From the NCBI GenBank assembly GCA_938075195.1, contig CALJGK010000060.1:1-61069 (forward strand): DNA of 61,069 nt. The letters run 5' to 3'. The translations under genes were made by a program, and so were the position numbers. Below, one piece after another: positions 1-61,069 of the stretch. The first letter of the stretch is position 1; each line of letters starts with the position of its first letter. Below the pieces are notes generated by a model. The model did no database searches. It was not told where the DNA came from and saw only the letters and a program-made list of their open reading frames with translations. The stretch is from an uncultured SAR86 cluster bacterium (GTDB lineage Bacteria; Pseudomonadota; Gammaproteobacteria; Magnimaribacterales; Magnimaribacteraceae).

Positions 1-350
1 GGAGCAAACAAAAGAGCCAAGGATGTAACTATTAGAAGAATCGCTGACAAAATACCGAATGTATTATCAATAAGATCCCTCATATCAGAATCTTCTCTTT
101 CTTTATATTCAGCTATTACAGGTATAAATGCTTGGTTAAAAGCTCCTTCAGCAAATAATCTTCTAAAAACACTCGGGATTTTCATTATTACTACAAAGGT
201 ATCAAGTGCTACTCCAGCACCCAATAAACCCGTGATAACTACATCACGAACCAATCCTAAGATTCTAGAAATAAAAGTCCAAAAAGAAACTAATCCACTA
301 CTAGCTAATAGTTTTAAAGATTTTTTTTGGAGATGACTGTCTTGACTCAG
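1..350 (-). CDS. murJ: MurJ lipid II flippase, N-terminal part (runs off the window)
   Basis: Translating the minus strand from 350 to the window edge gives about 116 residues typical of the MurJ/MviN N-terminus, including SRILGLVRDVVIT, a GAGVALDTFVV stretch and FRRLFAEGAFNQAFIPV. MurJ is an inner-membrane flippase that moves lipid II outward for peptidoglycan synthesis. No in-frame ATG, GTG or TTG occurs near the N-terminus. The best start is CTG at 350-348, five bases after a GAGGAG Shine-Dalgarno that lies in the last codons of msrB. The gene begins two bases after the msrB stop, so the two are probably co-transcribed. The family call is firm; the start codon is inferred. Confidence 0.88.
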   Translation of the reverse strand, partial: MSQDSHLQKKSLKLLASSGLVSFWTFISRILGLVRDVVITGLLGAGVALDTFVVIMKIPSVFRRLFAEGAFNQAFIPVIAEYKEREDSDMRDLIDNTFGILSAILLIVTSLALLFA

Positions 351-352
351 AC

Positions 353-742
353 TTACTCCTCGTCAGGCTTTAAGTCTAAAGATACAGAATTGATACAATA
401 TCTTAGTCCTGTGGGTTGAGGTCCATCAGGAAAAACATGACCTAAATGTGCCTGGCATTGACTGCAGTGAACCTCTGTTCGAACCATACCGGCTGAATGG
501 TCTTGTTCAGTTTCTACGTTTGTCTCATTAGAAGGTTCCCAGAAACTAGGCCAACCCGACCCAGAATCATATTTAGATTCAGAACTAAAAAGCTCTACAT
601 TACAAACAATGCAATGGTAAGTTCCAGGTGTTTTTACACCATCATATTTTCCACTGAAAGCTGGTTCAGTACCTTGATTTTGAGTTACGTAGTACTCTTC
701 CGGTGTAAGGGTATTTTTTAAATCTTCTTTTTCTTCATTCAT
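353..742 (-). CDS. msrB: peptide methionine-R-sulfoxide reductase MsrB
   Basis: MsrB repairs methionine-R-sulfoxide in proteins using thioredoxin. The ~129-residue product is a normal single-domain length. It has the two zinc-binding CxxC pairs (CIVC and CSQC), the HLGHVFPDGP segment, and the catalytic cysteine in RYCINSVSL. No signal peptide is seen, so it should be cytoplasmic. ATG at 742 lies directly after the desaturase stop. An in-frame GTG at 751, overlapping that stop, is an alternative three residues longer. The end of the gene supplies the ribosome binding site for murJ. Confidence 0.95.
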   Translation of the reverse strand: MNEEKEDLKNTLTPEEYYVTQNQGTEPAFSGKYDGVKTPGTYHCIVCNVELFSSESKYDSGSGWPSFWEPSNETNVETEQDHSAGMVRTEVHCSQCQAHLGHVFPDGPQPTGLRYCINSVSLDLKPDEE

Positions 743-743
743 T

Positions 744-1670
744 TTATGCACTCACTGCTTTCGCTAAAACATTTCTATAAGAATCCTCTAAACACATTTT
801 ATCTTCATATCCGTTTTCAATCATCATCGAATGTGCTTTAGGCAGATTATACCAAGGGCACATCATAAAAAGATGATGTTCTAAGTGATAGTTTACTCTA
901 TGGGGTGCCATTAAAAACCTTATTATAAAAGAAGCTTTAGTTGTTCTTGTATTGTCAAAATCAGTCTTTCCAGGAGTTACACAATGCTCTGCAATATTCC
1001 TGATTCTTATAATGAGACTGTAATAAGTAAATGCTGGTAGCCACCAAAGTAAAAAAAATAAAGACCAATGAGTAAAATAGCTGATTAATGAAAAAATGAT
1101 GATATTAGTAATTAAGAAGCCATAAATTTTAAACCAAATCCTTTTGAATTTTTCTATTGGGTTATCTGCCTCAGTCTTCAGAATAGAAGAGAGAGTTGAA
1201 GAATATCTTTTATATCCGGTAATACCTGACAAATCCCTCAGAACTTTCCTTGCAAAACTTTTCTTCGTGATAGGAAACGGAGAGCTCAGAATAAGATCTG
1301 GATCATCCTCTGTCTCTGTAAAACGATGATGCTTCAAGTGATAAGGCCTGTAAGCCCTATTATCTTGAAAAACTGGATATGCACAGAACCATTGGGACAT
1401 AAAATCATTTATCTTCGAATTCGAAAAAAGTAGATTATGAGCCCCATCATGAACCAAAACCGCTAAAGCAAATTGCCTAGAACCAATCAGAACCACGCTA
1501 ATTAAGAAAGTTAGAGGACTTGGATAAATAAAAAAAATATAGAATCCAAAGATCATAGTGCCCCAATCGAATAAGAGGGCTAAAATATTCCTTAGATCTT
1601 TTTTTTGACGTATTTCAGATAACTGAAATTTATCAAGTAAATCTGAAGGCCTGATCTTAGAGCTTTCCAT
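744..1670 (-). CDS. membrane fatty acid desaturase family protein
   Basis: This is a 308-residue integral-membrane di-iron desaturase or hydroxylase. The three histidine boxes are intact: HDGAH (residues 74-78), HLKHH (111-115) and HLEHH (262-266). They ligate the two irons used for O2-dependent desaturation of an acyl chain. Hydrophobic segments lie around residues 38-73 and 180-220. Substrate and regiospecificity cannot be read from the sequence; a carotenoid or sphingolipid oxygenase of the same fold is possible. It is followed almost without gap by msrB, which could suggest an oxidative or membrane-maintenance context, but that link is only inference. Confidence 0.85.
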   Translation of the reverse strand: MESSKIRPSDLLDKFQLSEIRQKKDLRNILALLFDWGTMIFGFYIFFIYPSPLTFLISVVLIGSRQFALAVLVHDGAHNLLFSNSKINDFMSQWFCAYPVFQDNRAYRPYHLKHHRFTETEDDPDLILSSPFPITKKSFARKVLRDLSGITGYKRYSSTLSSILKTEADNPIEKFKRIWFKIYGFLITNIIIFSLISYFTHWSLFFLLWWLPAFTYYSLIIRIRNIAEHCVTPGKTDFDNTRTTKASFIIRFLMAPHRVNYHLEHHLFMMCPWYNLPKAHSMMIENGYEDKMCLEDSYRNVLAKAVSA

Positions 1671-1706
1671 TAAATTATTATAACTAAGCTTTGGTGTGAT
1701 GAAAAT

Positions 1707-3062
1707 TTAATCATCAAAAGGTACTGATTCACTATCAATCATCCTTGCTGGAAAGAATACAGTTTCTGAATTATTAGATCTTAGCTGCTCTAACCACAAC
1801 ACCCCATCATAAGGCTCACTATTACCTCTCGTGCCAATAAAATCAATGTCATTATCATCATCAAGATCTACAGGAATCCACTTGTCATACATGCCTCTCT
1901 TCCTTCGTAATATATTATTCTTTTTCCAGGAATCGATATTGTTTTCGAACCATACAACGCTGCCATATGACCTGTTGGCATCATTGGTATCATCTTTATC
2001 CCTACTGCCTAAACTATAAGAGCCAGAGAATATATCTTCGTAACCATCTCCATTAATATCTGCAAGGGCAACACTAACAAGCATATCAGGTTCTATACTA
2101 CCTACTTTTTCGATATCCCATTTTTCGTTAGGGTCGCTAGGTTGATAAAGTATATAGACAGAACTCGGCCAAACAGAACTAACTATATCTAGACGCCCAT
2201 CATCATTGATATCCGCATAATCCATATTGAAACCAGTTATCCAAGAACCTGTTTCAAGAGGTTTTGAAAAGTTAATTTTATGTTCAATAAAATCAAAATC
2301 ACCATTATTTTCTAACCACAAAATTCTTTGTTCTCCTCTAGACCCAACAATAATATCCATGTCTCCATCTAGATCTAAATCAATCGGTTCAGAATTAATC
2401 GGAATACGAACTTGTGTTAAAACCAATTCTTCCCACTCCTCTCCATTCAATGGGTCATCAGGGAGTTGATAAATAGAAATATTATTGAGAGGTGCATCTT
2501 CAACATCAGGATTTTCACCTCCCTTATTCGCTGCTACAACTTCTAGCTTTCCATCCTGATTAAAATCAGAGAAAAAAACCCTTATAAAAGAGCCTCTATT
2601 AAGAGAAATTTTAGGAATAGTCCTTTTCCAATATACGGACCTATGTTCCGAGGAAGGATTTTTGAAATAAATCAGATGGGCCAACTCGCATGCGACTATT
2701 ATATCCAACCACCCATCTCCATCAGCATCAGCGATATCTACATCTTCAGCAGAAGGGACTTCGGAACCAGAGGCTAAAGTTGTAAGCTCCCAAGTAAGAG
2801 GATCATCTGATCCCCATGCAATTCTTACGTAACCCTTTGGGACGCCATATTCTGTATCCAACTCATGTACAGAAACAATATCTAAATAACCATCTCTATC
2901 CAAATCAGCCACTTCCAATCCATCACTACCTGATAAATCAGAAGGTCCCAACAGAGGGTCATCTATGATGTGTTCTTTCCATACAATATTGGTTTGCGCA
3001 CTGAAATAACCCACAAATAATGTTGTGATAATTATTGATATTATTTTTGAATATATTCCCAT
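1707..3062 (-). CDS. secreted FG-GAP/VCBS repeat beta-propeller protein
   Basis: A signal peptide covers roughly residues 1-23. About seven repeats follow, each with an acidic calcium-binding loop of the form D-x-D-x-D-G-x-x-D-I (for example DLDRDGYLDIV, DADGDGWLDII, DINDDGRLDIV, DINGDGYEDIF). This fits a seven-bladed integrin-alpha-like propeller of the FG-GAP/VCBS type. Such proteins are exported and often bind ligands or surfaces; no catalytic motif is visible. Its start overlaps the end of the upstream serine hydrolase gene by 22 bp, so the two are probably translated from one message. Function unknown. Confidence 0.8.
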   Translation of the reverse strand: MGIYSKIISIIITTLFVGYFSAQTNIVWKEHIIDDPLLGPSDLSGSDGLEVADLDRDGYLDIVSVHELDTEYGVPKGYVRIAWGSDDPLTWELTTLASGSEVPSAEDVDIADADGDGWLDIIVACELAHLIYFKNPSSEHRSVYWKRTIPKISLNRGSFIRVFFSDFNQDGKLEVVAANKGGENPDVEDAPLNNISIYQLPDDPLNGEEWEELVLTQVRIPINSEPIDLDLDGDMDIIVGSRGEQRILWLENNGDFDFIEHKINFSKPLETGSWITGFNMDYADINDDGRLDIVSSVWPSSVYILYQPSDPNEKWDIEKVGSIEPDMLVSVALADINGDGYEDIFSGSYSLGSRDKDDTNDANRSYGSVVWFENNIDSWKKNNILRRKRGMYDKWIPVDLDDDNDIDFIGTRGNSEPYDGVLWLEQLRSNNSETVFFPARMIDSESVPFDD

Positions 3063-4063
3063 AAGTTATTGTTAAAATGTTGATCATTTGGAAAAGAGCC
3101 TAGTCTTACTAAAACTATCTCCTCACTTGGAATGATAGCCAAAATACGGTTCCCCCACCCCAAAGCAAGGATAGTTTCTTCAGGTGCTTTGGGTAATAGG
3201 TTTCCAGAAGAAAGGTCTTTGTCCCATGTCATAAACGATGTTGTGTTATTGAGCCACCATAAATATCCGTAAGCTTCATTCAAATCTTGTGATTTAGAGA
3301 AAGAATCATCAAAATAATCTATATCCGAAATGATATGGTTAGTCCCGACTTCCCCGCCATTTAGAATAAATTCTCCAAACTTTAAAAGATCCTTTGCGGT
3401 AGTAACCAGTCCATATTTAGAAGAATCTTTAGGGAATCCCATAACTCCTTTCCTTCTTTCCTTCCAAAAGGTTTCTTGCATTTCCAATTCTTTAAAGAGC
3501 CACTCTGATGAGAGATCATTAACTTGAATTCCAGATGACTTTTCTAGGACATCGATCAAATAACTATATGCCCTGCTGTTGTAAAACCATTCCGATCCAG
3601 GATCAGATAAATAATTTAGACTTGCATCTAGACCGGAAGTCATTGTGAGTAAATTCCTTACAGTAATTAGATTTTCTTTTTCCTCTTCAAGCTGAGTCCA
3701 TTTTCCAATATATAGAGAGACAGGGTTATTAATATCTATTAGCCCTTTTTGTTGAGCTATGCCAATTAATACTGAAACAAAACTTTTTTGAATAGAAGCC
3801 ACATCTTCCTGGCTTCTATTTTGAACAAAACCATGTTGTAGTAAATTTGTAAATGTTACGCTCTTTGGATTGAAACTATTTTTAATTTTAAACTCTTCAT
3901 CAATTATTATTTCTCCTTTTTCTGAGACTAGAAAACTAGAAGTGTTATTATCAAGAAGGTAATTATTTAAACTATGATTTGAATCAAAATTCTTTATCGA
4001 GGTATTAATATTTAAAGGAACAAGAAGAACAAGAGCAGCTAATAATATATTACTAAGTATCAT
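3041..4063 (-). CDS. exported serine hydrolase, beta-lactamase/DD-peptidase fold
   Basis: The 340-residue product has an N-terminal hydrophobic export signal (about residues 1-20). It carries a class C beta-lactamase-type SxxK motif, Ser90-Ile-Gln-Lys93, inside the usual helix, and a Tyr161-Asn-Ser motif. A C-terminal LGWGNRILAIIP segment takes the place of the KTG/HxG strand. Families with this layout include esterases, 6-aminohexanoate-dimer hydrolases and DD-peptidases, so resistance to beta-lactams should not be assumed. It overlaps the downstream propeller gene by 22 bp and is separated from the upstream cluster by a strong terminator. Confidence 0.8.
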   Translation of the reverse strand: MILSNILLAALVLLVPLNINTSIKNFDSNHSLNNYLLDNNTSSFLVSEKGEIIIDEEFKIKNSFNPKSVTFTNLLQHGFVQNRSQEDVASIQKSFVSVLIGIAQQKGLIDINNPVSLYIGKWTQLEEEKENLITVRNLLTMTSGLDASLNYLSDPGSEWFYNSRAYSYLIDVLEKSSGIQVNDLSSEWLFKELEMQETFWKERRKGVMGFPKDSSKYGLVTTAKDLLKFGEFILNGGEVGTNHIISDIDYFDDSFSKSQDLNEAYGYLWWLNNTTSFMTWDKDLSSGNLLPKAPEETILALGWGNRILAIIPSEEIVLVRLGSFPNDQHFNNNLWEYIQK

Positions 4064-4090
4064 TTCAGTAATGCTAACAAAATAACAAAA

Positions 4091-4115
4091 AAAAACGGCT
4101 TAAATAGCCGTTTTT
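4091..4115 (-). terminator. bidirectional intrinsic terminator of the secreted-protein operon
   Basis: A perfect 10-bp stem, AAAAACGGCT (4091-4100) and AGCCGTTTTT (4106-4115), closes a 5-nt loop TAAAT. Runs of T follow on both strands. It lies 16 bp after the stop of the 4131-4886 gene and separates that operon from the hydrolase gene. Confidence 0.9.
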
Positions 4116-4130
4116 TTTGTCTTATCGTTT

Positions 4131-4886
4131 TTAGCTTTCCGGTTGATCTAATCTAATATTAGTAGATTTATATAGCCTTGGAGTATCACAGTTATGAATT
4201 TCTTCTGGTCTTGTGTCAGCCATCATAGCTGCAAATCTTGCATCTCTACTTTGACCATACTGTTCAACTGAGTCAAAACTAGCAACCATCCAATAATCTA
4301 AGGTTAGAGAAGTAGGAGAACCAGTTTCAGGCCACCATCTCCAAATACCACCCTCAAAACCACTATTATCAAGGTATTTATTCCAAGTTTTGCTATTTCC
4401 TTCCAAATCAGACATAGATTTTCCTTCTTTAAAGGAACACGATGAAATAGAAGCATATCCTATGCCATCAGCTTCCCAAGGATTCTTTGGAGTTCTAACC
4501 TCCACATTAAGATTCATAGATTGGCCAGCACATTCGGTCACTGAATTCCATCTAGCAGCAATCTTGCTAGCACCATTTTGAAAATCGTCCTGCACCCTAC
4601 CCATTTCTTTAAAGGTATTTGTAAAACCCAAAAACATAAAATCAAAATCATAATCACTATTTGATCTATAAACGGGAGTAAAGATCCAAGCATTATAAGG
4701 AGCACCAAAATTTTCATCTCCAAATTCGTTCCATTGAGAAATTACTCTCATGACATCATCCATATCCTTACCTTCTGAAAAATTACATTGCAAACCTTCC
4801 ATGGCCGCCAGTTCAATATGATCGTCAGCAGACAAAAAGCTTGTCAATGCAAAGATAAGAGATAGTAAAATTATTTTTATTTTCAT
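4131..4886 (-). CDS. secreted two-domain protein of unknown function (paralogue of 6377-7138)
   Basis: I do not recognise a named family. The 251-residue product has a signal peptide (about 1-20) and then two similar halves. Each half opens with a cysteine and an EGK-x-M-x-D-like motif (CNFSEGKDMDD at 34-44, CSFKEGKSMSD at 150-160) followed by a Trp-Asn pair. Cysteines fall at 34, 119, 150 and 233, so each half could hold one disulfide about 85 residues apart. The length and repeat pattern suggest two fused dimeric-alpha/beta-barrel (ABM-like) modules in the periplasm; the fold is inference. Last gene of a four-gene unit ending at the 4091 terminator. Ribosome binding site AAGGA. Confidence 0.75.
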   Translation of the reverse strand: MKIKIILLSLIFALTSFLSADDHIELAAMEGLQCNFSEGKDMDDVMRVISQWNEFGDENFGAPYNAWIFTPVYRSNSDYDFDFMFLGFTNTFKEMGRVQDDFQNGASKIAARWNSVTECAGQSMNLNVEVRTPKNPWEADGIGYASISSCSFKEGKSMSDLEGNSKTWNKYLDNSGFEGGIWRWWPETGSPTSLTLDYWMVASFDSVEQYGQSRDARFAAMMADTRPEEIHNCDTPRLYKSTNIRLDQPES

Positions 4887-4900
4887 TATTTTCCTTTTTA

Positions 4901-5635
4901 TTAGTTTGTTAGAAATTCTTGAATGGTTAAGGCTGAATCATAAACTCTTGCATTGATCAGAAGATCGTTTCCTTTCCATTCAGACAATTGATCCATTTTT
5001 TTCCAGAATTGGTTTATGGCTTTATTGGAAGCTAATTGATCTTCCCAGGACTCCATTTCCTCAATAGATGAATAACCCACTGTTAAAAGGTGAGTAACAT
5101 CTTCTTGGCCAAAAGCTACTGCAGATAAACCAAATTGACCTGGAAATTGCCCTTTCGTATCTTTATCTACTTTTTCAAAAGCTTTCATAACGGCTGCAAC
5201 TTTTGAAGGCTTGACATTCAATTGGTGGATTAACCACACAACATGATCATTTGAAGCAGTTCCGTACGATTGAACAAAAGAATTTATCCTCTCAGTAATA
5301 GGTGTGGAGTTTGCATTTAAAACAGCATAAAACTTCTGACCTTCAGGACTATTCTGAAGTGAAGTCATCCATTCTTGATGGGCAGCCATACTCGGTTGTA
5401 AAAGTGCAAAAGAGTGAGTTGCAGTATTACTTCCATTGGCGAGATAAACGTCTAAATGTGAAGAGCCTTTAAAGTTGCTTTTAGTAAATTCAGAAGCCAT
5501 TAGCTCGTCACTAGCTGCGACTATTTTTGCTGCAGACTCTTGTGTATCAACTTTGAAGTCGTACTGTGTCCATATTTGCCCAGCAGAAATATAAGCAGTT
5601 GATATTGCTATTAAAGTTATTAATAATTTTTTCAT
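4901..5635 (-). CDS. secreted two-domain protein of unknown function
   Basis: This 244-residue protein has a clear signal peptide (about residues 1-19, cleaved near ISAGQ) and no cysteine in the mature part. Two ~105-residue halves are suggested. The second starts near SNDHVVWLIHQLNVKP, and each half carries a strand-helix-helix-strand pattern like small dimeric alpha/beta barrel (NIPSNAP/ABM-type) domains. No catalytic signature was found. It sits 14 bp before the 4131 gene and 9 bp after the 5645 gene, so it is surely in the same operon. Related in plan, but not obviously in sequence, to the other three products. Confidence 0.7.
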   Translation of the reverse strand: MKKLLITLIAISTAYISAGQIWTQYDFKVDTQESAAKIVAASDELMASEFTKSNFKGSSHLDVYLANGSNTATHSFALLQPSMAAHQEWMTSLQNSPEGQKFYAVLNANSTPITERINSFVQSYGTASNDHVVWLIHQLNVKPSKVAAVMKAFEKVDKDTKGQFPGQFGLSAVAFGQEDVTHLLTVGYSSIEEMESWEDQLASNKAINQFWKKMDQLSEWKGNDLLINARVYDSALTIQEFLTN

Positions 5636-5644
5636 TTTTTTTTC

Positions 5645-6358
5645 TTAATTATTTACCGATAAAGTTGTGCATTGCATCATAAAATCTATTACCGGTTGTC
5701 TGATTCCATCAAATGTTGACATGGATTCAGTCATCCAAGAAGATTCTCTTTGGTCGAAAAAGGCTCCCAGCCTGTCTCCATTTGGAGCTTGTACACTTGC
5801 CATTACAGTACCTGCACGATCACCGGAGGCTACAGATACATATAGAGCAACTGATATATCATCGAATCCATTTCTAGCAGCAGCAGTTTCCATATTTGTT
5901 AATGCTTTTATATAACCACTTACATCATTAGTTCTAGATACTAGATTGTAATTTGCATTTGTTGTACCTGCATCTCCAACAGAGTCGCCTTTAGCAACAT
6001 AATAAGCATCTCTCCTGATCACTTCTCTTTTTGAAGCTATCCTCTTAAGAGATCTTTGGACATCTTTATCTTCAAACATAGAGTTTCCACCAAACATAGC
6101 GGCTTGAGAAGGTGCAAAACTCCAAACATAATGTTCATTTGCTTCACTACCACCTGCTGTAGGAGAACATATACCCTGAGCTATTACTCTGTCTCCTTGA
6201 GCCTTTTGAAATATTGGCTGTGTGTCAGTGAGCCATTTCACATAACCCTGGGGGTCGTCAGTTGTTATTGTAATTACGTTCAATCCCTGCAAAGCAAAAA
6301 TTGAAGAAGAAAGTAAAAGCCCTACGAAAAGGCTGGTTGTTTTTATTATTAGTTTCAT
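5645..6358 (-). CDS. secreted two-domain protein of unknown function
   Basis: The 237-residue product carries a signal peptide ending near residue 22 (SSSIFALQG). The mature protein again looks like two ~100-residue halves, with a second domain starting around NANYNLVSRTNDVSGYIKAL. It has two cysteines, one in each half (GICSP and MQCTT), which could pair. The ribosome binding site is AGGGA before the ATG. No known family or active-site motif was recognised. As second gene of the four-gene exported cluster, its role is presumably tied to the other three. Confidence 0.7.
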   Translation of the reverse strand: MKLIIKTTSLFVGLLLSSSIFALQGLNVITITTDDPQGYVKWLTDTQPIFQKAQGDRVIAQGICSPTAGGSEANEHYVWSFAPSQAAMFGGNSMFEDKDVQRSLKRIASKREVIRRDAYYVAKGDSVGDAGTTNANYNLVSRTNDVSGYIKALTNMETAAARNGFDDISVALYVSVASGDRAGTVMASVQAPNGDRLGAFFDQRESSWMTESMSTFDGIRQPVIDFMMQCTTLSVNN

Positions 6359-6376
6359 AATTTTTCCCTATTAATT

Positions 6377-7138
6377 TTAATTATTTGAACTTCTTGCTTG
6401 TGTTGCTAAAAATACCCTTGCATCTTCACATTGCATTAGACTACCGTAGATAGAAGCTTGCATTGCAGCTCCTCCACCATTAACCATGGCATCAGCACTA
6501 GCACCCCACTGTGAGAGACTTGAAGTGGTGTTTGCAGCCAAGAAATCATATTTAGATGTCCAGGATAATTGCACACCAGGCCCAGGAAACCATCTGTACA
6601 TGCCGCCTGTATTTCCAGTTTGATCTGCAAAAGCATTCATCTTTTTATCTGCAGACATTAAGTCTTCTGTTGTTGTACCTTCAGTTAACTTACAACTTGA
6701 GAGGTTTAAAACTCCTCCTCCGTCATTTGATGAAGCTCTTACTGTATAACTACCCCAAATATCATGCTCAGCACAGGAAGTAACCTTGTCAAACTTGGCT
6801 TGAATTTTTGCACCCTCTCCGGAAAGCATAAGTTCTTGAGCCTTACCCATTTCTTCAAAAGAAGTGGAGAAACCTATCCAGTGGGTGTCATATTGTTCGT
6901 CAGTGTTTGTGTAATATGGATCTAAGAAATAACTACTGTAATTAATGCCAGAGTCATCGATAAATTTATTCCATTCTTTAACAACTCTTAGATCATCATC
7001 CCTGTCCTTGCCTGGATTGTAAACGCATGCAAAGTGTTCCATAGGAACAATTGTTGGTTGTTCGTGGCCATCAGATAGAATATTGAAAGAAAGAAATAAG
7101 AAAATAACAGGCAGTAAAGCCCCTTTTTTGAGTCGCAT
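6377..7138 (-). CDS. secreted two-domain protein of unknown function (paralogue of 4131-4886)
   Basis: First gene of the four-gene unit. The frame is open further upstream, but the ATG at 7138 has a strong AGGAGAGG site six bases before it and begins a signal peptide (about residues 1-22), so I take this start (253 residues). Cysteines at 38, 122, 149 and 237 match the four of the 4131 protein in place and spacing. The motifs CVYNPGKDRDDD, EWNKF, GFSTSFEEMGKAQ and SSCKLTEG have direct counterparts there. The sequence shows tandem duplication within the protein and gene duplication within the operon. Function unknown. Confidence 0.78.
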   Translation of the reverse strand: MRLKKGALLPVIFLFLSFNILSDGHEQPTIVPMEHFACVYNPGKDRDDDLRVVKEWNKFIDDSGINYSSYFLDPYYTNTDEQYDTHWIGFSTSFEEMGKAQELMLSGEGAKIQAKFDKVTSCAEHDIWGSYTVRASSNDGGGVLNLSSCKLTEGTTTEDLMSADKKMNAFADQTGNTGGMYRWFPGPGVQLSWTSKYDFLAANTTSSLSQWGASADAMVNGGGAAMQASIYGSLMQCEDARVFLATQARSSNN

Positions 7139-7156
7139 TTGACCTCTCCTTTTATA

Positions 7157-7175
7157 CCGATGGAATAACCATCGG
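7157..7175 (-). promoter_or_regulatory. leader hairpin in the 5' UTR of the secreted-protein operon
   Basis: CCGATGG (7157-7163) and CCATCGG (7169-7175) form a perfect 7-bp stem with a 5-nt loop. The stem ends six bases before the AGGAGAGG ribosome binding site of the 6377-7138 gene. It is much more GC-rich than its surroundings. It could protect the mRNA or tune translation. There is no U-run after it, so it is not a terminator. Confidence 0.6.
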
Positions 7176-7223
7176 AATTTAAATAACAGAGAACGCTCCC
7201 CAACAATCTCCAAGCTTGAGAAG

Positions 7224-7252
7224 AATTTATTGTGTTTTAAAACACATGTCAA
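7224..7252 (-). promoter_or_regulatory. sigma-70-type promoter with a 16-bp palindromic operator in its spacer
   Basis: On the minus strand a perfect -35 TTGACA (7252-7247) is followed by exactly 17 bp and a -10 TAAATT (7229-7224). Sixteen of the spacer bases form a perfect palindrome, TGTGTTTTAAAACACA (7231-7246). Predicted transcription starts near 7217 and leaves a leader of about 79 nt. The placement between the two promoter elements is that of a repressor operator. Confidence 0.65.
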
Positions 7253-7261
7253 TAAATAAAT

Positions 7262-7867
7262 TTAGTGTTCTTTAGATCTCAAAATTTTGCTTCTTAAGTA
7301 ATTAAGAAAGGAATTACTTTTTAATGTGTATTGATCGATTTGGTCATATAGTTCTTTAAGACCTTCTGGATCTTCAAAGAGTTTTATTCTTGTGATGCCT
7401 TCCTTGGAAGCATCCAGCTCTTTAATTATTTTTGCCGGGTTGCCTCCTACCACTACATTATCTGGCACATCTTTTACAACTACTGCACCAGCAGCAACTA
7501 TACTATTTTTTCCGATAGTCACGCCCTTCCCAACCACTGCCCTGTCTCCAATCCAAACATTATCTTTAAGGATAATAGGAGATGTTTTTCCTACTGGAAT
7601 GGCTCGATCATAAATACCATGCCAATCTGCATCAGATACATAAGCACTGTTTGCAAACATACAACCATCTCCGATAGTAATTTTTGATGCTGAAGCTATT
7701 CTGACTCCGGGAGTGAGTAAACAATATTTACCTATTGAAATCTCACCCTCATGATCCTCTAAACTCCACGTTGTTAGATGTATATAACTATCAGGTGAAG
7801 CTACCATGGTGGGATGATCTGCTATTGAGATATTTCTTCCATAAATATCAAAGTACTTAGCACCCAT
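7262..7867 (-). CDS. hexapeptide-repeat (left-handed beta-helix) O-acyltransferase
   Basis: At least 201 residues. The central part is a chain of hexapeptide repeats (ISIGKY, ITIGDG, VWIGDR, VTIGKN, and so on) that fold as a left-handed beta-helix. The closing [24 protein letters not shown] is typical of acetyl- or succinyltransferases acting on sugars or lipids. The ATG at 7867 is the only usual start, but the same frame stays open and looks coding up to about 7992, including [16 protein letters not shown] and [14 protein letters not shown], which resemble the N-terminus of related enzymes. A TAG then closes the frame. The true start is unresolved: unusual start codon or frameshift. Divergent from the MATE gene. 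Confidence 0.85.
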
Positions 7868-8023
7868 GATGTTATGCCCTTTTCCAAAGTATTCGAACTG
7901 CGGAGCTAAATACTTCTCAACATAAAAATCATTGTATCTTGCGAAGAGTTTTTTTAGCCAATATGGTCTGTGATCTTTTCTGATATCTTGCCTCTAGGGT
8001 ACATGATAAGATACGCGCCCTCT

Positions 8024-9409
8024 ATGGAACAGCCCTTCGATTCAAAAAAGAGTTTTTTTTCTGCTAGAGCTTCTTCTGAAGCATCTAGCTTTTTTAAGCT
8101 GGCTGTCCCAATGTTTTTGACCCAACTGGCTCTTCAGTTGATTCAGGTGAATTCTGTTGTACAGAGCGGGAATTATTCTACCGATGTTCAGGCAGGTATT
8201 ATGCTTGCTGGTAATTTATGGTTTCCAGTCATGATAGGTATTGGCGGTGTTCTTTTTTTTGTAACACCAATGATAGCTCAGCTTTACGGAGCAAAGAATA
8301 TTAAAGATATTGGTCCATTGGCCAGGCAAGCCATTTGGTTGTCCATACCAATCGTTTTAATTGGTATGTTAATTTTATCAAAAGCTTCCTTCATTCTAAC
8401 TATCGCTAAAGTGGATCCTGAAATCATAAAATACTCTAAAGAATATTTGAGTTATTTTGTTTTTGCACTCCCGGCTATTCTTCTAAGCCAGCCCTTACGT
8501 TCATTATGTGAAGGAACTACCAGACCATTGCCCATTACCTTGTTGAATATCTTGATGCTGCTGATAGCCATAGTAGGTAACTACACGTTTATTTATGGCA
8601 ATTTTGGATTCCCGGAAATGGGAGCTAGAGGTGCTGGACTTTCTGCAGTAATAGGAACTTGGTCATCTTTCTTGATACTGATTGTTTATTTAAAATATAA
8701 ATCAGCATTTGGTACGGAACTATTCTCAAAATTTGAACTTCCTAATCTTAAAATCCTTAAAGAAATACTCATAGGTGGAATACCTGTAGGCCTAGGAAAT
8801 TTTATCGAATTGAGTATGTTTAGCGGAGCTGGAATAGTATTAGGTCGTTTTGGAAGTGAAGTAATTGCAGCTAATGGCATCGCTTTAACTTTAGGGGGCC
8901 TGTTCTTTATGGTTCCTCTTTCTATAAGTAATGCAGCAGCAGTCAGAGTTGGCAACAATGTTGGTGCAAATAATATGAAAGGAGCAAAATATAGCTCCTA
9001 TTTCTCCTTAAGATTGGCTACGATTTGTGCATTGTTCATGAGCTTAATAATCGTTATAAACGCTGAATTCTTATCAAGCTTGTTAAATGATAATCCAAAA
9101 GTGATTGCATTAGCCGTAGTCCTACTAAGTTTTGCTGCATTTTTTCAATTGGCTGATGGTTTGGCCATGGCAAGCATAGGAAGCATGAGGGGTTATAAAG
9201 ATACATTTGGACCTATGAAAATTATGGCTATTTCCTATTGGGGTGTTGGTTTACCTCTAGGTATCATCTTATCAATTACAGATTTAATTGTTGAGCAAAT
9301 GGGTGCAGTTGGAATGTGGACAGGCATGGCGACAGGACTTTCAGTTGCAGCGGTACTAATGGTCAGAAGAGTAAGGAAAATATCTACGCAGTTTATAAAT
9401 GAAAATTGA
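8024..9409 (+). CDS. MATE family multidrug/Na+ efflux transporter
   Basis: About 462 residues with roughly twelve membrane segments in two homologous halves. The N-terminal AVPMFLTQLALQLIQVNSVV and later GARGAGLSAVIGTWSSF are typical of NorM/DinF-type MATE exporters, which expel cationic compounds using ion gradients across the inner membrane. ATG at 8024 starts a plausible cytoplasmic tail. In-frame starts at 8003 (ATG) and 7970 (GTG) are possible but would overlap the coding-like upstream part of the divergent acyltransferase. Its last 11 bases overlap tusA, suggesting translational coupling. Confidence 0.88.
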   Translation: MEQPFDSKKSFFSARASSEASSFFKLAVPMFLTQLALQLIQVNSVVQSGNYSTDVQAGIMLAGNLWFPVMIGIGGVLFFVTPMIAQLYGAKNIKDIGPLARQAIWLSIPIVLIGMLILSKASFILTIAKVDPEIIKYSKEYLSYFVFALPAILLSQPLRSLCEGTTRPLPITLLNILMLLIAIVGNYTFIYGNFGFPEMGARGAGLSAVIGTWSSFLILIVYLKYKSAFGTELFSKFELPNLKILKEILIGGIPVGLGNFIELSMFSGAGIVLGRFGSEVIAANGIALTLGGLFFMVPLSISNAAAVRVGNNVGANNMKGAKYSSYFSLRLATICALFMSLIIVINAEFLSSLLNDNPKVIALAVVLLSFAAFFQLADGLAMASIGSMRGYKDTFGPMKIMAISYWGVGLPLGIILSITDLIVEQMGAVGMWTGMATGLSVAAVLMVRRVRKISTQFINEN

Positions 9410-9635
9410 AGTTGATGCAGAGGGCTTGAATTGCCCGGAACCAATAATGCTTCTGCATAAGGCCATTAGAGAATCTTCTCATGGAGATTTAATAGAATTA
9501 AAAGCAACAGATAAAAGCACAGAAAGAGATGTTGATAAATTTTGCGAATTTTTAGGACACAAGCTAATAGAGAAAAGAATTTCAGTTGAAAGTCTTTATT
9601 TTGTTGTTCAAAAAAAAGATAAGAATATAATTTGA
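9399..9635 (+). CDS. tusA: TusA/SirA-family sulfur carrier protein
   Basis: A 78-residue protein of the TusA fold with the signature NCPEPIM. The cysteine of the CPxP motif carries a persulfide in sulfur relay to tRNA thiolation, molybdenum cofactor or other acceptors. The length is normal for the family. Its start lies inside the MATE gene end (11-bp overlap). No other sulfur-relay gene (tusBCD, tusE, mnmA) is nearby, so its partners cannot be deduced here. IscS, a possible persulfide donor, is encoded elsewhere in the window. Confidence 0.88.
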   Translation: MKIEVDAEGLNCPEPIMLLHKAIRESSHGDLIELKATDKSTERDVDKFCEFLGHKLIEKRISVESLYFVVQKKDKNII

Positions 9636-9648
9636 TAAGGAGAAAATA

Positions 9649-10671
9649 ATGACATATATCAACAAACAATGGTTGCTAGATCAAAGACCTAAGGGAATGC
9701 CTGGAGATGAATGCTGGAAGTTAAATGAAGTAGAGGTACCTGCTCTTAAAAAAGGTGAAGTTTTAATAAAAATTTTATATCTATCAATTGATCCTTATAT
9801 GAGAGGAAGAATGAATGATGGAGCATCATATGCAGATCCTGCAGCGCTTGGAGAGCCAATGACTGGAGAATCGGTAGGCATTGTCGTAGAAAGTGAATCT
9901 GATAAGTTCATGAAAGGTGACTATCTATGCGTGCACAAAGGCTGGCAAACTTATATTGTTGCAAGCGATGAAGACACGGCTCTTTTTAAAGCTGACCCTG
10001 CAATAGTGCCACTTCAGACCTACTTAGGAACTGTGGGTATGCCGGGCAGGACAGCTTATTTTGGGCTCTTAAGAGTCGGTTTACCTAAGTCAGGTGAAAC
10101 AATTGTTGTTTCTGCAGCATCGGGGGCTGTTGGCTCAGTAGTTGGCCAAATGGGTAAAATTCTTGGCTGTAAGGTTGTTGGGGTCGCTGGGGGAGAGAAA
10201 AAATGTACTTATGTTAAAGATGTGCTGGGTTTTGATGAATGCATTGATTATAAAGCAGGTGACATAGAAGAAGATCTCACTGCAGCCTGTCCGGATGGTA
10301 TCGATATCTATTTTGAAAATGTTGGCGGGCCTGTAAGTAAGGCTGTTGCAAAACTCCTTAATCCTGGCTCTAGAGTTCCAATTTGTGGTTTTATCTCAGC
10401 TTACAATTCTGAAGATATGAGTAAAGAGGAAACTCCATTTCATATTTTTGGTGCAGCAGATCCTGTTCCGGAACATAGATTTTTTGTTGTGACAGAATGG
10501 TTTAAAGAATGGAGAGAGGCCACCAATGAATTATCTCAATGGATTTCTGAAGGTAAAATAAAGTATGAAGAGACAATAACTGAAGGATTTGAAAATGCTC
10601 CTCAAGGCCTAAGGGATGTTTTAAATGGTAAGAATTTTGGCAAGCAACTCATCAAAGTAGCTGAGGAATAA
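9649..10671 (+). CDS. NADP-dependent MDR-superfamily oxidoreductase (CurA/leukotriene-dehydrogenase type)
   Basis: A 340-residue zinc-independent medium-chain reductase. It begins with the family-typical NKQWLLDQRPKGMPGDECW and has SIDPYMRGRM and the nucleotide-binding AASGAVGSVVGQMGKILGCKVVG, followed by FENVGG and RVPICGFIS. Members such as E. coli CurA reduce C=C bonds of alpha,beta-unsaturated carbonyls with NADPH in the cytosol. The ribosome binding site AAGGAG is strong. It follows tusA by 13 bp and ends one base before the convergent hydratase gene. The natural substrate is unknown. Confidence 0.88.
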   Translation: MTYINKQWLLDQRPKGMPGDECWKLNEVEVPALKKGEVLIKILYLSIDPYMRGRMNDGASYADPAALGEPMTGESVGIVVESESDKFMKGDYLCVHKGWQTYIVASDEDTALFKADPAIVPLQTYLGTVGMPGRTAYFGLLRVGLPKSGETIVVSAASGAVGSVVGQMGKILGCKVVGVAGGEKKCTYVKDVLGFDECIDYKAGDIEEDLTAACPDGIDIYFENVGGPVSKAVAKLLNPGSRVPICGFISAYNSEDMSKEETPFHIFGAADPVPEHRFFVVTEWFKEWREATNELSQWISEGKIKYEETITEGFENAPQGLRDVLNGKNFGKQLIKVAEE

Positions 10672-11505
10672 CTATTCCCCTTCCCATTTAAATTTAGTTA
10701 CATCTTCGATATTTTCGTCTGTATTTAATAAGGATCTCATGGCTTTAGCTGCGTCTTTAGAGTTCATAGTCACATTAAAAGCTTTTTGTTCGAGCATGAG
10801 ACCTTCTTCCAGCGTCACATCTAAGCCCTGATGTATTATCTTTTTGACTTGAGTTAAGGCGATTGGTGATCGATTTGCCAAATCTTGGCAATAAAGCTTC
10901 AAATCTTCCATAAAGTTTTCTGGAGATAGAAGCTTATTGATAATTCCTAAGTCATAAGCTGCTTTAGGACTAAGTAATTTCGCATGTAATATTAAATCTA
11001 AAGCTCTCGAAGAGCCAATTAGCCTTGATAATCTCTGTGTACCTCCTCCTCCAGGAAGAATTCCGATTGAAGTCTCAGGTAAACCAATCTGATAAGGCCC
11101 ATCAGACATAACTCTCAAATCACACCCTAAAGAAAACTCACACCCCCCACCAGCCGTATTACCATTTATTCCTGCAACCACTATTGAATCAAGATCTCGA
11201 ATCCTTAAAAGCATTCTATGGAAAGCATGAAGTTCTTCTGGACTCTCTTGCTTATCAACTTCTTGTAAATTCTTTTCTGCAGTGTCAGCTAGCTCACCAA
11301 CCTCATAATGTTTTATGAATACATCCTTTCCTGCTCCAGTAAAGACCAAGACCCTTAAATCCTTTTTTTTCTCAACTTCATCTAAAAATTGATGAATTTC
11401 AGAAAGACCTGATGCGGTTAAAGTATGTGAAGGGGGATTAGACAAATAACAGATCGTATAGTGTTCATGGTCTTCAATTTTTAAATGTAAAAATTCTTCT
11501 ACCAT
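10672..11505 (-). CDS. enoyl-CoA hydratase/isomerase family protein
   Basis: A 277-residue crotonase-fold protein. The oxyanion-hole segments are [19 protein letters not shown] and [19 protein letters not shown]; the latter contains one glutamate of the hydratase pair, and a second acidic residue lies in GGCEF. It may hydrate or isomerise an enoyl-CoA; fold members vary widely, so the exact reaction is open. It overlaps the 3' end of sucC-sucD's second gene by 7 bp, an unusual neighbour. It is probably the last gene of the sdh-suc unit and could feed CoA-linked intermediates into it. Confidence 0.85.
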
Positions 11506-12371
11506 CCAGTAATCTCCGCTATACCCTTTCCAATATCTGCCGGACTTTTAACTGTGTGAACACCTGCAAGTTCAAGAGCCTTAAACTTATCTGCAGCAGT
11601 TCCTTTGCCTCCAGCAATAATAGCTCCAGCATGACCCATACGCTTACCAGACGGAGCCGTAACTCCTGCTATATATGAAACTACCGGTTTAGTAACATTA
11701 GACTTGATAAACTCAGCGGCTGACTCTTCAGCAGTTCCTCCAATCTCACCCACCATCACAATCGCTTCTGTTGAATTGTCCTTTTCAAATAAATCAAGAA
11801 CATCAATAAAACTTGTTCCAGGTATTGGATCTCCACCAATGCCTATACAGCTTGTTTGACCAAAACCAAGGTCCGTTGTTTGTTTTACAGCTTCGTAAGT
11901 GAGAGTCCCTGATCTGGAAATAATGCCCACTTTTCCTGGAAGATGAATATCTGCCGGCATAATTCCCATCTTCGCCTCACCTGGCGTAATAATACCAGGG
12001 CAATTTGGTCCAATGAGCCTGATACCAAGATTGTCACAAATTAATTTAACTTCTAGCATATCAATTGTTGGAATACCTTCAGTGATACAAATAATTAAAG
12101 AGACGCCGGCTTCAGCAGCTTCAAGAATTGAAGCTTTACAAAATCTTGCCGGTACAAAAATTATACTTGCAGTAGCTTTAGTTTGATCAACTGCTTCTTT
12201 GACTGTATTGAAAACAGGAAGATCTAAATGAGTTTGACCGCCCTTTCCAGGAGTCACGCCTCCAACCAATTGAGTTCCATAATCAATACATTGAATACAA
12301 TGTTGAGTAGCTTGCCCACCTGTAAATCCCTGGCAAATTACCTTAGTATCTTTATCAATTAATATACTCAC
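11499..12371 (-). CDS. sucD: succinate-CoA ligase (ADP-forming) subunit alpha
   Basis: SucD forms, with SucC, the enzyme converting succinyl-CoA to succinate with substrate-level phosphorylation. The 290-residue length is standard. It begins [18 protein letters not shown], the CoA-binding Rossmann start, and has [10 protein letters not shown] and GHAGAI, where the histidine is the phosphorylated active-site residue. It shares one base with the sucC stop, giving tight translational coupling. At its other end it overlaps the enoyl-CoA hydratase gene by 7 bp. Confidence 0.97.
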
Positions 12372-13540
12372 TAAATTTCTCCTTTTGAAGCCTGAACTGC
12401 TAAACGAGCTGCTTCTTCTAGGTTTGAAGCAGAAATAATATTCAAAGCCGATGCATCTAGTATCTCAAGACCTTTTTGAGCACTGTTACCCTCGAGTCTA
12501 ACTACTACAGGCACTGAAACTCCCATCTCAGTTAATGCTTCCACTATTCCATCTGCAATCACATCACATCTCACTATGCCACCAAAGATATTAATCAGGA
12601 CCGCATTCACACTCTCGTCAGAAAGAATAATTTTAAAAGCTTCCGCTACTCTTTTTGAGTCTGCAGTACCTCCAACATCCAAAAAGTTTGCTGGTTCTCC
12701 ACCATGCAACTTAATAATATCCATAGTACCCATCGCTAGCCCTGCTCCGTTTACCATGCACCCGATATTTCCATCTAATGCGACATAGCTAAGATCCCAT
12801 TCCGCAGCTCTTGCCTCTCTAGGATCTTCTTGTGATGGATCTCTTAGTGTCTCAATTTCTTGTTGCCTATACAAAGCATTGGAATCAACATTTATTTTTG
12901 CATCTAAACAGATTAGATCTCCAGATTTAGTTATCACCAAAGGATTAACTTCCACTAATGATAAATCCTTTTCTATGAATAATTTAACTAAGCCATCAAA
13001 TATCTTACGAAATTGTATGGATTGGATATCATCCAACTCTAAATTCTTTGCTAAATCATTTGCTTGATTTTCATTAGGCCCTGCAATGGGATCAATTTCA
13101 GCTTTATAGATTTTTTCCGGTGTCTCTTCAGCAACCTCCTCGATATTCACTCCTCCTTCAGTCGATGCCATCACAACTAGTCTCTGAGATGCTCTATCTA
13201 TAACAGCCCCTAAATAAAGTTCCTTATCAATATCTGTACATGTTTCAATAAGTATTTCATTTACAGGTTGGCCTTTTTCATCCGTCTGGAAAGTAACTAG
13301 ATTTTGTCCAAGCCATCTTTCTGCAAAAGACCTAACTTTTTCTATATTGTCTACAACCTCGACACCTCCAGCCTTACCTCTGCCACCAGCGTGTACCTGA
13401 GCTTTAACGACCCATTTATCAATATTCAAAGAGAGTGCGATTTTTTCAGCTTCGTCTGGAGAAGATACAGCTATTCCATCAGATACAGCTATTCCATATT
13501 CTCTAAAAAGTTGTTTAGCTTGATATTCATGCAAATTCAT
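12371..13540 (-). CDS. sucC: succinate-CoA ligase (ADP-forming) subunit beta
   Basis: The 389-residue product begins [16 protein letters not shown] and has the ATP-grasp segment [15 protein letters not shown] and the C-terminal [16 protein letters not shown] of the beta subunit. It binds nucleotide and succinate in the TCA cycle. A 17-bp direct repeat near its start (13463-13479 and 13481-13497) encodes [12 protein letters not shown], but the length agrees with the family, so nothing seems inserted. An AGGGAG site precedes the ATG. The 120 bp before it, up to sdhB, contain AT-rich sequence that may hold a second promoter. Confidence 0.97.
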
Positions 13541-13660
13541 TTTTTCTCCCTAAAATACAATTTGTTGCAATTAACTAATTAAATTGCGTTTTTTCTCCGC
13601 AAGTATTGTAGTGGATAAATGGAGAACTGAGGAGTAAGAAAATTATAAAGAAAGTATTTC

Positions 13661-14407
13661 TTAATTCTTTTCTCTAGTTAAAAGTTTATTTCTAATATTC
13701 GAGATAGCCTCTGTAGGATTTAATCCTTTCGGACAGACAGACACGCAGTTCATTATGCCGTGGCACCTATATAAGCTGAATGCATCTTCTAAGTCATCAA
13801 GTCTTTCTTCTGTTGCTTCATCCCTGGTATCGGCAATAAATCTCCAAGACTGCAATAAAGCAGCAGGTCCTAAAAATTTATCAGGATTCCACCAAAAAGA
13901 TGGGCATGATGTTGAACAACAACCGCAAAGAATACACTCATACAGGCCATCAAGCTCTTCTCTGTCCTCGGGAGTTTGCATCCTCTCTATATCCGGATTA
14001 TCACTCTTAGTAATCAAATATGGCTTCACTTTTTCTAGTTGATCAAAAAACTGCTTCATGTCTACAATTAAGTCTCGTACAACCGGCAAGCCAGGCATAG
14101 GACGCAATGTGATCTTACCTCTTTTTAGGACTTCAGATAAAGGAGTGACACATGCCAAACCATTTTTACCATTAATATTCATTCCGTCAGATCCACAAAC
14201 TCCTTCCCTGCAAGATCTTCTATAAGACAATGAAGGTTCTTGTTCTTTAGCAAGGTGCAGTGCATCAAGGACCATAATATCCTTATCAGTAGGTATTGCG
14301 ATAACCAAATCTTGCATATAAGGCTTTTTGTCTAAAGTTGGATCAAAACGATAAATACTCATCGTTATAGTTTTGATCTGTTCAACAGGTATAGCGGCTG
14401 CACTCAT
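13661..14407 (-). CDS. sdhB: succinate dehydrogenase iron-sulfur subunit
   Basis: SdhB carries electrons from SdhA to quinone. The 248-residue product has all three cluster-binding sets: the [2Fe-2S] loop CREGVCGSDG with a downstream Cys, the [4Fe-4S] CILCGCCSTSCP and the [3Fe-4S] CHGIMNCVSVCPKG. It starts with [12 protein letters not shown], an extension of about a dozen residues over short homologues; the core SIYRFDP follows. Its start shares a base with the sdhA stop. This is the standard sdhCDAB order, with sucCD following after 120 bp. Confidence 0.97.
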   Translation of the reverse strand: MSAAAIPVEQIKTITMSIYRFDPTLDKKPYMQDLVIAIPTDKDIMVLDALHLAKEQEPSLSYRRSCREGVCGSDGMNINGKNGLACVTPLSEVLKRGKITLRPMPGLPVVRDLIVDMKQFFDQLEKVKPYLITKSDNPDIERMQTPEDREELDGLYECILCGCCSTSCPSFWWNPDKFLGPAALLQSWRFIADTRDEATEERLDDLEDAFSLYRCHGIMNCVSVCPKGLNPTEAISNIRNKLLTREKN

Positions 14408-16200
14408 TAATAACTCCTGACCATCGGTTGAAAAGCTTGAACGGTTTTGGGTCTATAATTTACGTCTCTTTTACTCACTTCTTTAGTCTCAGAATAATAG
14501 ATGGAGTGTTTTAGCCAATTGTCATCGTCTCTTTCAGGGTGATCATCTCTAGCATGAGCTCCACGACTCTCTTTTCTCTCATTAGCTGTAATGGCTGTAG
14601 CTTCAGCAACTTCAAAGAGGTTTTGCATTTCTAGGGCTTCAATTCTTGCAGTATTGAAAGTTGCAGATTTATCTTTCAAGAACATACTATCAACCTCACC
14701 TCTTGTTTGAGCAAGTTCTTCTATTCCTTTCTCCATGAGGTCGCCTCTTCTAAAAACGCCAAAGTTATTTTGCATATTCTGTTGCATTTTATTCTTCAGA
14801 ACAGCTACTTGCTCGCCTTCGGTTGAAGCATTTAATTTATTAAGCCTTGTTAAGGCTTTATCGATATCATCATAAGAAGCATTCTTCATGTCCACGCCTT
14901 GCTTCATTGATTCTTCAATAAAAAGCCCTGCAGCTCTTCCAAAGACAACTAGATCTAATAGAGAATTTCCACCAAGTCTATTTCCTCCATGAACTGAAAC
15001 ACAAGCCACTTCTCCGGCCGCAAATAAACCCTCGACAACTTTATCTTCTCCATTGTCTACTGAAATCACTTGTCCATTTATATTTGTTGGTATTCCTCCC
15101 ATCATATAATGACAGGTTGGTACTACCGGAATAGGCTGGACAGCTGGGTCTACGCCTGCAAATGTTTTTGATAGTTCTGTAATTCCTGGAAGTCTTTTAT
15201 GGACTACTTCTGGACCGAGGTGATCCAGTCTTAAAAAAATATGGTCTGCATTTGGTCCGCATCCTCTTCCCTCTAAGATCTCCAATGCCATAGATCTTGC
15301 TACAACATCTCTACTGGCCAAATCCTTTGCATTTGGCGCATATCTTTCCATAAATCTTTCACCATCTTTATTTAGTAGATATCCTCCTTCTCCTCTGCAA
15401 CCTTCTGTTACCAAAGTTCCAGCCCCATGGATACCTGTGGGGTGAAACTGCCACATTTCTATATCTTGGACCGGCATACCTGCCCTTAAGGCCATTCCTA
15501 TACCATCGCCTGAATTAATAAGTGCATTAGTAGTTGAAGAATATATTCTTCCCGCACCACCAGTAGCTAATACGGTAGCTTTCGATTTTATGTAATAAAT
15601 TTCTCCGGTCTCGATTTTAAAGGCGATGACTCCGACTACGGCATCGTCTGTGTTAAGAACTAAATCTACTGCAAACCACTCGTTTAGAAAATTTGTTCCA
15701 GCCTTAAGGTTGGCCTGATAAAGAGTATGTAAAAGGCTATGTCCAGTTCTATCTGCGGCAGCACATGTCCTGGTTGCCTGACCGCCCTTTCCATAGTCTT
15801 TCGATTGCCCTCCAAATGGTCTTTGATAAATTCTTCCTTCCTCTGTTCTAGAAAATGGCAGACCCATATGCTCAAGTTCGAAGACCGCTTTTGGACCTTC
15901 GCTACACATATACTCAATAGCCTCTTGATCGCCGATATAGTCAGAACCTTTAACAGTATCGAACATATGCCATCTCCAGTCGTCATCTGGGTCATCGCTT
16001 TGTATGGCACAGGTAATACCTCCCTGAGCAGAAACCGTATGTGAGCGCGTAGGAAAGACCTTTGATATTACGGCTGTGTTCAAACCTGATTCAGCAAGCT
16101 GAAGCGAAGCTCTCATACCGGCACCACCTCCACCAACGATAATTCCATCAAATTCCATAACAGGGAGGTCTCTAGCATTAATAATTTCGTTAACTAACAT
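14407..16200 (-). CDS. sdhA: succinate dehydrogenase flavoprotein subunit
   Basis: A 597-residue FAD subunit that oxidises succinate to fumarate at the inner face of the membrane. Seen directly: the Rossmann start [14 protein letters not shown], the SHTVSAQGG segment whose histidine binds FAD covalently, and the [21 protein letters not shown] active-site region. The C-terminus RPKTVQAF is normal. It lies four bases after sdhD and overlaps sdhB by one base. Confidence 0.98.
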
Positions 16201-16204
16201 ATTT

Positions 16205-16555
16205 TTACCAAATGATTATTATTGCCCATGTTAAAACAAGGGCGATGATGACAGCAACAAGAGCTCTAAAACCTATAAACAAAGCCTTTCCCATACTTCC
16301 AAATATTCTAGGTGTAAGGTAATCGCTTGCTACAGCCCATGTTCCTAACCATGTATGAACTGAGAAAGCCAAAAAGAAAAGCGATGTAAGAATTTTATTG
16401 ACGGGATTCTCAAAAAAAGCTGACCATCGATTAAAGTTTACTTCTTCTGCAAACACAACAAAGCCTGCAAGATAAAGCGTATAAAAAAGGATTAGCACAG
16501 CACATATTCTTATCACTAAAAATTCTTTTGATCCATGTCCTAATTTTGAAAACAT
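16205..16555 (-). CDS. sdhD: succinate dehydrogenase membrane anchor subunit D
   Basis: About 116 residues with three membrane segments, the size of E. coli Sdh[20 protein letters not shown]-like sequence in the second helix ([10 protein letters not shown]) holds the heme-region histidine, and the D-Y pair after it fits the quinone site. I chose ATG at 16555, two bases after the sdhC stop, over the longer frame starting at 16618 inside sdhC. It anchors SdhAB and forms the quinone site with SdhC. Confidence 0.85.
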
Positions 16556-16557
16556 AT

Positions 16558-16944
16558 TTAAAATAGGTATATAAGATAGAAAAGAGCCATTAAACAAGTT
16601 GAACCGATTACTAACCAAGAAAGAACTCTTCCAGATTCTAGTGTTTCTCCCACTCCAAATGCATCACTAATTAACTTTTTAAAACCTGCAAGTAAATGAT
16701 AGCTGAACCCTACAAGAATTAAGAATGTAATTGCTTTAAAAAGAAATGAACTTTGAAATAAACCTGAGAGCATTGAAAAACTATTTTCAGATTTAAGAGA
16801 GATGCTAAAAACCCAAACAATTAGCGGGAAGCTAAAAAAAACAGCTAAGCCTGAAATCCTATGAAGAATGGAAGTTACTCCAATAATAGGAAGGCTTATC
16901 GTTAGTAAATTTAAATTTACTGGTCGGTTGTCTTTTTCAATCAC
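16558..16944 (-). CDS. sdhC: succinate dehydrogenase cytochrome b556 subunit C
   Basis: A 128-residue three-helix membrane protein. It opens with RPVNLNLLTISLP, has SILHRISG (quinone-site Ser and Arg) and, in the second helix, a GFSYHLLAGFKKL heme-ligand histidine. It begins at GTG 16944 with no clear Shine-Dalgarno. A TATAAT -10-like hexamer lies at 16990-16995, but no good -35 is seen. First gene of the sdhCDAB-sucCD unit. Confidence 0.9.
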   Translation of the reverse strand: MIEKDNRPVNLNLLTISLPIIGVTSILHRISGLAVFFSFPLIVWVFSISLKSENSFSMLSGLFQSSFLFKAITFLILVGFSYHLLAGFKKLISDAFGVGETLESGRVLSWLVIGSTCLMALFYLIYLF

Positions 16945-17029
16945 TTGTCAATTTAAGAGTTTGCTTTCTGGGCGCGTAAAAGCTCGGGTATTATAATTAT
17001 TTGAAGCCTCAAATACCATATTCTTTTAC

Positions 17030-18265
17030 TTAATTTATTTTTTCTAATTTTTTTATTAAGAAAATCAAAACAATGAATAAAGGTAAGATGAAAATAAATG
17101 GAAGGTTCATTGAGTAGGTATATAGAAAACCGCTCAAAAATGGTCCTAGAGCGAAGCCAATACCTGGAGCTACCATTGCTATTCCTACAGCAGCACCTTG
17201 ATTATCCTTACTAGCATTTAATGAAGCAGCAGAAGTATATCCTGGAGATGCCAGACCCATTCCAAGACCCATGAATGCCATGCCAAAATAAAGAAATAGA
17301 AAATTTGGAGATATGATTATAAAAATAGAGCTTAATATAAAAAAGGGGACTGAAAATTTAATTAAATTTAAAGGACTTCCTTTGTATCTCTGTACTATCG
17401 TTAATTGAGAAATAATTGCCATAAGCGCCATGGTGCCTAACAGTAAAGCTGTAGTCTTTGCTGTTTCATCAAGAGAATACTGGAATCGATCTTGTACATA
17501 GTAAGCTGTAACAGATTGGACTATCGCGAAAGCTGTAAAAAGTATTGTTCCAATAGCCAATAAAGTCTTCAAATCAGTATCGAAGACAATACCGGAAGTA
17601 GCATCTTCATTAGGAAGTTCTACAGTCTTGTTTGGAAGATAGACATAGACAACGCAAGCAGCTGATGCCATTAGAACAGACATAACTATCAATGGAGTTA
17701 ATAGCCCAAACCCAGAAATATCAACATTAAGAACATTAATGCCCACCAAAGATCCAACTAAGACTGGGCCTAGAATAGTCCCAATATTATTAGCTGCTCC
17801 AAACTTACCCATTCCAGAAGATCTTTCTTCTGCTGAAGTGACATCAGCGACATACGCTCCCGAGGCAGGCCTAGAAGCTGCACCTATTGCAGAGTTGATA
17901 ACCCTAGAAAGCAATAAAATAAACAATAAAGAAAACCCAGTAACAGTACCCATTAATCCCAAAGAGGCGGAATAAAGAAAGATTATATTGGATAGAACAT
18001 AACCAGTAAGGCCAATTAAAAGAACAGATTTTCTTCCAATCCTGTCGCTCAATTTACCCCAAAAAGGTGTGAAGACAATAAACATAGCTGCCGAAATTGA
18101 AACTAAAGTATTAATTTCGATTTCAGAGAAATTAAACTCTCTACCTATAATTGGCATTGTTTGCCAATAGACAGACTGTCCCATGCTGACAAATAATATT
18201 ATCAGCATAAGAGCGGATAAAATTTTTGAATTATCTTCCTGAGTATCCTGAATCGTTTTTGCCAT
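17030..18265 (-). CDS. MFS transporter (DHA1-like)
   Basis: A 411-residue major-facilitator protein with about twelve membrane segments. The motif-A loop GKLSDRIGRKSVLLIG is between helices 2 and 3, and a proline/glycine-rich motif-C-like segment (GILGPVLVGSLVG in type) falls in helix 5. It resembles tetracycline/multidrug proton antiporters, but substrates of this group cannot be told from sequence. It shares one base with the stop of the upstream peptidase gene, so the pair is co-translated. Confidence 0.85.
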   Translation of the reverse strand: MAKTIQDTQEDNSKILSALMLIILFVSMGQSVYWQTMPIIGREFNFSEIEINTLVSISAAMFIVFTPFWGKLSDRIGRKSVLLIGLTGYVLSNIIFLYSASLGLMGTVTGFSLLFILLLSRVINSAIGAASRPASGAYVADVTSAEERSSGMGKFGAANNIGTILGPVLVGSLVGINVLNVDISGFGLLTPLIVMSVLMASAACVVYVYLPNKTVELPNEDATSGIVFDTDLKTLLAIGTILFTAFAIVQSVTAYYVQDRFQYSLDETAKTTALLLGTMALMAIISQLTIVQRYKGSPLNLIKFSVPFFILSSIFIIISPNFLFLYFGMAFMGLGMGLASPGYTSAASLNASKDNQGAAVGIAMVAPGIGFALGPFLSGFLYTYSMNLPFIFILPLFIVLIFLIKKLEKIN

Positions 18266-20394
18266 TAATTAGAATCAACTCTCAACAAGAAAGCATATTC
18301 CATAGCCACCTCTTTAAGGCTTTCAAATCTTCCACTCACTCCACTATGCCCTGCACTCATATTCATCTTCATTAAAATTGGATTTTTACTTTGATTAAAC
18401 TCTCTAAGCTTAGCAACGTACTTAGCAGGCTCATAATACTGAACCTGAGAATCCCACAATCCGGCAGTAACCAATATGCTCGGATAATCATATTCGTCAA
18501 TATTGTCATAAGGTGAGTAACGCATGATGTACTCAAATTCTTTTTTATTTTCTGGATTTCCCCACTCGCTATATTCTCCAGTTGTCAGAGGAATGGAAGG
18601 GTCTGACATTGTAGTCACAACATCGACAAAGGGTACATTAGAAATTATGCCATTATAAAGCTTAGGTTCCATGTTAAGAATAGCGCCCATTAGTAAACCT
18701 CCTGCACTACCTCCTCCTGCATAAATCCTTTTTTTATCTCCATATCCTTGATCTATAAGTCCTTTAGTTACATCAATAAAATCATAAAAAGTATTTAATT
18801 TATTGAATATCTTTCCATCTTCGTACCAAGATCTGCCCATCTCCTGTCCTCCCCTTACATGAGCAATGGCGAAAACAAATCCTCTATCTAAAAGAGATAG
18901 CCTAGAAAAACTAAACCCAGCATCTATAGAAATACCGTAAGACCCATAACCGTAGAGAAAAAGGGGGTTTTTATTTTTTTTAAATTTAGATTTCTTATAA
19001 ACAAGCGATACAGGCACCATCGTTCCGTCTCTTGCCTCTATAAATTTTCTATCTACTTTATAGTCACTACTTGAAAACTTACCCTTCACTTCAGCTTCTT
19101 TAAGTAGCCTTTTGCGTCCACTTGAAAGTTTGACTGAAAAAAGACTATCAGGCTTTCTCATACTTGAGTAGCCAAAATATAATTTATCTACTTGATACTC
19201 AGGATTAGATGCAAGATAAGCAGTATATGAAGGGTCATCAAATGAAATCTTTTTACTAATGTTAGATTTCTTTTCAATAATTCTGATATTCCTTAATCCA
19301 TTCTCTCTTTCCATGACAACTAGATGTTCAGGAAATGGAATAACTGACTGAAGAAGGATGTCTTTTCTATGAGGGATTATCTCTTTCCATTTATTTTTAT
19401 TCTTTGAGTTCTTAATTTCTGATTCAAATAATCTGAAATTAATTGCATTCCAGTTAGACTCAACCACGAATCTATCATCTGCCGGGTCATGATCAACAGA
19501 ATAGAGATGATCTTTTTCTCGTGCTAGGAATATTTTAGGTTTCTCTTTAGGGTTTTTAGAACGAATCAAGCGCACTTCGGAGCTTGTAGTAGAAGAAATA
19601 TTTATTTCCACATAGTCCATAGATCTAGTATTACCAATAGAAAGATGAAAGGTTGAATCCTTTTCTTCGTAAATAACGACATCTTCTTTCTGAGTTGTTC
19701 CTATTTCATGTCTATAAATTTTATAAGGAAGTAGTGTTTCTTTATCTCTGAGAACATAAAAAAGATATTTACCATCAGCAGACCAAGCCATATCGCCAGA
19801 AGTATTTTCCAATGATAGATTTTCGGTAATATTATTACCAAGGTCTTTGAATCTGATTTTGTATTGCCTTCTGCCATTAGTATCTTCGGCATATGCCATT
19901 AAATTTTCGTTTGGCGATATACTCCAATTAGCAAGCTGATAAAAATCTTTATCTTTTGCGAGTACGTTTACATCTAAAAGTACAGATTCTTCTGAATTCT
20001 TATCTTTCCTTCTGATATAAATACCATGCTCATTTCCAGATTCATATCTTCGAAAATACTCATAATTATTAAGGCGGACAGGAACTGATTCTTCTTTTTT
20101 TGGAATACGATCAGTTATCTCTTCAAAGATTTTTTTTCTTTGATCTTTACCGGAAAGAAACCAACTTTCCAGGTAATCATTCTCTGAATTCAGGTGATCT
20201 AAAATTTCTTTATTTTTTCTCGTATCATCTCGCATCCAGTAATAATCATCCACGCGCACTACCCCATGATCTTTAAAGATTGTAGATATTTTTTTAGGAG
20301 AGGGCTTTATATGTTTCAAGCTTTCAATCTTGGTTTCACTGAAGTGCGATAAAGAGGAACAGATTAACAGAAAAGTTAAAATAAATTTAATCAT
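18265..20394 (-). CDS. S9 family prolyl oligopeptidase / oligopeptidase B
   Basis: The 709-residue product has the N-terminal VDDYYWMRDD start of the propeller domain and a C-terminal alpha/beta hydrolase. The catalytic serine is in GGGSAGGLLMG, the aspartate is in the AGLWDSQVQY region, and the histidine is in MSAGHSGVSGRF. These enzymes cleave short peptides after basic or proline residues. A hydrophobic N-terminus (about residues 1-17) suggests export, unlike cytosolic oligopeptidase B of E. coli. It lies 3 bp after der and one base before the MFS gene. A peptide salvage role with that transporter is speculation. Confidence 0.9.
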   Translation of the reverse strand: MIKFILTFLLICSSLSHFSETKIESLKHIKPSPKKISTIFKDHGVVRVDDYYWMRDDTRKNKEILDHLNSENDYLESWFLSGKDQRKKIFEEITDRIPKKEESVPVRLNNYEYFRRYESGNEHGIYIRRKDKNSEESVLLDVNVLAKDKDFYQLANWSISPNENLMAYAEDTNGRRQYKIRFKDLGNNITENLSLENTSGDMAWSADGKYLFYVLRDKETLLPYKIYRHEIGTTQKEDVVIYEEKDSTFHLSIGNTRSMDYVEINISSTTSSEVRLIRSKNPKEKPKIFLAREKDHLYSVDHDPADDRFVVESNWNAINFRLFESEIKNSKNKNKWKEIIPHRKDILLQSVIPFPEHLVVMERENGLRNIRIIEKKSNISKKISFDDPSYTAYLASNPEYQVDKLYFGYSSMRKPDSLFSVKLSSGRKRLLKEAEVKGKFSSSDYKVDRKFIEARDGTMVPVSLVYKKSKFKKNKNPLFLYGYGSYGISIDAGFSFSRLSLLDRGFVFAIAHVRGGQEMGRSWYEDGKIFNKLNTFYDFIDVTKGLIDQGYGDKKRIYAGGGSAGGLLMGAILNMEPKLYNGIISNVPFVDVVTTMSDPSIPLTTGEYSEWGNPENKKEFEYIMRYSPYDNIDEYDYPSILVTAGLWDSQVQYYEPAKYVAKLREFNQSKNPILMKMNMSAGHSGVSGRFESLKEVAMEYAFLLRVDSN

Positions 20395-20397
20395 AGT

Positions 20398-21777
20398 TTA
20401 TTTTTTTCTTCTTTTGATCATTCTTTTTCTTTTCTTTATTTGTCTTTCGTTTAATTGATTGGGTTTATTCCTAAAAGGATTTAATTGGTCTTTATAAATA
20501 ATTTCTAAAGGGGTTGATCCTAACTTAAGTTCATTACGATAAAAATTTTCAAGATATCTTGTATAGCTATCTTGAACATGTCTTAAGTTGTTACCATGGA
20601 TGATTATTCTTGGAGGGTTTTTTCCTCCTGAATGAGCGTACCTTAATTTGGGTCTAAACCTACCTGCCATAGCAGGTTGTTGATTGTATAGGGCTAATTT
20701 CAGTATTTTATTTAGAATTGATGTGTCTAATTCCTTCAACGAATCTTGATAGATCTGATCAGCTAATTTAATAAGCTTTTTGAGGCCTTTCTTTTCTTTT
20801 GCAGATATATAGTGAAGGCTAATATAGCTGGCAAATTTTAATTTTCTATTTATTTTACTTTCCAAGCCCTCTTTATCAGCCTTAGTTAATAAATCAATTT
20901 TATTTGCAACAACCAAAATAGGTCTTCCGATAGCCAGAGTAAGACCTAATAAATGTATGTCTTGATCGACTATATTTTCTGATCCATCAAGGAGTAGGAT
21001 TACTAAATCAGCCCTCTTTATAGAATCTACAGACTTAGATACAGAGAATTTTTCAGTTTCCTCTTTGATAGATCGTTTTCTTCTCATTCCAGCTGTATCA
21101 ATAAGGGTAATGCTCTTACCTCCTAGTGTTAAAGGGACATCAATTGAATCTCTAGTTGTTCCAGAATCAGATGAAACAACCAACCTTTCTTCACGTAATA
21201 GAGCGTTTATAAGGGTTGATTTACCTGCATTGGGTCTACCAATTATTGAAATTTTAAAAGAGGTGTCTTCATGAATAGATTCTTCCATCTCGTCCAAGTC
21301 ATCGTAGTCGGTAAGAAATTCTCTTAATTCAACAAATCCTTTATTATGCGAGGCAGATAAGGGGATAATATCCTTGAAACCCAAAGTATTAAACTCAGCT
21401 GCTGATTCTTCAAGGCTTAAATTATCTGCTTTATTTATTAGTAAAGTAATTTTTTTATTTTGCTTACGAAGAGATTGAGCTATTTCTTTATCTAAGGGTA
21501 ATAATCCGTCTATTGCATCGACTACAAAAAGTAATAAATCTGATTCTTCAATGGCCAGATCTGTTTGTTCTTTTATCGCATAAGACATGTCATCTGACTC
21601 TTCATTAATGCCTCCGGTGTCGATGAGGGTCATACCAGTATCTTTCAGATTACCGTACTTTCTATCCCTAGTTAGACCAGAAAAATCAGCAACTATTGCT
21701 GATTTAGATCGGGTGAGAAGATTAAATATTGTTGATTTGCCGACATTAGGGCGACCTACTATTGCTACAACTGACAT
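20398..21777 (-). CDS. der: ribosome biogenesis GTPase Der (EngA)
   Basis: Der has two tandem GTPase domains and a C-terminal KH-like domain and acts in 50S subunit assembly. Here the first domain has GRPNVGKS near residue 7, DTGG and NKAD; the second has GRPNAGKS, DTAGMRRK and NKID. The C-terminus ends in a lysine/arginine-rich tail suited to rRNA binding. Length 459 is normal. It follows bamB in the conserved hisS-yfgM-bamB-der order. Confidence 0.97.
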   Translation of the reverse strand: MSVVAIVGRPNVGKSTIFNLLTRSKSAIVADFSGLTRDRKYGNLKDTGMTLIDTGGINEESDDMSYAIKEQTDLAIEESDLLLFVVDAIDGLLPLDKEIAQSLRKQNKKITLLINKADNLSLEESAAEFNTLGFKDIIPLSASHNKGFVELREFLTDYDDLDEMEESIHEDTSFKISIIGRPNAGKSTLINALLREERLVVSSDSGTTRDSIDVPLTLGGKSITLIDTAGMRRKRSIKEETEKFSVSKSVDSIKRADLVILLLDGSENIVDQDIHLLGLTLAIGRPILVVANKIDLLTKADKEGLESKINRKLKFASYISLHYISAKEKKGLKKLIKLADQIYQDSLKELDTSILNKILKLALYNQQPAMAGRFRPKLRYAHSGGKNPPRIIIHGNNLRHVQDSYTRYLENFYRNELKLGSTPLEIIYKDQLNPFRNKPNQLNERQIKKRKRMIKRRKK

Positions 21778-21802
21778 AATTATTTAAAACCTTGATGAGC
21801 AT

Positions 21803-22969
21803 TCACTCAATAGAGAACTTTTGAACTCTGCCAGCTGAGTCAACGATTAACAGATAGTCCCCTTTAGAAACTATCTCTGTGATCGAATTTCTTGAAACTT
21901 TTTCTCTTCCTTCAAAATTTCCAGACTGAGCATTAAGGAGGTGAACATAACCCTCATAATCACCAACAGCGACTAAGTTACTTACAGAAGCAGGAGAAGT
22001 TAATTTCCTTAACTTCAAATCATCTTGATCCCAAATCCTGGCTCCAGTTGCAGTTCCAAAAGCCTTAATAAGATCTTTTTCATCAACTGCAATGACTCTA
22101 TTCCCATTAGAAACTAAATCTTTGACAGTAGAAATTTCTTCTTGCCAGGCAGGCTTGCCATCTCTTAGATTAATAGCTGAAATATTTCCTTGGTAAGACG
22201 CCCCTATGAGAAGATTATTTGTTATGAGAGGCATACCATCAACATCAATGATTCTCTCTAGTTCAGACTTACCTTCATTTAATGTTAAGGGAAGTTCTAA
22301 TCTTATTGCTCCAGAATCAGGATAAATCATTGCGATTTTTCCTCCTGCAAAACCGGTAAAAATAAACCCTTGGTCAATAAATGGCCTGGCTGTCCCTCTA
22401 AGAGTTAGACTAGGAAGAACTGTCTGGTGAAACCATTCCCTATCTCCATTTTTTAAATTATAACCAGCCACCCTTCCATCAACAGTTTGTACAACCAAAT
22501 GGCTTCCTGAGTTTGCAGGAGGAGAAAGACTTTCACTAGAGGTTGGAGATCGCCAAAGTTCACTACCATCCTTAAAATCTAACGCAACGAGATACCCATC
22601 CAATGTTCCGTAACTTATGGTCTTAAAATTTACGTCCAATCCTGTAGAAACTACATCTTGAGTATCTTTAGACCAAAGTAATTTTCCAGAATCAAAGTCT
22701 ACAGCGGAGATATAACCAGAAGAATTTATATAAAAAACCTTTCCTTCGTATACTGAAGGTATAAGACGACCATAAGAAATCTCATTTCCATTGGAGACCG
22801 ACCATTCTCTTTCAAGTATTCGGTTGTCTTGAATAGAATAAAGGTCTGCAGGGCCTTCTTCCTCTTCATCATCACCCCAAAATTTTAAACTACTTAAGGA
22901 GGAACAACTTGAGAGAACAAGTATAGATAATGAAATAAAGATTTTGCTTAGTTCATTCAAGGTTTTCAC
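21803..22969 (-). CDS. bamB: outer membrane assembly lipoprotein BamB
   Basis: A 388-residue lipoprotein with lipobox LVLSSC and a PQQ-like eight-bladed propeller, seen as repeats such as GYISAVDFDSGKLLWSKDT and GYLVALDFKDGSELWRSP. BamB scaffolds the BAM complex that inserts outer-membrane proteins. Its start overlaps the end of yfgM by 17 bp. Context (yfgM before, der after) confirms the call. Confidence 0.95.
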   Translation of the reverse strand: MKTLNELSKIFISLSILVLSSCSSLSSLKFWGDDEEEEGPADLYSIQDNRILEREWSVSNGNEISYGRLIPSVYEGKVFYINSSGYISAVDFDSGKLLWSKDTQDVVSTGLDVNFKTISYGTLDGYLVALDFKDGSELWRSPTSSESLSPPANSGSHLVVQTVDGRVAGYNLKNGDREWFHQTVLPSLTLRGTARPFIDQGFIFTGFAGGKIAMIYPDSGAIRLELPLTLNEGKSELERIIDVDGMPLITNNLLIGASYQGNISAINLRDGKPAWQEEISTVKDLVSNGNRVIAVDEKDLIKAFGTATGARIWDQDDLKLRKLTSPASVSNLVAVGDYEGYVHLLNAQSGNFEGREKVSRNSITEIVSKGDYLLIVDSAGRVQKFSIE

Positions 22970-23579
22970 CTTCCAAGTCTGATATTTTCATATTAATTAA
23001 TGCTCTTGAAGCTTGATTAGTGCTATTTTGTAAGGCGAGCATATAGCTTGTTCTGGCAGATTGATATTCACCCAAACCATTTTCAGCATCTCCCTTTAAC
23101 TCGAGCATCGTTGAGGTCAGTTCTTGGTTGTTATCGAGGGTTGCTATCGCAGAAGTATAATTTTTAGCCTCTAAATAAATCTTAGCTAACCGTGTTTGAG
23201 CAGAAGCGAAGATAGGATTAAATTCATTAGTATCATTATTAGTCATGACTAGCTGAAGGAGAGATATCGCTTCTTCATTATTGCCGTTTAAAAAACTTTT
23301 TTTAGCTTCATTAAGTCTTACAAAATCTGAGTAAATCGAGTCCGGATATGACTCTAGAAGTATTTTTCCATCATTCTGTCCATCAGATTCTAAATAAGTC
23401 TGATACAAAGTAGCCTTTAACAAGTCTTCCTCATTTGTTGATGAAACAAAATAATCTCTACCTGAAATAAATAGAATAATTGCAATAAGACCTATGATAA
23501 TTAGATACTTAAACTTATCCCAAAAGGTTAGGAGTATTTCTTGTTGCTCTTCTTGTGAAGCTGAAAAAAAGTTTGCCAT
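22953..23579 (-). CDS. yfgM: YfgM-family inner-membrane TPR protein
   Basis: A 208-residue protein with one N-terminal membrane helix (around residues 26-45) and a periplasmic tetratricopeptide part. YfgM works with the PpiD/SecYEG machinery in periplasmic chaperone networks in E. coli. Recognition rests on topology, TPR-like repeats (AQTRLAKIYLEAKNYTSAI) and its fixed position between hisS and bamB. It lies six bases after hisS and overlaps bamB by 17 bp. Confidence 0.88.
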   Translation of the reverse strand: MANFFSASQEEQQEILLTFWDKFKYLIIIGLIAIILFISGRDYFVSSTNEEDLLKATLYQTYLESDGQNDGKILLESYPDSIYSDFVRLNEAKKSFLNGNNEEAISLLQLVMTNNDTNEFNPIFASAQTRLAKIYLEAKNYTSAIATLDNNQELTSTMLELKGDAENGLGEYQSARTSYMLALQNSTNQASRALINMKISDLEGENLE

Positions 23580-23585
23580 AATATT

Positions 23586-24851
23586 TTAATAAATTTGTTT
23601 CAATTTCGATAATAAATCCTGGAAGGTTAAAATTTCCTGATCAGATTTTGCTCTTAAGTCTTTAAAAGAAATTTTGTTTTCTTCTAATTCTTCTTCACCT
23701 AATATCAAAGCCATCTTAGCACCTGACTTATCAGCCTTTTTGAACTGAGAGGATGCACTTTCAAGACCTAGGTTTACTTTTATATTTAGATCAGAATATT
23801 CTTCCTTAAGATTTTCAGAGTATATTATAGCCTTCTGAGTGGCGCTTTCGGTAAAGCAGATAAAGTAAATATCTAAAATGTTCTTTCTTTTAAGTTTTTC
23901 TTGTTCACTTAATAGCAATATTAATCTTTCTATGCCAATGGAAAAACCTATCGCTGGACAAGGTTTACCTCCTAACTCTTCAACAAGATTGTCATATCTT
24001 CCCCCGCCTAAGACAGTGTCTTGCGACCCAAGGAGATCTGTTTTCCACTCGAATACAGTCTGATTATAGTAATCTAGCCCTCTAACTAATTGAGGGTTAA
24101 CGGTATATTTAATGCCAGCTTTTTTGAGTAATTCGAGGAGTTTTGTTTGATAATTCTTTGAAGATTCGTCTATAAAATCTTCTATCTTTGGCGCTTTCTT
24201 TAATACGTCCTGAATAACTGAAGACTTGGAGTCCAAAATGCGAAGAGGATTTTCAACCATTTTTCTTCGCGTGTCTTCATCCAATTCTTCATTTTTTTCT
24301 TTTAAAAAATTTACTAAACTTTCAGAGTATAAATTTCTTGTTTTCTCATTTCCCAAATTATTAATTTCCAACCTAAGATCTTCAAGAATCCCTAATCTTT
24401 TCCACAACCTTGAAGACATGAAGATAAGTTCAGCATCGATTTCTGGAGAATTAAGTCCAAATACTTCTGCACTGAACTGATGAAACTGTCTTGATCTACC
24501 CTTCTGAGGCCTCTCGTATCTAAACATTGGACCCGAATACCACAAACGTGGTTTATCAATTCTCAAAAGGTCATTCTCTATAGCTGCCCTGACACAGCCC
24601 GCTGTTCCTTCAGGTCTTAAAGAGATACTTTCTCCACCTTTATCCTCAAAAGTGTACATTTCCTTAGTAACGATATCTGCAGCTTCATTTGATCTTGTAT
24701 AAAGTTCTGTTTTTTCAACAATCGGGAATCTTATTTCATCATAACCATACGATTCAAAAACTGACTTCAAGATATTCTCTACATAAGACCAGCCCTTAGT
24801 TTCTTCAGGACTGATATCATTCATACCTCTTAAGGTCTGTACTTTGGACAT
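23586..24851 (-). CDS. hisS: histidine-tRNA ligase
   Basis: A class II synthetase of 421 residues. It has QTLRGMNDISPEE at the start, motif 2 WYSGPMFRYERPQKGRSRQFHQF, the histidine-specific LVRGLDYYNQTVFEW and motif 3 PAIGFSIGIERL, then an anticodon-binding domain. It charges tRNA-His in the cytosol. It shares one base with the ispG stop. Confidence 0.97.
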   Translation of the reverse strand: MSKVQTLRGMNDISPEETKGWSYVENILKSVFESYGYDEIRFPIVEKTELYTRSNEAADIVTKEMYTFEDKGGESISLRPEGTAGCVRAAIENDLLRIDKPRLWYSGPMFRYERPQKGRSRQFHQFSAEVFGLNSPEIDAELIFMSSRLWKRLGILEDLRLEINNLGNEKTRNLYSESLVNFLKEKNEELDEDTRRKMVENPLRILDSKSSVIQDVLKKAPKIEDFIDESSKNYQTKLLELLKKAGIKYTVNPQLVRGLDYYNQTVFEWKTDLLGSQDTVLGGGRYDNLVEELGGKPCPAIGFSIGIERLILLLSEQEKLKRKNILDIYFICFTESATQKAIIYSENLKEEYSDLNIKVNLGLESASSQFKKADKSGAKMALILGEEELEENKISFKDLRAKSDQEILTFQDLLSKLKQIY

Positions 24852-25963
24852 TAGTTTTTAATAATTAAATTTTCTTCGATCTCTGATTTTGCTTTAACTT
24901 TTTCTCTAATCAATTCCTCTAAGTGATCAGCCAACTCTGAACTTTCTACTTTATGATCTGGCTTACCATCTATATAAATTAAATTTCGAGGAGATCCTCC
25001 AGTTACCCCTATATCGGTATGTTTGGATTCCCCGGGTCCATTTACGTAGCATCCAATTACAGCTACATTTATATCTTCTTTTATATCTTCGAGTCTAGAC
25101 TCTAATTGATTCATAGTGCCAATAACATCAAAATTCATTCGAGAGCAGCTCGGACAAGCAATAAAATTTATTCCTCGCGCTCTTATTTTTAAACTTCTTA
25201 GAATATCCCATCCTACCTTAACCTCATCTACAGGATCAGAGGCAAGAGAAATCCTTAAAGTATCCCCAATACCTTCCATCAAAAGTGAGCCCAGACCCAC
25301 AGCAGATTTAACTGTGCCTGATCGGAATCCACCTGCTTCTGTAATTCCTAAATGAAGCGGTTGATCGATAAGCTTTGAAATTTTTCTATAACTCTCTACT
25401 GCCAACTGTACATCAGAAGCTTTAATGCTTAATTTAAAATCTTCAAAGTTTAGCCTTTTAAGAATATTGATGTGTGTAAGAGCAGATTCAACTAAAGCAT
25501 CAGAATTTGGCTCTCCATATTTAATCTGTAACTTTCTTTCTAAAGACCCAGCATTCACTCCAACTCTTATAGGCGTATTAGTATCCTTAGCAGCTGAGAT
25601 AACTTCTTTAACCTTTGCTTCTTTACCTATATTTCCTGGATTAATTCTTATACAGTCTGCTCCTCCCTTAATTGCTTCAAGTGCCATCATGTAATCAAAA
25701 TGAATGTCTGCTACTAAAGGTATAGTTGACTCTTGTTTTATAAGCTTAAAGGCATCTGCTGCCTCCTGATCTGGGACAGAAACTCTAACGATGTCTGCGC
25801 CAGCGTCTGCTAACTGATTGATTTGAAAGACCGTAGATTTTACATCGGATGTCAAAGTATTAGTCATACTTTGAATAGAAATAGGAGCATCCCCACCCAC
25901 CGGAACATCTCCAATAAATATTTTTCTAGTTTTCTTTCTAATTATTTGTTGATCTGAATTCAC
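24851..25963 (-). CDS. ispG: 4-hydroxy-3-methylbut-2-en-1-yl diphosphate synthase IspG (GcpE)
   Basis: IspG is a [4Fe-4S] enzyme of the MEP isoprenoid pathway. The cluster cysteines are seen in ACPSCSR and [10 protein letters not shown], and [13 protein letters not shown] and [13 protein letters not shown] are typical. I prefer the GTG at 25963, with GGAGAG four bases before it, giving about 370 residues; a longer frame from GTG 25990 is possible. Either start lies inside the end of rodZ. With ispF in this window, the MEP pathway is represented twice. Confidence 0.95.
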
Positions 25964-26786
25964 TGCACTCTCCAAGAGGTAAGACAACACAACTTACACT
26001 GTTTGTATTAGCATACTCCTTAAGATCAATTATTTTATCATTAAATGAAACCTGAACATTCTTAAAATTTCCGGTTATGATTTTTAAGCTCTTTTCATTA
26101 AAAATATACTCCTCTCCTCTTTGCGATAACTTATATAGCAGTCTTTTCTTTTCTGAGAAAACTTCAAGCCAACATTCTTCATAAACTCTTATGGTGACGA
26201 CATTATTGTCAGAAATTTGTTTTTGTTCTGCATCTAACTGAGTTATATCTTCAAAAATTTCTGTAGGAGATTTCTGAGCCGATAAAGTATCTGCACTAAT
26301 CGTTTGTTTTAATTCAGTCTGGGTCTCCAAAATTCTAAATACTTCATTTGGCTTTACTTGTTTTGCTAGGTCTGGAGTATCTATAATCTTAATCTCTTGA
26401 TCCGCTTGAAAAAAAACTAAGGAAAATAAAATAAATATTAAAGATAGAATACCTAGTACTAAGGGATGCTTCAGGTATAAAGAAATTGAAATAGCACTAT
26501 TTATATTTTCAGGCTCTCTTGAGATTTTGGGAACCTTATTAATACTATTTAAGTAATCTACAATTATAGAATCTGGATTCAGATCTAATTTTTTTGCATA
26601 AGACCTTAGGTAGCCTTTTATATATGGTTCTCCGCCAGGAATGAAACTGAATCTCTCCTCTTCGAGGGCAATCAGATATGACTCTTCTATATTAAGTTCT
26701 GAAGATATTTTTTTGTAACGTAACCTTTTTTTCTTTCTAGCTGAGGATAAGGTCTTTCCTACAGAAGATAGTTCAAGATCAGTCAC
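25938..26786 (-). CDS. rodZ: cytoskeletal protein RodZ
   Basis: A 282-residue protein with an N-terminal Cro-type helix-turn-helix ([20 protein letters not shown], then [14 protein letters not shown]), one transmembrane helix ([20 protein letters not shown], about residues 108-128) and a periplasmic beta-rich DUF4115 domain with [15 protein letters not shown]. RodZ links MreB to the cell-wall elongation machinery. Its 3' end overlaps ispG. In many relatives rlmN and pilW lie between ndk and rodZ; both are absent here. Confidence 0.92.
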
Positions 26787-26800
26787 TTCTAAAATTCATT

Positions 26801-27205
26801 TTATCCAAAGAAATATTCTATTTCTCTTTTAGCAGATTCAGCAGAATCAGAACCGTGCACCGCATTTGCGTCTATTGATTCCGCAAAGTCAGCTCTTAAG
26901 GTTCCAGGAGCTGCTTCTTGAGGATTTGTGCTACCCATGACTTCTCTATAATTCAAAATTGCATTTTCTCCCTCTAGAATCTGTACCTGTATAGGACCAG
27001 AGGTCATGAATTCGATAAGCGCAGGAAAGAAAGGTCTTTCTTTATGCTCGATATAGAAACCCTCAGCTTCTTCATCTGATAAATGCATTTCTTTCTTCTC
27101 TTTTATGGTTAATCCTTTAGCCTCTAGTCTTTTGCAAATCTCTTCTACATGACCTTTTCTAAATGCATCAGGTTTAATAATTGATAGTGTATTTTCTACT
27201 GTCAT
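26801..27205 (-). CDS. ndk: nucleoside diphosphate kinase
   Basis: Ndk balances NTP pools by phosphotransfer through an active-site histidine. The 134-residue product begins [16 protein letters not shown] and has the catalytic region [20 protein letters not shown] with its histidine, close to the normal length of ~143. A TATAAT promoter element lies about 30 bp upstream. It is the first gene of a run with gaps under 30 bp that continues to the MFS gene at 17030. Confidence 0.97.
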
Positions 27206-27232
27206 AATTTTTGATTAATAATAAAGTCGCGC

Positions 27233-27238
27233 ATTATA
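27233..27238 (-). promoter_or_regulatory. -10 element of the ndk promoter
   Basis: A perfect TATAAT reads on the minus strand at 27238-27233, followed by a G+C-containing stretch TGCGCGAC. It would start transcription about 20 nt before the ndk ATG. The -35 is poor (ACTTGA at 16-bp spacing). Confidence 0.45.
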
Positions 27239-27336
27239 CTCAACAATAGGTTTTTCAAGTAAAAAAAAGGGGGCTAACAGAATATTGATGTCATAAAAGA
27301 GGATATGAAAGATAGTATAAATTTTATAAATACACT

Positions 27337-28725
27337 TTATGACCAAATTTCCTCATCAGTAGGCACTATCTTATCAGTAATAACTTTACCGATGCGCGAT
27401 ACGTTCATCAGATGCTTGTAATCAAGATTCTCTGAAATAGAATTACCACCCCAAGAACCACACCCAAGGGTGGTTGTAGGAGCAAAACCGTTAGTCAATG
27501 AACCACCTGCTGTGAGCGAGCTTGCTTGATTAATAACAAGTCGACTAATTGGTAATTCAAGGCCAGCTTTTTGAATATGATCGTCACTATTCGAATGTAA
27601 GGCTGCTGAATGTCCTGCTCCTTCGACAAGAAGATTAGCTTTGGCCATAGAAACAGCATCATCAAAAGTTGAATATGGCACAATTGCAATAACTGGACAG
27701 AGTTTTTCTTTTGCTAGAACATCCTCAATTCCAGATCCGTCAGCTGGCAATAGGATTAGCCTGGAAGTCTCCGGGACATCAATTCCAGCCATCTTACCAA
27801 CTTCACTTGCAGATCTACCCACAACATCTTTATTTAAATGTCCGTCGTTAAAAACGACTCCACGTAACTGCTTGATCTGTTCTTGATCATCTGTAAACCA
27901 GACCTTACCTGTATCAGTAAATAACTTTACCGTTTTGTCGTAGTCCTCCTCCGGAGCAATTACAAACTGTTCATGGGAACAGATAATTCCATGATCAAAC
28001 GATGCACCATCAACAATTTTCTCAACTGCATCTTTTAGATCTATATTTCGATCTATAATCACTGGCACGTTACCTGCTCCTACTCCATAGGAAGGTTTAC
28101 CAGATGAATAGGCCGATTTGACCATAGCCGCTCCACCCGTAGCTACAACTACATCAGCTGATTGCATAAGTTGTTGAGTCTTCTCAACAGAACCTTTGGT
28201 AACGACCTGCACAAGGTCATCAGGACCATCATGAGATTTGACGATTTTCATAAATTCTTGAGCTAAATACTCAGTACATTTTTGTGCTTTTGGGTGAGAT
28301 GCAAAGATAACTGCATTACCAGTTTTAAGTGCGAACATACCATTACACATAGGAGTTACAATAGGATTAGTACAAGGGGTGACAGCAGCAACAACCCCCA
28401 TTGGTTTAGCAACAAGCATGAGATTAGCTTCAACATCCTCACCAATAACTCCTCGAGATTTCTTATCCTTAAGGTTATTCCATATCACACGAGCCTTACC
28501 CTTATTTTTTAGGATTTTGTCTTCATAGGATCCCATGCCAGTCTCATCTACGGCCATTCTCGCTAGCTGCTCCGCATTATCAAAAACAAATTTACCAATA
28601 TCGCGAACGATTGCGTCGACTTGTTCCTGCTTAAAGGATTCGTATGTTGCTTGAGCAGCACTTGCTTTTGCAATGAGCTCTTGAATTGATGAATCGTTAG
28701 ATGCTGGTATCTCTGCTGTACTCAT
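27337..28725 (-). CDS. aldehyde dehydrogenase family protein, probably CoA-acylating
   Basis: This 462-residue enzyme resembles the N-terminal half of AdhE and acylating (sulfo)acetaldehyde dehydrogenases. Evidence is MGVVAAVTPCTNPIVTPM, GVGAGNVPVIIDRNIDLKDA and the nucleophile cysteine in ASFDHGIICSHEQ, which matches the FDNGMICASEQ pattern of CoA-acylating members. It would convert an aldehyde, CoA and NAD(P)+ to acyl-CoA. AGGAG precedes the ATG. The 188-bp gap to the upstream ThDP-enzyme gene holds a TATAAT at 28763-28768 without a clear -35. The natural substrate is unknown; sulfoacetaldehyde is one possibility. Confidence 0.85.
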   Translation of the reverse strand: MSTAEIPASNDSSIQELIAKASAAQATYESFKQEQVDAIVRDIGKFVFDNAEQLARMAVDETGMGSYEDKILKNKGKARVIWNNLKDKKSRGVIGEDVEANLMLVAKPMGVVAAVTPCTNPIVTPMCNGMFALKTGNAVIFASHPKAQKCTEYLAQEFMKIVKSHDGPDDLVQVVTKGSVEKTQQLMQSADVVVATGGAAMVKSAYSSGKPSYGVGAGNVPVIIDRNIDLKDAVEKIVDGASFDHGIICSHEQFVIAPEEDYDKTVKLFTDTGKVWFTDDQEQIKQLRGVVFNDGHLNKDVVGRSASEVGKMAGIDVPETSRLILLPADGSGIEDVLAKEKLCPVIAIVPYSTFDDAVSMAKANLLVEGAGHSAALHSNSDDHIQKAGLELPISRLVINQASSLTAGGSLTNGFAPTTTLGCGSWGGNSISENLDYKHLMNVSRIGKVITDKIVPTDEEIWS

Positions 28726-28913
28726 TTTTAACTCCTATTTGAATGACATTTTGTCTTCACAAATTATATCTTATAAATTATTCAAAAAAAATTATGCTTC
28801 ATTGTGTTTATTGTTCGTAAACTTTTGATGAAAACCTATCTTATTTATAGTTGTTTGAAGACAAGAATTATCCTAGCTACAAACTTTCGAGGAAACTTGT
28901 GTTTTATTCATTA

Positions 28914-30560
28914 TTAGAGCTTTGAGCTCATTTCTTTTATGCGGTGATTCAGAATCTCATCATTTTCAGAATAATCTACAGGACAATCTATTAAATGCAC
29001 TCCATCAGCTGCCATGCATTTTTCAATAATTTCCTTGAATTCTTGAGAGCTATTAACTCTATAACCTTTAGCGCCATAGCTTTCTGCATATTTTACAAAA
29101 TCTGGATTACCAAATGAGAGGCCAAAATCATCAAAGCCTTGATTTTCCTGTTTCCATCTAACCATTCCATAGCCAGAGTCATTGAGTATTAAAACTATAA
29201 GGTTTAAACCCATTCGAACAGCTGTTTCTAGTTCTTGGCTATTCATCATAAATCCACCATCTCCACAAATTGAAATTACAACTTTATCTGGATTAAGCAT
29301 TTTTGCTGCCATAGCAGAAGGTAGTCCTGCTCCCATACTAGCCAAGGCATTATCAAGAAGAACTGTATTGGGAAAAAGAGCAGGATATCCTCTTGCAAAC
29401 CAGATTTTATATACTCCATTATCCAACGTTATAATTCCATCATTCGGCAGCACATTCCTAAGTTGTCTCACTAGGTAAGGAGGGAAAATTGGAAATCTAT
29501 CATCACTTCTAATTTCTTTAGAATATTCTAGATGAGCAAATCTTGCGGCAAGCATATCTTTGAAGTCCCAATGTTCTTGAACTCGAAGATTCTCTTTCAG
29601 TTGCCAAATTGCATTAGAAATATCACCAACAATTTGCACTTGCGGAAAATAAACGGGGTCGATTTCAGCAGAAGTATGATTTATATGAATTACTTTTGGG
29701 CCATCTGATTTCATAAAAAAAGGTGGTTTCTCAATATCGTCGTGACCCACTGTAATAATTAAATCTGATTTTTCTATTGCTGCATGAACAAAGTCGCCAG
29801 AAGATAGAGCGGCACAACCTAAAAAGCAAAGATGCCTTTCATCTACCACTCCCTTGCCTAGCTGAGTTGTTACAAAAGGAATTTTTGTTTTGTCTATAAA
29901 TTCAAATAGCATTTTTCGAGTGAGATTTCTATTAGCACCACCACCTAGAACTAAGATGGGTGACTTTGATTTTTCAATCAACGCTACCGCATTGGTTATT
30001 GCTTTCAAATCTGCTATAGGTCTTCTGGCAATACTCCTTTCAATGGGTTGCTCTTTTGTTTCTTCCACTGCAATGTCCTCAGGCAGTTCTATATGAACTG
30101 CACCTGGACGTTCTTCCTCAGCCAATCTAAATGCCTCTCTTACCCTTGCAGGGATAATCTCAGCTGAAGCTATCTGATAGCTAGACTTTGTTATCGGACC
30201 CATAACATCAACAATATCTAATATCTGAAACTTACCTTGTTTTGAACTTTTAATAGGTTTTTGACCGGTGATCATGACCATAGGCATGCCGCCGAGTTGG
30301 GCATAAGCTGCTGCAGTTACCAGATTAGTTGCCCCAGGGCCTAAAGTAGATAAACAAACTCCTGCTTTTCCGGTAAGCCTTCCATAAGTCGCAGCCATAA
30401 AACCTGCAGCTTGCTCATGACGAGTTAAGATAAGTTTTATTTTTTTTGATTTAGATAAACTTTGAAGAAAATCTAAGTTTTCTTCTCCAGGTAGGCCAAA
30501 AATATATTCGACACCTTCCTCTTCTAAACATGCTATCAGCAGATCAGATCCTTTGATCAT
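28914..30560 (-). CDS. ThDP-dependent acetolactate-synthase-like enzyme (large subunit)
   Basis: A 548-residue ThDP enzyme with three domains. The N-terminal catalytic glutamate is in LTRHEQAAGF, the FGLPGEENLDFL and LSTLGPGATNLVTA segments follow, and the ThDP/Mg motif runs from CGDGGFMMNSQE to LNDSGYGMV. This pattern fits acetolactate synthases and close relatives. No regulatory small subunit (ilvN/ilvH) and no other branched-chain gene is adjacent, so it may instead be a catabolic or carboligase member. It precedes the acylating aldehyde dehydrogenase on the same strand. AAGGA before the ATG. Confidence 0.85.
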   Translation of the reverse strand: MIKGSDLLIACLEEEGVEYIFGLPGEENLDFLQSLSKSKKIKLILTRHEQAAGFMAATYGRLTGKAGVCLSTLGPGATNLVTAAAYAQLGGMPMVMITGQKPIKSSKQGKFQILDIVDVMGPITKSSYQIASAEIIPARVREAFRLAEEERPGAVHIELPEDIAVEETKEQPIERSIARRPIADLKAITNAVALIEKSKSPILVLGGGANRNLTRKMLFEFIDKTKIPFVTTQLGKGVVDERHLCFLGCAALSSGDFVHAAIEKSDLIITVGHDDIEKPPFFMKSDGPKVIHINHTSAEIDPVYFPQVQIVGDISNAIWQLKENLRVQEHWDFKDMLAARFAHLEYSKEIRSDDRFPIFPPYLVRQLRNVLPNDGIITLDNGVYKIWFARGYPALFPNTVLLDNALASMGAGLPSAMAAKMLNPDKVVISICGDGGFMMNSQELETAVRMGLNLIVLILNDSGYGMVRWKQENQGFDDFGLSFGNPDFVKYAESYGAKGYRVNSSQEFKEIIEKCMAADGVHLIDCPVDYSENDEILNHRIKEMSSKL

Positions 30561-30595
30561 TTTTTTTCCTTATTTATAAATTATTAGTATAGACT

Positions 30596-30790
30596 TTAGT
30601 CTCTTTCCTCAATCCAAAGCATCTGGATAGTTTCTAAAATCTTTTCATTCGATTTGTTAGGGTCATCCTGGAAATTATCTAGAGCAACGACCATGTCCCT
30701 TAAGTCAGTAAAGAGAATATATGTTGGATCCGTATCAGGATGATTCTCATAGAGATCAATGGCTATTTCATTTACATCTGTCCACAACAT
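30596..30790 (-). CDS. iscX: Fe-S assembly protein IscX
   Basis: A 64-residue acidic protein of the IscX/YfhJ family, shown by the start WTDVNEIAIDLYENHPDTDP and FTDLRDMVVAL. IscX binds IscS and iron and tunes cluster synthesis. It lies two bases after fdx and closes the isc operon, its usual place in gammaproteobacteria. Confidence 0.93.
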   Translation of the reverse strand: MLWTDVNEIAIDLYENHPDTDPTYILFTDLRDMVVALDNFQDDPNKSNEKILETIQMLWIEERD

Positions 30791-30792
30791 AA

Positions 30793-31131
30793 TTAATTTT
30801 GTTCAGAAACCATATTAATAGTATATCTGGGCAATTCTATTTCTAGATCATCTTCGCCTATCACAACTTGACAGCTCAATCTTGATTCAGGCTCTAAGCC
30901 CCAAGCTTTATCTAACATATCCTCTTCCGCCTCGGATGCTTCTTCAAGGTCTAAAAAACCTTTTTTAACTAAAACATGACATGTCGTACAGGCGCAAGAG
31001 AGTTCGCAGGCATGTTCAATTGAAATCTTATTGTCTAGAAGAGCCTCACAAATAGTATCCCCGGCTTTTCCTTCGATAACTGCTCCATCAGGACACATGT
31101 CAGGATGAGGATAAACTTTTATTTTTGCCAT
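30793..31131 (-). CDS. fdx: ISC-type [2Fe-2S] ferredoxin
   Basis: A 112-residue adrenodoxin-like ferredoxin that donates electrons for cluster assembly on IscU. The cluster cysteines are seen in CELSCACTTC and in the later LSCQVV. The usual hscB and hscA genes before it are missing; it directly follows iscA after 23 bp. Confidence 0.95.
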   Translation of the reverse strand: MAKIKVYPHPDMCPDGAVIEGKAGDTICEALLDNKISIEHACELSCACTTCHVLVKKGFLDLEEASEAEEDMLDKAWGLEPESRLSCQVVIGEDDLEIELPRYTINMVSEQN

Positions 31132-31154
31132 TTGTAATTACAAATAGAAGCATA

Positions 31155-31529
31155 TTAAATATCTACTTCGAAACTCTCACCACATCCGCATACAGCCTTA
31201 ACATTTGGGTTAAGGAACTTCACACCTTGATTTACTCCTTCTATAGTGAAATCAACTTTAGTACCTTTCAAGTATTTATATGAAGCTGGGTCTATAAAAA
31301 CTTTCAAATCTGAAAAATCAAAAATTAGATCATCTTTAGTTTCTTCGTCTACAAAGTCCATAGAATAAGTGTAACCAGTACAGCCTGAAGATTCTAAAAC
31401 TTCGAATCTTATGCCTCTTCCAGAACGCCTAGTTTTTAGGCTATTTTTGAAATGATCTAGAGCTGAATCAGTTAAATCAAATCTATTCGGATTGAAAGTC
31501 GTTGGAGAACTAATTGAAGTATTTTCCAT
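31155..31529 (-). CDS. iscA: A-type Fe-S carrier protein IscA
   Basis: A 124-residue HesB-family protein with the three conserved cysteines in SSGCTGYTYSM and the CGCGESF tail. It delivers Fe-S clusters to apoproteins. It has an N-terminal extension of about 17 residues (MENTSISSPTTFNPNRF) beyond the core length of 107. It lies four bases after iscU. Confidence 0.93.
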   Translation of the reverse strand: MENTSISSPTTFNPNRFDLTDSALDHFKNSLKTRRSGRGIRFEVLESSGCTGYTYSMDFVDEETKDDLIFDFSDLKVFIDPASYKYLKGTKVDFTIEGVNQGVKFLNPNVKAVCGCGESFEVDI

Positions 31530-31532
31530 AGA

Positions 31533-31937
31533 TCACAGTTTTGATTCATAGTCTGCTACAGCTTGATGGATACTATCTTCAGCTAAGACAGAACAATGAA
31601 TTTTTATTGAAGGTAGTTCTAGAGCTTCTGCTATATCTTTATTTTTTATCTCTTTTGCCTCTTCTAGGGTCTTTCCTTTAAGCATATTCACTAATTCGCT
31701 AGAAGAAGCTATTGCAGAACCACATCCGTAAGTTTTGAATTTTACATCGTTAATAATATGAGAATTATCTTTTTTTTCACATTTTATCTGTAACCTCATC
31801 ACGTCTCCGCAAGCGGGTGCTCCTACCATTCCGGTTCCAATATCTGAATCTGTGGGATCCCATCTTCCAACACTATGCTTCTCAGGCTCTCTAAGAGTAT
31901 CTTCGAATTTTTGTATAACCTTTTTACTATATGCCAT
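31533..31937 (-). CDS. iscU: Fe-S cluster scaffold IscU
   Basis: The 134-residue scaffold has the three cluster cysteines (43 in GAPACGD, 72 in YGCGSA, 115 in KIHC) and the aspartate of CGD. The chaperone-recognition motif, normally LPPVK, reads LPSIK here (residues 108-112, bases 31602-31616). In E. coli the HscA chaperone binds that motif; the hscBA genes are absent from this operon. Clusters are built here from IscS sulfur and passed to IscA or apoproteins. Confidence 0.96.
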   Translation of the reverse strand: MAYSKKVIQKFEDTLREPEKHSVGRWDPTDSDIGTGMVGAPACGDVMRLQIKCEKKDNSHIINDVKFKTYGCGSAIASSSELVNMLKGKTLEEAKEIKNKDIAEALELPSIKIHCSVLAEDSIHQAVADYESKL

Positions 31938-31958
31938 AAATTTAACCTTTATTTAAAA

Positions 31959-33173
31959 TTAGTGCTCGACCCATTCAACTGAATCTAAATCTACTCCATC
32001 TTTGTACATGTCCCAAAGCGGAGATAAAAGCCTTAATTTCTCAACTGAATCTCTCACGAGGTTTACAGTATAATCTACTTCTTCTTCTGTGGTGAATCTG
32101 CCAAGCCCAAAACGAATAGAACTATGCGCCAATTCGTCTTTGAGGCCTATCGCCCTCAAAACATAAGAAGGCTCAAGGCTAGCTGAAGTGCAAGCAGAAC
32201 CTGAGGAGACTGCTATATCCTTAAGAGCCATGATCAAAGACTCTCCCTCTACAAAATTAAAACTAACATTGAGAAACCCAGCTGCTCTTTCTTGCTCATC
32301 TCCATTGAGATAAACTTCTTCCATATCTTTCAAACCATTCCAAAATTTATCCCTAAGATGTTTAATTCTGAGATTATCTGAGATCATGTCTTCCTTGGCT
32401 ATCTTGAAGGCCTCTCCCATTCCGACTATTTGATGAGTGGCTAATGTACCAGACCTCATACCTCTTTCATGGCCACCACCATGAATTTGTGCTTCCAGTC
32501 TTATTCTAGGTTTTCTCCTTGCATACATGGCTCCAATGCCTTTAGGACCATAAGTTTTATGAGCAGAGAAGGACATCAAATCAACCTCTAAGTCTGAAAG
32601 GTCAATAGCCACCTTACCGGTACTTTGAGCAGCATCTACATGGTAAATTATTCCTTTTTCTCTTGTTAGCTCGCCTATCTCTTTTATATTATTTATGACC
32701 CCAATCTCATTGTTAACATGCATTATGGAAACGAGAGTTGTTTGTTCAGTTATTGCTTCTTTAACCATATCAGCATTGACTATCCCATTGCTGCCAGGGT
32801 CTAAATAAGTGACCTCGAAACCTTGTCTTTCTAGCTGCCTACAGCTATCTAGTACGGCCTTGTGTTCTACTTTAGAAGTGATGATGTGATTTCCTTTTGA
32901 TTTATTGAATAAGGCTGCACCTTTAATTGCTAGATTATCAGATTCAGTAGCTCCAGATGTCCAAACGATCTCTCTAGGATCGCAGTTTACTAATTCGGCA
33001 ACATTAGACCTTGCCTCTTCTGCTGCCTCTTCTGCTTTCCATCCGAAAGCATGCGATCTAGAAGCGGGATTACCGAAGTTACCATCCAAAGAAAGGCATT
33101 CTTGCATCTTTTTTACAACTCTTGGATCTGCTGGGGTAGTAGATGCATAGTCGAAATATATTGGAAGTTTCAT
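31959..33173 (-). CDS. iscS: cysteine desulfurase IscS
   Basis: A 404-residue PLP enzyme that makes persulfide from cysteine. It begins [18 protein letters not shown] and has the PLP-lysine segment [15 protein letters not shown] and the catalytic cysteine loop [14 protein letters not shown]. Length is standard. It lies five bases after iscR. It may also supply the TusA protein encoded at 9399. Confidence 0.97.
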
Positions 33174-33177
33174 ATTT

Positions 33178-33630
33178 TTATCCTGAAGTAATCAAAAGGT
33201 TATTTACCAATTGTTTTTTTTCTTTAAAGTTATTATTAATCACATCATCTAGAGATTTATTCATTAAAAAAAGGTCGACCTCATTATTCAATTCCGTCCA
33301 TAGATTGTGAGCTAAACATTTTGAACCAGCGCTACAATTTCCCTCACCTCCACACTGAGTGGCATCCATCTTTCTTTCTACAGCAGCAATTATTTCACCA
33401 ATTTTTATATCTGAATTTGGTCTAGTTAACCTATACCCTCCTCCAGGTCCTCTAAGGGAGGTTAAAATTCCTGCCTTTCTCAAATATCGAAATAACTGCT
33501 CTAAATATGCAGCGGGTATAGATTGCCTTTCTGCGATTTCTGAAATAGCTACAAACGAATTTTTTTCGTAATTCATGGCTAAATCCAGAGACGCGGTTAC
33601 TGCATATTTGCCTCGTGTCGTAAGATTCAC
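33178..33630 (-). CDS. iscR: Fe-S-sensing transcription factor IscR
   Basis: A 150-residue Rrf2-type regulator with an N-terminal winged helix ([19 protein letters not shown]) and cluster ligands Cys93, Cys99, Cys105 and His108, with the same spacing as E. coli IscR. It represses the isc operon when holding a [2Fe-2S] cluster. The start is GTG at 33630 with no Shine-Dalgarno; a -10 element ends six bases upstream, so the mRNA may be leaderless. An IscR-type operator overlaps the promoter. Confidence 0.95.
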
Positions 33631-33636
33631 TTGATT

Positions 33637-33670
33637 ATTTTACTAATTCCCGACTAATTTTGTCAAGATT
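33637..33670 (-). promoter_or_regulatory. iscR promoter with overlapping type 1 IscR binding site
   Basis: On the minus strand TTGACA (33666-33661) is followed after 18 bp by TAAAAT (33642-33637). The 25 bp at 33646-33670 match the E. coli type 1 IscR consensus at about 21 positions by eye. They include the two half-sites CTTGAC and AGTCGGG around an AT-rich centre. As in E. coli, the site covers the -35 region, implying autorepression by holo-IscR. Confidence 0.75.
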
Positions 33671-33691
33671 AGATTTCTTAATAAATAATTA

Positions 33692-33705
33692 AGGTACATG
33701 TACCT
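33692..33705. promoter_or_regulatory. 14-bp perfect palindrome between divergent iscR and oxidoreductase genes
   Basis: AGGTACATGTACCT is a perfect palindrome in the 196-bp space between the divergent genes. It lies 22 bp upstream of the IscR site and about 120 bp upstream of the oxidoreductase ATG. A second, spaced inverted repeat (ATTATG-TAC-CATAAT, 33762-33776) lies between it and that gene. Either may be an operator; no regulator was identified. Confidence 0.45.
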
Positions 33706-33826
33706 AAAAAAATATAAGGCTTAAATAAAAAAATAGTATTAATCTTTCAATAATAGGCCAAATTATGTACCATAATAGTGCGCAATAAAATTATTTCTTA
33801 TAAATCTGAATAAATTGGGGTTCGGT

Positions 33827-35830
33827 ATGGAAACTAAATACCTTTTCAAAAGGTACAAAACTTGGTGGGTTAAGGTCGCTGTACCTAAAGAACAAAGAAA
33901 CGAACTTGGATATGATTTAAGACAATCACTCAAAACACACGATCTTGAAGAGGCAAAAAGACTAAGATGGGATGTCGTAGAGAGTTTAAAAACAAAAATT
34001 AAGAGCGAGGACTCTGTTGGCATAATAGAAAAATCAAAGGATCCTATTGAAGTTTATGTTCCTCCTACAGATACAGCATACAACCAGTATTATCATAAAG
34101 TTGTGGATTGCCAGCATGCATGCCCTGCCCATACACCTGTACCTGAATACATAAGACAAATTTCTCAAGGCAACTATAATGAAGCCTATATGCTTAATTG
34201 GGAATCTAATGTATTCCCAGGAATACTTGGAAGAACTTGTGATAGGCCTTGTGAACCTGCGTGCAGAAGGACAAGAACTCATGAAAAAGCAGTAGCCATT
34301 TGCAGACTTAAACGTGTTACGTATGATCACAAAGACGATATTTCTTCTCTTATGCCTGTGCCAGAGAAAAGTAACGGCAAAAAAGTAGGACTAATAGGCG
34401 GAGGTCCGGCATCTCTAACTGTTGCCAGAGATTTAGCCCTTATAGGATATCAATGCACTCTCTTTGAAAGAGATCCCAAAGCAGGCGGACTTATGAGAAC
34501 TAATATTCCATCTTTTAGACTCCCAGAGGAAGTGCTAGATGAAGAAGTAAATCAAGTTATAGACCTTGGTATCAAGACAGAATTCAATTCTGAAATAAAA
34601 AGTATGAAAAAATTACTTGATAAAGACTTTGATGCAATATTTGTTGGAACAGGTGCACCAAAGGGAAGAGATATAAGAATAGAAGGTAGAGAAGAGGCAA
34701 ATAAAAATATTCATATTGGTATTGATTGGTTGACTAGCATTGCTTTTGAGCACACAAAATCCATAGGGAAGAAAGTAATTGTTTTAGGTGGAGGCAATAC
34801 CGCAATGGATTGTTGTCGAACAGCCATAAGATTGGGTGCGGAGGAAGTCAAAGTCACAGTAAGAAGCCCTTTCGATCAGATGAAGGCCTCTGAGTGGGAA
34901 ATTGAGGATGCAATGGGAGAAGGTATACCCATTCATGATAACCATGTACCTAAACGTTTTATTATTCAAGATGGAAAGCTTGTGGGGATGGAATTTGAAA
35001 AGGTTGAAGCAGTATTTGATGAATCTGGAAAGAGAAGTCTTGTGCCTACTGATGAAGAGCCTGTTATTTTTGAATGTGATGACGTGCTAGTTGCTATCGG
35101 ACAAGACAACGCATTTGAATGGATAGAAAGAGATATTGGTATTGATTTTGGGGAATGGGATATGCCAATTGTAGACAAAGTTACCTTTCAATCTTCAAAT
35201 GAAAAAGTTTTTTTTGGAGGAGATGCTGCATGGGGACCTGAAAATATCATTTGGGCAGCTGCTCATGGCCATCAAGCAGCTATTTCAATTGATAGTTTTT
35301 GCAAAAACCAAGATTTATATAAAAGACCTGAACCAAAAACTACTCTTATCAGCCAGAAAATGGGCGTTCATGAATGGTCTTATGATAACGATATTTCTCA
35401 AGCAAAAAGATTTCTAGTGCCTCATGCTGATAAAAAAGATGCTCTAAAAGACTTAAAATTAGAGGTAGAACTTGGCTTCGACGAAGTAACAGCCCTAGAA
35501 GAGGCCCAGCGCTGTCTTAATTGTGATGTACAAACTGCATTCTCTGAAGATTTATGCATTGAGTGCGACGCATGTGTAGATATTTGTCCTACAGATTGTA
35601 TAAGTTTTGTTCATAATGATTCAGAAGAAAACCTTAGAAATAAGTTGAGAATACCGGCTGTAAATCTAAATCAACAAATTTTAGTTTCTGAGCAACTTGA
35701 ACAGACTTCAAGAGTAATGGTTAAAGATGAGGATGTATGTCTTCACTGCGGTTTATGTGCAGAGAGATGTCCAACAGGTGCTTGGGATATGCAGAATTTT
35801 CTATACCAAGAAGCAAAGGTATATTCATGA
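33827..35830 (+). CDS. GltD-like FAD/NAD(P) oxidoreductase with 4Fe-4S domain, carrying an N-terminal integrase-arm-like domain
   Basis: The 667-residue product has three parts. Residues 1-59 (YLFKRYKTWWVKVAVPKEQR, then SLKTHDLEEAKRLRW) resemble the N-terminal domain of phage-type tyrosine recombinases (DUF6538-like). From about residue 85 a GltD-like segment has VDCQHACPAHTPVPEYI, GRTCDRPCEPACRR, and FAD and NAD(P) motifs GLIGGGPASL and VLGGGNTAMD. The C-terminus has two 4Fe-4S sets, CIECDACVDICP and CLHCGLCAERCP. It likely links NAD(P)H to the 2-oxoacid oxidoreductase encoded next; its ATGA stop overlaps that gene. TTG at 33815 is an alternative start. No Met after residue 59 would remove the extra domain cleanly. 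Confidence 0.85.
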   Translation: METKYLFKRYKTWWVKVAVPKEQRNELGYDLRQSLKTHDLEEAKRLRWDVVESLKTKIKSEDSVGIIEKSKDPIEVYVPPTDTAYNQYYHKVVDCQHACPAHTPVPEYIRQISQGNYNEAYMLNWESNVFPGILGRTCDRPCEPACRRTRTHEKAVAICRLKRVTYDHKDDISSLMPVPEKSNGKKVGLIGGGPASLTVARDLALIGYQCTLFERDPKAGGLMRTNIPSFRLPEEVLDEEVNQVIDLGIKTEFNSEIKSMKKLLDKDFDAIFVGTGAPKGRDIRIEGREEANKNIHIGIDWLTSIAFEHTKSIGKKVIVLGGGNTAMDCCRTAIRLGAEEVKVTVRSPFDQMKASEWEIEDAMGEGIPIHDNHVPKRFIIQDGKLVGMEFEKVEAVFDESGKRSLVPTDEEPVIFECDDVLVAIGQDNAFEWIERDIGIDFGEWDMPIVDKVTFQSSNEKVFFGGDAAWGPENIIWAAAHGHQAAISIDSFCKNQDLYKRPEPKTTLISQKMGVHEWSYDNDISQAKRFLVPHADKKDALKDLKLEVELGFDEVTALEEAQRCLNCDVQTAFSEDLCIECDACVDICPTDCISFVHNDSEENLRNKLRIPAVNLNQQILVSEQLEQTSRVMVKDEDVCLHCGLCAERCPTGAWDMQNFLYQEAKVYS

Positions 35831-37647
35831 GTAAAATCAATTCTGTAAATGACTTTGTTATAAAGTTTGCAAATGTTAATGGTTCGGGCTCTGCAAGTGC
35901 TAATCAAATGTTTGCAAAAGGTGTATTCAGATCCGGTATTCCTGTAAGTCCAAAGAATATTTTTCCATCCAATATTCAAGGACTTCCCACGTGGTTTGAA
36001 GTTAGAGTAAATGAAAAAGGATATTTGGGCCGAAGAGAAGGAATAGATATTTCTGTAGCTATGAATCCGCAATCCTATCAAAAAGATGTAGCAGAATTGA
36101 AAGAGAATGGATATCTAATATATGACTCTTCGTGGAAAAGAGAATTTGGTAGAGATGATATAAATGTAATAGAAATCCCCTTAACCAAGCTTTGTGTACA
36201 AGAATTTACGAATCCAAAACAAAGGCTACTTTTTAAAAATCTCGGCTATGTAGGTCTTTTAGCTTCGATCTTAGAGATGGATAAGGATATTTACGTATCT
36301 TTAATTGAAGAACAATTCAAAGGTAAAGAAAAACTTATAGAACCAAATGTAAAAGCGCTTAATATAGGCTACAACTATGCTGAAGAGAATTTTAAAGATT
36401 ATTGTGAAATCAAAGTTCAAAAATCAGATAAAACAGATGGGTTGATACTCACTAGTGGTAATGATGCCGCAGGACTTGGTTGTGTCTATGGAGGTGCAAC
36501 AGTTTGTGCCTGGTACCCAATAACGCCCTCCACTTCTTTGGCAGAATCTTATAGTAAATACAGTGAAAAACTTAGAGTAGAAATAGGAACAGATAAAAAC
36601 AAATTTGCTTTTATTCAGGCAGAAGATGAATTAGCGGCAATGGGTATGACTATAGGAGCTAATTGGAATGGAGCTAGAGCTTTTACTGCAACGAGCGGCC
36701 CAGGTGTTTCTCTGATGAGTGAGTTCATTGGTTTAGCATACTTTGCAGAAGTGCCTACTGTTCTTTTCAATGTGCAAAGAGGAGGCCCTTCAACAGGAAT
36801 GCCTACTCGAACTCAGCAATCAGATATTCTTTGTTCAGCATATGCCTCACATGGAGACACGAAACACGTGCTTCTAATTCCATCAGATCCGAAAGAATGT
36901 TTTGATTTCGCTGTTGAAGCTTTTGATCTTGCAGATAGACTACAAACTCCAGTTATAGTTCTACTGGACCTAGATTTAGGGATGAATGATTGGTCAACAA
37001 AAGAGTTTGAGTGGGATGATTCTAATCAATATGATAGAGGAAAGGTTTTATCTAAAGAGGATTTAGACGGAATAGAAAGATTTGGACGATATTTAGATGT
37101 AGATGGTGATGGCATACCTTACAGAACTTACCCTGGCACACACCCTGAAAAAGGTGCATATTTTACTAGAGGAACTTCTCATGACGAATATGCAGGATAT
37201 ACCGAAGATGGAGTTAAAAATGCGGAGATGCTCACTAGGCTTCTAAAAAAATTCCAAACTGCTTCTTCTCTCGTGCCAGCTCCTGTTTTCAATCAAGAAA
37301 AAAATGCAAGTTCGATGGGAATAATTTATTTTGGAAGCACTGATTGTTCTATGCAAGAAGCTTTAGATGTTCTGGATGAACAAAATCTGAAGATCGATGC
37401 AATGAGGATCAGAGCCTTTCCTTTCAATCTGGAAGTTTGGGAATTCATTGAAGAGCATGATCTATTATTCATAGTAGAACAAAATAGAGATGGTCAAATG
37501 AGGACCTTGATTATGGCCGAAGGCGGAATAATTCCGGACAAACTTGTTTCTATTCTATGTTTTGACGGTCAGCCGATTACTGCTGAACATATTACAAATA
37601 AAATTAATGCTCATCTTTCAGGAAAACCTGCTCTTGCAATGTCTTAA
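35827..37647 (+). CDS. korA: 2-oxoacid:acceptor oxidoreductase, fused gamma-alpha subunit
   Basis: About 606 residues. The N-terminal gamma domain (NVNGSGSASANQMFAKGVFRSG, through GREGIDISVAMNPQS in type) is followed by an alpha domain with GNDAAGLGCVYGGA, the YPITPSTSLAE motif and ATSGPGVSLMSEF. These enzymes oxidatively decarboxylate a 2-oxoacid to its acyl-CoA, passing electrons to Fe-S acceptors. The ATG at 35827 overlaps the stop of the flavoprotein gene; the longer frame upstream from 35737 lies inside that gene and is rejected. The 2-oxoacid (2-oxoglutarate, pyruvate or branched-chain) cannot be decided from sequence. Confidence 0.9.
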   Translation: MSKINSVNDFVIKFANVNGSGSASANQMFAKGVFRSGIPVSPKNIFPSNIQGLPTWFEVRVNEKGYLGRREGIDISVAMNPQSYQKDVAELKENGYLIYDSSWKREFGRDDINVIEIPLTKLCVQEFTNPKQRLLFKNLGYVGLLASILEMDKDIYVSLIEEQFKGKEKLIEPNVKALNIGYNYAEENFKDYCEIKVQKSDKTDGLILTSGNDAAGLGCVYGGATVCAWYPITPSTSLAESYSKYSEKLRVEIGTDKNKFAFIQAEDELAAMGMTIGANWNGARAFTATSGPGVSLMSEFIGLAYFAEVPTVLFNVQRGGPSTGMPTRTQQSDILCSAYASHGDTKHVLLIPSDPKECFDFAVEAFDLADRLQTPVIVLLDLDLGMNDWSTKEFEWDDSNQYDRGKVLSKEDLDGIERFGRYLDVDGDGIPYRTYPGTHPEKGAYFTRGTSHDEYAGYTEDGVKNAEMLTRLLKKFQTASSLVPAPVFNQEKNASSMGIIYFGSTDCSMQEALDVLDEQNLKIDAMRIRAFPFNLEVWEFIEEHDLLFIVEQNRDGQMRTLIMAEGGIIPDKLVSILCFDGQPITAEHITNKINAHLSGKPALAMS

Positions 37648-37656
37648 GGAAATGAT

Positions 37657-38712
37657 ATGACTTATATAGTAAAACCTAAGAACCATCACCCTCTTCTGGA
37701 AAAGAATAAGCTAGGCCTTACTAGAAGGGATTATGAAGGAGCTGTATCGACTTTATGCGCAGGATGCGGACACGATTCTGTCAGTTCGGCAATAGTCGAA
37801 GCATGCTTTCAATTAAGCATAGAGTCTTATAAAGTCGCAAAACTTTCTGGTATTGGCTGCTCTTCAAAAGCTCCTGCGTATTTCTTAAATCAATCCCATG
37901 GATTCAATTCAGTCCACGGAAGAATGCCATCAATAGCAACGGGTGCCGCAATGGCAAATCATGAACTTACCTATTTAGGCATTTCTGGTGATGGTGATAC
38001 TGCATCTATAGGCGTAGGCCAATTTGTTCATTGCGCAAGAAGACAGCTGAATATGACTTATATTGTTGAAAATAATGGAACATATGGCCTCACAAAAGGG
38101 CAATTCTCTGCAACTAATGATTTAGAGTCCAAAAGTAAATATGGTGATGATAATCTCTTTCCGTCGATCGATTTACCCACAATGGCAATACAATTAGGTG
38201 CGAGTTTTGTAGCAAGAAGCTTTTCTGGTGATAGAGAGCAGCTTGTACCATTGCTTAAAGCTGCCTTATCTCATAAGGGGTTCTCTTTTTTAGATATAAT
38301 CTCACCTTGCGTAACGTTCAATAATCACAAAACTTCAACAAAAAGCTATGATTACATTAGAGAGCATAATGATGCACTATCGAAGCCCGACTTTGTTCCT
38401 CTGGGGAAAGAAATAGTTACTGAGTATCCTACGGGCAGTTCTATCGAAGTACCGTTACATGATGGATCACTATTAGCCTTAGAAAAACTATCTCAAGATT
38501 ATGATCCGGCAGATAAAATTCAGGCTATTAAAAATATACAAGAGTCTCAAAGAGATGGAAAAGTTTTAACTGGATTGCTCTACGCTGATCCTACAGCAAA
38601 GGACTTAAGAGAAATTTTGAATGTTTCAGACAAGCCTTTGAATACAATGGGTAAAAGTGAACTTTGCCCTGGATCTGAAAAACTAGAAGGTATAAATTCT
38701 GGACTTAGATAG
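37657..38712 (+). CDS. korB: 2-oxoacid:acceptor oxidoreductase, ThDP-binding beta subunit
   Basis: The 351-residue beta subunit has CAGCGHDSVSSAIVEA at the N-terminus and a SGIGCSSKAPAYF cluster-region motif. Its ThDP-Mg site runs from GISGDGDTASIGVGQ to ENNGTYGLTKGQFSAT. It lies nine bases after the alpha gene with AAGGA in between. With the alpha and flavoprotein subunits it forms a complete three-gene enzyme. It ends three bases before the convergent purC. Confidence 0.92.
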   Translation: MTYIVKPKNHHPLLEKNKLGLTRRDYEGAVSTLCAGCGHDSVSSAIVEACFQLSIESYKVAKLSGIGCSSKAPAYFLNQSHGFNSVHGRMPSIATGAAMANHELTYLGISGDGDTASIGVGQFVHCARRQLNMTYIVENNGTYGLTKGQFSATNDLESKSKYGDDNLFPSIDLPTMAIQLGASFVARSFSGDREQLVPLLKAALSHKGFSFLDIISPCVTFNNHKTSTKSYDYIREHNDALSKPDFVPLGKEIVTEYPTGSSIEVPLHDGSLLALEKLSQDYDPADKIQAIKNIQESQRDGKVLTGLLYADPTAKDLREILNVSDKPLNTMGKSELCPGSEKLEGINSGLR

Positions 38713-38714
38713 TA

Positions 38715-39431
38715 TTAAATAACGCCTAATCTCTTTGCCATTATTTGATAAGACTCAACTACATCACCCAAACCTTGCCTAAATCGATCTTTATCTAACT
38801 TTTCTCTTGTTTCTTCATCCCATACTCGACATCCATCTGGAGTAAATTCATCTCCAAGTAGAAGCTTTCCTTTGTGGTCTCCGAATTCTAGTTTATAGTC
38901 AACAAGAATCATTCCAGCACTTGAAAATAGCTTCTTAAGTGCAGCATTGACTTCGAAAGTCAGAATTTGCATCTGCTCAACCTGATCTTCTGTTGCCCAG
39001 CCAAATGCTTTTATATGATATTCATTTATCATTGGGTCCCCAAGGGCGTCATCTTTGTAAAAAAATTCAAATGTAGGAGGATTTATATCTATGCCCTCTT
39101 CTAGGCCTAATCTTTTACAAATACTACCTGCAGCTACATTTCTAACAACACACTCTACAGGAGCCATATCTAGTCTCTTTACCAAGCTGTCTGTTTCATT
39201 GAGTAATTCTACAAAGTGAGTAGAGATGGATTCACTTTCTAAGTATTCCATAATAAATGCATTAAATTTATTATTGATAGTTCCTTTTCCTTCTAAACTT
39301 TCTATCTTTTTTCCATCAAAAGCAGATGTGTCGTCGCTGTAGTGCATGATGAGGAAATCTTCTTCATTGGTTTCATATAGAGATTTAGCTTTTCCAGTAG
39401 TGATTAATTCACCTTGTTTAATATTTTTCAT
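38715..39431 (-). CDS. purC: phosphoribosylaminoimidazole-succinocarboxamide synthase
   Basis: A 238-residue SAICAR synthetase of purine biosynthesis. Seen are GKAKSLYET at the N-terminus, [12 protein letters not shown], the [11 protein letters not shown] region and [24 protein letters not shown]. It lies six bases after bamC, in the dapA-bamC-purC order of E. coli. Confidence 0.97.
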
Positions 39432-39436
39432 AACGA

Positions 39437-40408
39437 TTAAGATAAAGATTGGTTAATTTCAGAAAGAAGCTCTCGCTCAAAAGCTTTGGCCTCCTCTCCC
39501 TGTGCAATTATTGTTACTGTGCATGTCTTTTCATTAATTTCTTTGACAAGTATTCTATATTCGCCCTTGAAAGAGTCACCAGAAAACATTCTTCTTACAA
39601 AGCCCTTTTGTTCTTCTCTAGAAAAATTTACGTAAAAAACTCCTTCTTCCCTATCTAGGTCATTTACATCTATAAGGGCTTCTTTCAGAGCACGGTCAAC
39701 TGCCGCCCAAGCTCTAGCATATTCTAAATTTAATTCGATGAAATTTGATTTGTTTTCATCTTGTTTCAGTGAGGCCTTCTGTCCATAGTTCAAATTAAGA
39801 GCCACTAAAGAAGTGCCGCCACTAGGTGGTGTAGAAGCGAAATAATCTAACACCTTACGCATTGTTTCTTCTTCAAGATTCCCTTCTCCTTGAACTCTTA
39901 TCCACTGATCATCTATCTTTGTAATATGAGAAATAAATATCTCTGAACTTGCTTGCCTAATTCCATGTTCAACTTTCATCACTAGTTTAGTTTCTTCCTC
40001 TGAATTACCTAAATTATCACTTTCAATAATGCCAGATGTTGGGTCCGTTTTTGCTAACCCATATCCGCTGGTTACCCAAAAATCATTCATCATGGGCCAA
40101 GCACTGCTGGGCAGAGTTTCAACATATACCCATCTTATTTCGCCTAATTTATGCATCCTTACTTCATTTGAAGTTCCAGAAGAAAAGACCTGTTGAGGTA
40201 AGGGAATATCATACTCAGCTATAGTATTTTCAGAGGATATTGAATTTATCGGATAAAAATCAATTATAGGTCTGGTATCCAAATCTTTAGGCAGTGTTAA
40301 TGACTTTTCTTGCCTCTCCTTTAAGTAATCATTTTTATGATCTGTAAGAAGATAACTACAGGAGCTTATAAAATAAGATACAAATATTATTGCTATCAGT
40401 CTAATCAT
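39437..40408 (-). CDS. bamC: outer membrane assembly lipoprotein BamC
   Basis: The 323-residue product starts with a lipoprotein signal ending ISSC (Cys17) and the unstructured N-terminal segment that contacts BamD ([10 protein letters not shown]). Two helix-grip domains follow. The sequence is diverged, and the call leans on length, lipobox and position between dapA and purC. It is a peripheral member of the BAM complex, whose BamB partner lies at 21803. It lies two bases after dapA. Confidence 0.85.
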
Positions 40409-40410
40409 AG

Positions 40411-41307
40411 TTAATTTAATAAATTTAATTCTTTTAATATATTCTCAGCTTTCTCATGAAAGTCTGGACTTAGTTCTGTTAAAGGAAGCCTTATCCCTTC
40501 AGTTATTCTACCTATACGGTTAAGCATCCATTTTATAGGAATTGGATTTGATTCAATAAATAAAATATCATTTAATTTAATTAATGTTCTATCTAATTTC
40601 AGGGCAGCTTCTGCTTCTCCTTCCAAGGAAAGACTGCAAATATCTGCAATTACCTTTGGAACTATATTTGCCGTAACTGAAATGGTTCCAGAGCCTCCAT
40701 CCAATAAGAATTGGGTGGCAGTAGGATCATCACCCGAATAGAAGAAGAAGGTTTCTTTTTGTTCAGGTGTTAAATGTCCTAGCATTTCATTAAGTCTACT
40801 TAAATCGCCAGTAGCATCCTTTAATCCAACAATATTTTCATGCCCGACCAGCTTAAGGACAGTGCCATTCTGCAAGTCACAACCAGTTCTTGATGGTACG
40901 TTATAGAGAATCTGTGGAAGATCGACCTCATCAGCTATCAACATATAGTGTTTGTAGAGTCCTTCTTGAGTTGGTTTATTGTAGTAAGGCGTGACCAAAA
41001 GTGAGGCGTTTGCTCCAGCAGATTTTGCGGAATTAGTTAAATAGATTGCTTCTTTGGTTGAGTTAGCACCAGTGCCAGCAATAATTTCGATTCTACCGTT
41101 TGAAATATCGACTGATCTCTCTATAAGCTGCACATGTTCAGAAACGTCTAGCGTGGCAGATTCACCTGTTGTACCTACAACCACTAGCCCAGAAGTATTA
41201 GAGCTTATATGCCATTCAATTAAATCCTTGAGACTCTCCCAATTGATTTCTCCGTCAGAATCCATTGGAGTAACGAGAGCGACTACCGAACCTTTTAGAT
41301 TAAACAT
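40411..41307 (-). CDS. dapA: 4-hydroxy-tetrahydrodipicolinate synthase
   Basis: DapA condenses pyruvate and aspartate semialdehyde for lysine and peptidoglycan synthesis. The 298-residue protein has VVGTTGESATL, the catalytic tyrosine in ILYNVPSRTG and the Schiff-base lysine in GLKDATGD. Length is normal. It is divergent from bcp across 62 bp and heads dapA-bamC-purC. Confidence 0.97.
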   Translation of the reverse strand: MFNLKGSVVALVTPMDSDGEINWESLKDLIEWHISSNTSGLVVVGTTGESATLDVSEHVQLIERSVDISNGRIEIIAGTGANSTKEAIYLTNSAKSAGANASLLVTPYYNKPTQEGLYKHYMLIADEVDLPQILYNVPSRTGCDLQNGTVLKLVGHENIVGLKDATGDLSRLNEMLGHLTPEQKETFFFYSGDDPTATQFLLDGGSGTISVTANIVPKVIADICSLSLEGEAEAALKLDRTLIKLNDILFIESNPIPIKWMLNRIGRITEGIRLPLTELSPDFHEKAENILKELNLLN

Positions 41308-41369
41308 TAATTTTTTTTTGTCTCAATGTTAGAATCATTGCATTATAGATTGTTTCTAACGGAGGAGAT

Positions 41370-41843
41370 ATGCCAACACTTAAATTAAATAACAAAGCCC
41401 CAATATTCAAAGGCGAATGCACAGGAAATAAAACCATTAGCCTCTCAGATCTTAAAGGGAAAAATGTAGTTCTCTATTTTTATCCAAAAGACAGTACTCC
41501 GGGTTGCACCACAGAAGGACAGGACTTTAGAGATCTAAAAGGTCAATTCACCAGATCCAATACCATAATCTATGGGTTGTCCAGGGAGTCGATAAAATCC
41601 CATGAGAAATTTAAGAAGAATGAAAATTTCAACTTTGATCTGATCTCAGACCCGGATGAAAAAATTTGTAAACAATATGATGTTATCAAAGAAAAAAGCA
41701 TGTACGGCAAAAAATATATGGGCATAGAAAGAAGTACTTTTCTTATCGATTCAAAAGGCAAGTTGGTAGGAGAGTGGAGAAAAGTGAAAGTCACAGGCCA
41801 TGCAAGAGAAGTTTTGGAAGCCGCAAAAGGGTTAAATAGCTAG
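41370..41843 (+). CDS. bcp: thioredoxin-dependent peroxiredoxin Bcp
   Basis: A 157-residue AhpC/TSA-family protein with the peroxidatic cysteine in YPKDSTPGCTTEG. It reduces hydroperoxides in the cytosol. A strong GGAGGAG site precedes the ATG. Bcp near dapA is conserved in gammaproteobacteria, though the usual gcvR between them is absent. It overlaps the convergent perM by 4 bp. Confidence 0.96.
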   Translation: MPTLKLNNKAPIFKGECTGNKTISLSDLKGKNVVLYFYPKDSTPGCTTEGQDFRDLKGQFTRSNTIIYGLSRESIKSHEKFKKNENFNFDLISDPDEKICKQYDVIKEKSMYGKKYMGIERSTFLIDSKGKLVGEWRKVKVTGHAREVLEAAKGLNS

Positions 41844-42877
41844 TGTACAGGTTCTGGCCAAGAGTTAATTATTGCTTTAACGAAAGTAGCTAGTGGAATA
41901 GCAAAAAATAAGCCCCAAAAGCCCCATATTCCTCCAAAGAAAAGTACTGCAATGATTATCACTACAGGATGAAGGTTGTTCCTATTTGAGAAAAGGATAG
42001 GAACTAAAACGTTACCATCGAGAATCTGGATTAATAAATATAGACTTAGCAGCCAGTAAAAGTTTTCAGTTAAACCCCATTCATATAGTCCGATCAAAAC
42101 TACTGGAATAGTAACCAAAATAGCTCCAAATATTGGAATGATGACTGAAAGTCCTACTAATATTGCTATTAGGACCGCATAAGGAAGGCCAAGAATAGCA
42201 AATAAAGCATAAGAAACTGAAGCTACAATTATCATTTCTAAAAACTTTCCAGTTACATAATTAAACAATTGATCATTCATTTCAGAAAATACAGATTGCA
42301 TGAACCCATTCTCTTTAGGAAGAATAAATGCTGCAATAGGTAGAAGTTCATCTTTGTCTTTTAAGAAAAAGAAAACCATTAGAGGAATCATGATTGCATA
42401 AAGAATGGCATTAAACATCAAAGTAATTGTCCCTGCCAATTGACCAAGCGCCGAACTTAATAAGGAGTTAATTTGGTTAGTTAGATTTGCAAATATCAGG
42501 TCAAGATCTTCTTGTGAGAAATAATTATTCATTTCAACAAGTGTTGATTGAAAGGAACTAATGATACTAGGTAAATTCTGTAAAAGATTATTGATTTGAG
42601 TTCCTATTGAAGGCAATGCAGTAAATAAACTTAAATAAAATCCAAAAAAAACAATTAATGTAATGGCCAATGAAACCTTTTGAGAAACTTGCATTTTTAA
42701 CAGAACTCTCATGAGGCCATTTAATAAAAAAGCTATAACTACGCTTATAATTACTGGCATGAGTACATTGCCAAAGAAGATGACAAACAGGAAAGAAAAA
42801 GCCAATAATATAGCGAAATATATAGACTCCTCACTTGAGAAGAATCTGTTTACGAATTTTTCAAATAAACTTTGCAT
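41840..42877 (-). CDS. perM: PerM/AI-2E-type family membrane protein
   Basis: The 345-residue product has about eight membrane segments and the family-typical pattern: paired helices at the N-terminus, a soluble loop with amphipathic residues, and a C-terminal FGGIWGFWGLFFAIPLAT. The family is called AI-2E transporter, but PerM members are putative permeases of unknown substrate. bcp, perM and bepA are neighbours in E. coli too. It is divergent from bepA. Confidence 0.9.
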   Translation of the reverse strand: MQSLFEKFVNRFFSSEESIYFAILLAFSFLFVIFFGNVLMPVIISVVIAFLLNGLMRVLLKMQVSQKVSLAITLIVFFGFYLSLFTALPSIGTQINNLLQNLPSIISSFQSTLVEMNNYFSQEDLDLIFANLTNQINSLLSSALGQLAGTITLMFNAILYAIMIPLMVFFFLKDKDELLPIAAFILPKENGFMQSVFSEMNDQLFNYVTGKFLEMIIVASVSYALFAILGLPYAVLIAILVGLSVIIPIFGAILVTIPVVLIGLYEWGLTENFYWLLSLYLLIQILDGNVLVPILFSNRNNLHPVVIIIAVLFFGGIWGFWGLFFAIPLATFVKAIINSWPEPVH

Positions 42878-42959
42878 ATAAACTAGGGAACTAAGTAATT
42901 TTTAGATAATCTAATGAATTCATTTAATATAGTAACTAGTTTCTCCAAAAAGAAATAGT

Positions 42960-44402
42960 ATGAGTAGTATTATATCCAAATTCAAATTTTACGGTCTTTT
43001 CTTGTTAGGAAGCTTAATGCTTTACTCAGAGGAAGAGTTACCAGTAATAGGTGATGCTTCATCTTCTGTAATATCAATAGCTTCTGAATACAACCTGGGC
43101 AGGTTATATATGGCTCAGTTGAGAAGAACTTTGCCAGGTTATGTGGATCCTGTTGCCCAAGACTATGCGGAACACCTGGTTTACAGATTGTCAGAATTTA
43201 GTGAACTGACTGATAGAAGACTAGAAGTAGCTCTAATCAATGAAAAATCAGTAAATGCGTTTGCTGCTCCTGGCGGAATTATAGGTATTAACGCAGGATT
43301 AATTTTTCATGCGAACACTGAAGGTGAGCTCGCATCTGTCTTATCTCACGAACTTGCCCACCTGAGCCAAAGACATTTTGCGAGAAGAATGCAGAGACAA
43401 AAAGACAGAAGTCTTGCAAATTCTCTTATGATCTTAGGAAGCATTGCACTCGCTGGCGCTACGAGTAATCCTAATGCTTTAGTAGTAGGCCAACAAGCCA
43501 TAGCACAGCAGAATCTTTCATTTAGCAGAGGAGATGAACAAGAAGCGGACAGAATTGGTTTTAAAAATCTAATATCTGCCGGCTTTGACCCCAATAGCAC
43601 AACTTATATGTTTGAGAAGTTGCAATCATTGAGTAGATTATCTGGATCAAATGAATTGGAATTTCTAAGGTCTCATCCTTTAACAAAAAATAGAATAGCA
43701 GATGCTCAATCTAGAGCCCAAGGATTTGAAAGAAAAAACTATAGAAACGCCCTAGATTATGACCTTATAAGACAAAGAACTATAGTACATTTTTCTGAAA
43801 TACCTAGACAGGCAGTTACTATCTTTGAGAAAGAGATCAATGAAGCTAAAACAACAAAAGAAAAGATTAAAGCTAATTATGGACTCGCTTTAGCTTACTC
43901 AAAGGATAAAAGACATGCAAAAGCATTCGAAAAGTTAAGAGAAGCTTTGGGTGATGATAGTGAAAATTTGATACTCCAAATAGGTCTATTAGAGCTGCAT
44001 TTAGCAGCTGAAAATTATTTTGAAGCAGAAGCATTAGCGTCCTCTCTTCTTAGTACAAATCCTAATAACTATCCTATAACAATGTTTTATAACAAAGTTT
44101 TGATGAATAAGGGTGATTATGAGCTGGGTGAAGAAATACTCAGGAAACTTACTTTGGTAAGACCCGATGACCCAGAAGTATGGTACTGGCTAGCTGAGGT
44201 CCAAGGCTTAGATAAGAATCTTATTGGACTCCATCTCTCTAGAGCGGAGTATTTTTTTCTTACCGGTAACTACGATACTTCTATAAAGCATTTAAGGATG
44301 GCTATGGAACTGACTGGAAATAATTATCAGCTCACAGAGTCAATTCACAACAAAATAGAGAGGTCTCACAAGTCGATCGAAGCCCTTAAATCTGTCTCTT
44401 AA
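42960..44402 (+). CDS. bepA: BepA-type periplasmic M48 metalloprotease with TPR domain
   Basis: A 480-residue protein with an N-terminal signal sequence, the zinc motif in SHELAHLSQRHFARR (HExxH) with a downstream zinc ligand in RGDEQEADRIG, and a C-terminal series of tetratricopeptide repeats. BepA degrades or matures misassembled outer-membrane proteins such as LptD. This fits the BamB and BamC genes in the same window. It overlaps the convergent hinT by 4 bp. Confidence 0.94.
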   Translation: MSSIISKFKFYGLFLLGSLMLYSEEELPVIGDASSSVISIASEYNLGRLYMAQLRRTLPGYVDPVAQDYAEHLVYRLSEFSELTDRRLEVALINEKSVNAFAAPGGIIGINAGLIFHANTEGELASVLSHELAHLSQRHFARRMQRQKDRSLANSLMILGSIALAGATSNPNALVVGQQAIAQQNLSFSRGDEQEADRIGFKNLISAGFDPNSTTYMFEKLQSLSRLSGSNELEFLRSHPLTKNRIADAQSRAQGFERKNYRNALDYDLIRQRTIVHFSEIPRQAVTIFEKEINEAKTTKEKIKANYGLALAYSKDKRHAKAFEKLREALGDDSENLILQIGLLELHLAAENYFEAEALASSLLSTNPNNYPITMFYNKVLMNKGDYELGEEILRKLTLVRPDDPEVWYWLAEVQGLDKNLIGLHLSRAEYFFLTGNYDTSIKHLRMAMELTGNNYQLTESIHNKIERSHKSIEALKSVS

Positions 44403-44740
44403 CCCGGAGGCCAAGTAAATTCTCTGTCCGCCAATAAATGAATATGTAAATGAAAAACGGTTTGTTGTGCTCCTGCTCCGTTATTAACAACCAATCTAAA
44501 AGCATTTTCTATTCCTAGTTCTTTAGCAACCTTTCCTGCCACAAGGAAAAGATGCCCTAACAAGTCTTGATCTTCTTCATTTGCATCAGATATTTTTTCG
44601 ATTTGTTTTTTTGGAATTATTAAAAGATGAGTTGGAGCGACCGGATTAATATCTCGAAAAACTAAAGATTTTCCGTCCTCATAAATGATATCCGCATTGA
44701 TCTCTTTATTAATGATTTTTTGAAAAATTGTATCAGTCAA
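44399..44740 (-). CDS. hinT: HIT-family nucleotide hydrolase HinT
   Basis: A 113-residue histidine-triad protein. The triad HLHIHLLADREF takes the HxHxHxx form, and the start DTIFQKIINKEINADIIYED is typical. HinT-type enzymes hydrolyse purine nucleoside phosphoramidates. It lies two bases after the DUF1543 gene. Confidence 0.94.
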   Translation of the reverse strand: MTDTIFQKIINKEINADIIYEDGKSLVFRDINPVAPTHLLIIPKKQIEKISDANEEDQDLLGHLFLVAGKVAKELGIENAFRLVVNNGAGAQQTVFHLHIHLLADREFTWPPG

Positions 44741-44742
44741 AG

Positions 44743-45012
44743 TTAAAGCTCCTTTGCATCATCATACTGAATTATCTCACCATCATGAACTTCAGAACTT
44801 TCCTTAAGCACCACTTCATATCCATCAACAAATGATATCTCTTTAATGCCATCGATGTGCATAGACTTTTCTTGAAATTCAACAAAGGATTGGGTTTTAA
44901 GTTTTGCATCCTTTGGATTTAAAGCCGCAACAAAATAATTCAAATGAACTTCATAGATACCATCTCCAATGTTCTTATCGTAATAACCCACATGCATCAT
45001 ATATAACTTCAT
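44743..45012 (-). CDS. DUF1543 domain protein
   Basis: An 89-residue protein matching the DUF1543 pattern: MKLYMMHVGYYDKNIGDGIYE followed by FVAALNPKDAKLK. The function is unknown. It shares its first base with the stop of the upstream membrane gene and is followed by hinT. No signal peptide is seen. Confidence 0.75.
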   Translation of the reverse strand: MKLYMMHVGYYDKNIGDGIYEVHLNYFVAALNPKDAKLKTQSFVEFQEKSMHIDGIKEISFVDGYEVVLKESSEVHDGEIIQYDDAKEL

Positions 45013-45362
45013 TAAACTAGATTAACTCCAAAAAAATTTAATATATAGAAATATAACCAATAGACAATAGCCGTCAAACCTATAGAGATAAATAAACTCA
45101 TTATGAATGATGCATTCCATCCAAGGAGAGCATAAAGCGTAATAAAAAAAGTTAGCGAGGGTGGGATCATCAATAATATATTTCTTGATAAATCTCTTAC
45201 AGCTGACGGATCCTGGGTATCAAAATAGAGCCAAATAAACGCCAATAAAGAGGTTAAAGGAATAGAGGCAGCAATACCTGCTATGAGAGTTGATCGTTTC
45301 GCTATCTCAGATATAGCTACAACAATTAATGCTGTAAAAATTATTTTAATTAAGGTGTACAT
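45012..45362 (-). CDS. DUF3147-type small membrane protein
   Basis: A 116-residue integral membrane protein with about four helices, among them LIKIIFTALIVVAISEIAKR and IAASIPLTSLLAFIWLYFD. This looks like the DUF3147 family of unknown function. It is translationally coupled with the DUF1543 gene (1-base overlap). No transport motif beyond helices was seen. Confidence 0.72.
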   Translation of the reverse strand: MYTLIKIIFTALIVVAISEIAKRSTLIAGIAASIPLTSLLAFIWLYFDTQDPSAVRDLSRNILLMIPPSLTFFITLYALLGWNASFIMSLFISIGLTAIVYWLYFYILNFFGVNLV

Positions 45363-45454
45363 GAGCGCAATTGTGAAAGAATAATTATAAGCTTAATTTT
45401 AGAGGAACTTAAAATATATCTCTCTCTGGCAGATTTTCTAAGATTTTAAGAGCT

Positions 45455-45817
45455 TCATGACCGTGTGAGAAACATACCAAACCAAGTAGCTCCAAGGCAG
45501 GAAATAATAGAAATAAGAATATAAATGAAAGCAATAAAAAAGTTTCCTGAATTGATTAATTCTAATGATTCTTTTGAAAATGCTGAGAAGGTTGTAAAGG
45601 CTCCAAGAAATCCCACAAACAAAAAAGGAGTAAGTATTCTTTCTAGGTCCGTGTTGACTAGATTATAAAATAGACCTATCAAGAAACAACCTAAGATGTT
45701 AACTGTCAGAATACCAAGGGGAATTTCTGGATTTTCAGATTTCTGAAATAAGGCAGACAAGTAAAATCTGCATAAAGCGCCAAGAGAACCTCCAACACAA
45801 ATTAACAAGATGTTCAT
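45455..45817 (-). CDS. crcB: fluoride efflux channel CrcB/Fluc
   Basis: A 120-residue four-helix protein with the Fluc signatures GGSLGALCRFYLS, LTVNILGCFLIG and the FLGAFTTFSAFS pore segment. Dual-topology dimers expel fluoride. The ATG lies seven bases after the tRNA-Lys 3' end, with the leader ACCTCTT and no Shine-Dalgarno. No fluoride riboswitch can fit upstream. Confidence 0.93.
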   Translation of the reverse strand: MNILLICVGGSLGALCRFYLSALFQKSENPEIPLGILTVNILGCFLIGLFYNLVNTDLERILTPFLFVGFLGAFTTFSAFSKESLELINSGNFFIAFIYILISIISCLGATWFGMFLTRS

Positions 45818-45824
45818 AAGAGGT

Positions 45825-45900
45825 TGGTGGGCCGTCTGCGACTCGAACGCAGGACCAATTCGTTAAAAGCGAACTGCTCTACCGACTGAGCTAACGGCCC
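45825..45900 (-). tRNA. tRNA-Lys (anticodon UUU)
   Basis: The minus strand reads GGGCCGTTAGCTCAGTCGG at the 5' end. The anticodon stem-loop GTTCG-CTTTTAA-CGAAT has anticodon TTT. The T-loop is GTTCGAGTC, and the acceptor ends GGCCC-A-CCA with CCA encoded. Arms pair correctly. A tRNA-Lys after cpoB is also found in E. coli and Pseudomonas. Confidence 0.97.
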
Positions 45901-45916
45901 GAAAAAAAAAGCGTAT

Positions 45917-45922
45917 ATTATA
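45917..45922 (-). promoter_or_regulatory. -10 element for tRNA-Lys
   Basis: A perfect TATAAT (minus strand, 45922-45917) followed by ATACGC lies 17 bp upstream of the tRNA 5' end, straight after the cpoB stop. No convincing -35 was found. A T9 run sits between it and the tRNA. Confidence 0.45.
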
Positions 45923-45925
45923 GGT

Positions 45926-46600
45926 TTACTCAACTAAATTCGACTCTTCTTTTACAATTTCTTTAGATTTTTTTGAAAGTTGAGCAGCACCTGATTCAGG
46001 GAAAGCCTCTATAACCCTATTATATTGAATTAATGACTCTTCTTCATTGCCCTCTATTCTGAATATCTCACCCATTTTATATAAAGCATCTGGACAACGA
46101 GAATGATCAAAAAATTGATCAATAACACTCTGGTAACTTAATTTGGCATCTTCATACATTTCTTGAGCTAAAAATAATTCACCAGACCAGAAATAAGCAT
46201 CAGGGGTATAAAGTCCATTAGGAAAAGAAATAATAATCTCCGAGAAAATCTCTAGGGCTTCAGCAAATCTGGATTCTTCAAACAATACCAATGCTTGTTT
46301 AAATAAGTCTCTTTCCGGATCCGAGCTTTCAAAGACATTTGGCTCTTCTAATATTACTTGTTGATTGGAGATCTGTGATAATTCCAAAATACGTGAATCA
46401 AGATCTAAATATCTTTGTTGTTGCACTTCTAATGATCTATCAACAAGTATAGAGTTTTCTTCAAGAATATTTCTAAGATCCCTTATTTCTTCTTCAAGAT
46501 TTACTATCTTTTGATATAAAAGCTCTAGGCTTTCTTCTTGTTCTGAAACAATTATTGAAGAAAGAATGCAAGCAAGACTAGTTAAAAAAACTTTCTTCAA
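45926..46600 (-). CDS. cpoB: cell division coordinator CpoB (YbgF)
   Basis: A periplasmic protein with an N-terminal coiled coil (about residues 25-85 here) and a C-terminal TPR region (FKQALVLFEESRFAEALEIF, DAYFWSGELFLAQEMYEDAK). CpoB couples Tol-Pal constriction with peptidoglycan synthesis. The frame opens at 46645, but that start lies 40 bases inside pal and puts 15 residues before the signal peptide. TTG at 46600 gives a clean signal sequence (KKVFLTSLACILSS) just after the pal stop, so I prefer it. Confidence 0.85.
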   Translation of the reverse strand: MKKVFLTSLACILSSIIVSEQEESLELLYQKIVNLEEEIRDLRNILEENSILVDRSLEVQQQRYLDLDSRILELSQISNQQVILEEPNVFESSDPERDLFKQALVLFEESRFAEALEIFSEIIISFPNGLYTPDAYFWSGELFLAQEMYEDAKLSYQSVIDQFFDHSRCPDALYKMGEIFRIEGNEEESLIQYNRVIEAFPESGAAQLSKKSKEIVKEESNLVE

Positions 46601-46605
46601 ACTAC

Positions 46606-47070
46606 TTAGAAAGTTTTGACTAGGGCCCTTCTGTTTTGCGACCATGACCTTTCATTTGATCCATTGACGATTGGTTTTTCTTCACCGTAACTAACTGTCT
46701 GGATTTTATCAGATGAGACACCATTAATAATAAGCAGTTCTGCAACTGTTTTAGCTCTTTTTTCTCCTAATGCCAAGTTGTACTCTCTAGTACCCCTCTC
46801 ATCGCAATGTCCTTCAACCCTAACATTGAGATCATTATCGTTGATAAGTTTAGCTAGGGTCCTAATTTTCATTCTTCCTTCTGAATTAACATCTGATTTA
46901 TCATAAGAAAAATAAAGAACATTATTAGAAGTCATTCCACTATCAGAATAAGCTTCTGATGCAGAAGCCGATATTGCTGTAGAGTCATTAGTTCTATCTG
47001 TAGAAACTGAGCTACAAGATGCAAGGACAATAAAGATTGTGGTTAATAAAGATTTTTGAGTAATATTCAT
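46606..47070 (-). CDS. pal: peptidoglycan-associated lipoprotein Pal
   Basis: A 154-residue lipoprotein with lipobox VLASC and an OmpA-like C-terminal domain (YFSYDKSDVNSEGR, then VRVEGHCDERGTREYNLALG). Pal ties the outer membrane to peptidoglycan and binds TolB. It lies between tolB and cpoB as usual. Confidence 0.97.
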   Translation of the reverse strand: MNITQKSLLTTIFIVLASCSSVSTDRTNDSTAISASASEAYSDSGMTSNNVLYFSYDKSDVNSEGRMKIRTLAKLINDNDLNVRVEGHCDERGTREYNLALGEKRAKTVAELLIINGVSSDKIQTVSYGEEKPIVNGSNERSWSQNRRALVKTF

Positions 47071-47109
47071 TTTTTAGTCTCCTGCGTTTATTATACTTTT
47101 ATTTTTATT

Positions 47110-48405
47110 CTAATCTATTAATGGCGACCAAGCTGGCTCTCTAGCCTCACCTTTAAGTGAAGGCATTATAAACTTAGTTTTTCCATCCATAGTTATGCCA
47201 GCCAATATATCTCTATCGCCATCTTTGGTTGCATAGATAATAACATTACCATTCGGTGAGATAGTAGGAGATTCATCTAAGTAAGTGTCAGTCAAAATTC
47301 TTACTTTTCCTGATCTAAAATTTTGAGTTGCAATATGAAAAACTCCATTTCTTCTATGAACAAAAACTATACCTTTCCCATCAGGTAAATATCTTGCTCT
47401 AGCGTTATAAGTACCCTCAAATGTCAGTCTCTTAATTCTGTTATTTTTAATATTTGCTTCATAAATTTGAGGAGACCCAGATCTATTAGATGTAAATAAT
47501 AGACTTCTCGAATCAGGAGACCAATCTGGTTCAGTATCTATGCCAAAATGTTTGGTTATTTGCGTCCAACTAGATTGCTCTAAATCATAAATAAATAGAT
47601 CAGGATTCCCAGATTTAGACAAAACAGCTGAAATCATATCTCCATTAGGAGACCAATTTGGTGAACTATTTATCCCCTCCTCTAATTTGAGGCCTTTTCT
47701 CTTTGCAGAACTGAGTTCTTGTAAAAATATTCGTGAAGTCCCCTCTTCAAAAGAGACATATGCAATTTCTTTTCTATCAGGCGACCAACTTGGAGACATT
47801 AGTGGTTGAGGCGAAGAAAATAATGAGATACTTTCAAATCCATCAATATCAGATATCCTCAAATTATAATTAGGGTCTTCAGAAGAAGGCTTATCTATGT
47901 AAGCCAGTTTCGTTGAAAAAATACCCGGCATACCTTGAATTTTTTCATAAATCTTGTCGCTCATCTTATGACCTACCTTTCTTAAAGAATTAATAGGACC
48001 GATGACATTGCCTCTATGAATTGATTTTTCTCTAGCGATATCAAAAATAATATAATTGGTCTCAGTATTACCATCTAGGTCAGAATCTTTTATGCCACCT
48101 ATTACTAAATAATCTACTCCTAATAGTCTCCAGTCTTTATAGTAAATTTCTTCCTTTGAAGTTGGAAGACTCAACATATTTTCAGGTGGCAATACAACAA
48201 ATTCACCAAAAGACTCTAAATCCGATTTAATGATTCTATGAAGATATGTGGTCTGTGTGCTTGCTAACTCCCATTTCATAGGGACAACCGCAATATTAAT
48301 TGGGTCGGCTATACCTCCCTTTATTTCTATACGTAATTGCGAATAGGTAAATGAGAAATAAAAGAAGAGAATGAAAGTCAGAAAAAAACTCTTAAATTTA
48401 AACAT
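47110..48405 (-). CDS. tolB: Tol-Pal system protein TolB
   Basis: A 431-residue periplasmic protein with signal peptide (about 1-22), an alpha/beta N-terminal domain and a six-bladed propeller with repeated SPDRKEIAYVS, SPNGDMISAV and SPDSRSLLFTS blades. It transmits force from TolA to Pal. It lies 14 bp after tolA. Confidence 0.96.
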   Translation of the reverse strand: MFKFKSFFLTFILFFYFSFTYSQLRIEIKGGIADPINIAVVPMKWELASTQTTYLHRIIKSDLESFGEFVVLPPENMLSLPTSKEEIYYKDWRLLGVDYLVIGGIKDSDLDGNTETNYIIFDIAREKSIHRGNVIGPINSLRKVGHKMSDKIYEKIQGMPGIFSTKLAYIDKPSSEDPNYNLRISDIDGFESISLFSSPQPLMSPSWSPDRKEIAYVSFEEGTSRIFLQELSSAKRKGLKLEEGINSSPNWSPNGDMISAVLSKSGNPDLFIYDLEQSSWTQITKHFGIDTEPDWSPDSRSLLFTSNRSGSPQIYEANIKNNRIKRLTFEGTYNARARYLPDGKGIVFVHRRNGVFHIATQNFRSGKVRILTDTYLDESPTISPNGNVIIYATKDGDRDILAGITMDGKTKFIMPSLKGEAREPAWSPLID

Positions 48406-48419
48406 AAATTAAATGATTA

Positions 48420-49031
48420 TTATTCTGGACTAAAAATAAGGATAAAGTTCCTAAAGTGTTGATCGAATAAACTCATCTGCATACTTAGTCCTTCAAAAGA
48501 TTTTACTTTTGAGATTGCAGTTAAAGCAGATTCATCAAAAGCTAGGTTTCCGCTACCCTTAATAATCGATGCAGAAATGATTTCTCCAGTCGGTACAAGT
48601 ACAATTTGAATCTCTGTTCTTAAATTAAACTTCAGTTGAGATGGTCTTTTCCAATTATCCATTACCTGACTCTTGATGATAGAAGAAAAATTCTCTAACT
48701 CAGTCTTGCTGATCAATTTATTTTTATCAACGTCATTATTTTGATTCTTGACTTCCAAAATTGAAATCTGCTCCAGTTCAGAATTTACGTCGGAAAGTTT
48801 TATTCTCTCAGGAGAGTCTTCATTTTGTATGTCTTGTTCATTCTCCTTTGGTATCGCGATATTTCTTTTTTTTAATAATTTTTTTTCTTGTTCGATTATT
48901 AAGTAAGCTTGGATGGGTTTACTTGACTCAATATTAAATGCATTAAGATCTAAATTAAAAAAATTTGAGAAAGATAAAAGTAAACCAAGATGAATGAATA
49001 CAGACAATATTAAAGGAGGAAAATAATTCAT
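48420..49031 (-). CDS. tolA: TolA/TonB-like energy-transducing protein, short form
   Basis: A 203-residue protein with one N-terminal membrane helix (about residues 5-25), a charged, partly coiled middle (residues 45-110) and a C-terminal TonB/TolA domain (WKRPSQLKFNLRTEIQIVL, then GSGNLAFDESALTAI). It spans the periplasm to act on TolB and Pal. E. coli TolA is about twice as long, because its long helical second domain is almost missing here. It shares one base with tolR. Confidence 0.87.
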   Translation of the reverse strand: MNYFPPLILSVFIHLGLLLSFSNFFNLDLNAFNIESSKPIQAYLIIEQEKKLLKKRNIAIPKENEQDIQNEDSPERIKLSDVNSELEQISILEVKNQNNDVDKNKLISKTELENFSSIIKSQVMDNWKRPSQLKFNLRTEIQIVLVPTGEIISASIIKGSGNLAFDESALTAISKVKSFEGLSMQMSLFDQHFRNFILIFSPE

Positions 49032-49447
49032 TAATTTGATGAGATAGGCTTAGAAATAAGACCTATATCGATTGCTCCTGCCATTTGAAGTTCTGCCATG
49101 ACAGTCATTACTTTTTCATATTTAACCTGTCCATCACCTCTTATGACAACCTGGAGGCCAGGACTAGCTTCAATGATTTTAGAAACCGAAACATTTAGCT
49201 CATCTAAAGTAAGCGGCTTGTTTTTTGTTGAACCAGTTTCGAGAAATAACGTACCATCCTGGTCAATAGAAACTATTAATGGTTCTGTATTTTGAACAGG
49301 TAAAGCTTCAGAAGAAGCTTCTGGCAAATTAACTTGGATGCCCTGAACCATCAAAGGAGCTGAGATCATAAATATGACCAGCAAAACTAACATCACATCA
49401 ATATATGGAACCACATTGATGTCTGAGATTAAATTTCTTCTTTTCAC
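49031..49447 (-). CDS. tolR: Tol-Pal proton-channel subunit TolR
   Basis: A 138-residue ExbD-family protein. One helix carries the proton-conducting aspartate in NVVPYIDVMLVLLVIFMI, and a periplasmic domain follows. With TolQ it uses proton motive force to energise TolA. It lies two bases after tolQ and overlaps tolA by one base. Confidence 0.96.
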   Translation of the reverse strand: MKRRNLISDINVVPYIDVMLVLLVIFMISAPLMVQGIQVNLPEASSEALPVQNTEPLIVSIDQDGTLFLETGSTKNKPLTLDELNVSVSKIIEASPGLQVVIRGDGQVKYEKVMTVMAELQMAGAIDIGLISKPISSN

Positions 49448-49449
49448 TC

Positions 49450-50118
49450 TTAATCTGAATGTATATCCCTATACAAAACTGCTAGAAATTCTTCTTTAAA
49501 ACCCTCAAAATTTGATAGAAGATTATCAGATTCGGAAATAAATTTGTTGTAGGCAACAAGAGCAGGAATGGCTGCAAAGAGTCCAATTGCTGTAGCAATA
49601 AGTGCTTCAGAGATACCTGGTGCTACAGCTGAAAGTGTTGCTTGTGATGCCCCTGCTAGTCCTCTAAAGGAATTCATTATCCCCCATACAGTTCCAAATA
49701 AACCCACATAAGGACTGACTGAAGCGACTGTAGCAAGAAATGGTAAATGCTTTTCCAGCAAAGATTGTTCTTTCGCTAAAGCAACACGCATATTTCTTTG
49801 AACACTATCCATAACAATATCTGGACCTAAACTCTCTTTTGTAAGCCTCTTATAGTCAAGATAACCTACTTGAAAAATGTACTCAGCCCCTACTGGATTA
49901 TGACCTTCTTCTTGGCTTGAAGATAAAAGTGCATCTAAACCCGCGTCTGACCAAAAAATAATTTCGAAATCTAATAACTCCTGGCTAATTTTTTTTATAT
50001 AAAGCCAACGTTCAAAAATGATCATCCAAGAAACAATCGATGCAAGGATTAAGATAATTATTACCGTCTTTACAACAACACTTGCATTCAAAAATAGTTC
50101 TAATATTGAAAGTTCCAT
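49450..50118 (-). CDS. tolQ: Tol-Pal proton-channel subunit TolQ
   Basis: A 222-residue ExbB-family protein with three membrane helices. Diagnostic segments are ATVASVSPYVGLFGTVWGIM and GISEALIATAIGLFAAIPAL. It forms the stator pentamer around TolR. It lies four bases after ybgC. Confidence 0.97.
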   Translation of the reverse strand: MELSILELFLNASVVVKTVIIILILASIVSWMIIFERWLYIKKISQELLDFEIIFWSDAGLDALLSSSQEEGHNPVGAEYIFQVGYLDYKRLTKESLGPDIVMDSVQRNMRVALAKEQSLLEKHLPFLATVASVSPYVGLFGTVWGIMNSFRGLAGASQATLSAVAPGISEALIATAIGLFAAIPALVAYNKFISESDNLLSNFEGFKEEFLAVLYRDIHSD

Positions 50119-50122
50119 AAGA

Positions 50123-50521
50123 CTATAAGAGTAGTTTTTTCATTCCAGTATGTAAATACTCAGGTAAAGCTGAAGGTATAAAATTTTCCGAATTAAGGCT
50201 TCCACATTTTATAGTAGCCCTAGCAATTTCTTGATTATTACTAAATGCAGTTTGCTCAAAATCAAAACTTACTTTTCCTAATTTAACTAAATGTGTTTTT
50301 ATTACTAATTGGTCGTCAAGTCTCGCTGGCTTAAGAAGTTTTAAATCTAAGCTTCTAACAACAAAAATAATCTTCTCTTCCATGAGCTTCATCTGCTCAT
50401 AGCCAACCGCTCTTAATAATTCTGTTCGAGCTCTTTCAAAAAATTTAAGATAGTTAGCATAGTAAACCACTCCTTGAGCGTCTGTATCCTCGTAATAAAC
50501 CCTCAAAAGATATTCTTGCAT
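50123..50521 (-). CDS. ybgC: acyl-CoA thioesterase YbgC
   Basis: A 132-residue hotdog-fold thioesterase. The start RVYYEDTDAQGVVYYANYLKFFERART carries the family aspartate and tyrosines. YbgC is associated with the Tol-Pal genes in most gammaproteobacteria. It shares one base with the upstream nuclease gene. Confidence 0.95.
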   Translation of the reverse strand: MQEYLLRVYYEDTDAQGVVYYANYLKFFERARTELLRAVGYEQMKLMEEKIIFVVRSLDLKLLKPARLDDQLVIKTHLVKLGKVSFDFEQTAFSNNQEIARATIKCGSLNSENFIPSALPEYLHTGMKKLLL

Positions 50522-50937
50522 TATTCTAATTCTTCGTGATCCTGAATATCTTTAGAGTAGAGTTCTTTTAAAAGAAAAATAAAATCATCCCATAGTAAAT
50601 CTGCAGTAAAAGGAGAGTCTATATGTAAATTGGGATTGATTGCCCCTAATGGAACTCTGACTTTAATGGGCCTCCTATCAAATTTGTATACCAAAGCTGG
50701 GATTCCTTTATTGCGTGTTGCGTCTAGAACTTGTTTCCACCAAGCCTCGAGAGGTTCAGCACCAGATGCATACCTTTTGCATTCAAGATACCAATTACCT
50801 AACATAAGATCAGGTAAATGTTTTTCTCTAGTTTGTTCAAGAATTCTTCTTATATTTTTTTTTAAACCTAAATCATTTGTAAGGAGATTGGCTACTTCCC
50901 TTTCAAAAGAAGCTCCTTTATTTCTTGAATTAGTCAT
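50521..50937 (-). CDS. PD-(D/E)XK nuclease, candidate Holliday-junction-resolvase-like protein, in the ruvCAB position
   Basis: A 138-residue protein starting at ATG 50937 directly after the yebC stop (a longer frame starts at 50976 inside yebC). It has a complete PD-(D/E)XK set: Glu12 in KGASFEREVANLL, Pro42-Asp43 in HLPDLML, and Glu52-x-Lys54 in WYLECKRY. An AWWKQVLDATRNKGIPALVY segment follows. The pattern resembles small phage-type resolvases and other endonucleases of this fold. In Pseudomonas and relatives ruvC-ruvA-ruvB lie exactly between yebC and ybgC. A junction-cleaving role is inference from fold and position. Confidence 0.72.
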   Translation of the reverse strand: MTNSRNKGASFEREVANLLTNDLGLKKNIRRILEQTREKHLPDLMLGNWYLECKRYASGAEPLEAWWKQVLDATRNKGIPALVYKFDRRPIKVRVPLGAINPNLHIDSPFTADLLWDDFIFLLKELYSKDIQDHEELE

Positions 50938-50938
50938 A

Positions 50939-51685
50939 TTAATCCAGTTCTTCGAACATACCGTCAGCAAATTCAATATTTGAAGTTACATTCTGAGTAT
51001 CGTCAAGGTCTTCGAGCATTTCTAATAATTTATAAACCTTAAGAGAAGTATCCATATCAGCTTGAACTGTAGTTTCAGGTACTAAGGATATTTCTGAGTC
51101 GTCAATACTGAAATCTTGTTTAATTAAAGCATTTTTGATATTTTGAAAGTCTTCTGGAGAAGAGCTTACAGTAGTTGTTAGATCTTCATTTATCTCTATA
51201 TCTTCAGCACCTGCCTCAATAGATACTTCCATAATTTGTTCAGCATCTTGTTCCGAAGAAACAGTTATTATTCCTTTTTTCTCAAAAAGGTAAGAAACCG
51301 AACCATTTGTTCCAAGATTTCCTCCCGATTTAGTAAAGGCATGTCTGACTTCAGCCACCGTTCTATTATTATTGTCTGTCATAGACTCGACAATGATTGC
51401 TATTCCACCTGGACCATAACCCTCGAAGCTGACTTCTTCAAGATTTTCTCCCTCAAGACCTCCTGCTCCTCTTTGCACAGCTCTTTCGATAGTATCCTTA
51501 GTCATATTGGCAGCTAAGGCTTTATCAATGGCTGTTCTAAGCCTAGGATTATCGTCAGGTACCCCGCCTCCTAGTTTTGCTGCAACTGTCAGCTCTCTTA
51601 TCAAGACAGAAAATATCTTTCCTCTTTTTGCATCCTGCCTACCTTTTCTATGCTTTATATTAGCCCATTTTGAATGACCTGCCAC
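50939..51685 (-). CDS. yebC: YebC/TACO1-family protein
   Basis: A 248-residue protein beginning MAGHSKWANIKHRKGRQDAKRGKIF, the YebC hallmark, with the acidic C-terminal domains. Members help translation of difficult (proline-rich) stretches or act as regulators. It follows aspS by one base and is followed at once by the nuclease gene. In relatives ruvC follows. Confidence 0.97.
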   Translation of the reverse strand: MAGHSKWANIKHRKGRQDAKRGKIFSVLIRELTVAAKLGGGVPDDNPRLRTAIDKALAANMTKDTIERAVQRGAGGLEGENLEEVSFEGYGPGGIAIIVESMTDNNNRTVAEVRHAFTKSGGNLGTNGSVSYLFEKKGIITVSSEQDAEQIMEVSIEAGAEDIEINEDLTTTVSSSPEDFQNIKNALIKQDFSIDDSEISLVPETTVQADMDTSLKVYKLLEMLEDLDDTQNVTSNIEFADGMFEELD

Positions 51686-51686
51686 T

Positions 51687-53462
51687 TTACTCCTCCTTAT
51701 CTAATCCATGGAACCTTATATGAAGTTCATCTAATTGATCTTGTGCCGCATATCCTGGAGCATCAGTCAGCAAACATGAAGCAGTTTGAGTTTTGGGGAA
51801 GGCTATAACGTCTCTTATAGAATCTGAATGCGTCATCAACATAATCATTCTATCGAGTCCAATAGCTAGTCCGGCATGTGGCGGACAACCATGTTGAAGG
51901 GCCGAAATCAAAAAACCAAACTTTTCTTCGGCTTCTTTATCATCTATGTTCAGAAGGCTTAAGACTGTTTTCTGCATTTCTTGATCATGGATTCTTACAG
52001 AGCCACCTCCAAGTTCAGTTCCATTCAAAACTATATCATAGGCATCGGTTAAAGCTTCAAGAGGAGCACTCTTAAGGCTCTCGATAGAGCATGTAGGGGC
52101 CGTAAAAGGATGATGCAAAGGCGTAAGATCGCCCGACTTATTTTTTTCAAACATAGGAAAGTCTGTAATCCAACAAGGTGCCCAGTCACATATTAGAAGA
52201 TCTAAATCTTTTGCAACTAGATCTCTTAAGGCAGCCAAAGAATCATTCACTATATTGCTTTTACCAGCTCCGAAGAAAATGATGTCCCCTTCCTTTACTT
52301 CTAATATTTTCATAAGAGATGAGATTATTTCATCGTCTATAAATTTTATTATAGGAGACTGAAGGCCTTCCTTGCCCTTCAATGGATCTTCTACTCTTAT
52401 ATACGCTAGCCCCTTTGCACCATAATTACTTACAAAATCTGTATAGTCATCTATCTGCTTTCGAGTAAGAGATTTACCATTGGGAACCCTAATTGCAGCA
52501 ATCCTTGAATCTTCATCATTGGCAGGCTCACTAAAAACTTTAAAATCACAATCCTTGAATAATGTCTTTACCTCTAAAAGTTGCAGGGGATTTCTTAAAT
52601 CAGGCTTATCAATGCCGTACTTTTCTATTGCGTCCTTGTAGGATATTTTAGGAAATTCATCTAACTCGATAGACAAAGCTTCTCTAAAAACATCTTTTAT
52701 CATATCTGTGATTAAATTCATCACTTCTGAAGAATCAGCAAAAGATAATTCAATATCTAATTGAGTAAATTCAGGTTGTCGATCTGCTCTAAGATCTTCA
52801 TCTCTAAAGCACTTTGCAAATTGATAGTATCTTTCAAAACCAGATGCCATTAGAGTTTGCTTAAATAACTGAGGAGATTGAGGCAAAGCAAAAAATGAAC
52901 CAGGAAATGTTCTGCTTGGGACTAGATAATCTCTAGCTCCCTCGGGGGTCGCTTTAGTCAAGATAGGTGTTTCAATTTCAATAAATTCTTCATTACTTAA
53001 ATAATTTCTGAGACGAGAAGAAACTTTTGACCTTAATCTAAGATTTTGTTGCATTTCAGATCTTCTTAAATCTAAGAATCTATATTTTAAGCGAGTCTCT
53101 TCTCCAGCTGATGTGTATTCATCTAACTGAAATGGAAGAGGTTTAGAAGGATTTAATATATCCAAATGTGAAGCAACTATCTCCACCTCACCTGTTCCGA
53201 GGTTAGGATTTATTGTCCCTTCAGGCCTTTCTCTTACCAAACCTTTAGAAAGTACAACATATTCATTTCTACAATTCTCAGCAAGAGCAAATGTCTCTTC
53301 TGAGTCAGGGTTATAAACTACTTGTACTAATCCATCTTCGTCTCTAATGTCAAAGAATATTACGCCACCGTGATCTCTTCTTCGATGAATCCATCCAGAA
53401 ACTGATATCTCTTGTCCGATCAAGTCTCGATTAATTTGATTACATTTATGTGTTCTTTTCAT
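51687..53462 (-). CDS. aspS: aspartate-tRNA ligase
   Basis: A 591-residue class IIb synthetase. It has the OB-fold start [20 protein letters not shown], motif 2 [19 protein letters not shown], the bacterial GAD insertion in the middle, and motif 3 [15 protein letters not shown]. It charges tRNA-Asp; the bacterial-type length gives no sign of truncation. It lies five bases after the fmdB-like gene. Confidence 0.97.
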
Positions 53463-53467
53463 TGTGC

Positions 53468-53743
53468 TTAGGTAGGTTCTTTTTTTGTTGCGGAAGTGTC
53501 TTTAGTTTTTTTATCTGTCTTGGCAGGAGAAGTACTTTCGTTATCGCTTTTTGCTATATTTTTTTTGTTCCCGGTTTTGAAATCTGTCTCATACCATCCT
53601 GTCCCTTTAAGCCTGAATGATGGAGCTGTTGGCATCTGAGAAAAGTTAGGGTTATTAATTTTAAAATCATCTAACTCAGAGATTCGCATCTGTTTCTCAA
53701 AAATCTCTTCCGTTTCTATATTCTTAAAAATGTATGTTGGCAT
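53468..53743 (-). CDS. FmdB-like small protein lacking the zinc-ribbon cysteines
   Basis: A 91-residue protein with an N-terminus like FmdB-type regulatory zinc ribbons ([19 protein letters not shown]) and a lysine/threonine-rich tail. No cysteine is present anywhere, whereas family members normally carry two CxxC pairs, so it cannot form the usual zinc site. fmdB next to aspS is common in gammaproteobacteria, which supports the assignment. An extended -10 promoter lies 51 bp upstream. Role unknown. Confidence 0.7.
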
Positions 53744-53793
53744 AAAAGGGTTGCTCAGTATTAAATGTAAAGTATTTATTCACTCAGGATGTA

Positions 53794-53802
53794 ATTATAG
53801 CA
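53794..53802 (-). promoter_or_regulatory. extended -10 promoter for the fmdB-aspS-yebC-tol run
   Basis: The minus strand reads TGCTATAAT (53802-53794), a perfect extended -10, about 50 bp before the fmdB-like gene. Extended -10 promoters do not need a good -35, and none is seen. Downstream genes are packed from 53743 to 45926 with gaps of at most about 40 bp. Confidence 0.55.
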
Positions 53803-53862
53803 ATTTTTATTATATAGATTCTTGAAAACCAGCTATATGTTAGTATTAGAAAAAATAAATTC

Positions 53863-55137
53863 ATGAAAGCTTCAAAGTTAATACTAGGTACTCAAAGAGA
53901 AAATCCTGCAGATGCAGAGATTGTTAGCCACCAATTAATGATTAGAGCTGGATTAATTAGACAAGTTTCTTCAGGAATATACAATTGGCTCCCGTTAGGG
54001 AAAAAAGTACTTCAGAAGGTTGAGGATATCATCAGGACTGAAATGAATAACTCGAACGCTCAAGAAATTTTAATGCCAATGGTCCAACCAGCGTCTTTAT
54101 GGGAAGAATCTGGAAGAATCGATCAATATGGTCAGGAATTGCTTGTTTTCCTGGATAGGCATGACAATAAATTTTGTCTAGGACCTACTCATGAAGAGAT
54201 AATTACTGATCTTTGCAAGAATCTTCTTACTAGCTATAAACAATTACCTGTCACTCTTTATCAAATTCAAACAAAATTTAGAGATGAGATAAGACCTAGA
54301 TTTGGGGTAATGAGATCCAGAGAATTTATTATGAAGGATGCCTATTCTTTTGATTTAAATAAAGAAGGCCTCGATCAGAGTTATGCGATCATGAAGGATT
54401 CTTACATAAAGATTTTTAATCGCCTAGGTTTGGACTATCGTATTGTAAAGGCAGATAGCGGAGCTATAGGAGGTTCTGACTCTGAAGAATTTCATGTATT
54501 GGCTGATTCGGGTGAGGACCTATTGGCTTTTAGCGATAAGAGTGATTATGCGATTAATGCCGAATTGCTTACAGAGCTTCAGGAGGGACAAGATCCTTAT
54601 TCACTGGAAGGAAAGCAAAGCCCAGATGGGCAAGGTAATCTTAAATTGAAAAAAGGGATAGAGGTGGGTCATATATTCAAACTGGGTAAAAAATATTCAG
54701 AAATCCTTAATTTAAGAATCCAAGGAGAAAATGGTGATATCAATCCTGAAATGGGTTGCTATGGTATTGGAGCTTCAAGAATTGTTGCTGCAGCAATAGA
54801 ACAAAATCATGATGAAAAAGGCATAGTATGGCCGAAATCATTATCCCCTTTTCAAGTTGCATTGGTTGAAGTTAATTCTAAAGATAACAAAAATGTTAAG
54901 GAAAAATGTAATGAGGTTTACCAATTACTAAAAGATAACAATATTGAAACATTATGGGATGATAGAGACAAAAGACCTGGCGTGAAATTTGCTGATATGG
55001 AAGTAATCGGCATTCCTATGACAATTATCGTTGGGGAAAGAACTCTAGAAACAGGTCAGATAGAAATTAAGAAAAGAAAAGATGAGAAACCAGAACTGGT
55101 CTCTCATCAAGATCTTTTATCGCTGATACTTAACTAA
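53863..55137 (+). CDS. proS: proline-tRNA ligase lacking the INS editing domain
   Basis: The 424-residue enzyme has class II motifs in TKFRDEIRPRFGVMRSREFIMKDAYSF (split at the usual place) and GCYGIGASRIVAAAIEQNHDEKGIVWP, and a normal anticodon-binding domain. In E. coli ProRS (572 residues) a YbaK-like editing domain of about 150 residues sits between the two halves. Here ADSGEDLLAFSDKSDYAINAE passes over a ~25-residue linker straight to SPDGQGNLKLKKGIEVGH. It resembles the compact alphaproteobacterial form. It shares 4 bp with the convergent thiolase. Confidence 0.95.
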   Translation: MKASKLILGTQRENPADAEIVSHQLMIRAGLIRQVSSGIYNWLPLGKKVLQKVEDIIRTEMNNSNAQEILMPMVQPASLWEESGRIDQYGQELLVFLDRHDNKFCLGPTHEEIITDLCKNLLTSYKQLPVTLYQIQTKFRDEIRPRFGVMRSREFIMKDAYSFDLNKEGLDQSYAIMKDSYIKIFNRLGLDYRIVKADSGAIGGSDSEEFHVLADSGEDLLAFSDKSDYAINAELLTELQEGQDPYSLEGKQSPDGQGNLKLKKGIEVGHIFKLGKKYSEILNLRIQGENGDINPEMGCYGIGASRIVAAAIEQNHDEKGIVWPKSLSPFQVALVEVNSKDNKNVKEKCNEVYQLLKDNNIETLWDDRDKRPGVKFADMEVIGIPMTIIVGERTLETGQIEIKKRKDEKPELVSHQDLLSLILN

Positions 55138-56312
55138 TCCATCCTCTCAATGATCATTGCATTAGCTGTACCACCACCTTCACAGATGGCTTGAAGCCCG
55201 TATTTTACTTCTCTTCTTTCTAGTTCATGCAATAAGGTAGTCATTAACTTGGCACCAGTACCTCCCAATGGATGACCCAAGGCCATAGCACCTCCATTAA
55301 CATTTAATTTTTCTAGATCAGCATTTAACTCTTTTGCCCAAGCTAATGGAACGGGTGCAAACGCTTCATTAACTTCATATAAATCGATGTCCTCAATAGA
55401 CATGGAAGCTTTTTCTAAAACATTTCTAGAAGCTGGTATTGGGCCAGTTAACATTATTACCGGATCATCTCCAGCTAATGCCAATGCCACTACTTTAGCT
55501 CTAGGCTTAAGTCCGAGTTTTGCTAATCCTGCATCATTAACAAGCATGACTGCTGCAGCTCCATCGCAGATCTGGCTTGATGTACCAGCAGTTAGAACAC
55601 CATCCTCAGATAAAGCATTTAGACCAGAAAGGCTCTCAGAACTTGCATCAAATCTAATACCTTCATCAACAGTAACCATCTCTTTTTCGCCATTTGGAAG
55701 GTCACCCTCTACCGGAACTATCTCTCTATCAAAATATCCACCTTCTGTTGCATTGACGGCTTTATGATGGCTTGAAAGAGCAAATGCATCTAATTCTTCT
55801 CTGGACATATCCCATCTTTTTGCCATCATTTCAGCACCTGTGAATTGGCTAAACTGAACTCCAGGATATCTTTCGCTAGTTCCTTTGCCGCCGTAAGGCT
55901 GACCGTGACCTGCTTTAAAGCTATCTATAACTGCAGCACCGATTGGCACTTGACTCATTACCTCCACTCCGCCAGCAATAACAATATCTTGTGTCTCAGA
56001 CATAACTGCCTGTGCTGCAAAATGAATAGCTTGCTGAGAAGAACCGCATTGTCTATCCACTGTAGTTCCTGGAACTGATTCAGGAAGAGAGGATGCTAGA
56101 ACTGCATTTCTTGCTATATTGCCTGATTGTGCTCCAGATTGGCTGACACAACCGAAAATTACATCATCAATTTCTTCTGGATTTACACCAGTTCTTTGAA
56201 CTATTTCATCTAAAACGAGTGCGCCTAGATCTGTGGGATGCCACTGACTTAATTTACCGTTTTTTCTTCCGCCCGGTGTCCTTACGGCACCAACTATATA
56301 TGCATTTCCCAT
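55134..56312 (-). CDS. acetyl-CoA C-acyltransferase (thiolase)
   Basis: A 392-residue thiolase with the nucleophilic cysteine in VDRQCGSSQQAIH, the histidine in GGAMALGHPLGGTGAKL and the second cysteine in ICEGGGTANAMI. It may act in beta-oxidation or make acetoacetyl-CoA. AAGGAG precedes the ATG. No fadB partner lies next to it; the enoyl-CoA hydratase at 10672 is the nearest fatty-acid-like gene. It occupies the place after recA where recX is often found. Confidence 0.93.
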   Translation of the reverse strand: MGNAYIVGAVRTPGGRKNGKLSQWHPTDLGALVLDEIVQRTGVNPEEIDDVIFGCVSQSGAQSGNIARNAVLASSLPESVPGTTVDRQCGSSQQAIHFAAQAVMSETQDIVIAGGVEVMSQVPIGAAVIDSFKAGHGQPYGGKGTSERYPGVQFSQFTGAEMMAKRWDMSREELDAFALSSHHKAVNATEGGYFDREIVPVEGDLPNGEKEMVTVDEGIRFDASSESLSGLNALSEDGVLTAGTSSQICDGAAAVMLVNDAGLAKLGLKPRAKVVALALAGDDPVIMLTGPIPASRNVLEKASMSIEDIDLYEVNEAFAPVPLAWAKELNADLEKLNVNGGAMALGHPLGGTGAKLMTTLLHELERREVKYGLQAICEGGGTANAMIIERMD

Positions 56313-56336
56313 TTTTACTCCTTGTTTTTATAGAAA

Positions 56337-56360
56337 GTGGCGACTCAAAAGAATCGCCAC
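56337..56360 (-). terminator. hairpin between recA and the thiolase gene, possible terminator
   Basis: GTGGCGA (56337-56343) pairs with TCGCCAC (56354-56360) around a 10-nt loop that has a further TC/GA pair. It lies 42 bp after the recA stop. The sequence downstream on the minus strand is T-rich but interrupted (TTTCTATAAAAA), so it may be a weak terminator or mRNA 3' stabiliser. Confidence 0.5.
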
Positions 56361-56402
56361 ACTTGAATCCTATAACAAAATAGGTCTTATGAGAAAAGGA
56401 AA

Positions 56403-57422
56403 TTAATCTTCTTTATTAATCGCGTCCATTACTTGTTTTTCTATTGTCTCTAATAATTTAGGATTCTCCTTTAAGAATTCAATAGAATTAGCTTTACCCT
56501 GACCTATCTTATCGCCATTGTAACTATACCAAGCACCTGCCTTTTCAATGATGTCTAGATCAGATCCTTTATCGATCAGTTCACCAAGACGGTTTATTCC
56601 TTTGTTGTAAAGAATTTGAAATTCTGCTTGTTTAAAAGGCGGCGATACTTTATTTTTGACAACCTTTACTCTTGTTTCATTACCCACTGCCTCGTCCCCA
56701 TCTTTGACAGTTCCTATTCTTCTGATGTCCATTCTCACTGATGCATAAAATTTTAATGCATTGCCGCCGGCTGTAGTCTCAGGACTACCGAACATAACAC
56801 CTATCTTATGACGAATCTGATTAATAAAAATAACCAAAGTATCTGATTTTTTAACATTACCAGTTATTTTCCTAAGAGCTTGCGACATAAGCCTTGCTTG
56901 AAGGCCTACATGATGATCGCCCATTTCCCCTTCTATTTCAGCTTTCGGTACTAATGCAGCGACAGAATCAATCACCAATATATCTATACCTCCTGACGAG
57001 ACCATGATATCTGCGACCTCTAAAGCTTGTTCACCAGTATCTGGTTGCGAGACCAAAAGCTCGTCTACATTGACTCCAAGCTTCTCGGCATATATTGGAT
57101 CAAGTGCATGTTCTGCATCGATAAAAGCAGCAGTTCCACCAAGTTTTTGACATTGAGCTATGACCTCTAATGTTAATGTTGTTTTCCCAGAAGATTCTGG
57201 GCCATAAATCTCTACTATTCTTCCTCTAGGTAAGCCTCCTATGCCAAGAGCTATATCGAGACCTAAAGAACCTGTTGGGATAGCTGGTATCTTTTCATGT
57301 TTCTTATCCCCCATGCGCATGACAGTTCCAGAACCAAACTGCCTCTCTATTTGGCCTAAAGCACTATCTAATGATTTTGATTTGTCTACTTCTTTAATGT
57401 CTGTCACCTTTTTTTGAGCCAT
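56403..57422 (-). CDS. recA: recombinase RecA
   Basis: A 339-residue RecA with the Walker A box [28 protein letters not shown], the [14 protein letters not shown] Walker B region and the [12 protein letters not shown] segment. It binds ssDNA for recombination and triggers LexA cleavage. It has AGGAG before the ATG, a TATAAT promoter element (57455-57450) and a LexA box upstream. pncC precedes it, as in E. coli. Confidence 0.98.
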
Positions 57423-57462
57423 AATATTTCTCCTATTAGAATATTATGCATTATACAAAATA

Positions 57463-57478
57463 CTGTATAAATAAACAG
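57463..57478. promoter_or_regulatory. LexA (SOS) box of recA
   Basis: CTGTATAAATAAACAG fits the gammaproteobacterial LexA consensus CTG-N10-CAG with an AT-rich centre. Flanking bases extend the palindrome (ATACTGT and ACAGTAT). It overlaps the expected -35 region, 8 bp before TATAAT (57455-57450), so LexA bound here would block recA transcription. Confidence 0.85.
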
Positions 57479-57492
57479 TATTATTTATATTA

Positions 57493-58005
57493 TTATTTCA
57501 ATAACTCTATGGCCCCTTCTAAGCCTTTAATTACAGTCTTATACCTTACTTCGTTTCTGTTGCCTTTAAAGAGAAAAGTCAATTTTTTAGCCTTGTTTCC
57601 TTTCAACTTCCAAGCTATGCATACGGTACCAACCGGCCTATCAGCAGTTCCTCCTCCAGGGCCTGCTATACCACTTATAGCAATTCCAAGGTCAGCATAG
57701 CTTTCGTCTAATGCTCCTGTAACCATCTCATCTACAACTTCTTCGCTAACGGCTCCGAAAGACTTAAGAGTGTCTTTGGATACACCCAATATCTTATGTT
57801 TAGAAATATTTGAATATGTTATGAAACTACAACTAAACCACGCTGAACTTCCAGGAACTGAGACTATTGATTGAGAAAGCAGACCTCCCGTACAGGACTC
57901 TGCAGAAGTAAAAAACATTTTGTTTTTCTGCAAAAGAGCGCCTAAATCAGCGCTAAGAATTTCTAAATTATTTAATTCCAATTTATAAAATATATTAATA
58001 AGCAT
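57493..58005 (-). CDS. pncC: nicotinamide-nucleotide amidohydrolase PncC (CinA C-terminal domain)
   Basis: A 170-residue stand-alone CinA C-terminal domain with TSAESCTGGLLSQSIVSVPGSSAWF and AISGIAGPGGGTADRPVGTVCIAW. PncC deamidates nicotinamide mononucleotide in pyridine nucleotide recycling. It lies 70 bp before recA, the conserved pncC-recA order; mutS is not between fdxA and pncC as it is in pseudomonads. Confidence 0.95.
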   Translation of the reverse strand: MLINIFYKLELNNLEILSADLGALLQKNKMFFTSAESCTGGLLSQSIVSVPGSSAWFSCSFITYSNISKHKILGVSKDTLKSFGAVSEEVVDEMVTGALDESYADLGIAISGIAGPGGGTADRPVGTVCIAWKLKGNKAKKLTFLFKGNRNEVRYKTVIKGLEGAIELLK

Positions 58006-58075
58006 TAAATCAGAAATGATATGTTTGTCTAGTTGGTGGTTACTGAAATATACGTTAAATGATAAAATGTTTTAA

Positions 58076-58399
58076 ATGGCTTTTATCGTTGGTGACGCTT
58101 GTGTCAAATGCAAATTAACAGACTGCGTTGAGGTGTGTCCTGTTGATTGCTTTTATGAAGGACCAAATATGCTTGTGATCAATCCTGATGAGTGCATAGA
58201 CTGCGCATTGTGTGAACCAGAGTGTCCAATTGACGCTATTTATTCCGAGGACGAAGTTCCGGATAACCAATTAAAGTATATTGAACTAAATGCTGAGCTT
58301 TGCATGGAATGGCCTAATATTGTCGAGCAAAAGGATCCCCTACCAGATTCTGATCAATGGAAAGAAGTAGAGGATAAGTTTGAAATGATAGAGCGCTAG
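58076..58399 (+). CDS. fdxA: seven-iron ferredoxin FdxA
   Basis: A 107-residue 3Fe-4S/4Fe-4S ferredoxin. The cluster cysteines are in [19 protein letters not shown] and [15 protein letters not shown], and the C-terminal tail is typical of the family. No Shine-Dalgarno precedes the ATG; a TAAAAT (58063-58068) lies seven bases upstream, so the transcript may be leaderless. It overlaps the convergent DUF368 gene by 4 bp. Confidence 0.96.
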
Positions 58400-59208
58400 C
58401 CTTTTCCTAGGTATTTAAAGAACAAAACCAAAACTACCCCCAAGAAAGAACCAATAAAGAAAGGTTGTGGGTCAGACGCATATATTATGTCCATTGATTG
58501 ATTCTGCCAAATGAGCGGAATACAAAATATGATCAAACCAAAAAATACAGACAGGAGCAAAGCTTGTTGCTTTTCATAAAGCAGCTTTATTACTCTGACT
58601 ATACTTAATAAACCCATAACTGCACCGCTCAAGAAGATCAGTATGATTTCCATATCCAAATCTCTCACTGCCCCCAATACAAACGAGTATGTTCCTAATA
58701 GAAGAAGAATGAAACTGCCTGATATTCCTGGAACAACTAGAGCAGTAACTGCAAAGAAACCTGAAAAAAATAAGTACCAAGGACCAATACTAATCATTTC
58801 CCTACTGGGCATGACATACAGAAAACTGCAGATAATTAAAGAAATAATAAGCCCAATAAAAAACGATCTAGATAATTTTGGTTTTAAAGGCTCGATAAAA
58901 ACAGAGCAAAACAACAGAGAAGACAGAAAAGATTTAAATGCTAAGGGATATGCATCCATAGTTAATAGAATAAAAGCAGAAAGAGAGTAAATTGAAAGCA
59001 ACATACCCATAAACAAAATACTTATGAAATTGCCATCAATTCTACTCCAAGCTAGATTTAATTTTCTTTCGAGCAAAAGATGGATAAGTTCGTAATCAAA
59101 GTTTGAAATCGCTTTAATCAATCTTTCGTAAACTCCTAAAATTAGAGCTACAGTTCCGCCAGATATTCCTGGTATGACTTCGGCGATACCCATAGCCATG
59201 CCTCTCAT
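58396..59208 (-). CDS. DUF368 family membrane protein (candidate polyprenyl-phosphate transporter)
   Basis: A 270-residue protein with about eight membrane segments and the two repeated motifs [21 protein letters not shown] and [18 protein letters not shown], which mark the DUF368 family. Some members recycle undecaprenyl phosphate across the membrane. MurJ in this window also works on that lipid cycle. It lies 29 bp after pcm, where nlpD and rpoS are found in relatives. Confidence 0.88.
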
Positions 59209-59237
59209 GAATATTGAAATTTTACTATTCTTGATAA

Positions 59238-59921
59238 TTATGAAACTACTCCCTTGAGTAAGGGAACAAATAAAACTTCTTCAAGCTTCTCTTCTACAAA
59301 AATTTCTTTTGAAGTTCTCTTTATGAGCGTGAGAATTTGTTTATTACTATCACCAACTGGAATAATTAATTTTCCTCCTACATTAAGCTTCTCTTTTAAA
59401 GACTGAGGAATTTCAAGAGGCGCTGCTGCAGATAAAATCGCATCATATTTCTGATCTCCAAGTTTATTTCCATCATCCACCATGAACTCCACATTATTAA
59501 CCTTTAATTGCTTAAGAGTTTTCTTGGCTTTATCTTGAAGCGGCTCTATCCGCTCAACAGAAGTGACTTTTTTAGAAAAAATTGCCAGCAGATATGTTTG
59601 ATAGCCACAACCAGTTCCAATTTCTAAAGTTTTCTTTAGGGGAACTTCTGCTAACCGATCTTCAGAAACTAAAGCCTCTGTCATTCGCGCAACTATATAA
59701 GGTTGAGAAATTGTTTGCTGGTATCCTATTGGTAAGGCTAGGTCTTCATATGCTCTTGTAGAAAGAGCCTCATCTAAAAAAAGATGTCTAGGGCTATCTC
59801 TCATTGCCTCAAGTACCCTTACATCAGAAATACCTTTTGCAGTGAGTCTTTCGATAAGCCTTTGCCTAGTTCTCAATGAAGTCATCCCCTGCCCTTGGAG
59901 TAATTCTTTATCTAAGCTCAT
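59238..59921 (-). CDS. pcm: protein-L-isoaspartate O-methyltransferase
   Basis: A 227-residue SAM-dependent enzyme that repairs isoaspartate in aged proteins. Seen are GYQQTISQPYIVARMTEAL, the SAM motif LEIGTGCGYQTYLLA and the YDAILSAAAP segment. Its ATG overlaps the surE stop in an ATGA junction. The alternative Met13 is less likely given this coupling. Confidence 0.95.
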   Translation of the reverse strand: MSLDKELLQGQGMTSLRTRQRLIERLTAKGISDVRVLEAMRDSPRHLFLDEALSTRAYEDLALPIGYQQTISQPYIVARMTEALVSEDRLAEVPLKKTLEIGTGCGYQTYLLAIFSKKVTSVERIEPLQDKAKKTLKQLKVNNVEFMVDDGNKLGDQKYDAILSAAAPLEIPQSLKEKLNVGGKLIIPVGDSNKQILTLIKRTSKEIFVEEKLEEVLFVPLLKGVVS

Positions 59922-60685
59922 TTCTTTTGAAGGTTAAAATTTATATTGGGTTCAGTTTTATAGGAAAATTCAGGATAAATAGGAGAGATAGAAATAGTAT
60001 TATTCTTAAGAATGCTTATATCTGAATTAGATGCATTGGGAGGACAATTATCTCTGTGAGAGGTCCAATAAGTTACTTGGTCATCTTTTTCCTTGTCAAC
60101 ATGAGGGGGGTTTCTCTTTCCCCATTTACCAATTGACGTAATCTCATAATCCATATCTTCGGAGAATACTTTATTAGGAGTATTAATATTAAGAACAATA
60201 GAGGAGTCAATTAAACTGAGATCATAATTTTTAATAAGATCTAGAACCACTTTTGCAGCAGTATCATAATTTGGGTCCATAAAACTTTCTGAGCCTGGTT
60301 GATGGAACGCAGCAGCAGATACAGCAATAGAAGGATAAGTTAACCATCTTCCTTCCAGGGCCGCACCAACAGTTCCAGAATAGAGAAGATCTTCTCCCAT
60401 ATTAGCCCCAAGATTAATACCGCTGATAACCAAATCAGGTGTCCATGGAGCAAGTTCGTGTATCCCAAGATAAACACAATCTGCGGGCTTGCCTGTAACG
60501 GAAACAAAACCATTATTATGCAATTTAGCTTTCATTGGTTGATTGACTGTTATAGAACAACCCGCTCCGCTATGATTCGTTTCTGGTGCTACAACAAATA
60601 AATCTGCTACATCCTTAAGAGTTTCGTATAGAGCTTCTAGGCCCGGCGCATCATAACCATCATCGTTTGAGAGTAGTATTTTCAT
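59918..60685 (-). CDS. surE: 5'/3'-nucleotidase SurE
   Basis: A 255-residue survival protein with the metal-site start ILLSNDDGYDAPGLEAL, VAPETNHSGAGCSITV and SGINLGANMGEDLLYSGTVGAA. It dephosphorylates nucleoside monophosphates and short polyphosphate. It lies 15 bp after ispF; truD, usually between them, is absent. Confidence 0.97.
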   Translation of the reverse strand: MKILLSNDDGYDAPGLEALYETLKDVADLFVVAPETNHSGAGCSITVNQPMKAKLHNNGFVSVTGKPADCVYLGIHELAPWTPDLVISGINLGANMGEDLLYSGTVGAALEGRWLTYPSIAVSAAAFHQPGSESFMDPNYDTAAKVVLDLIKNYDLSLIDSSIVLNINTPNKVFSEDMDYEITSIGKWGKRNPPHVDKEKDDQVTYWTSHRDNCPPNASNSDISILKNNTISISPIYPEFSYKTEPNINFNLQKK

Positions 60686-60700
60686 TATTCTAATATTTTC

Positions 60701-61069
60701 TTATTCAATTAAGCTTATACAGTGGCAAGAGATTCCTTGTAACTTTCCTTCAAACCCCAGGCCATCAGTAGTAGTAGCCTTACAACTAATTTTATTAATA
60801 TCTATCTCGAGGATACCAGATAAATTTTTTCTTATTATATCTCTGTGAGGTATTATTTTAGGAACTTCACCTACATATGTAATATCTATATTAACTATAG
60901 AAAAGTTATCTCTCTTTAGTTTTTCCATAATAGTAAGCAACATAGATACACTTGAAATGTCTTTTAAAGATTCATCTTCACTAGGAAAATAAGCTCCCAG
61001 GTCTCCATAAGCAGCTGCTCCAAGAAGTGAATCAATCAAAGCATGAATAATTATATCTCCGTCGGAATG
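60701..61069 (-). CDS. ispF: 2-C-methyl-D-erythritol 2,4-cyclodiphosphate synthase IspF, C-terminal part
   Basis: The frame runs off the window. The visible 122 residues begin HSDGDIIIHALIDSLLGAAAYGDLG, which holds the metal-binding His and Asp of IspF, and end with KATTTDGLGFEGKLQGISCH. An internal Met is not the start; about 35 N-terminal residues lie outside. It acts in the MEP pathway upstream of IspG (24851). Confidence 0.95.
   Translation of the reverse strand, partial: HSDGDIIIHALIDSLLGAAAYGDLGAYFPSEDESLKDISSVSMLLTIMEKLKRDNFSIVNIDITYVGEVPKIIPHRDIIRKNLSGILEIDINKISCKATTTDGLGFEGKLQGISCHCISLIE

Follow-up and report, generated by a model that had tools for sequence, protein, structure and literature searches.

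The window analysed here is a stretch of 61,069 nucleotides from an uncultured bacterium of the SAR86 cluster. It carries four adjacent genes, A, B, C and D, as a first-pass annotation of the sequence had described; all lie on the minus strand, with intergenic gaps of 14, 9 and 18 bp (Table 1). Gene D had been listed from a TTG at 7252, which turned out to be part of the TTGACA of the promoter; since GGAGAGG followed by ATG is kept in relatives, we have placed the start of gene D at the ATG at 7138 behind this motif. When the sequences were inspected by eye, each of the four proteins was found to begin with a hydrophobic signal-type segment, in agreement with the signal peptides that had been ascribed to them. 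Both gene A (dN/dS 0.063 versus a close relative) and gene D (dN/dS 0.057) are under purifying selection. The open reading frames, the paralogy, the repeated halves, the conserved promoter and terminator and the selection on gene A therefore place the array well beyond chance.

Table 1. Positions of the array genes and their associated elements in the window.
Feature	Position	Strand	Description
Gene D	6377-7138	-	First gene; secreted two-domain protein, 253 aa; A/D-type, four cysteines
Gene C	5645-6358	-	Secreted, 237 aa; C-type subfamily
Gene B	4901-5635	-	Secreted, 244 aa; B-type subfamily; cysteine-free
Gene A	4131-4886	-	Last gene; secreted, 251 aa; A/D-type; modelled as a tandem dimeric alpha+beta barrel
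Promoter-like motif	7224-7252	-	TTGACA-17-TAAATT, 10/12 matches
Leader element	7190-7213	-	TTGGAGATTGTTGGGGAGCGTTCT; conserved at array head
Leader hairpin	7157-7175	-	CCGATGG-TTATT-CCATCGG; just upstream of ribosome site
Ribosome-binding site	7143-7149	-	GGAGAGG of gene D
Intrinsic terminator	4088-4118	-	13-bp stem, then T-run; closes array

Promoter, leader and terminator

Taken alone, the promoter-like motif is no better than chance (12 matches of this type were found versus 13.8 expected), but its position is conserved in the closest relatives (L043, L035 and L036), which upholds the earlier proposal that the array has a promoter of its own. In 35 genomes of the SAR86 family, the leader element behind it is found almost exclusively at arrays. 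The stem of the leader hairpin is kept while its sequence varies between genomes, and the hairpin is significant in each of nine leaders of the genus (p<0.035) and not clear in two leaders of a related genus; the MAFFT alignment misregisters its 3' arm. It is just this local structure ahead of the ribosome site that is unusual, not the whole leader, whose folding is unremarkable in most genomes (z from -1.5 to 0.3, with one exception). Furthermore, pairing is possible between the GGAGAGG of gene D and UUCUC in the leader element, and the hairpin beside the ribosome site would probably set or regulate the translation of the first gene. Rfam contained no match to the array leader. At the other end, the proposed terminator was borne out, an equivalent hairpin and T-run being found after the last array gene in 12/12 genomes inspected. 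The genes of the array probably form one expression unit with its own promoter, a structured leader and its own terminator.

Fold of the proteins and comparison with known families

A and D share 36% identity (E 7.5e-36) and four matching cysteines, as expected of the paralogues that they had been taken for, and B and C are their more distant relatives. C-type proteins were joined to the B-type by an iterated profile search and a mixed profile only, so that C is placed in the family through profile homology. As hhalign of the A/D, B and C profiles gave probabilities of 14-48%, weak on their own, we base the relationship on iterated searching and fold rather than on direct profile comparison. 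The division of each protein into two similar halves is seen in the model of A, in the motif GKx...DxxxxxxxWN...D, which recurs in both halves (alignment A1), and in the existence of secreted homologues of 120-129 aa that consist of a single, free-standing domain.

The AlphaFold model of A (pLDDT 89.7, pTM 0.82) consists of two βαββαβ halves with the element order E-H-E-E-H-H-E / E-H-E-E-H-E. Its nearest solved structure by Foldseek is 2PGC (E 6.9e-8, TM 0.64/0.76), with which VIA-align superposes 199 residues at 3.0 Å (Z 16.1). In VIA-align, the whole of A is also superposed on tandem members of the dimeric alpha+beta barrel superfamily, including sulfur oxygenase reductase (Z about 15) and putative monooxygenases and an anthrone-oxidase-like protein (Z about 12; 11.9-12 for the monooxygenases). 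The model of B (pLDDT 69.6) has two ferredoxin-like halves with the same element order as A, the βαββαβ arrangement being of lower confidence, and its top Foldseek matches are putative monooxygenases, 2PGC and PenE (TM about 0.3). The arrangement of its two halves is of low confidence; VIA-align favours flavoenzyme domains for it, and we have set aside a berberine-bridge-type flavoenzyme on this account. Thus the tandem dimeric-alpha/beta fold that had been guessed from the sequence is upheld for A by AlphaFold and two structure comparisons, and a fold shared across the set is supported for A and, in a weaker model with matches to tandem monooxygenase folds, for B; no unrelated fold appeared when the two were modelled. 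It is well supported that A and D each form a dimeric alpha+beta barrel within a single chain, predicted to be built from two fused ferredoxin-like modules.

The cysteines of A lie at 34/119 and 150/233, 85 and 83 residues apart. All four are present in 108 of 118 A/D members, and the remaining 10 lack exactly C34 and C119; loss of a single cysteine was seen in 0/118, and C150/C233 are never lost. Because the two members of a pair always occur or disappear together, each A/D half probably carries one disulfide, C34-C119 and C150-C233. In each module the predicted bond joins the end of the first strand to the start of the fourth; strands 1 and 4 are adjacent in the ferredoxin-like topology.

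Membership in a Pfam or NCBIfam family was taken as a profile score above the curated cut-off, and none of 64 A/D members reached an existing family of either collection. No significant family match was found in Pfam, NCBIfam, PHROGs, PADLOC or the PDB sequences; the best profile match was DUF6854 (E 0.021, 15.6 versus a cut-off of 27 bits), with DUF1330 (E 0.077, 13.8 versus 23 bits) and heme oxygenase (E 0.047, below family level) behind it. The likeness to ABM and NIPSNAP proteins that had been suggested holds for the fold; by sequence, A/D belong to neither family. A literature search, largely without subscription papers, likewise found no description of these proteins, in which the first-pass annotation had recognised no family. 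They form a new family within a known superfamily, unnamed and much duplicated.

The nearest structure, 2PGC, is a solved, uncharacterised marine-metagenome protein (JCVI_PEP_1096685590403) that resembles A in that its single chain of about 206 residues holds two ferredoxin-like halves in the same arrangement. The two share 7-11% identity, and the four-cysteine pattern of A/D is not recognisable in the stretch compared. 2PGC aligned in register with the B profile, weakly (E 0.41); it was not listed by the A1 profile up to E 10, and a 109-residue piece of it gave no match in 202 SAR86 genomes, in a search with no positive control. Sulfur oxygenase reductase, whose tandem barrel matches A from end to end, is a cytoplasmic iron enzyme of about 307 residues with a mononuclear iron site of two histidines and a glutamate; A/D proteins have no conserved histidine for such a site.

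Chlorite dismutase, coproheme decarboxylase and DyP, with two ferredoxin-like folds per chain (superfamily CL0032; PMC7611857), also match the structure of A comparatively well. The array proteins could accordingly be related to chlorite dismutase, DyP/EfeB or IsdG and serve iron supply by binding or degrading heme in the periplasm, the least probable of the readings considered here, although many SAR86 receptors are annotated for iron siderophores (PMC11582366) and His74 and His182 of the B-type are conserved at matching places of both halves. Porphyrin-binding barrels (Cld, ChdC, DyP, OxdA, IsdG) are marked by a conserved histidine as heme ligand, and among the array proteins such a role would be conceivable for the B-type alone, with its conserved histidines. 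The best-conserved histidine column in 118 A/D proteins reaches only 42%, which argues against a heme role for them; in addition, C-type proteins have no histidine in the second half, and the heme family profiles were not reached.

The ABM-type proteins 3F44 and 3MCS, the anthrone-oxidase-like protein 5F9P and PenE (9KDP) are tandem modules of the same superfamily that match A and B in fold and not in sequence family; to our knowledge, they do not occur as disulfide-pinned exported arrays. These proteins and sulfur oxygenase reductase are among the best full-length matches, and SAR86 degrades aromatic and steroid rings, both of which are in keeping with oxygenases or lyases that work without a cofactor, in the manner of antibiotic-biosynthesis monooxygenases, and attack aromatic or polycyclic compounds in the periplasm. 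However, no conserved catalytic set is recognisable, the matching strand-3 position is Asp in A/D, His in B and mixed in C, and family-level profiles were not reached, so that we regard this specific form of the reading preferred below as unlikely.

Variation of the array among SAR86 genomes

Within the SAR86 family of the window, the array occupies one fixed site, flanked by acetyltransferase and MATE genes on one side and by hydrolase, FG-GAP and desaturase genes on the other, and its gene content varies between genomes. Complete arrays hold 3-6 genes, and the paralogue clades are old, with a consistent order across arrays. Hence the cluster is conserved, as had been anticipated, but the set of four genes is just one state of a variable array. 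Ten searched SAR86 genomes carry 3-13 family copies each, and homologues also occur in one other gammaproteobacterial order.

Close relatives thus differ in array content while the flanks stay, and when the window is set against L043, conservation is lower in the array centre (B 56%, C 67%) than at its flanks (desaturase 80%, acetyltransferase 90%). Such a pattern might be produced if the proteins were surface or envelope scaffolds under diversifying pressure from phage or grazer avoidance or adhesion, the array varying through exposure. We consider this improbable, if slightly less so than a heme role: purifying selection on A and D is strong, the old clades keep their order, and the array genes have no surface anchor, a lipoprotein look being confined to distant members. 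Searches of defence collections gave no match to the array proteins, and none of the viral contigs, phages and plasmids searched contained a relative of the family, which also leaves a mobile or viral origin without support.

A possible role in handling hydrophobic compounds

The fold and the array are well supported; the fold alone does not fix the function, since that of the superfamily serves many. According to a published account (PMC11582366), SAR86 breaks down lipids as well as steroid and aromatic compounds, is rich in TonB receptors and processes lipids in the periplasm. A-D may, tentatively, be pocket proteins that bind or process hydrophobic compounds in the periplasm, and a tandem array of exported barrel paralogues acting as a kit for such compounds is the best explanation overall, to which we assign a probability of roughly 0.4. 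The proteins would be exported by Sec to the periplasm, where their cysteines would be oxidised; the two sheets would pack as one barrel, with the interior forming a small-molecule pocket as in other superfamily members. Should the pockets differ between paralogues, as we suppose, the array would therefore be a kit, made up of binding proteins or of cofactor-free enzymes, that covers a range of hydrophobic compounds (lipids, sterols or aromatics) entering through TonB-type receptors, and gene gain and loss would tune this range to the lineage. TonB receptors lie near some family copies, one of them in this genome, among a few hand-picked loci in a receptor-rich genome; no lipid or steroid pathway is evident among the array neighbours.

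By one estimate, 2-6% of the microbes in the surface ocean belong to SAR86 (PMC11582366). Its genomes are near 1-1.6 Mb and yet carry 3-13 copies of an unannotated exported family, which is a strong sign of usefulness in such small and abundant genomes. The pairwise behaviour of the cysteines, the strand-3 residues particular to each subfamily and the hairpin of the leader are each open to direct experiment, and a cultured strain, HIMB1674 (PMC11582366), now makes localisation and ligand tests possible. If a bolder and rather doubtful proposal were to hold, the family would represent a new class of periplasmic pocket proteins, expanded in genomes that are streamlined in other respects, which form lineage-specific kits of ligand carriers or cofactor-free enzymes for lipids, sterols or aromatics under an array-specific leader RNA able to hide the ribosome site.

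Genes, leader and terminator of the array

All four genes of the array were found on the minus strand where the first-pass annotation had placed them. Its account of them holds except for the start of D: the TTG at 7252 given as that start belongs to a -35 hexamer, TTGACA. The intergenic gaps are 18 bp (D-C), 9 bp (C-B) and 14 bp (B-A). Purifying selection is seen for A against a close relative (dN/dS 0.063) and for D against its counterpart in L043, an array in another genome (dN/dS 0.057, at a high dS).

Genes of the window array
Gene	Position	Strand	Start
D	6377-7138	minus	ATG 7138 after GGAGAGG, conserved
C	5645-6358	minus	
B	4901-5635	minus	
A	4131-4886	minus	

The promoter matches its pattern no better than chance, and its position is conserved in the arrays L043, L035 and L036. 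A conserved element, GGAGA-n-AGTTGGGGAGCATTCT, stands between promoter and gene D. In a search of 35 genomes of the window's family, nearly every occurrence of it was at the head of an array; one exact match fell within another gene, pckA, and one match with a single mismatch was in genome G163. The element is followed by a hairpin, new in this analysis, that lies 4-7 bases upstream of GGAGAG and whose stem sequence varies among genomes. Its local fold is better than that of shuffled sequences in 9/9 leaders of the genus (p 0.003-0.033), which are related, share some stem sequences and thus are not nine independent tests; in a neighbouring genus, two leaders did not show this. Pairing is possible between the element's UUCUC and GGAGAGG, and we infer a role of the leader in translation control. 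After the last array gene, a terminator made of a hairpin with a T-run was present in all 12 genomes inspected.

Fold and disulfides of the array proteins

The AlphaFold model of A (mean pLDDT 89.7, pTM 0.82, 43 sequences) presents the protein as two ferredoxin-like modules: after the signal helix come strand 25-36, helix 42-59, strands 65-73 and 83-89, helices 92-116 and strand 117-131, and the same series is repeated over 142-245. The top Foldseek match is 2PGC (E 6.9e-8, TM 0.64 and 0.76), a marine-metagenome protein of solved structure that is uncharacterised, which aligns with A in VIA-align over 199 residues at 3.0 Å (Z 16.1), followed by sulfur oxygenase reductase (SOR; Z about 15), putative monooxygenases and an anthrone-oxidase-like protein (about 12), and DyP and chlorite dismutase types (about 10). 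The earlier proposal of tandem dimeric alpha/beta proteins is thereby borne out for A. The model of B is weaker (pLDDT 69.6, 12 sequences), with the element order of A in two halves; its top Foldseek matches are tandem putative monooxygenases, 2PGC and PenE, with TM values kept low by the unreliable placement of the halves. Independently of any model, each half can be regarded as a domain, since there are secreted homologues that consist of a single domain (120-129 residues, one cysteine pair), one of them in the window's genome.

All four cysteines are present in 108 of the 118 A/D proteins, exactly C34 and C119 are missing in the other 10, and single losses were seen in 0/118. In the first half of A, C34 stands at the end of strand 1 and C119 at the start of strand 4; C150 and C233 have the equivalent places in the second. 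As strands 1 and 4 are adjacent in the ferredoxin-like fold, the disulfides are predicted to be C34-C119 and C150-C233, a pairing new in this analysis.

A is 36% identical to D across their length (E 7.5e-36). B and C have diverged too far from A/D for any one comparison to convince (hhalign probabilities 14-48%); in iterated profile searches, B joined with C, and some of these were then reached from D. No curated family was matched by the four window proteins or 64 A/D relatives, and sequence search of the PDB gave no significant match for the family. The weak, sub-threshold matches of B and C are DUF6854, DUF1330 and a heme oxygenase, which by their clan are consistent with the fold modelled for A. 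The array proteins form a new family; within a known superfamily they are an unusual variant, exported and pinned by disulfides.

Expansion in SAR86 and a second order

The array occupies one site in the window's SAR86 family, flanked on one side by an acetyltransferase/MATE pair and on the other by a beta-lactamase-type serine hydrolase, an FG-GAP protein and a desaturase. Its content is variable yet ordered, which is new here: for example, D-C-B-A in the window, D-C-B-A3 in L043, D-C-X-A2-A-A3 in L038 and D-D2-A2-A-A3 in L036 (A2, A3, D2 and X being further array genes). Well-supported clades of the member tree cut across genomes; the members are therefore paralogues of long standing that have been lost or exchanged patchily, and not recent duplicates. 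The hydrolase (PF00144, 3041-4063) lies directly behind the terminator, and it and the FG-GAP gene (1707-3062) are absent in some relatives; the dS of the latter against locus L058 is 0.15, compared with 0.33-0.53 for neighbours in the same genome pair, which suggests recombination at the array edge.

Searches with A matched 129/203 genomes of the order (21/22 genera), and a mixed B/C profile matched 84/202. Where loci of the family come from named records, these belong to SAR86 cluster bacteria or to MAGs of unclassified Gammaproteobacteria, which places the window in SAR86 (order Magnimaribacterales). In ten genomes, counted by hand from two profile searches merged by place with weak fragments omitted, there are 7 copies in the window's genome (83% complete), 9 in G177, 13 in G015 and 3-6 in each of the other seven. 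Elsewhere in SAR86 some relatives are of lipoprotein type, and additional clusters hold two to six of them. The largest cluster seen, L165:4153-8714, has six genes of several subfamilies on both strands in G015, a 1.3-Mb genome with about 13 copies. On contig 62 of the window's own genome (L101:7132-12397), a TonB-dependent receptor lies two genes from a lipoprotein-type A/D relative. At L106:6643-9025 a family gene adjoins a secreted SnoaL-like protein and two more small exported proteins without Pfam match, similar in fold by eye. L168:4882-5517, beside a B-type gene, encodes a cytoplasmic-looking tandem protein of 211 residues that may share both its fold and its size with 2PGC.

Across a sample of the class, a match came from one genome that lies outside the SAR86 order, and in its own gammaproteobacterial order homologues occur in 61/296 genomes. 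There the homologue often adjoins genes for a class-V aminotransferase and an ECF-type sigma factor, following them in a conserved neighbourhood at L124-L133, L135 and L138. Both this second order and the order-wide SAR86 expansion are new here.

Possible function

No histidine is conserved in A/D (best column 42%), which argues against a heme site or an iron site of the SOR type. Apart from the cysteines, the positions with the best conservation include, in A numbering, E30, D44, W52, Y64, P71, D82, W85 (Phe in A itself), G87, P186, G189, D197 and Y239. Asp 82 and Asp 197 stand at the start of strand 3, where the B-type residue is His in each half (74, 182; 17 or 18 of 18 proteins by reading of the alignment).

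Members of this superfamily fold mostly hold a small molecule; taken together with the exported location and the paralogue expansion, this may point to a periplasmic role in ligand binding or chemistry. In one published account of SAR86 (PMC11582366), the breakdown of lipids, steroids and aromatics is emphasised, along with TonB receptors and the processing of lipids in the periplasm. The most likely account, held tentatively at a probability of about 0.4 as a whole and lower for any one substrate class, is that the array proteins would serve periplasmic binding of, or cofactor-free chemistry on, hydrophobic compounds.
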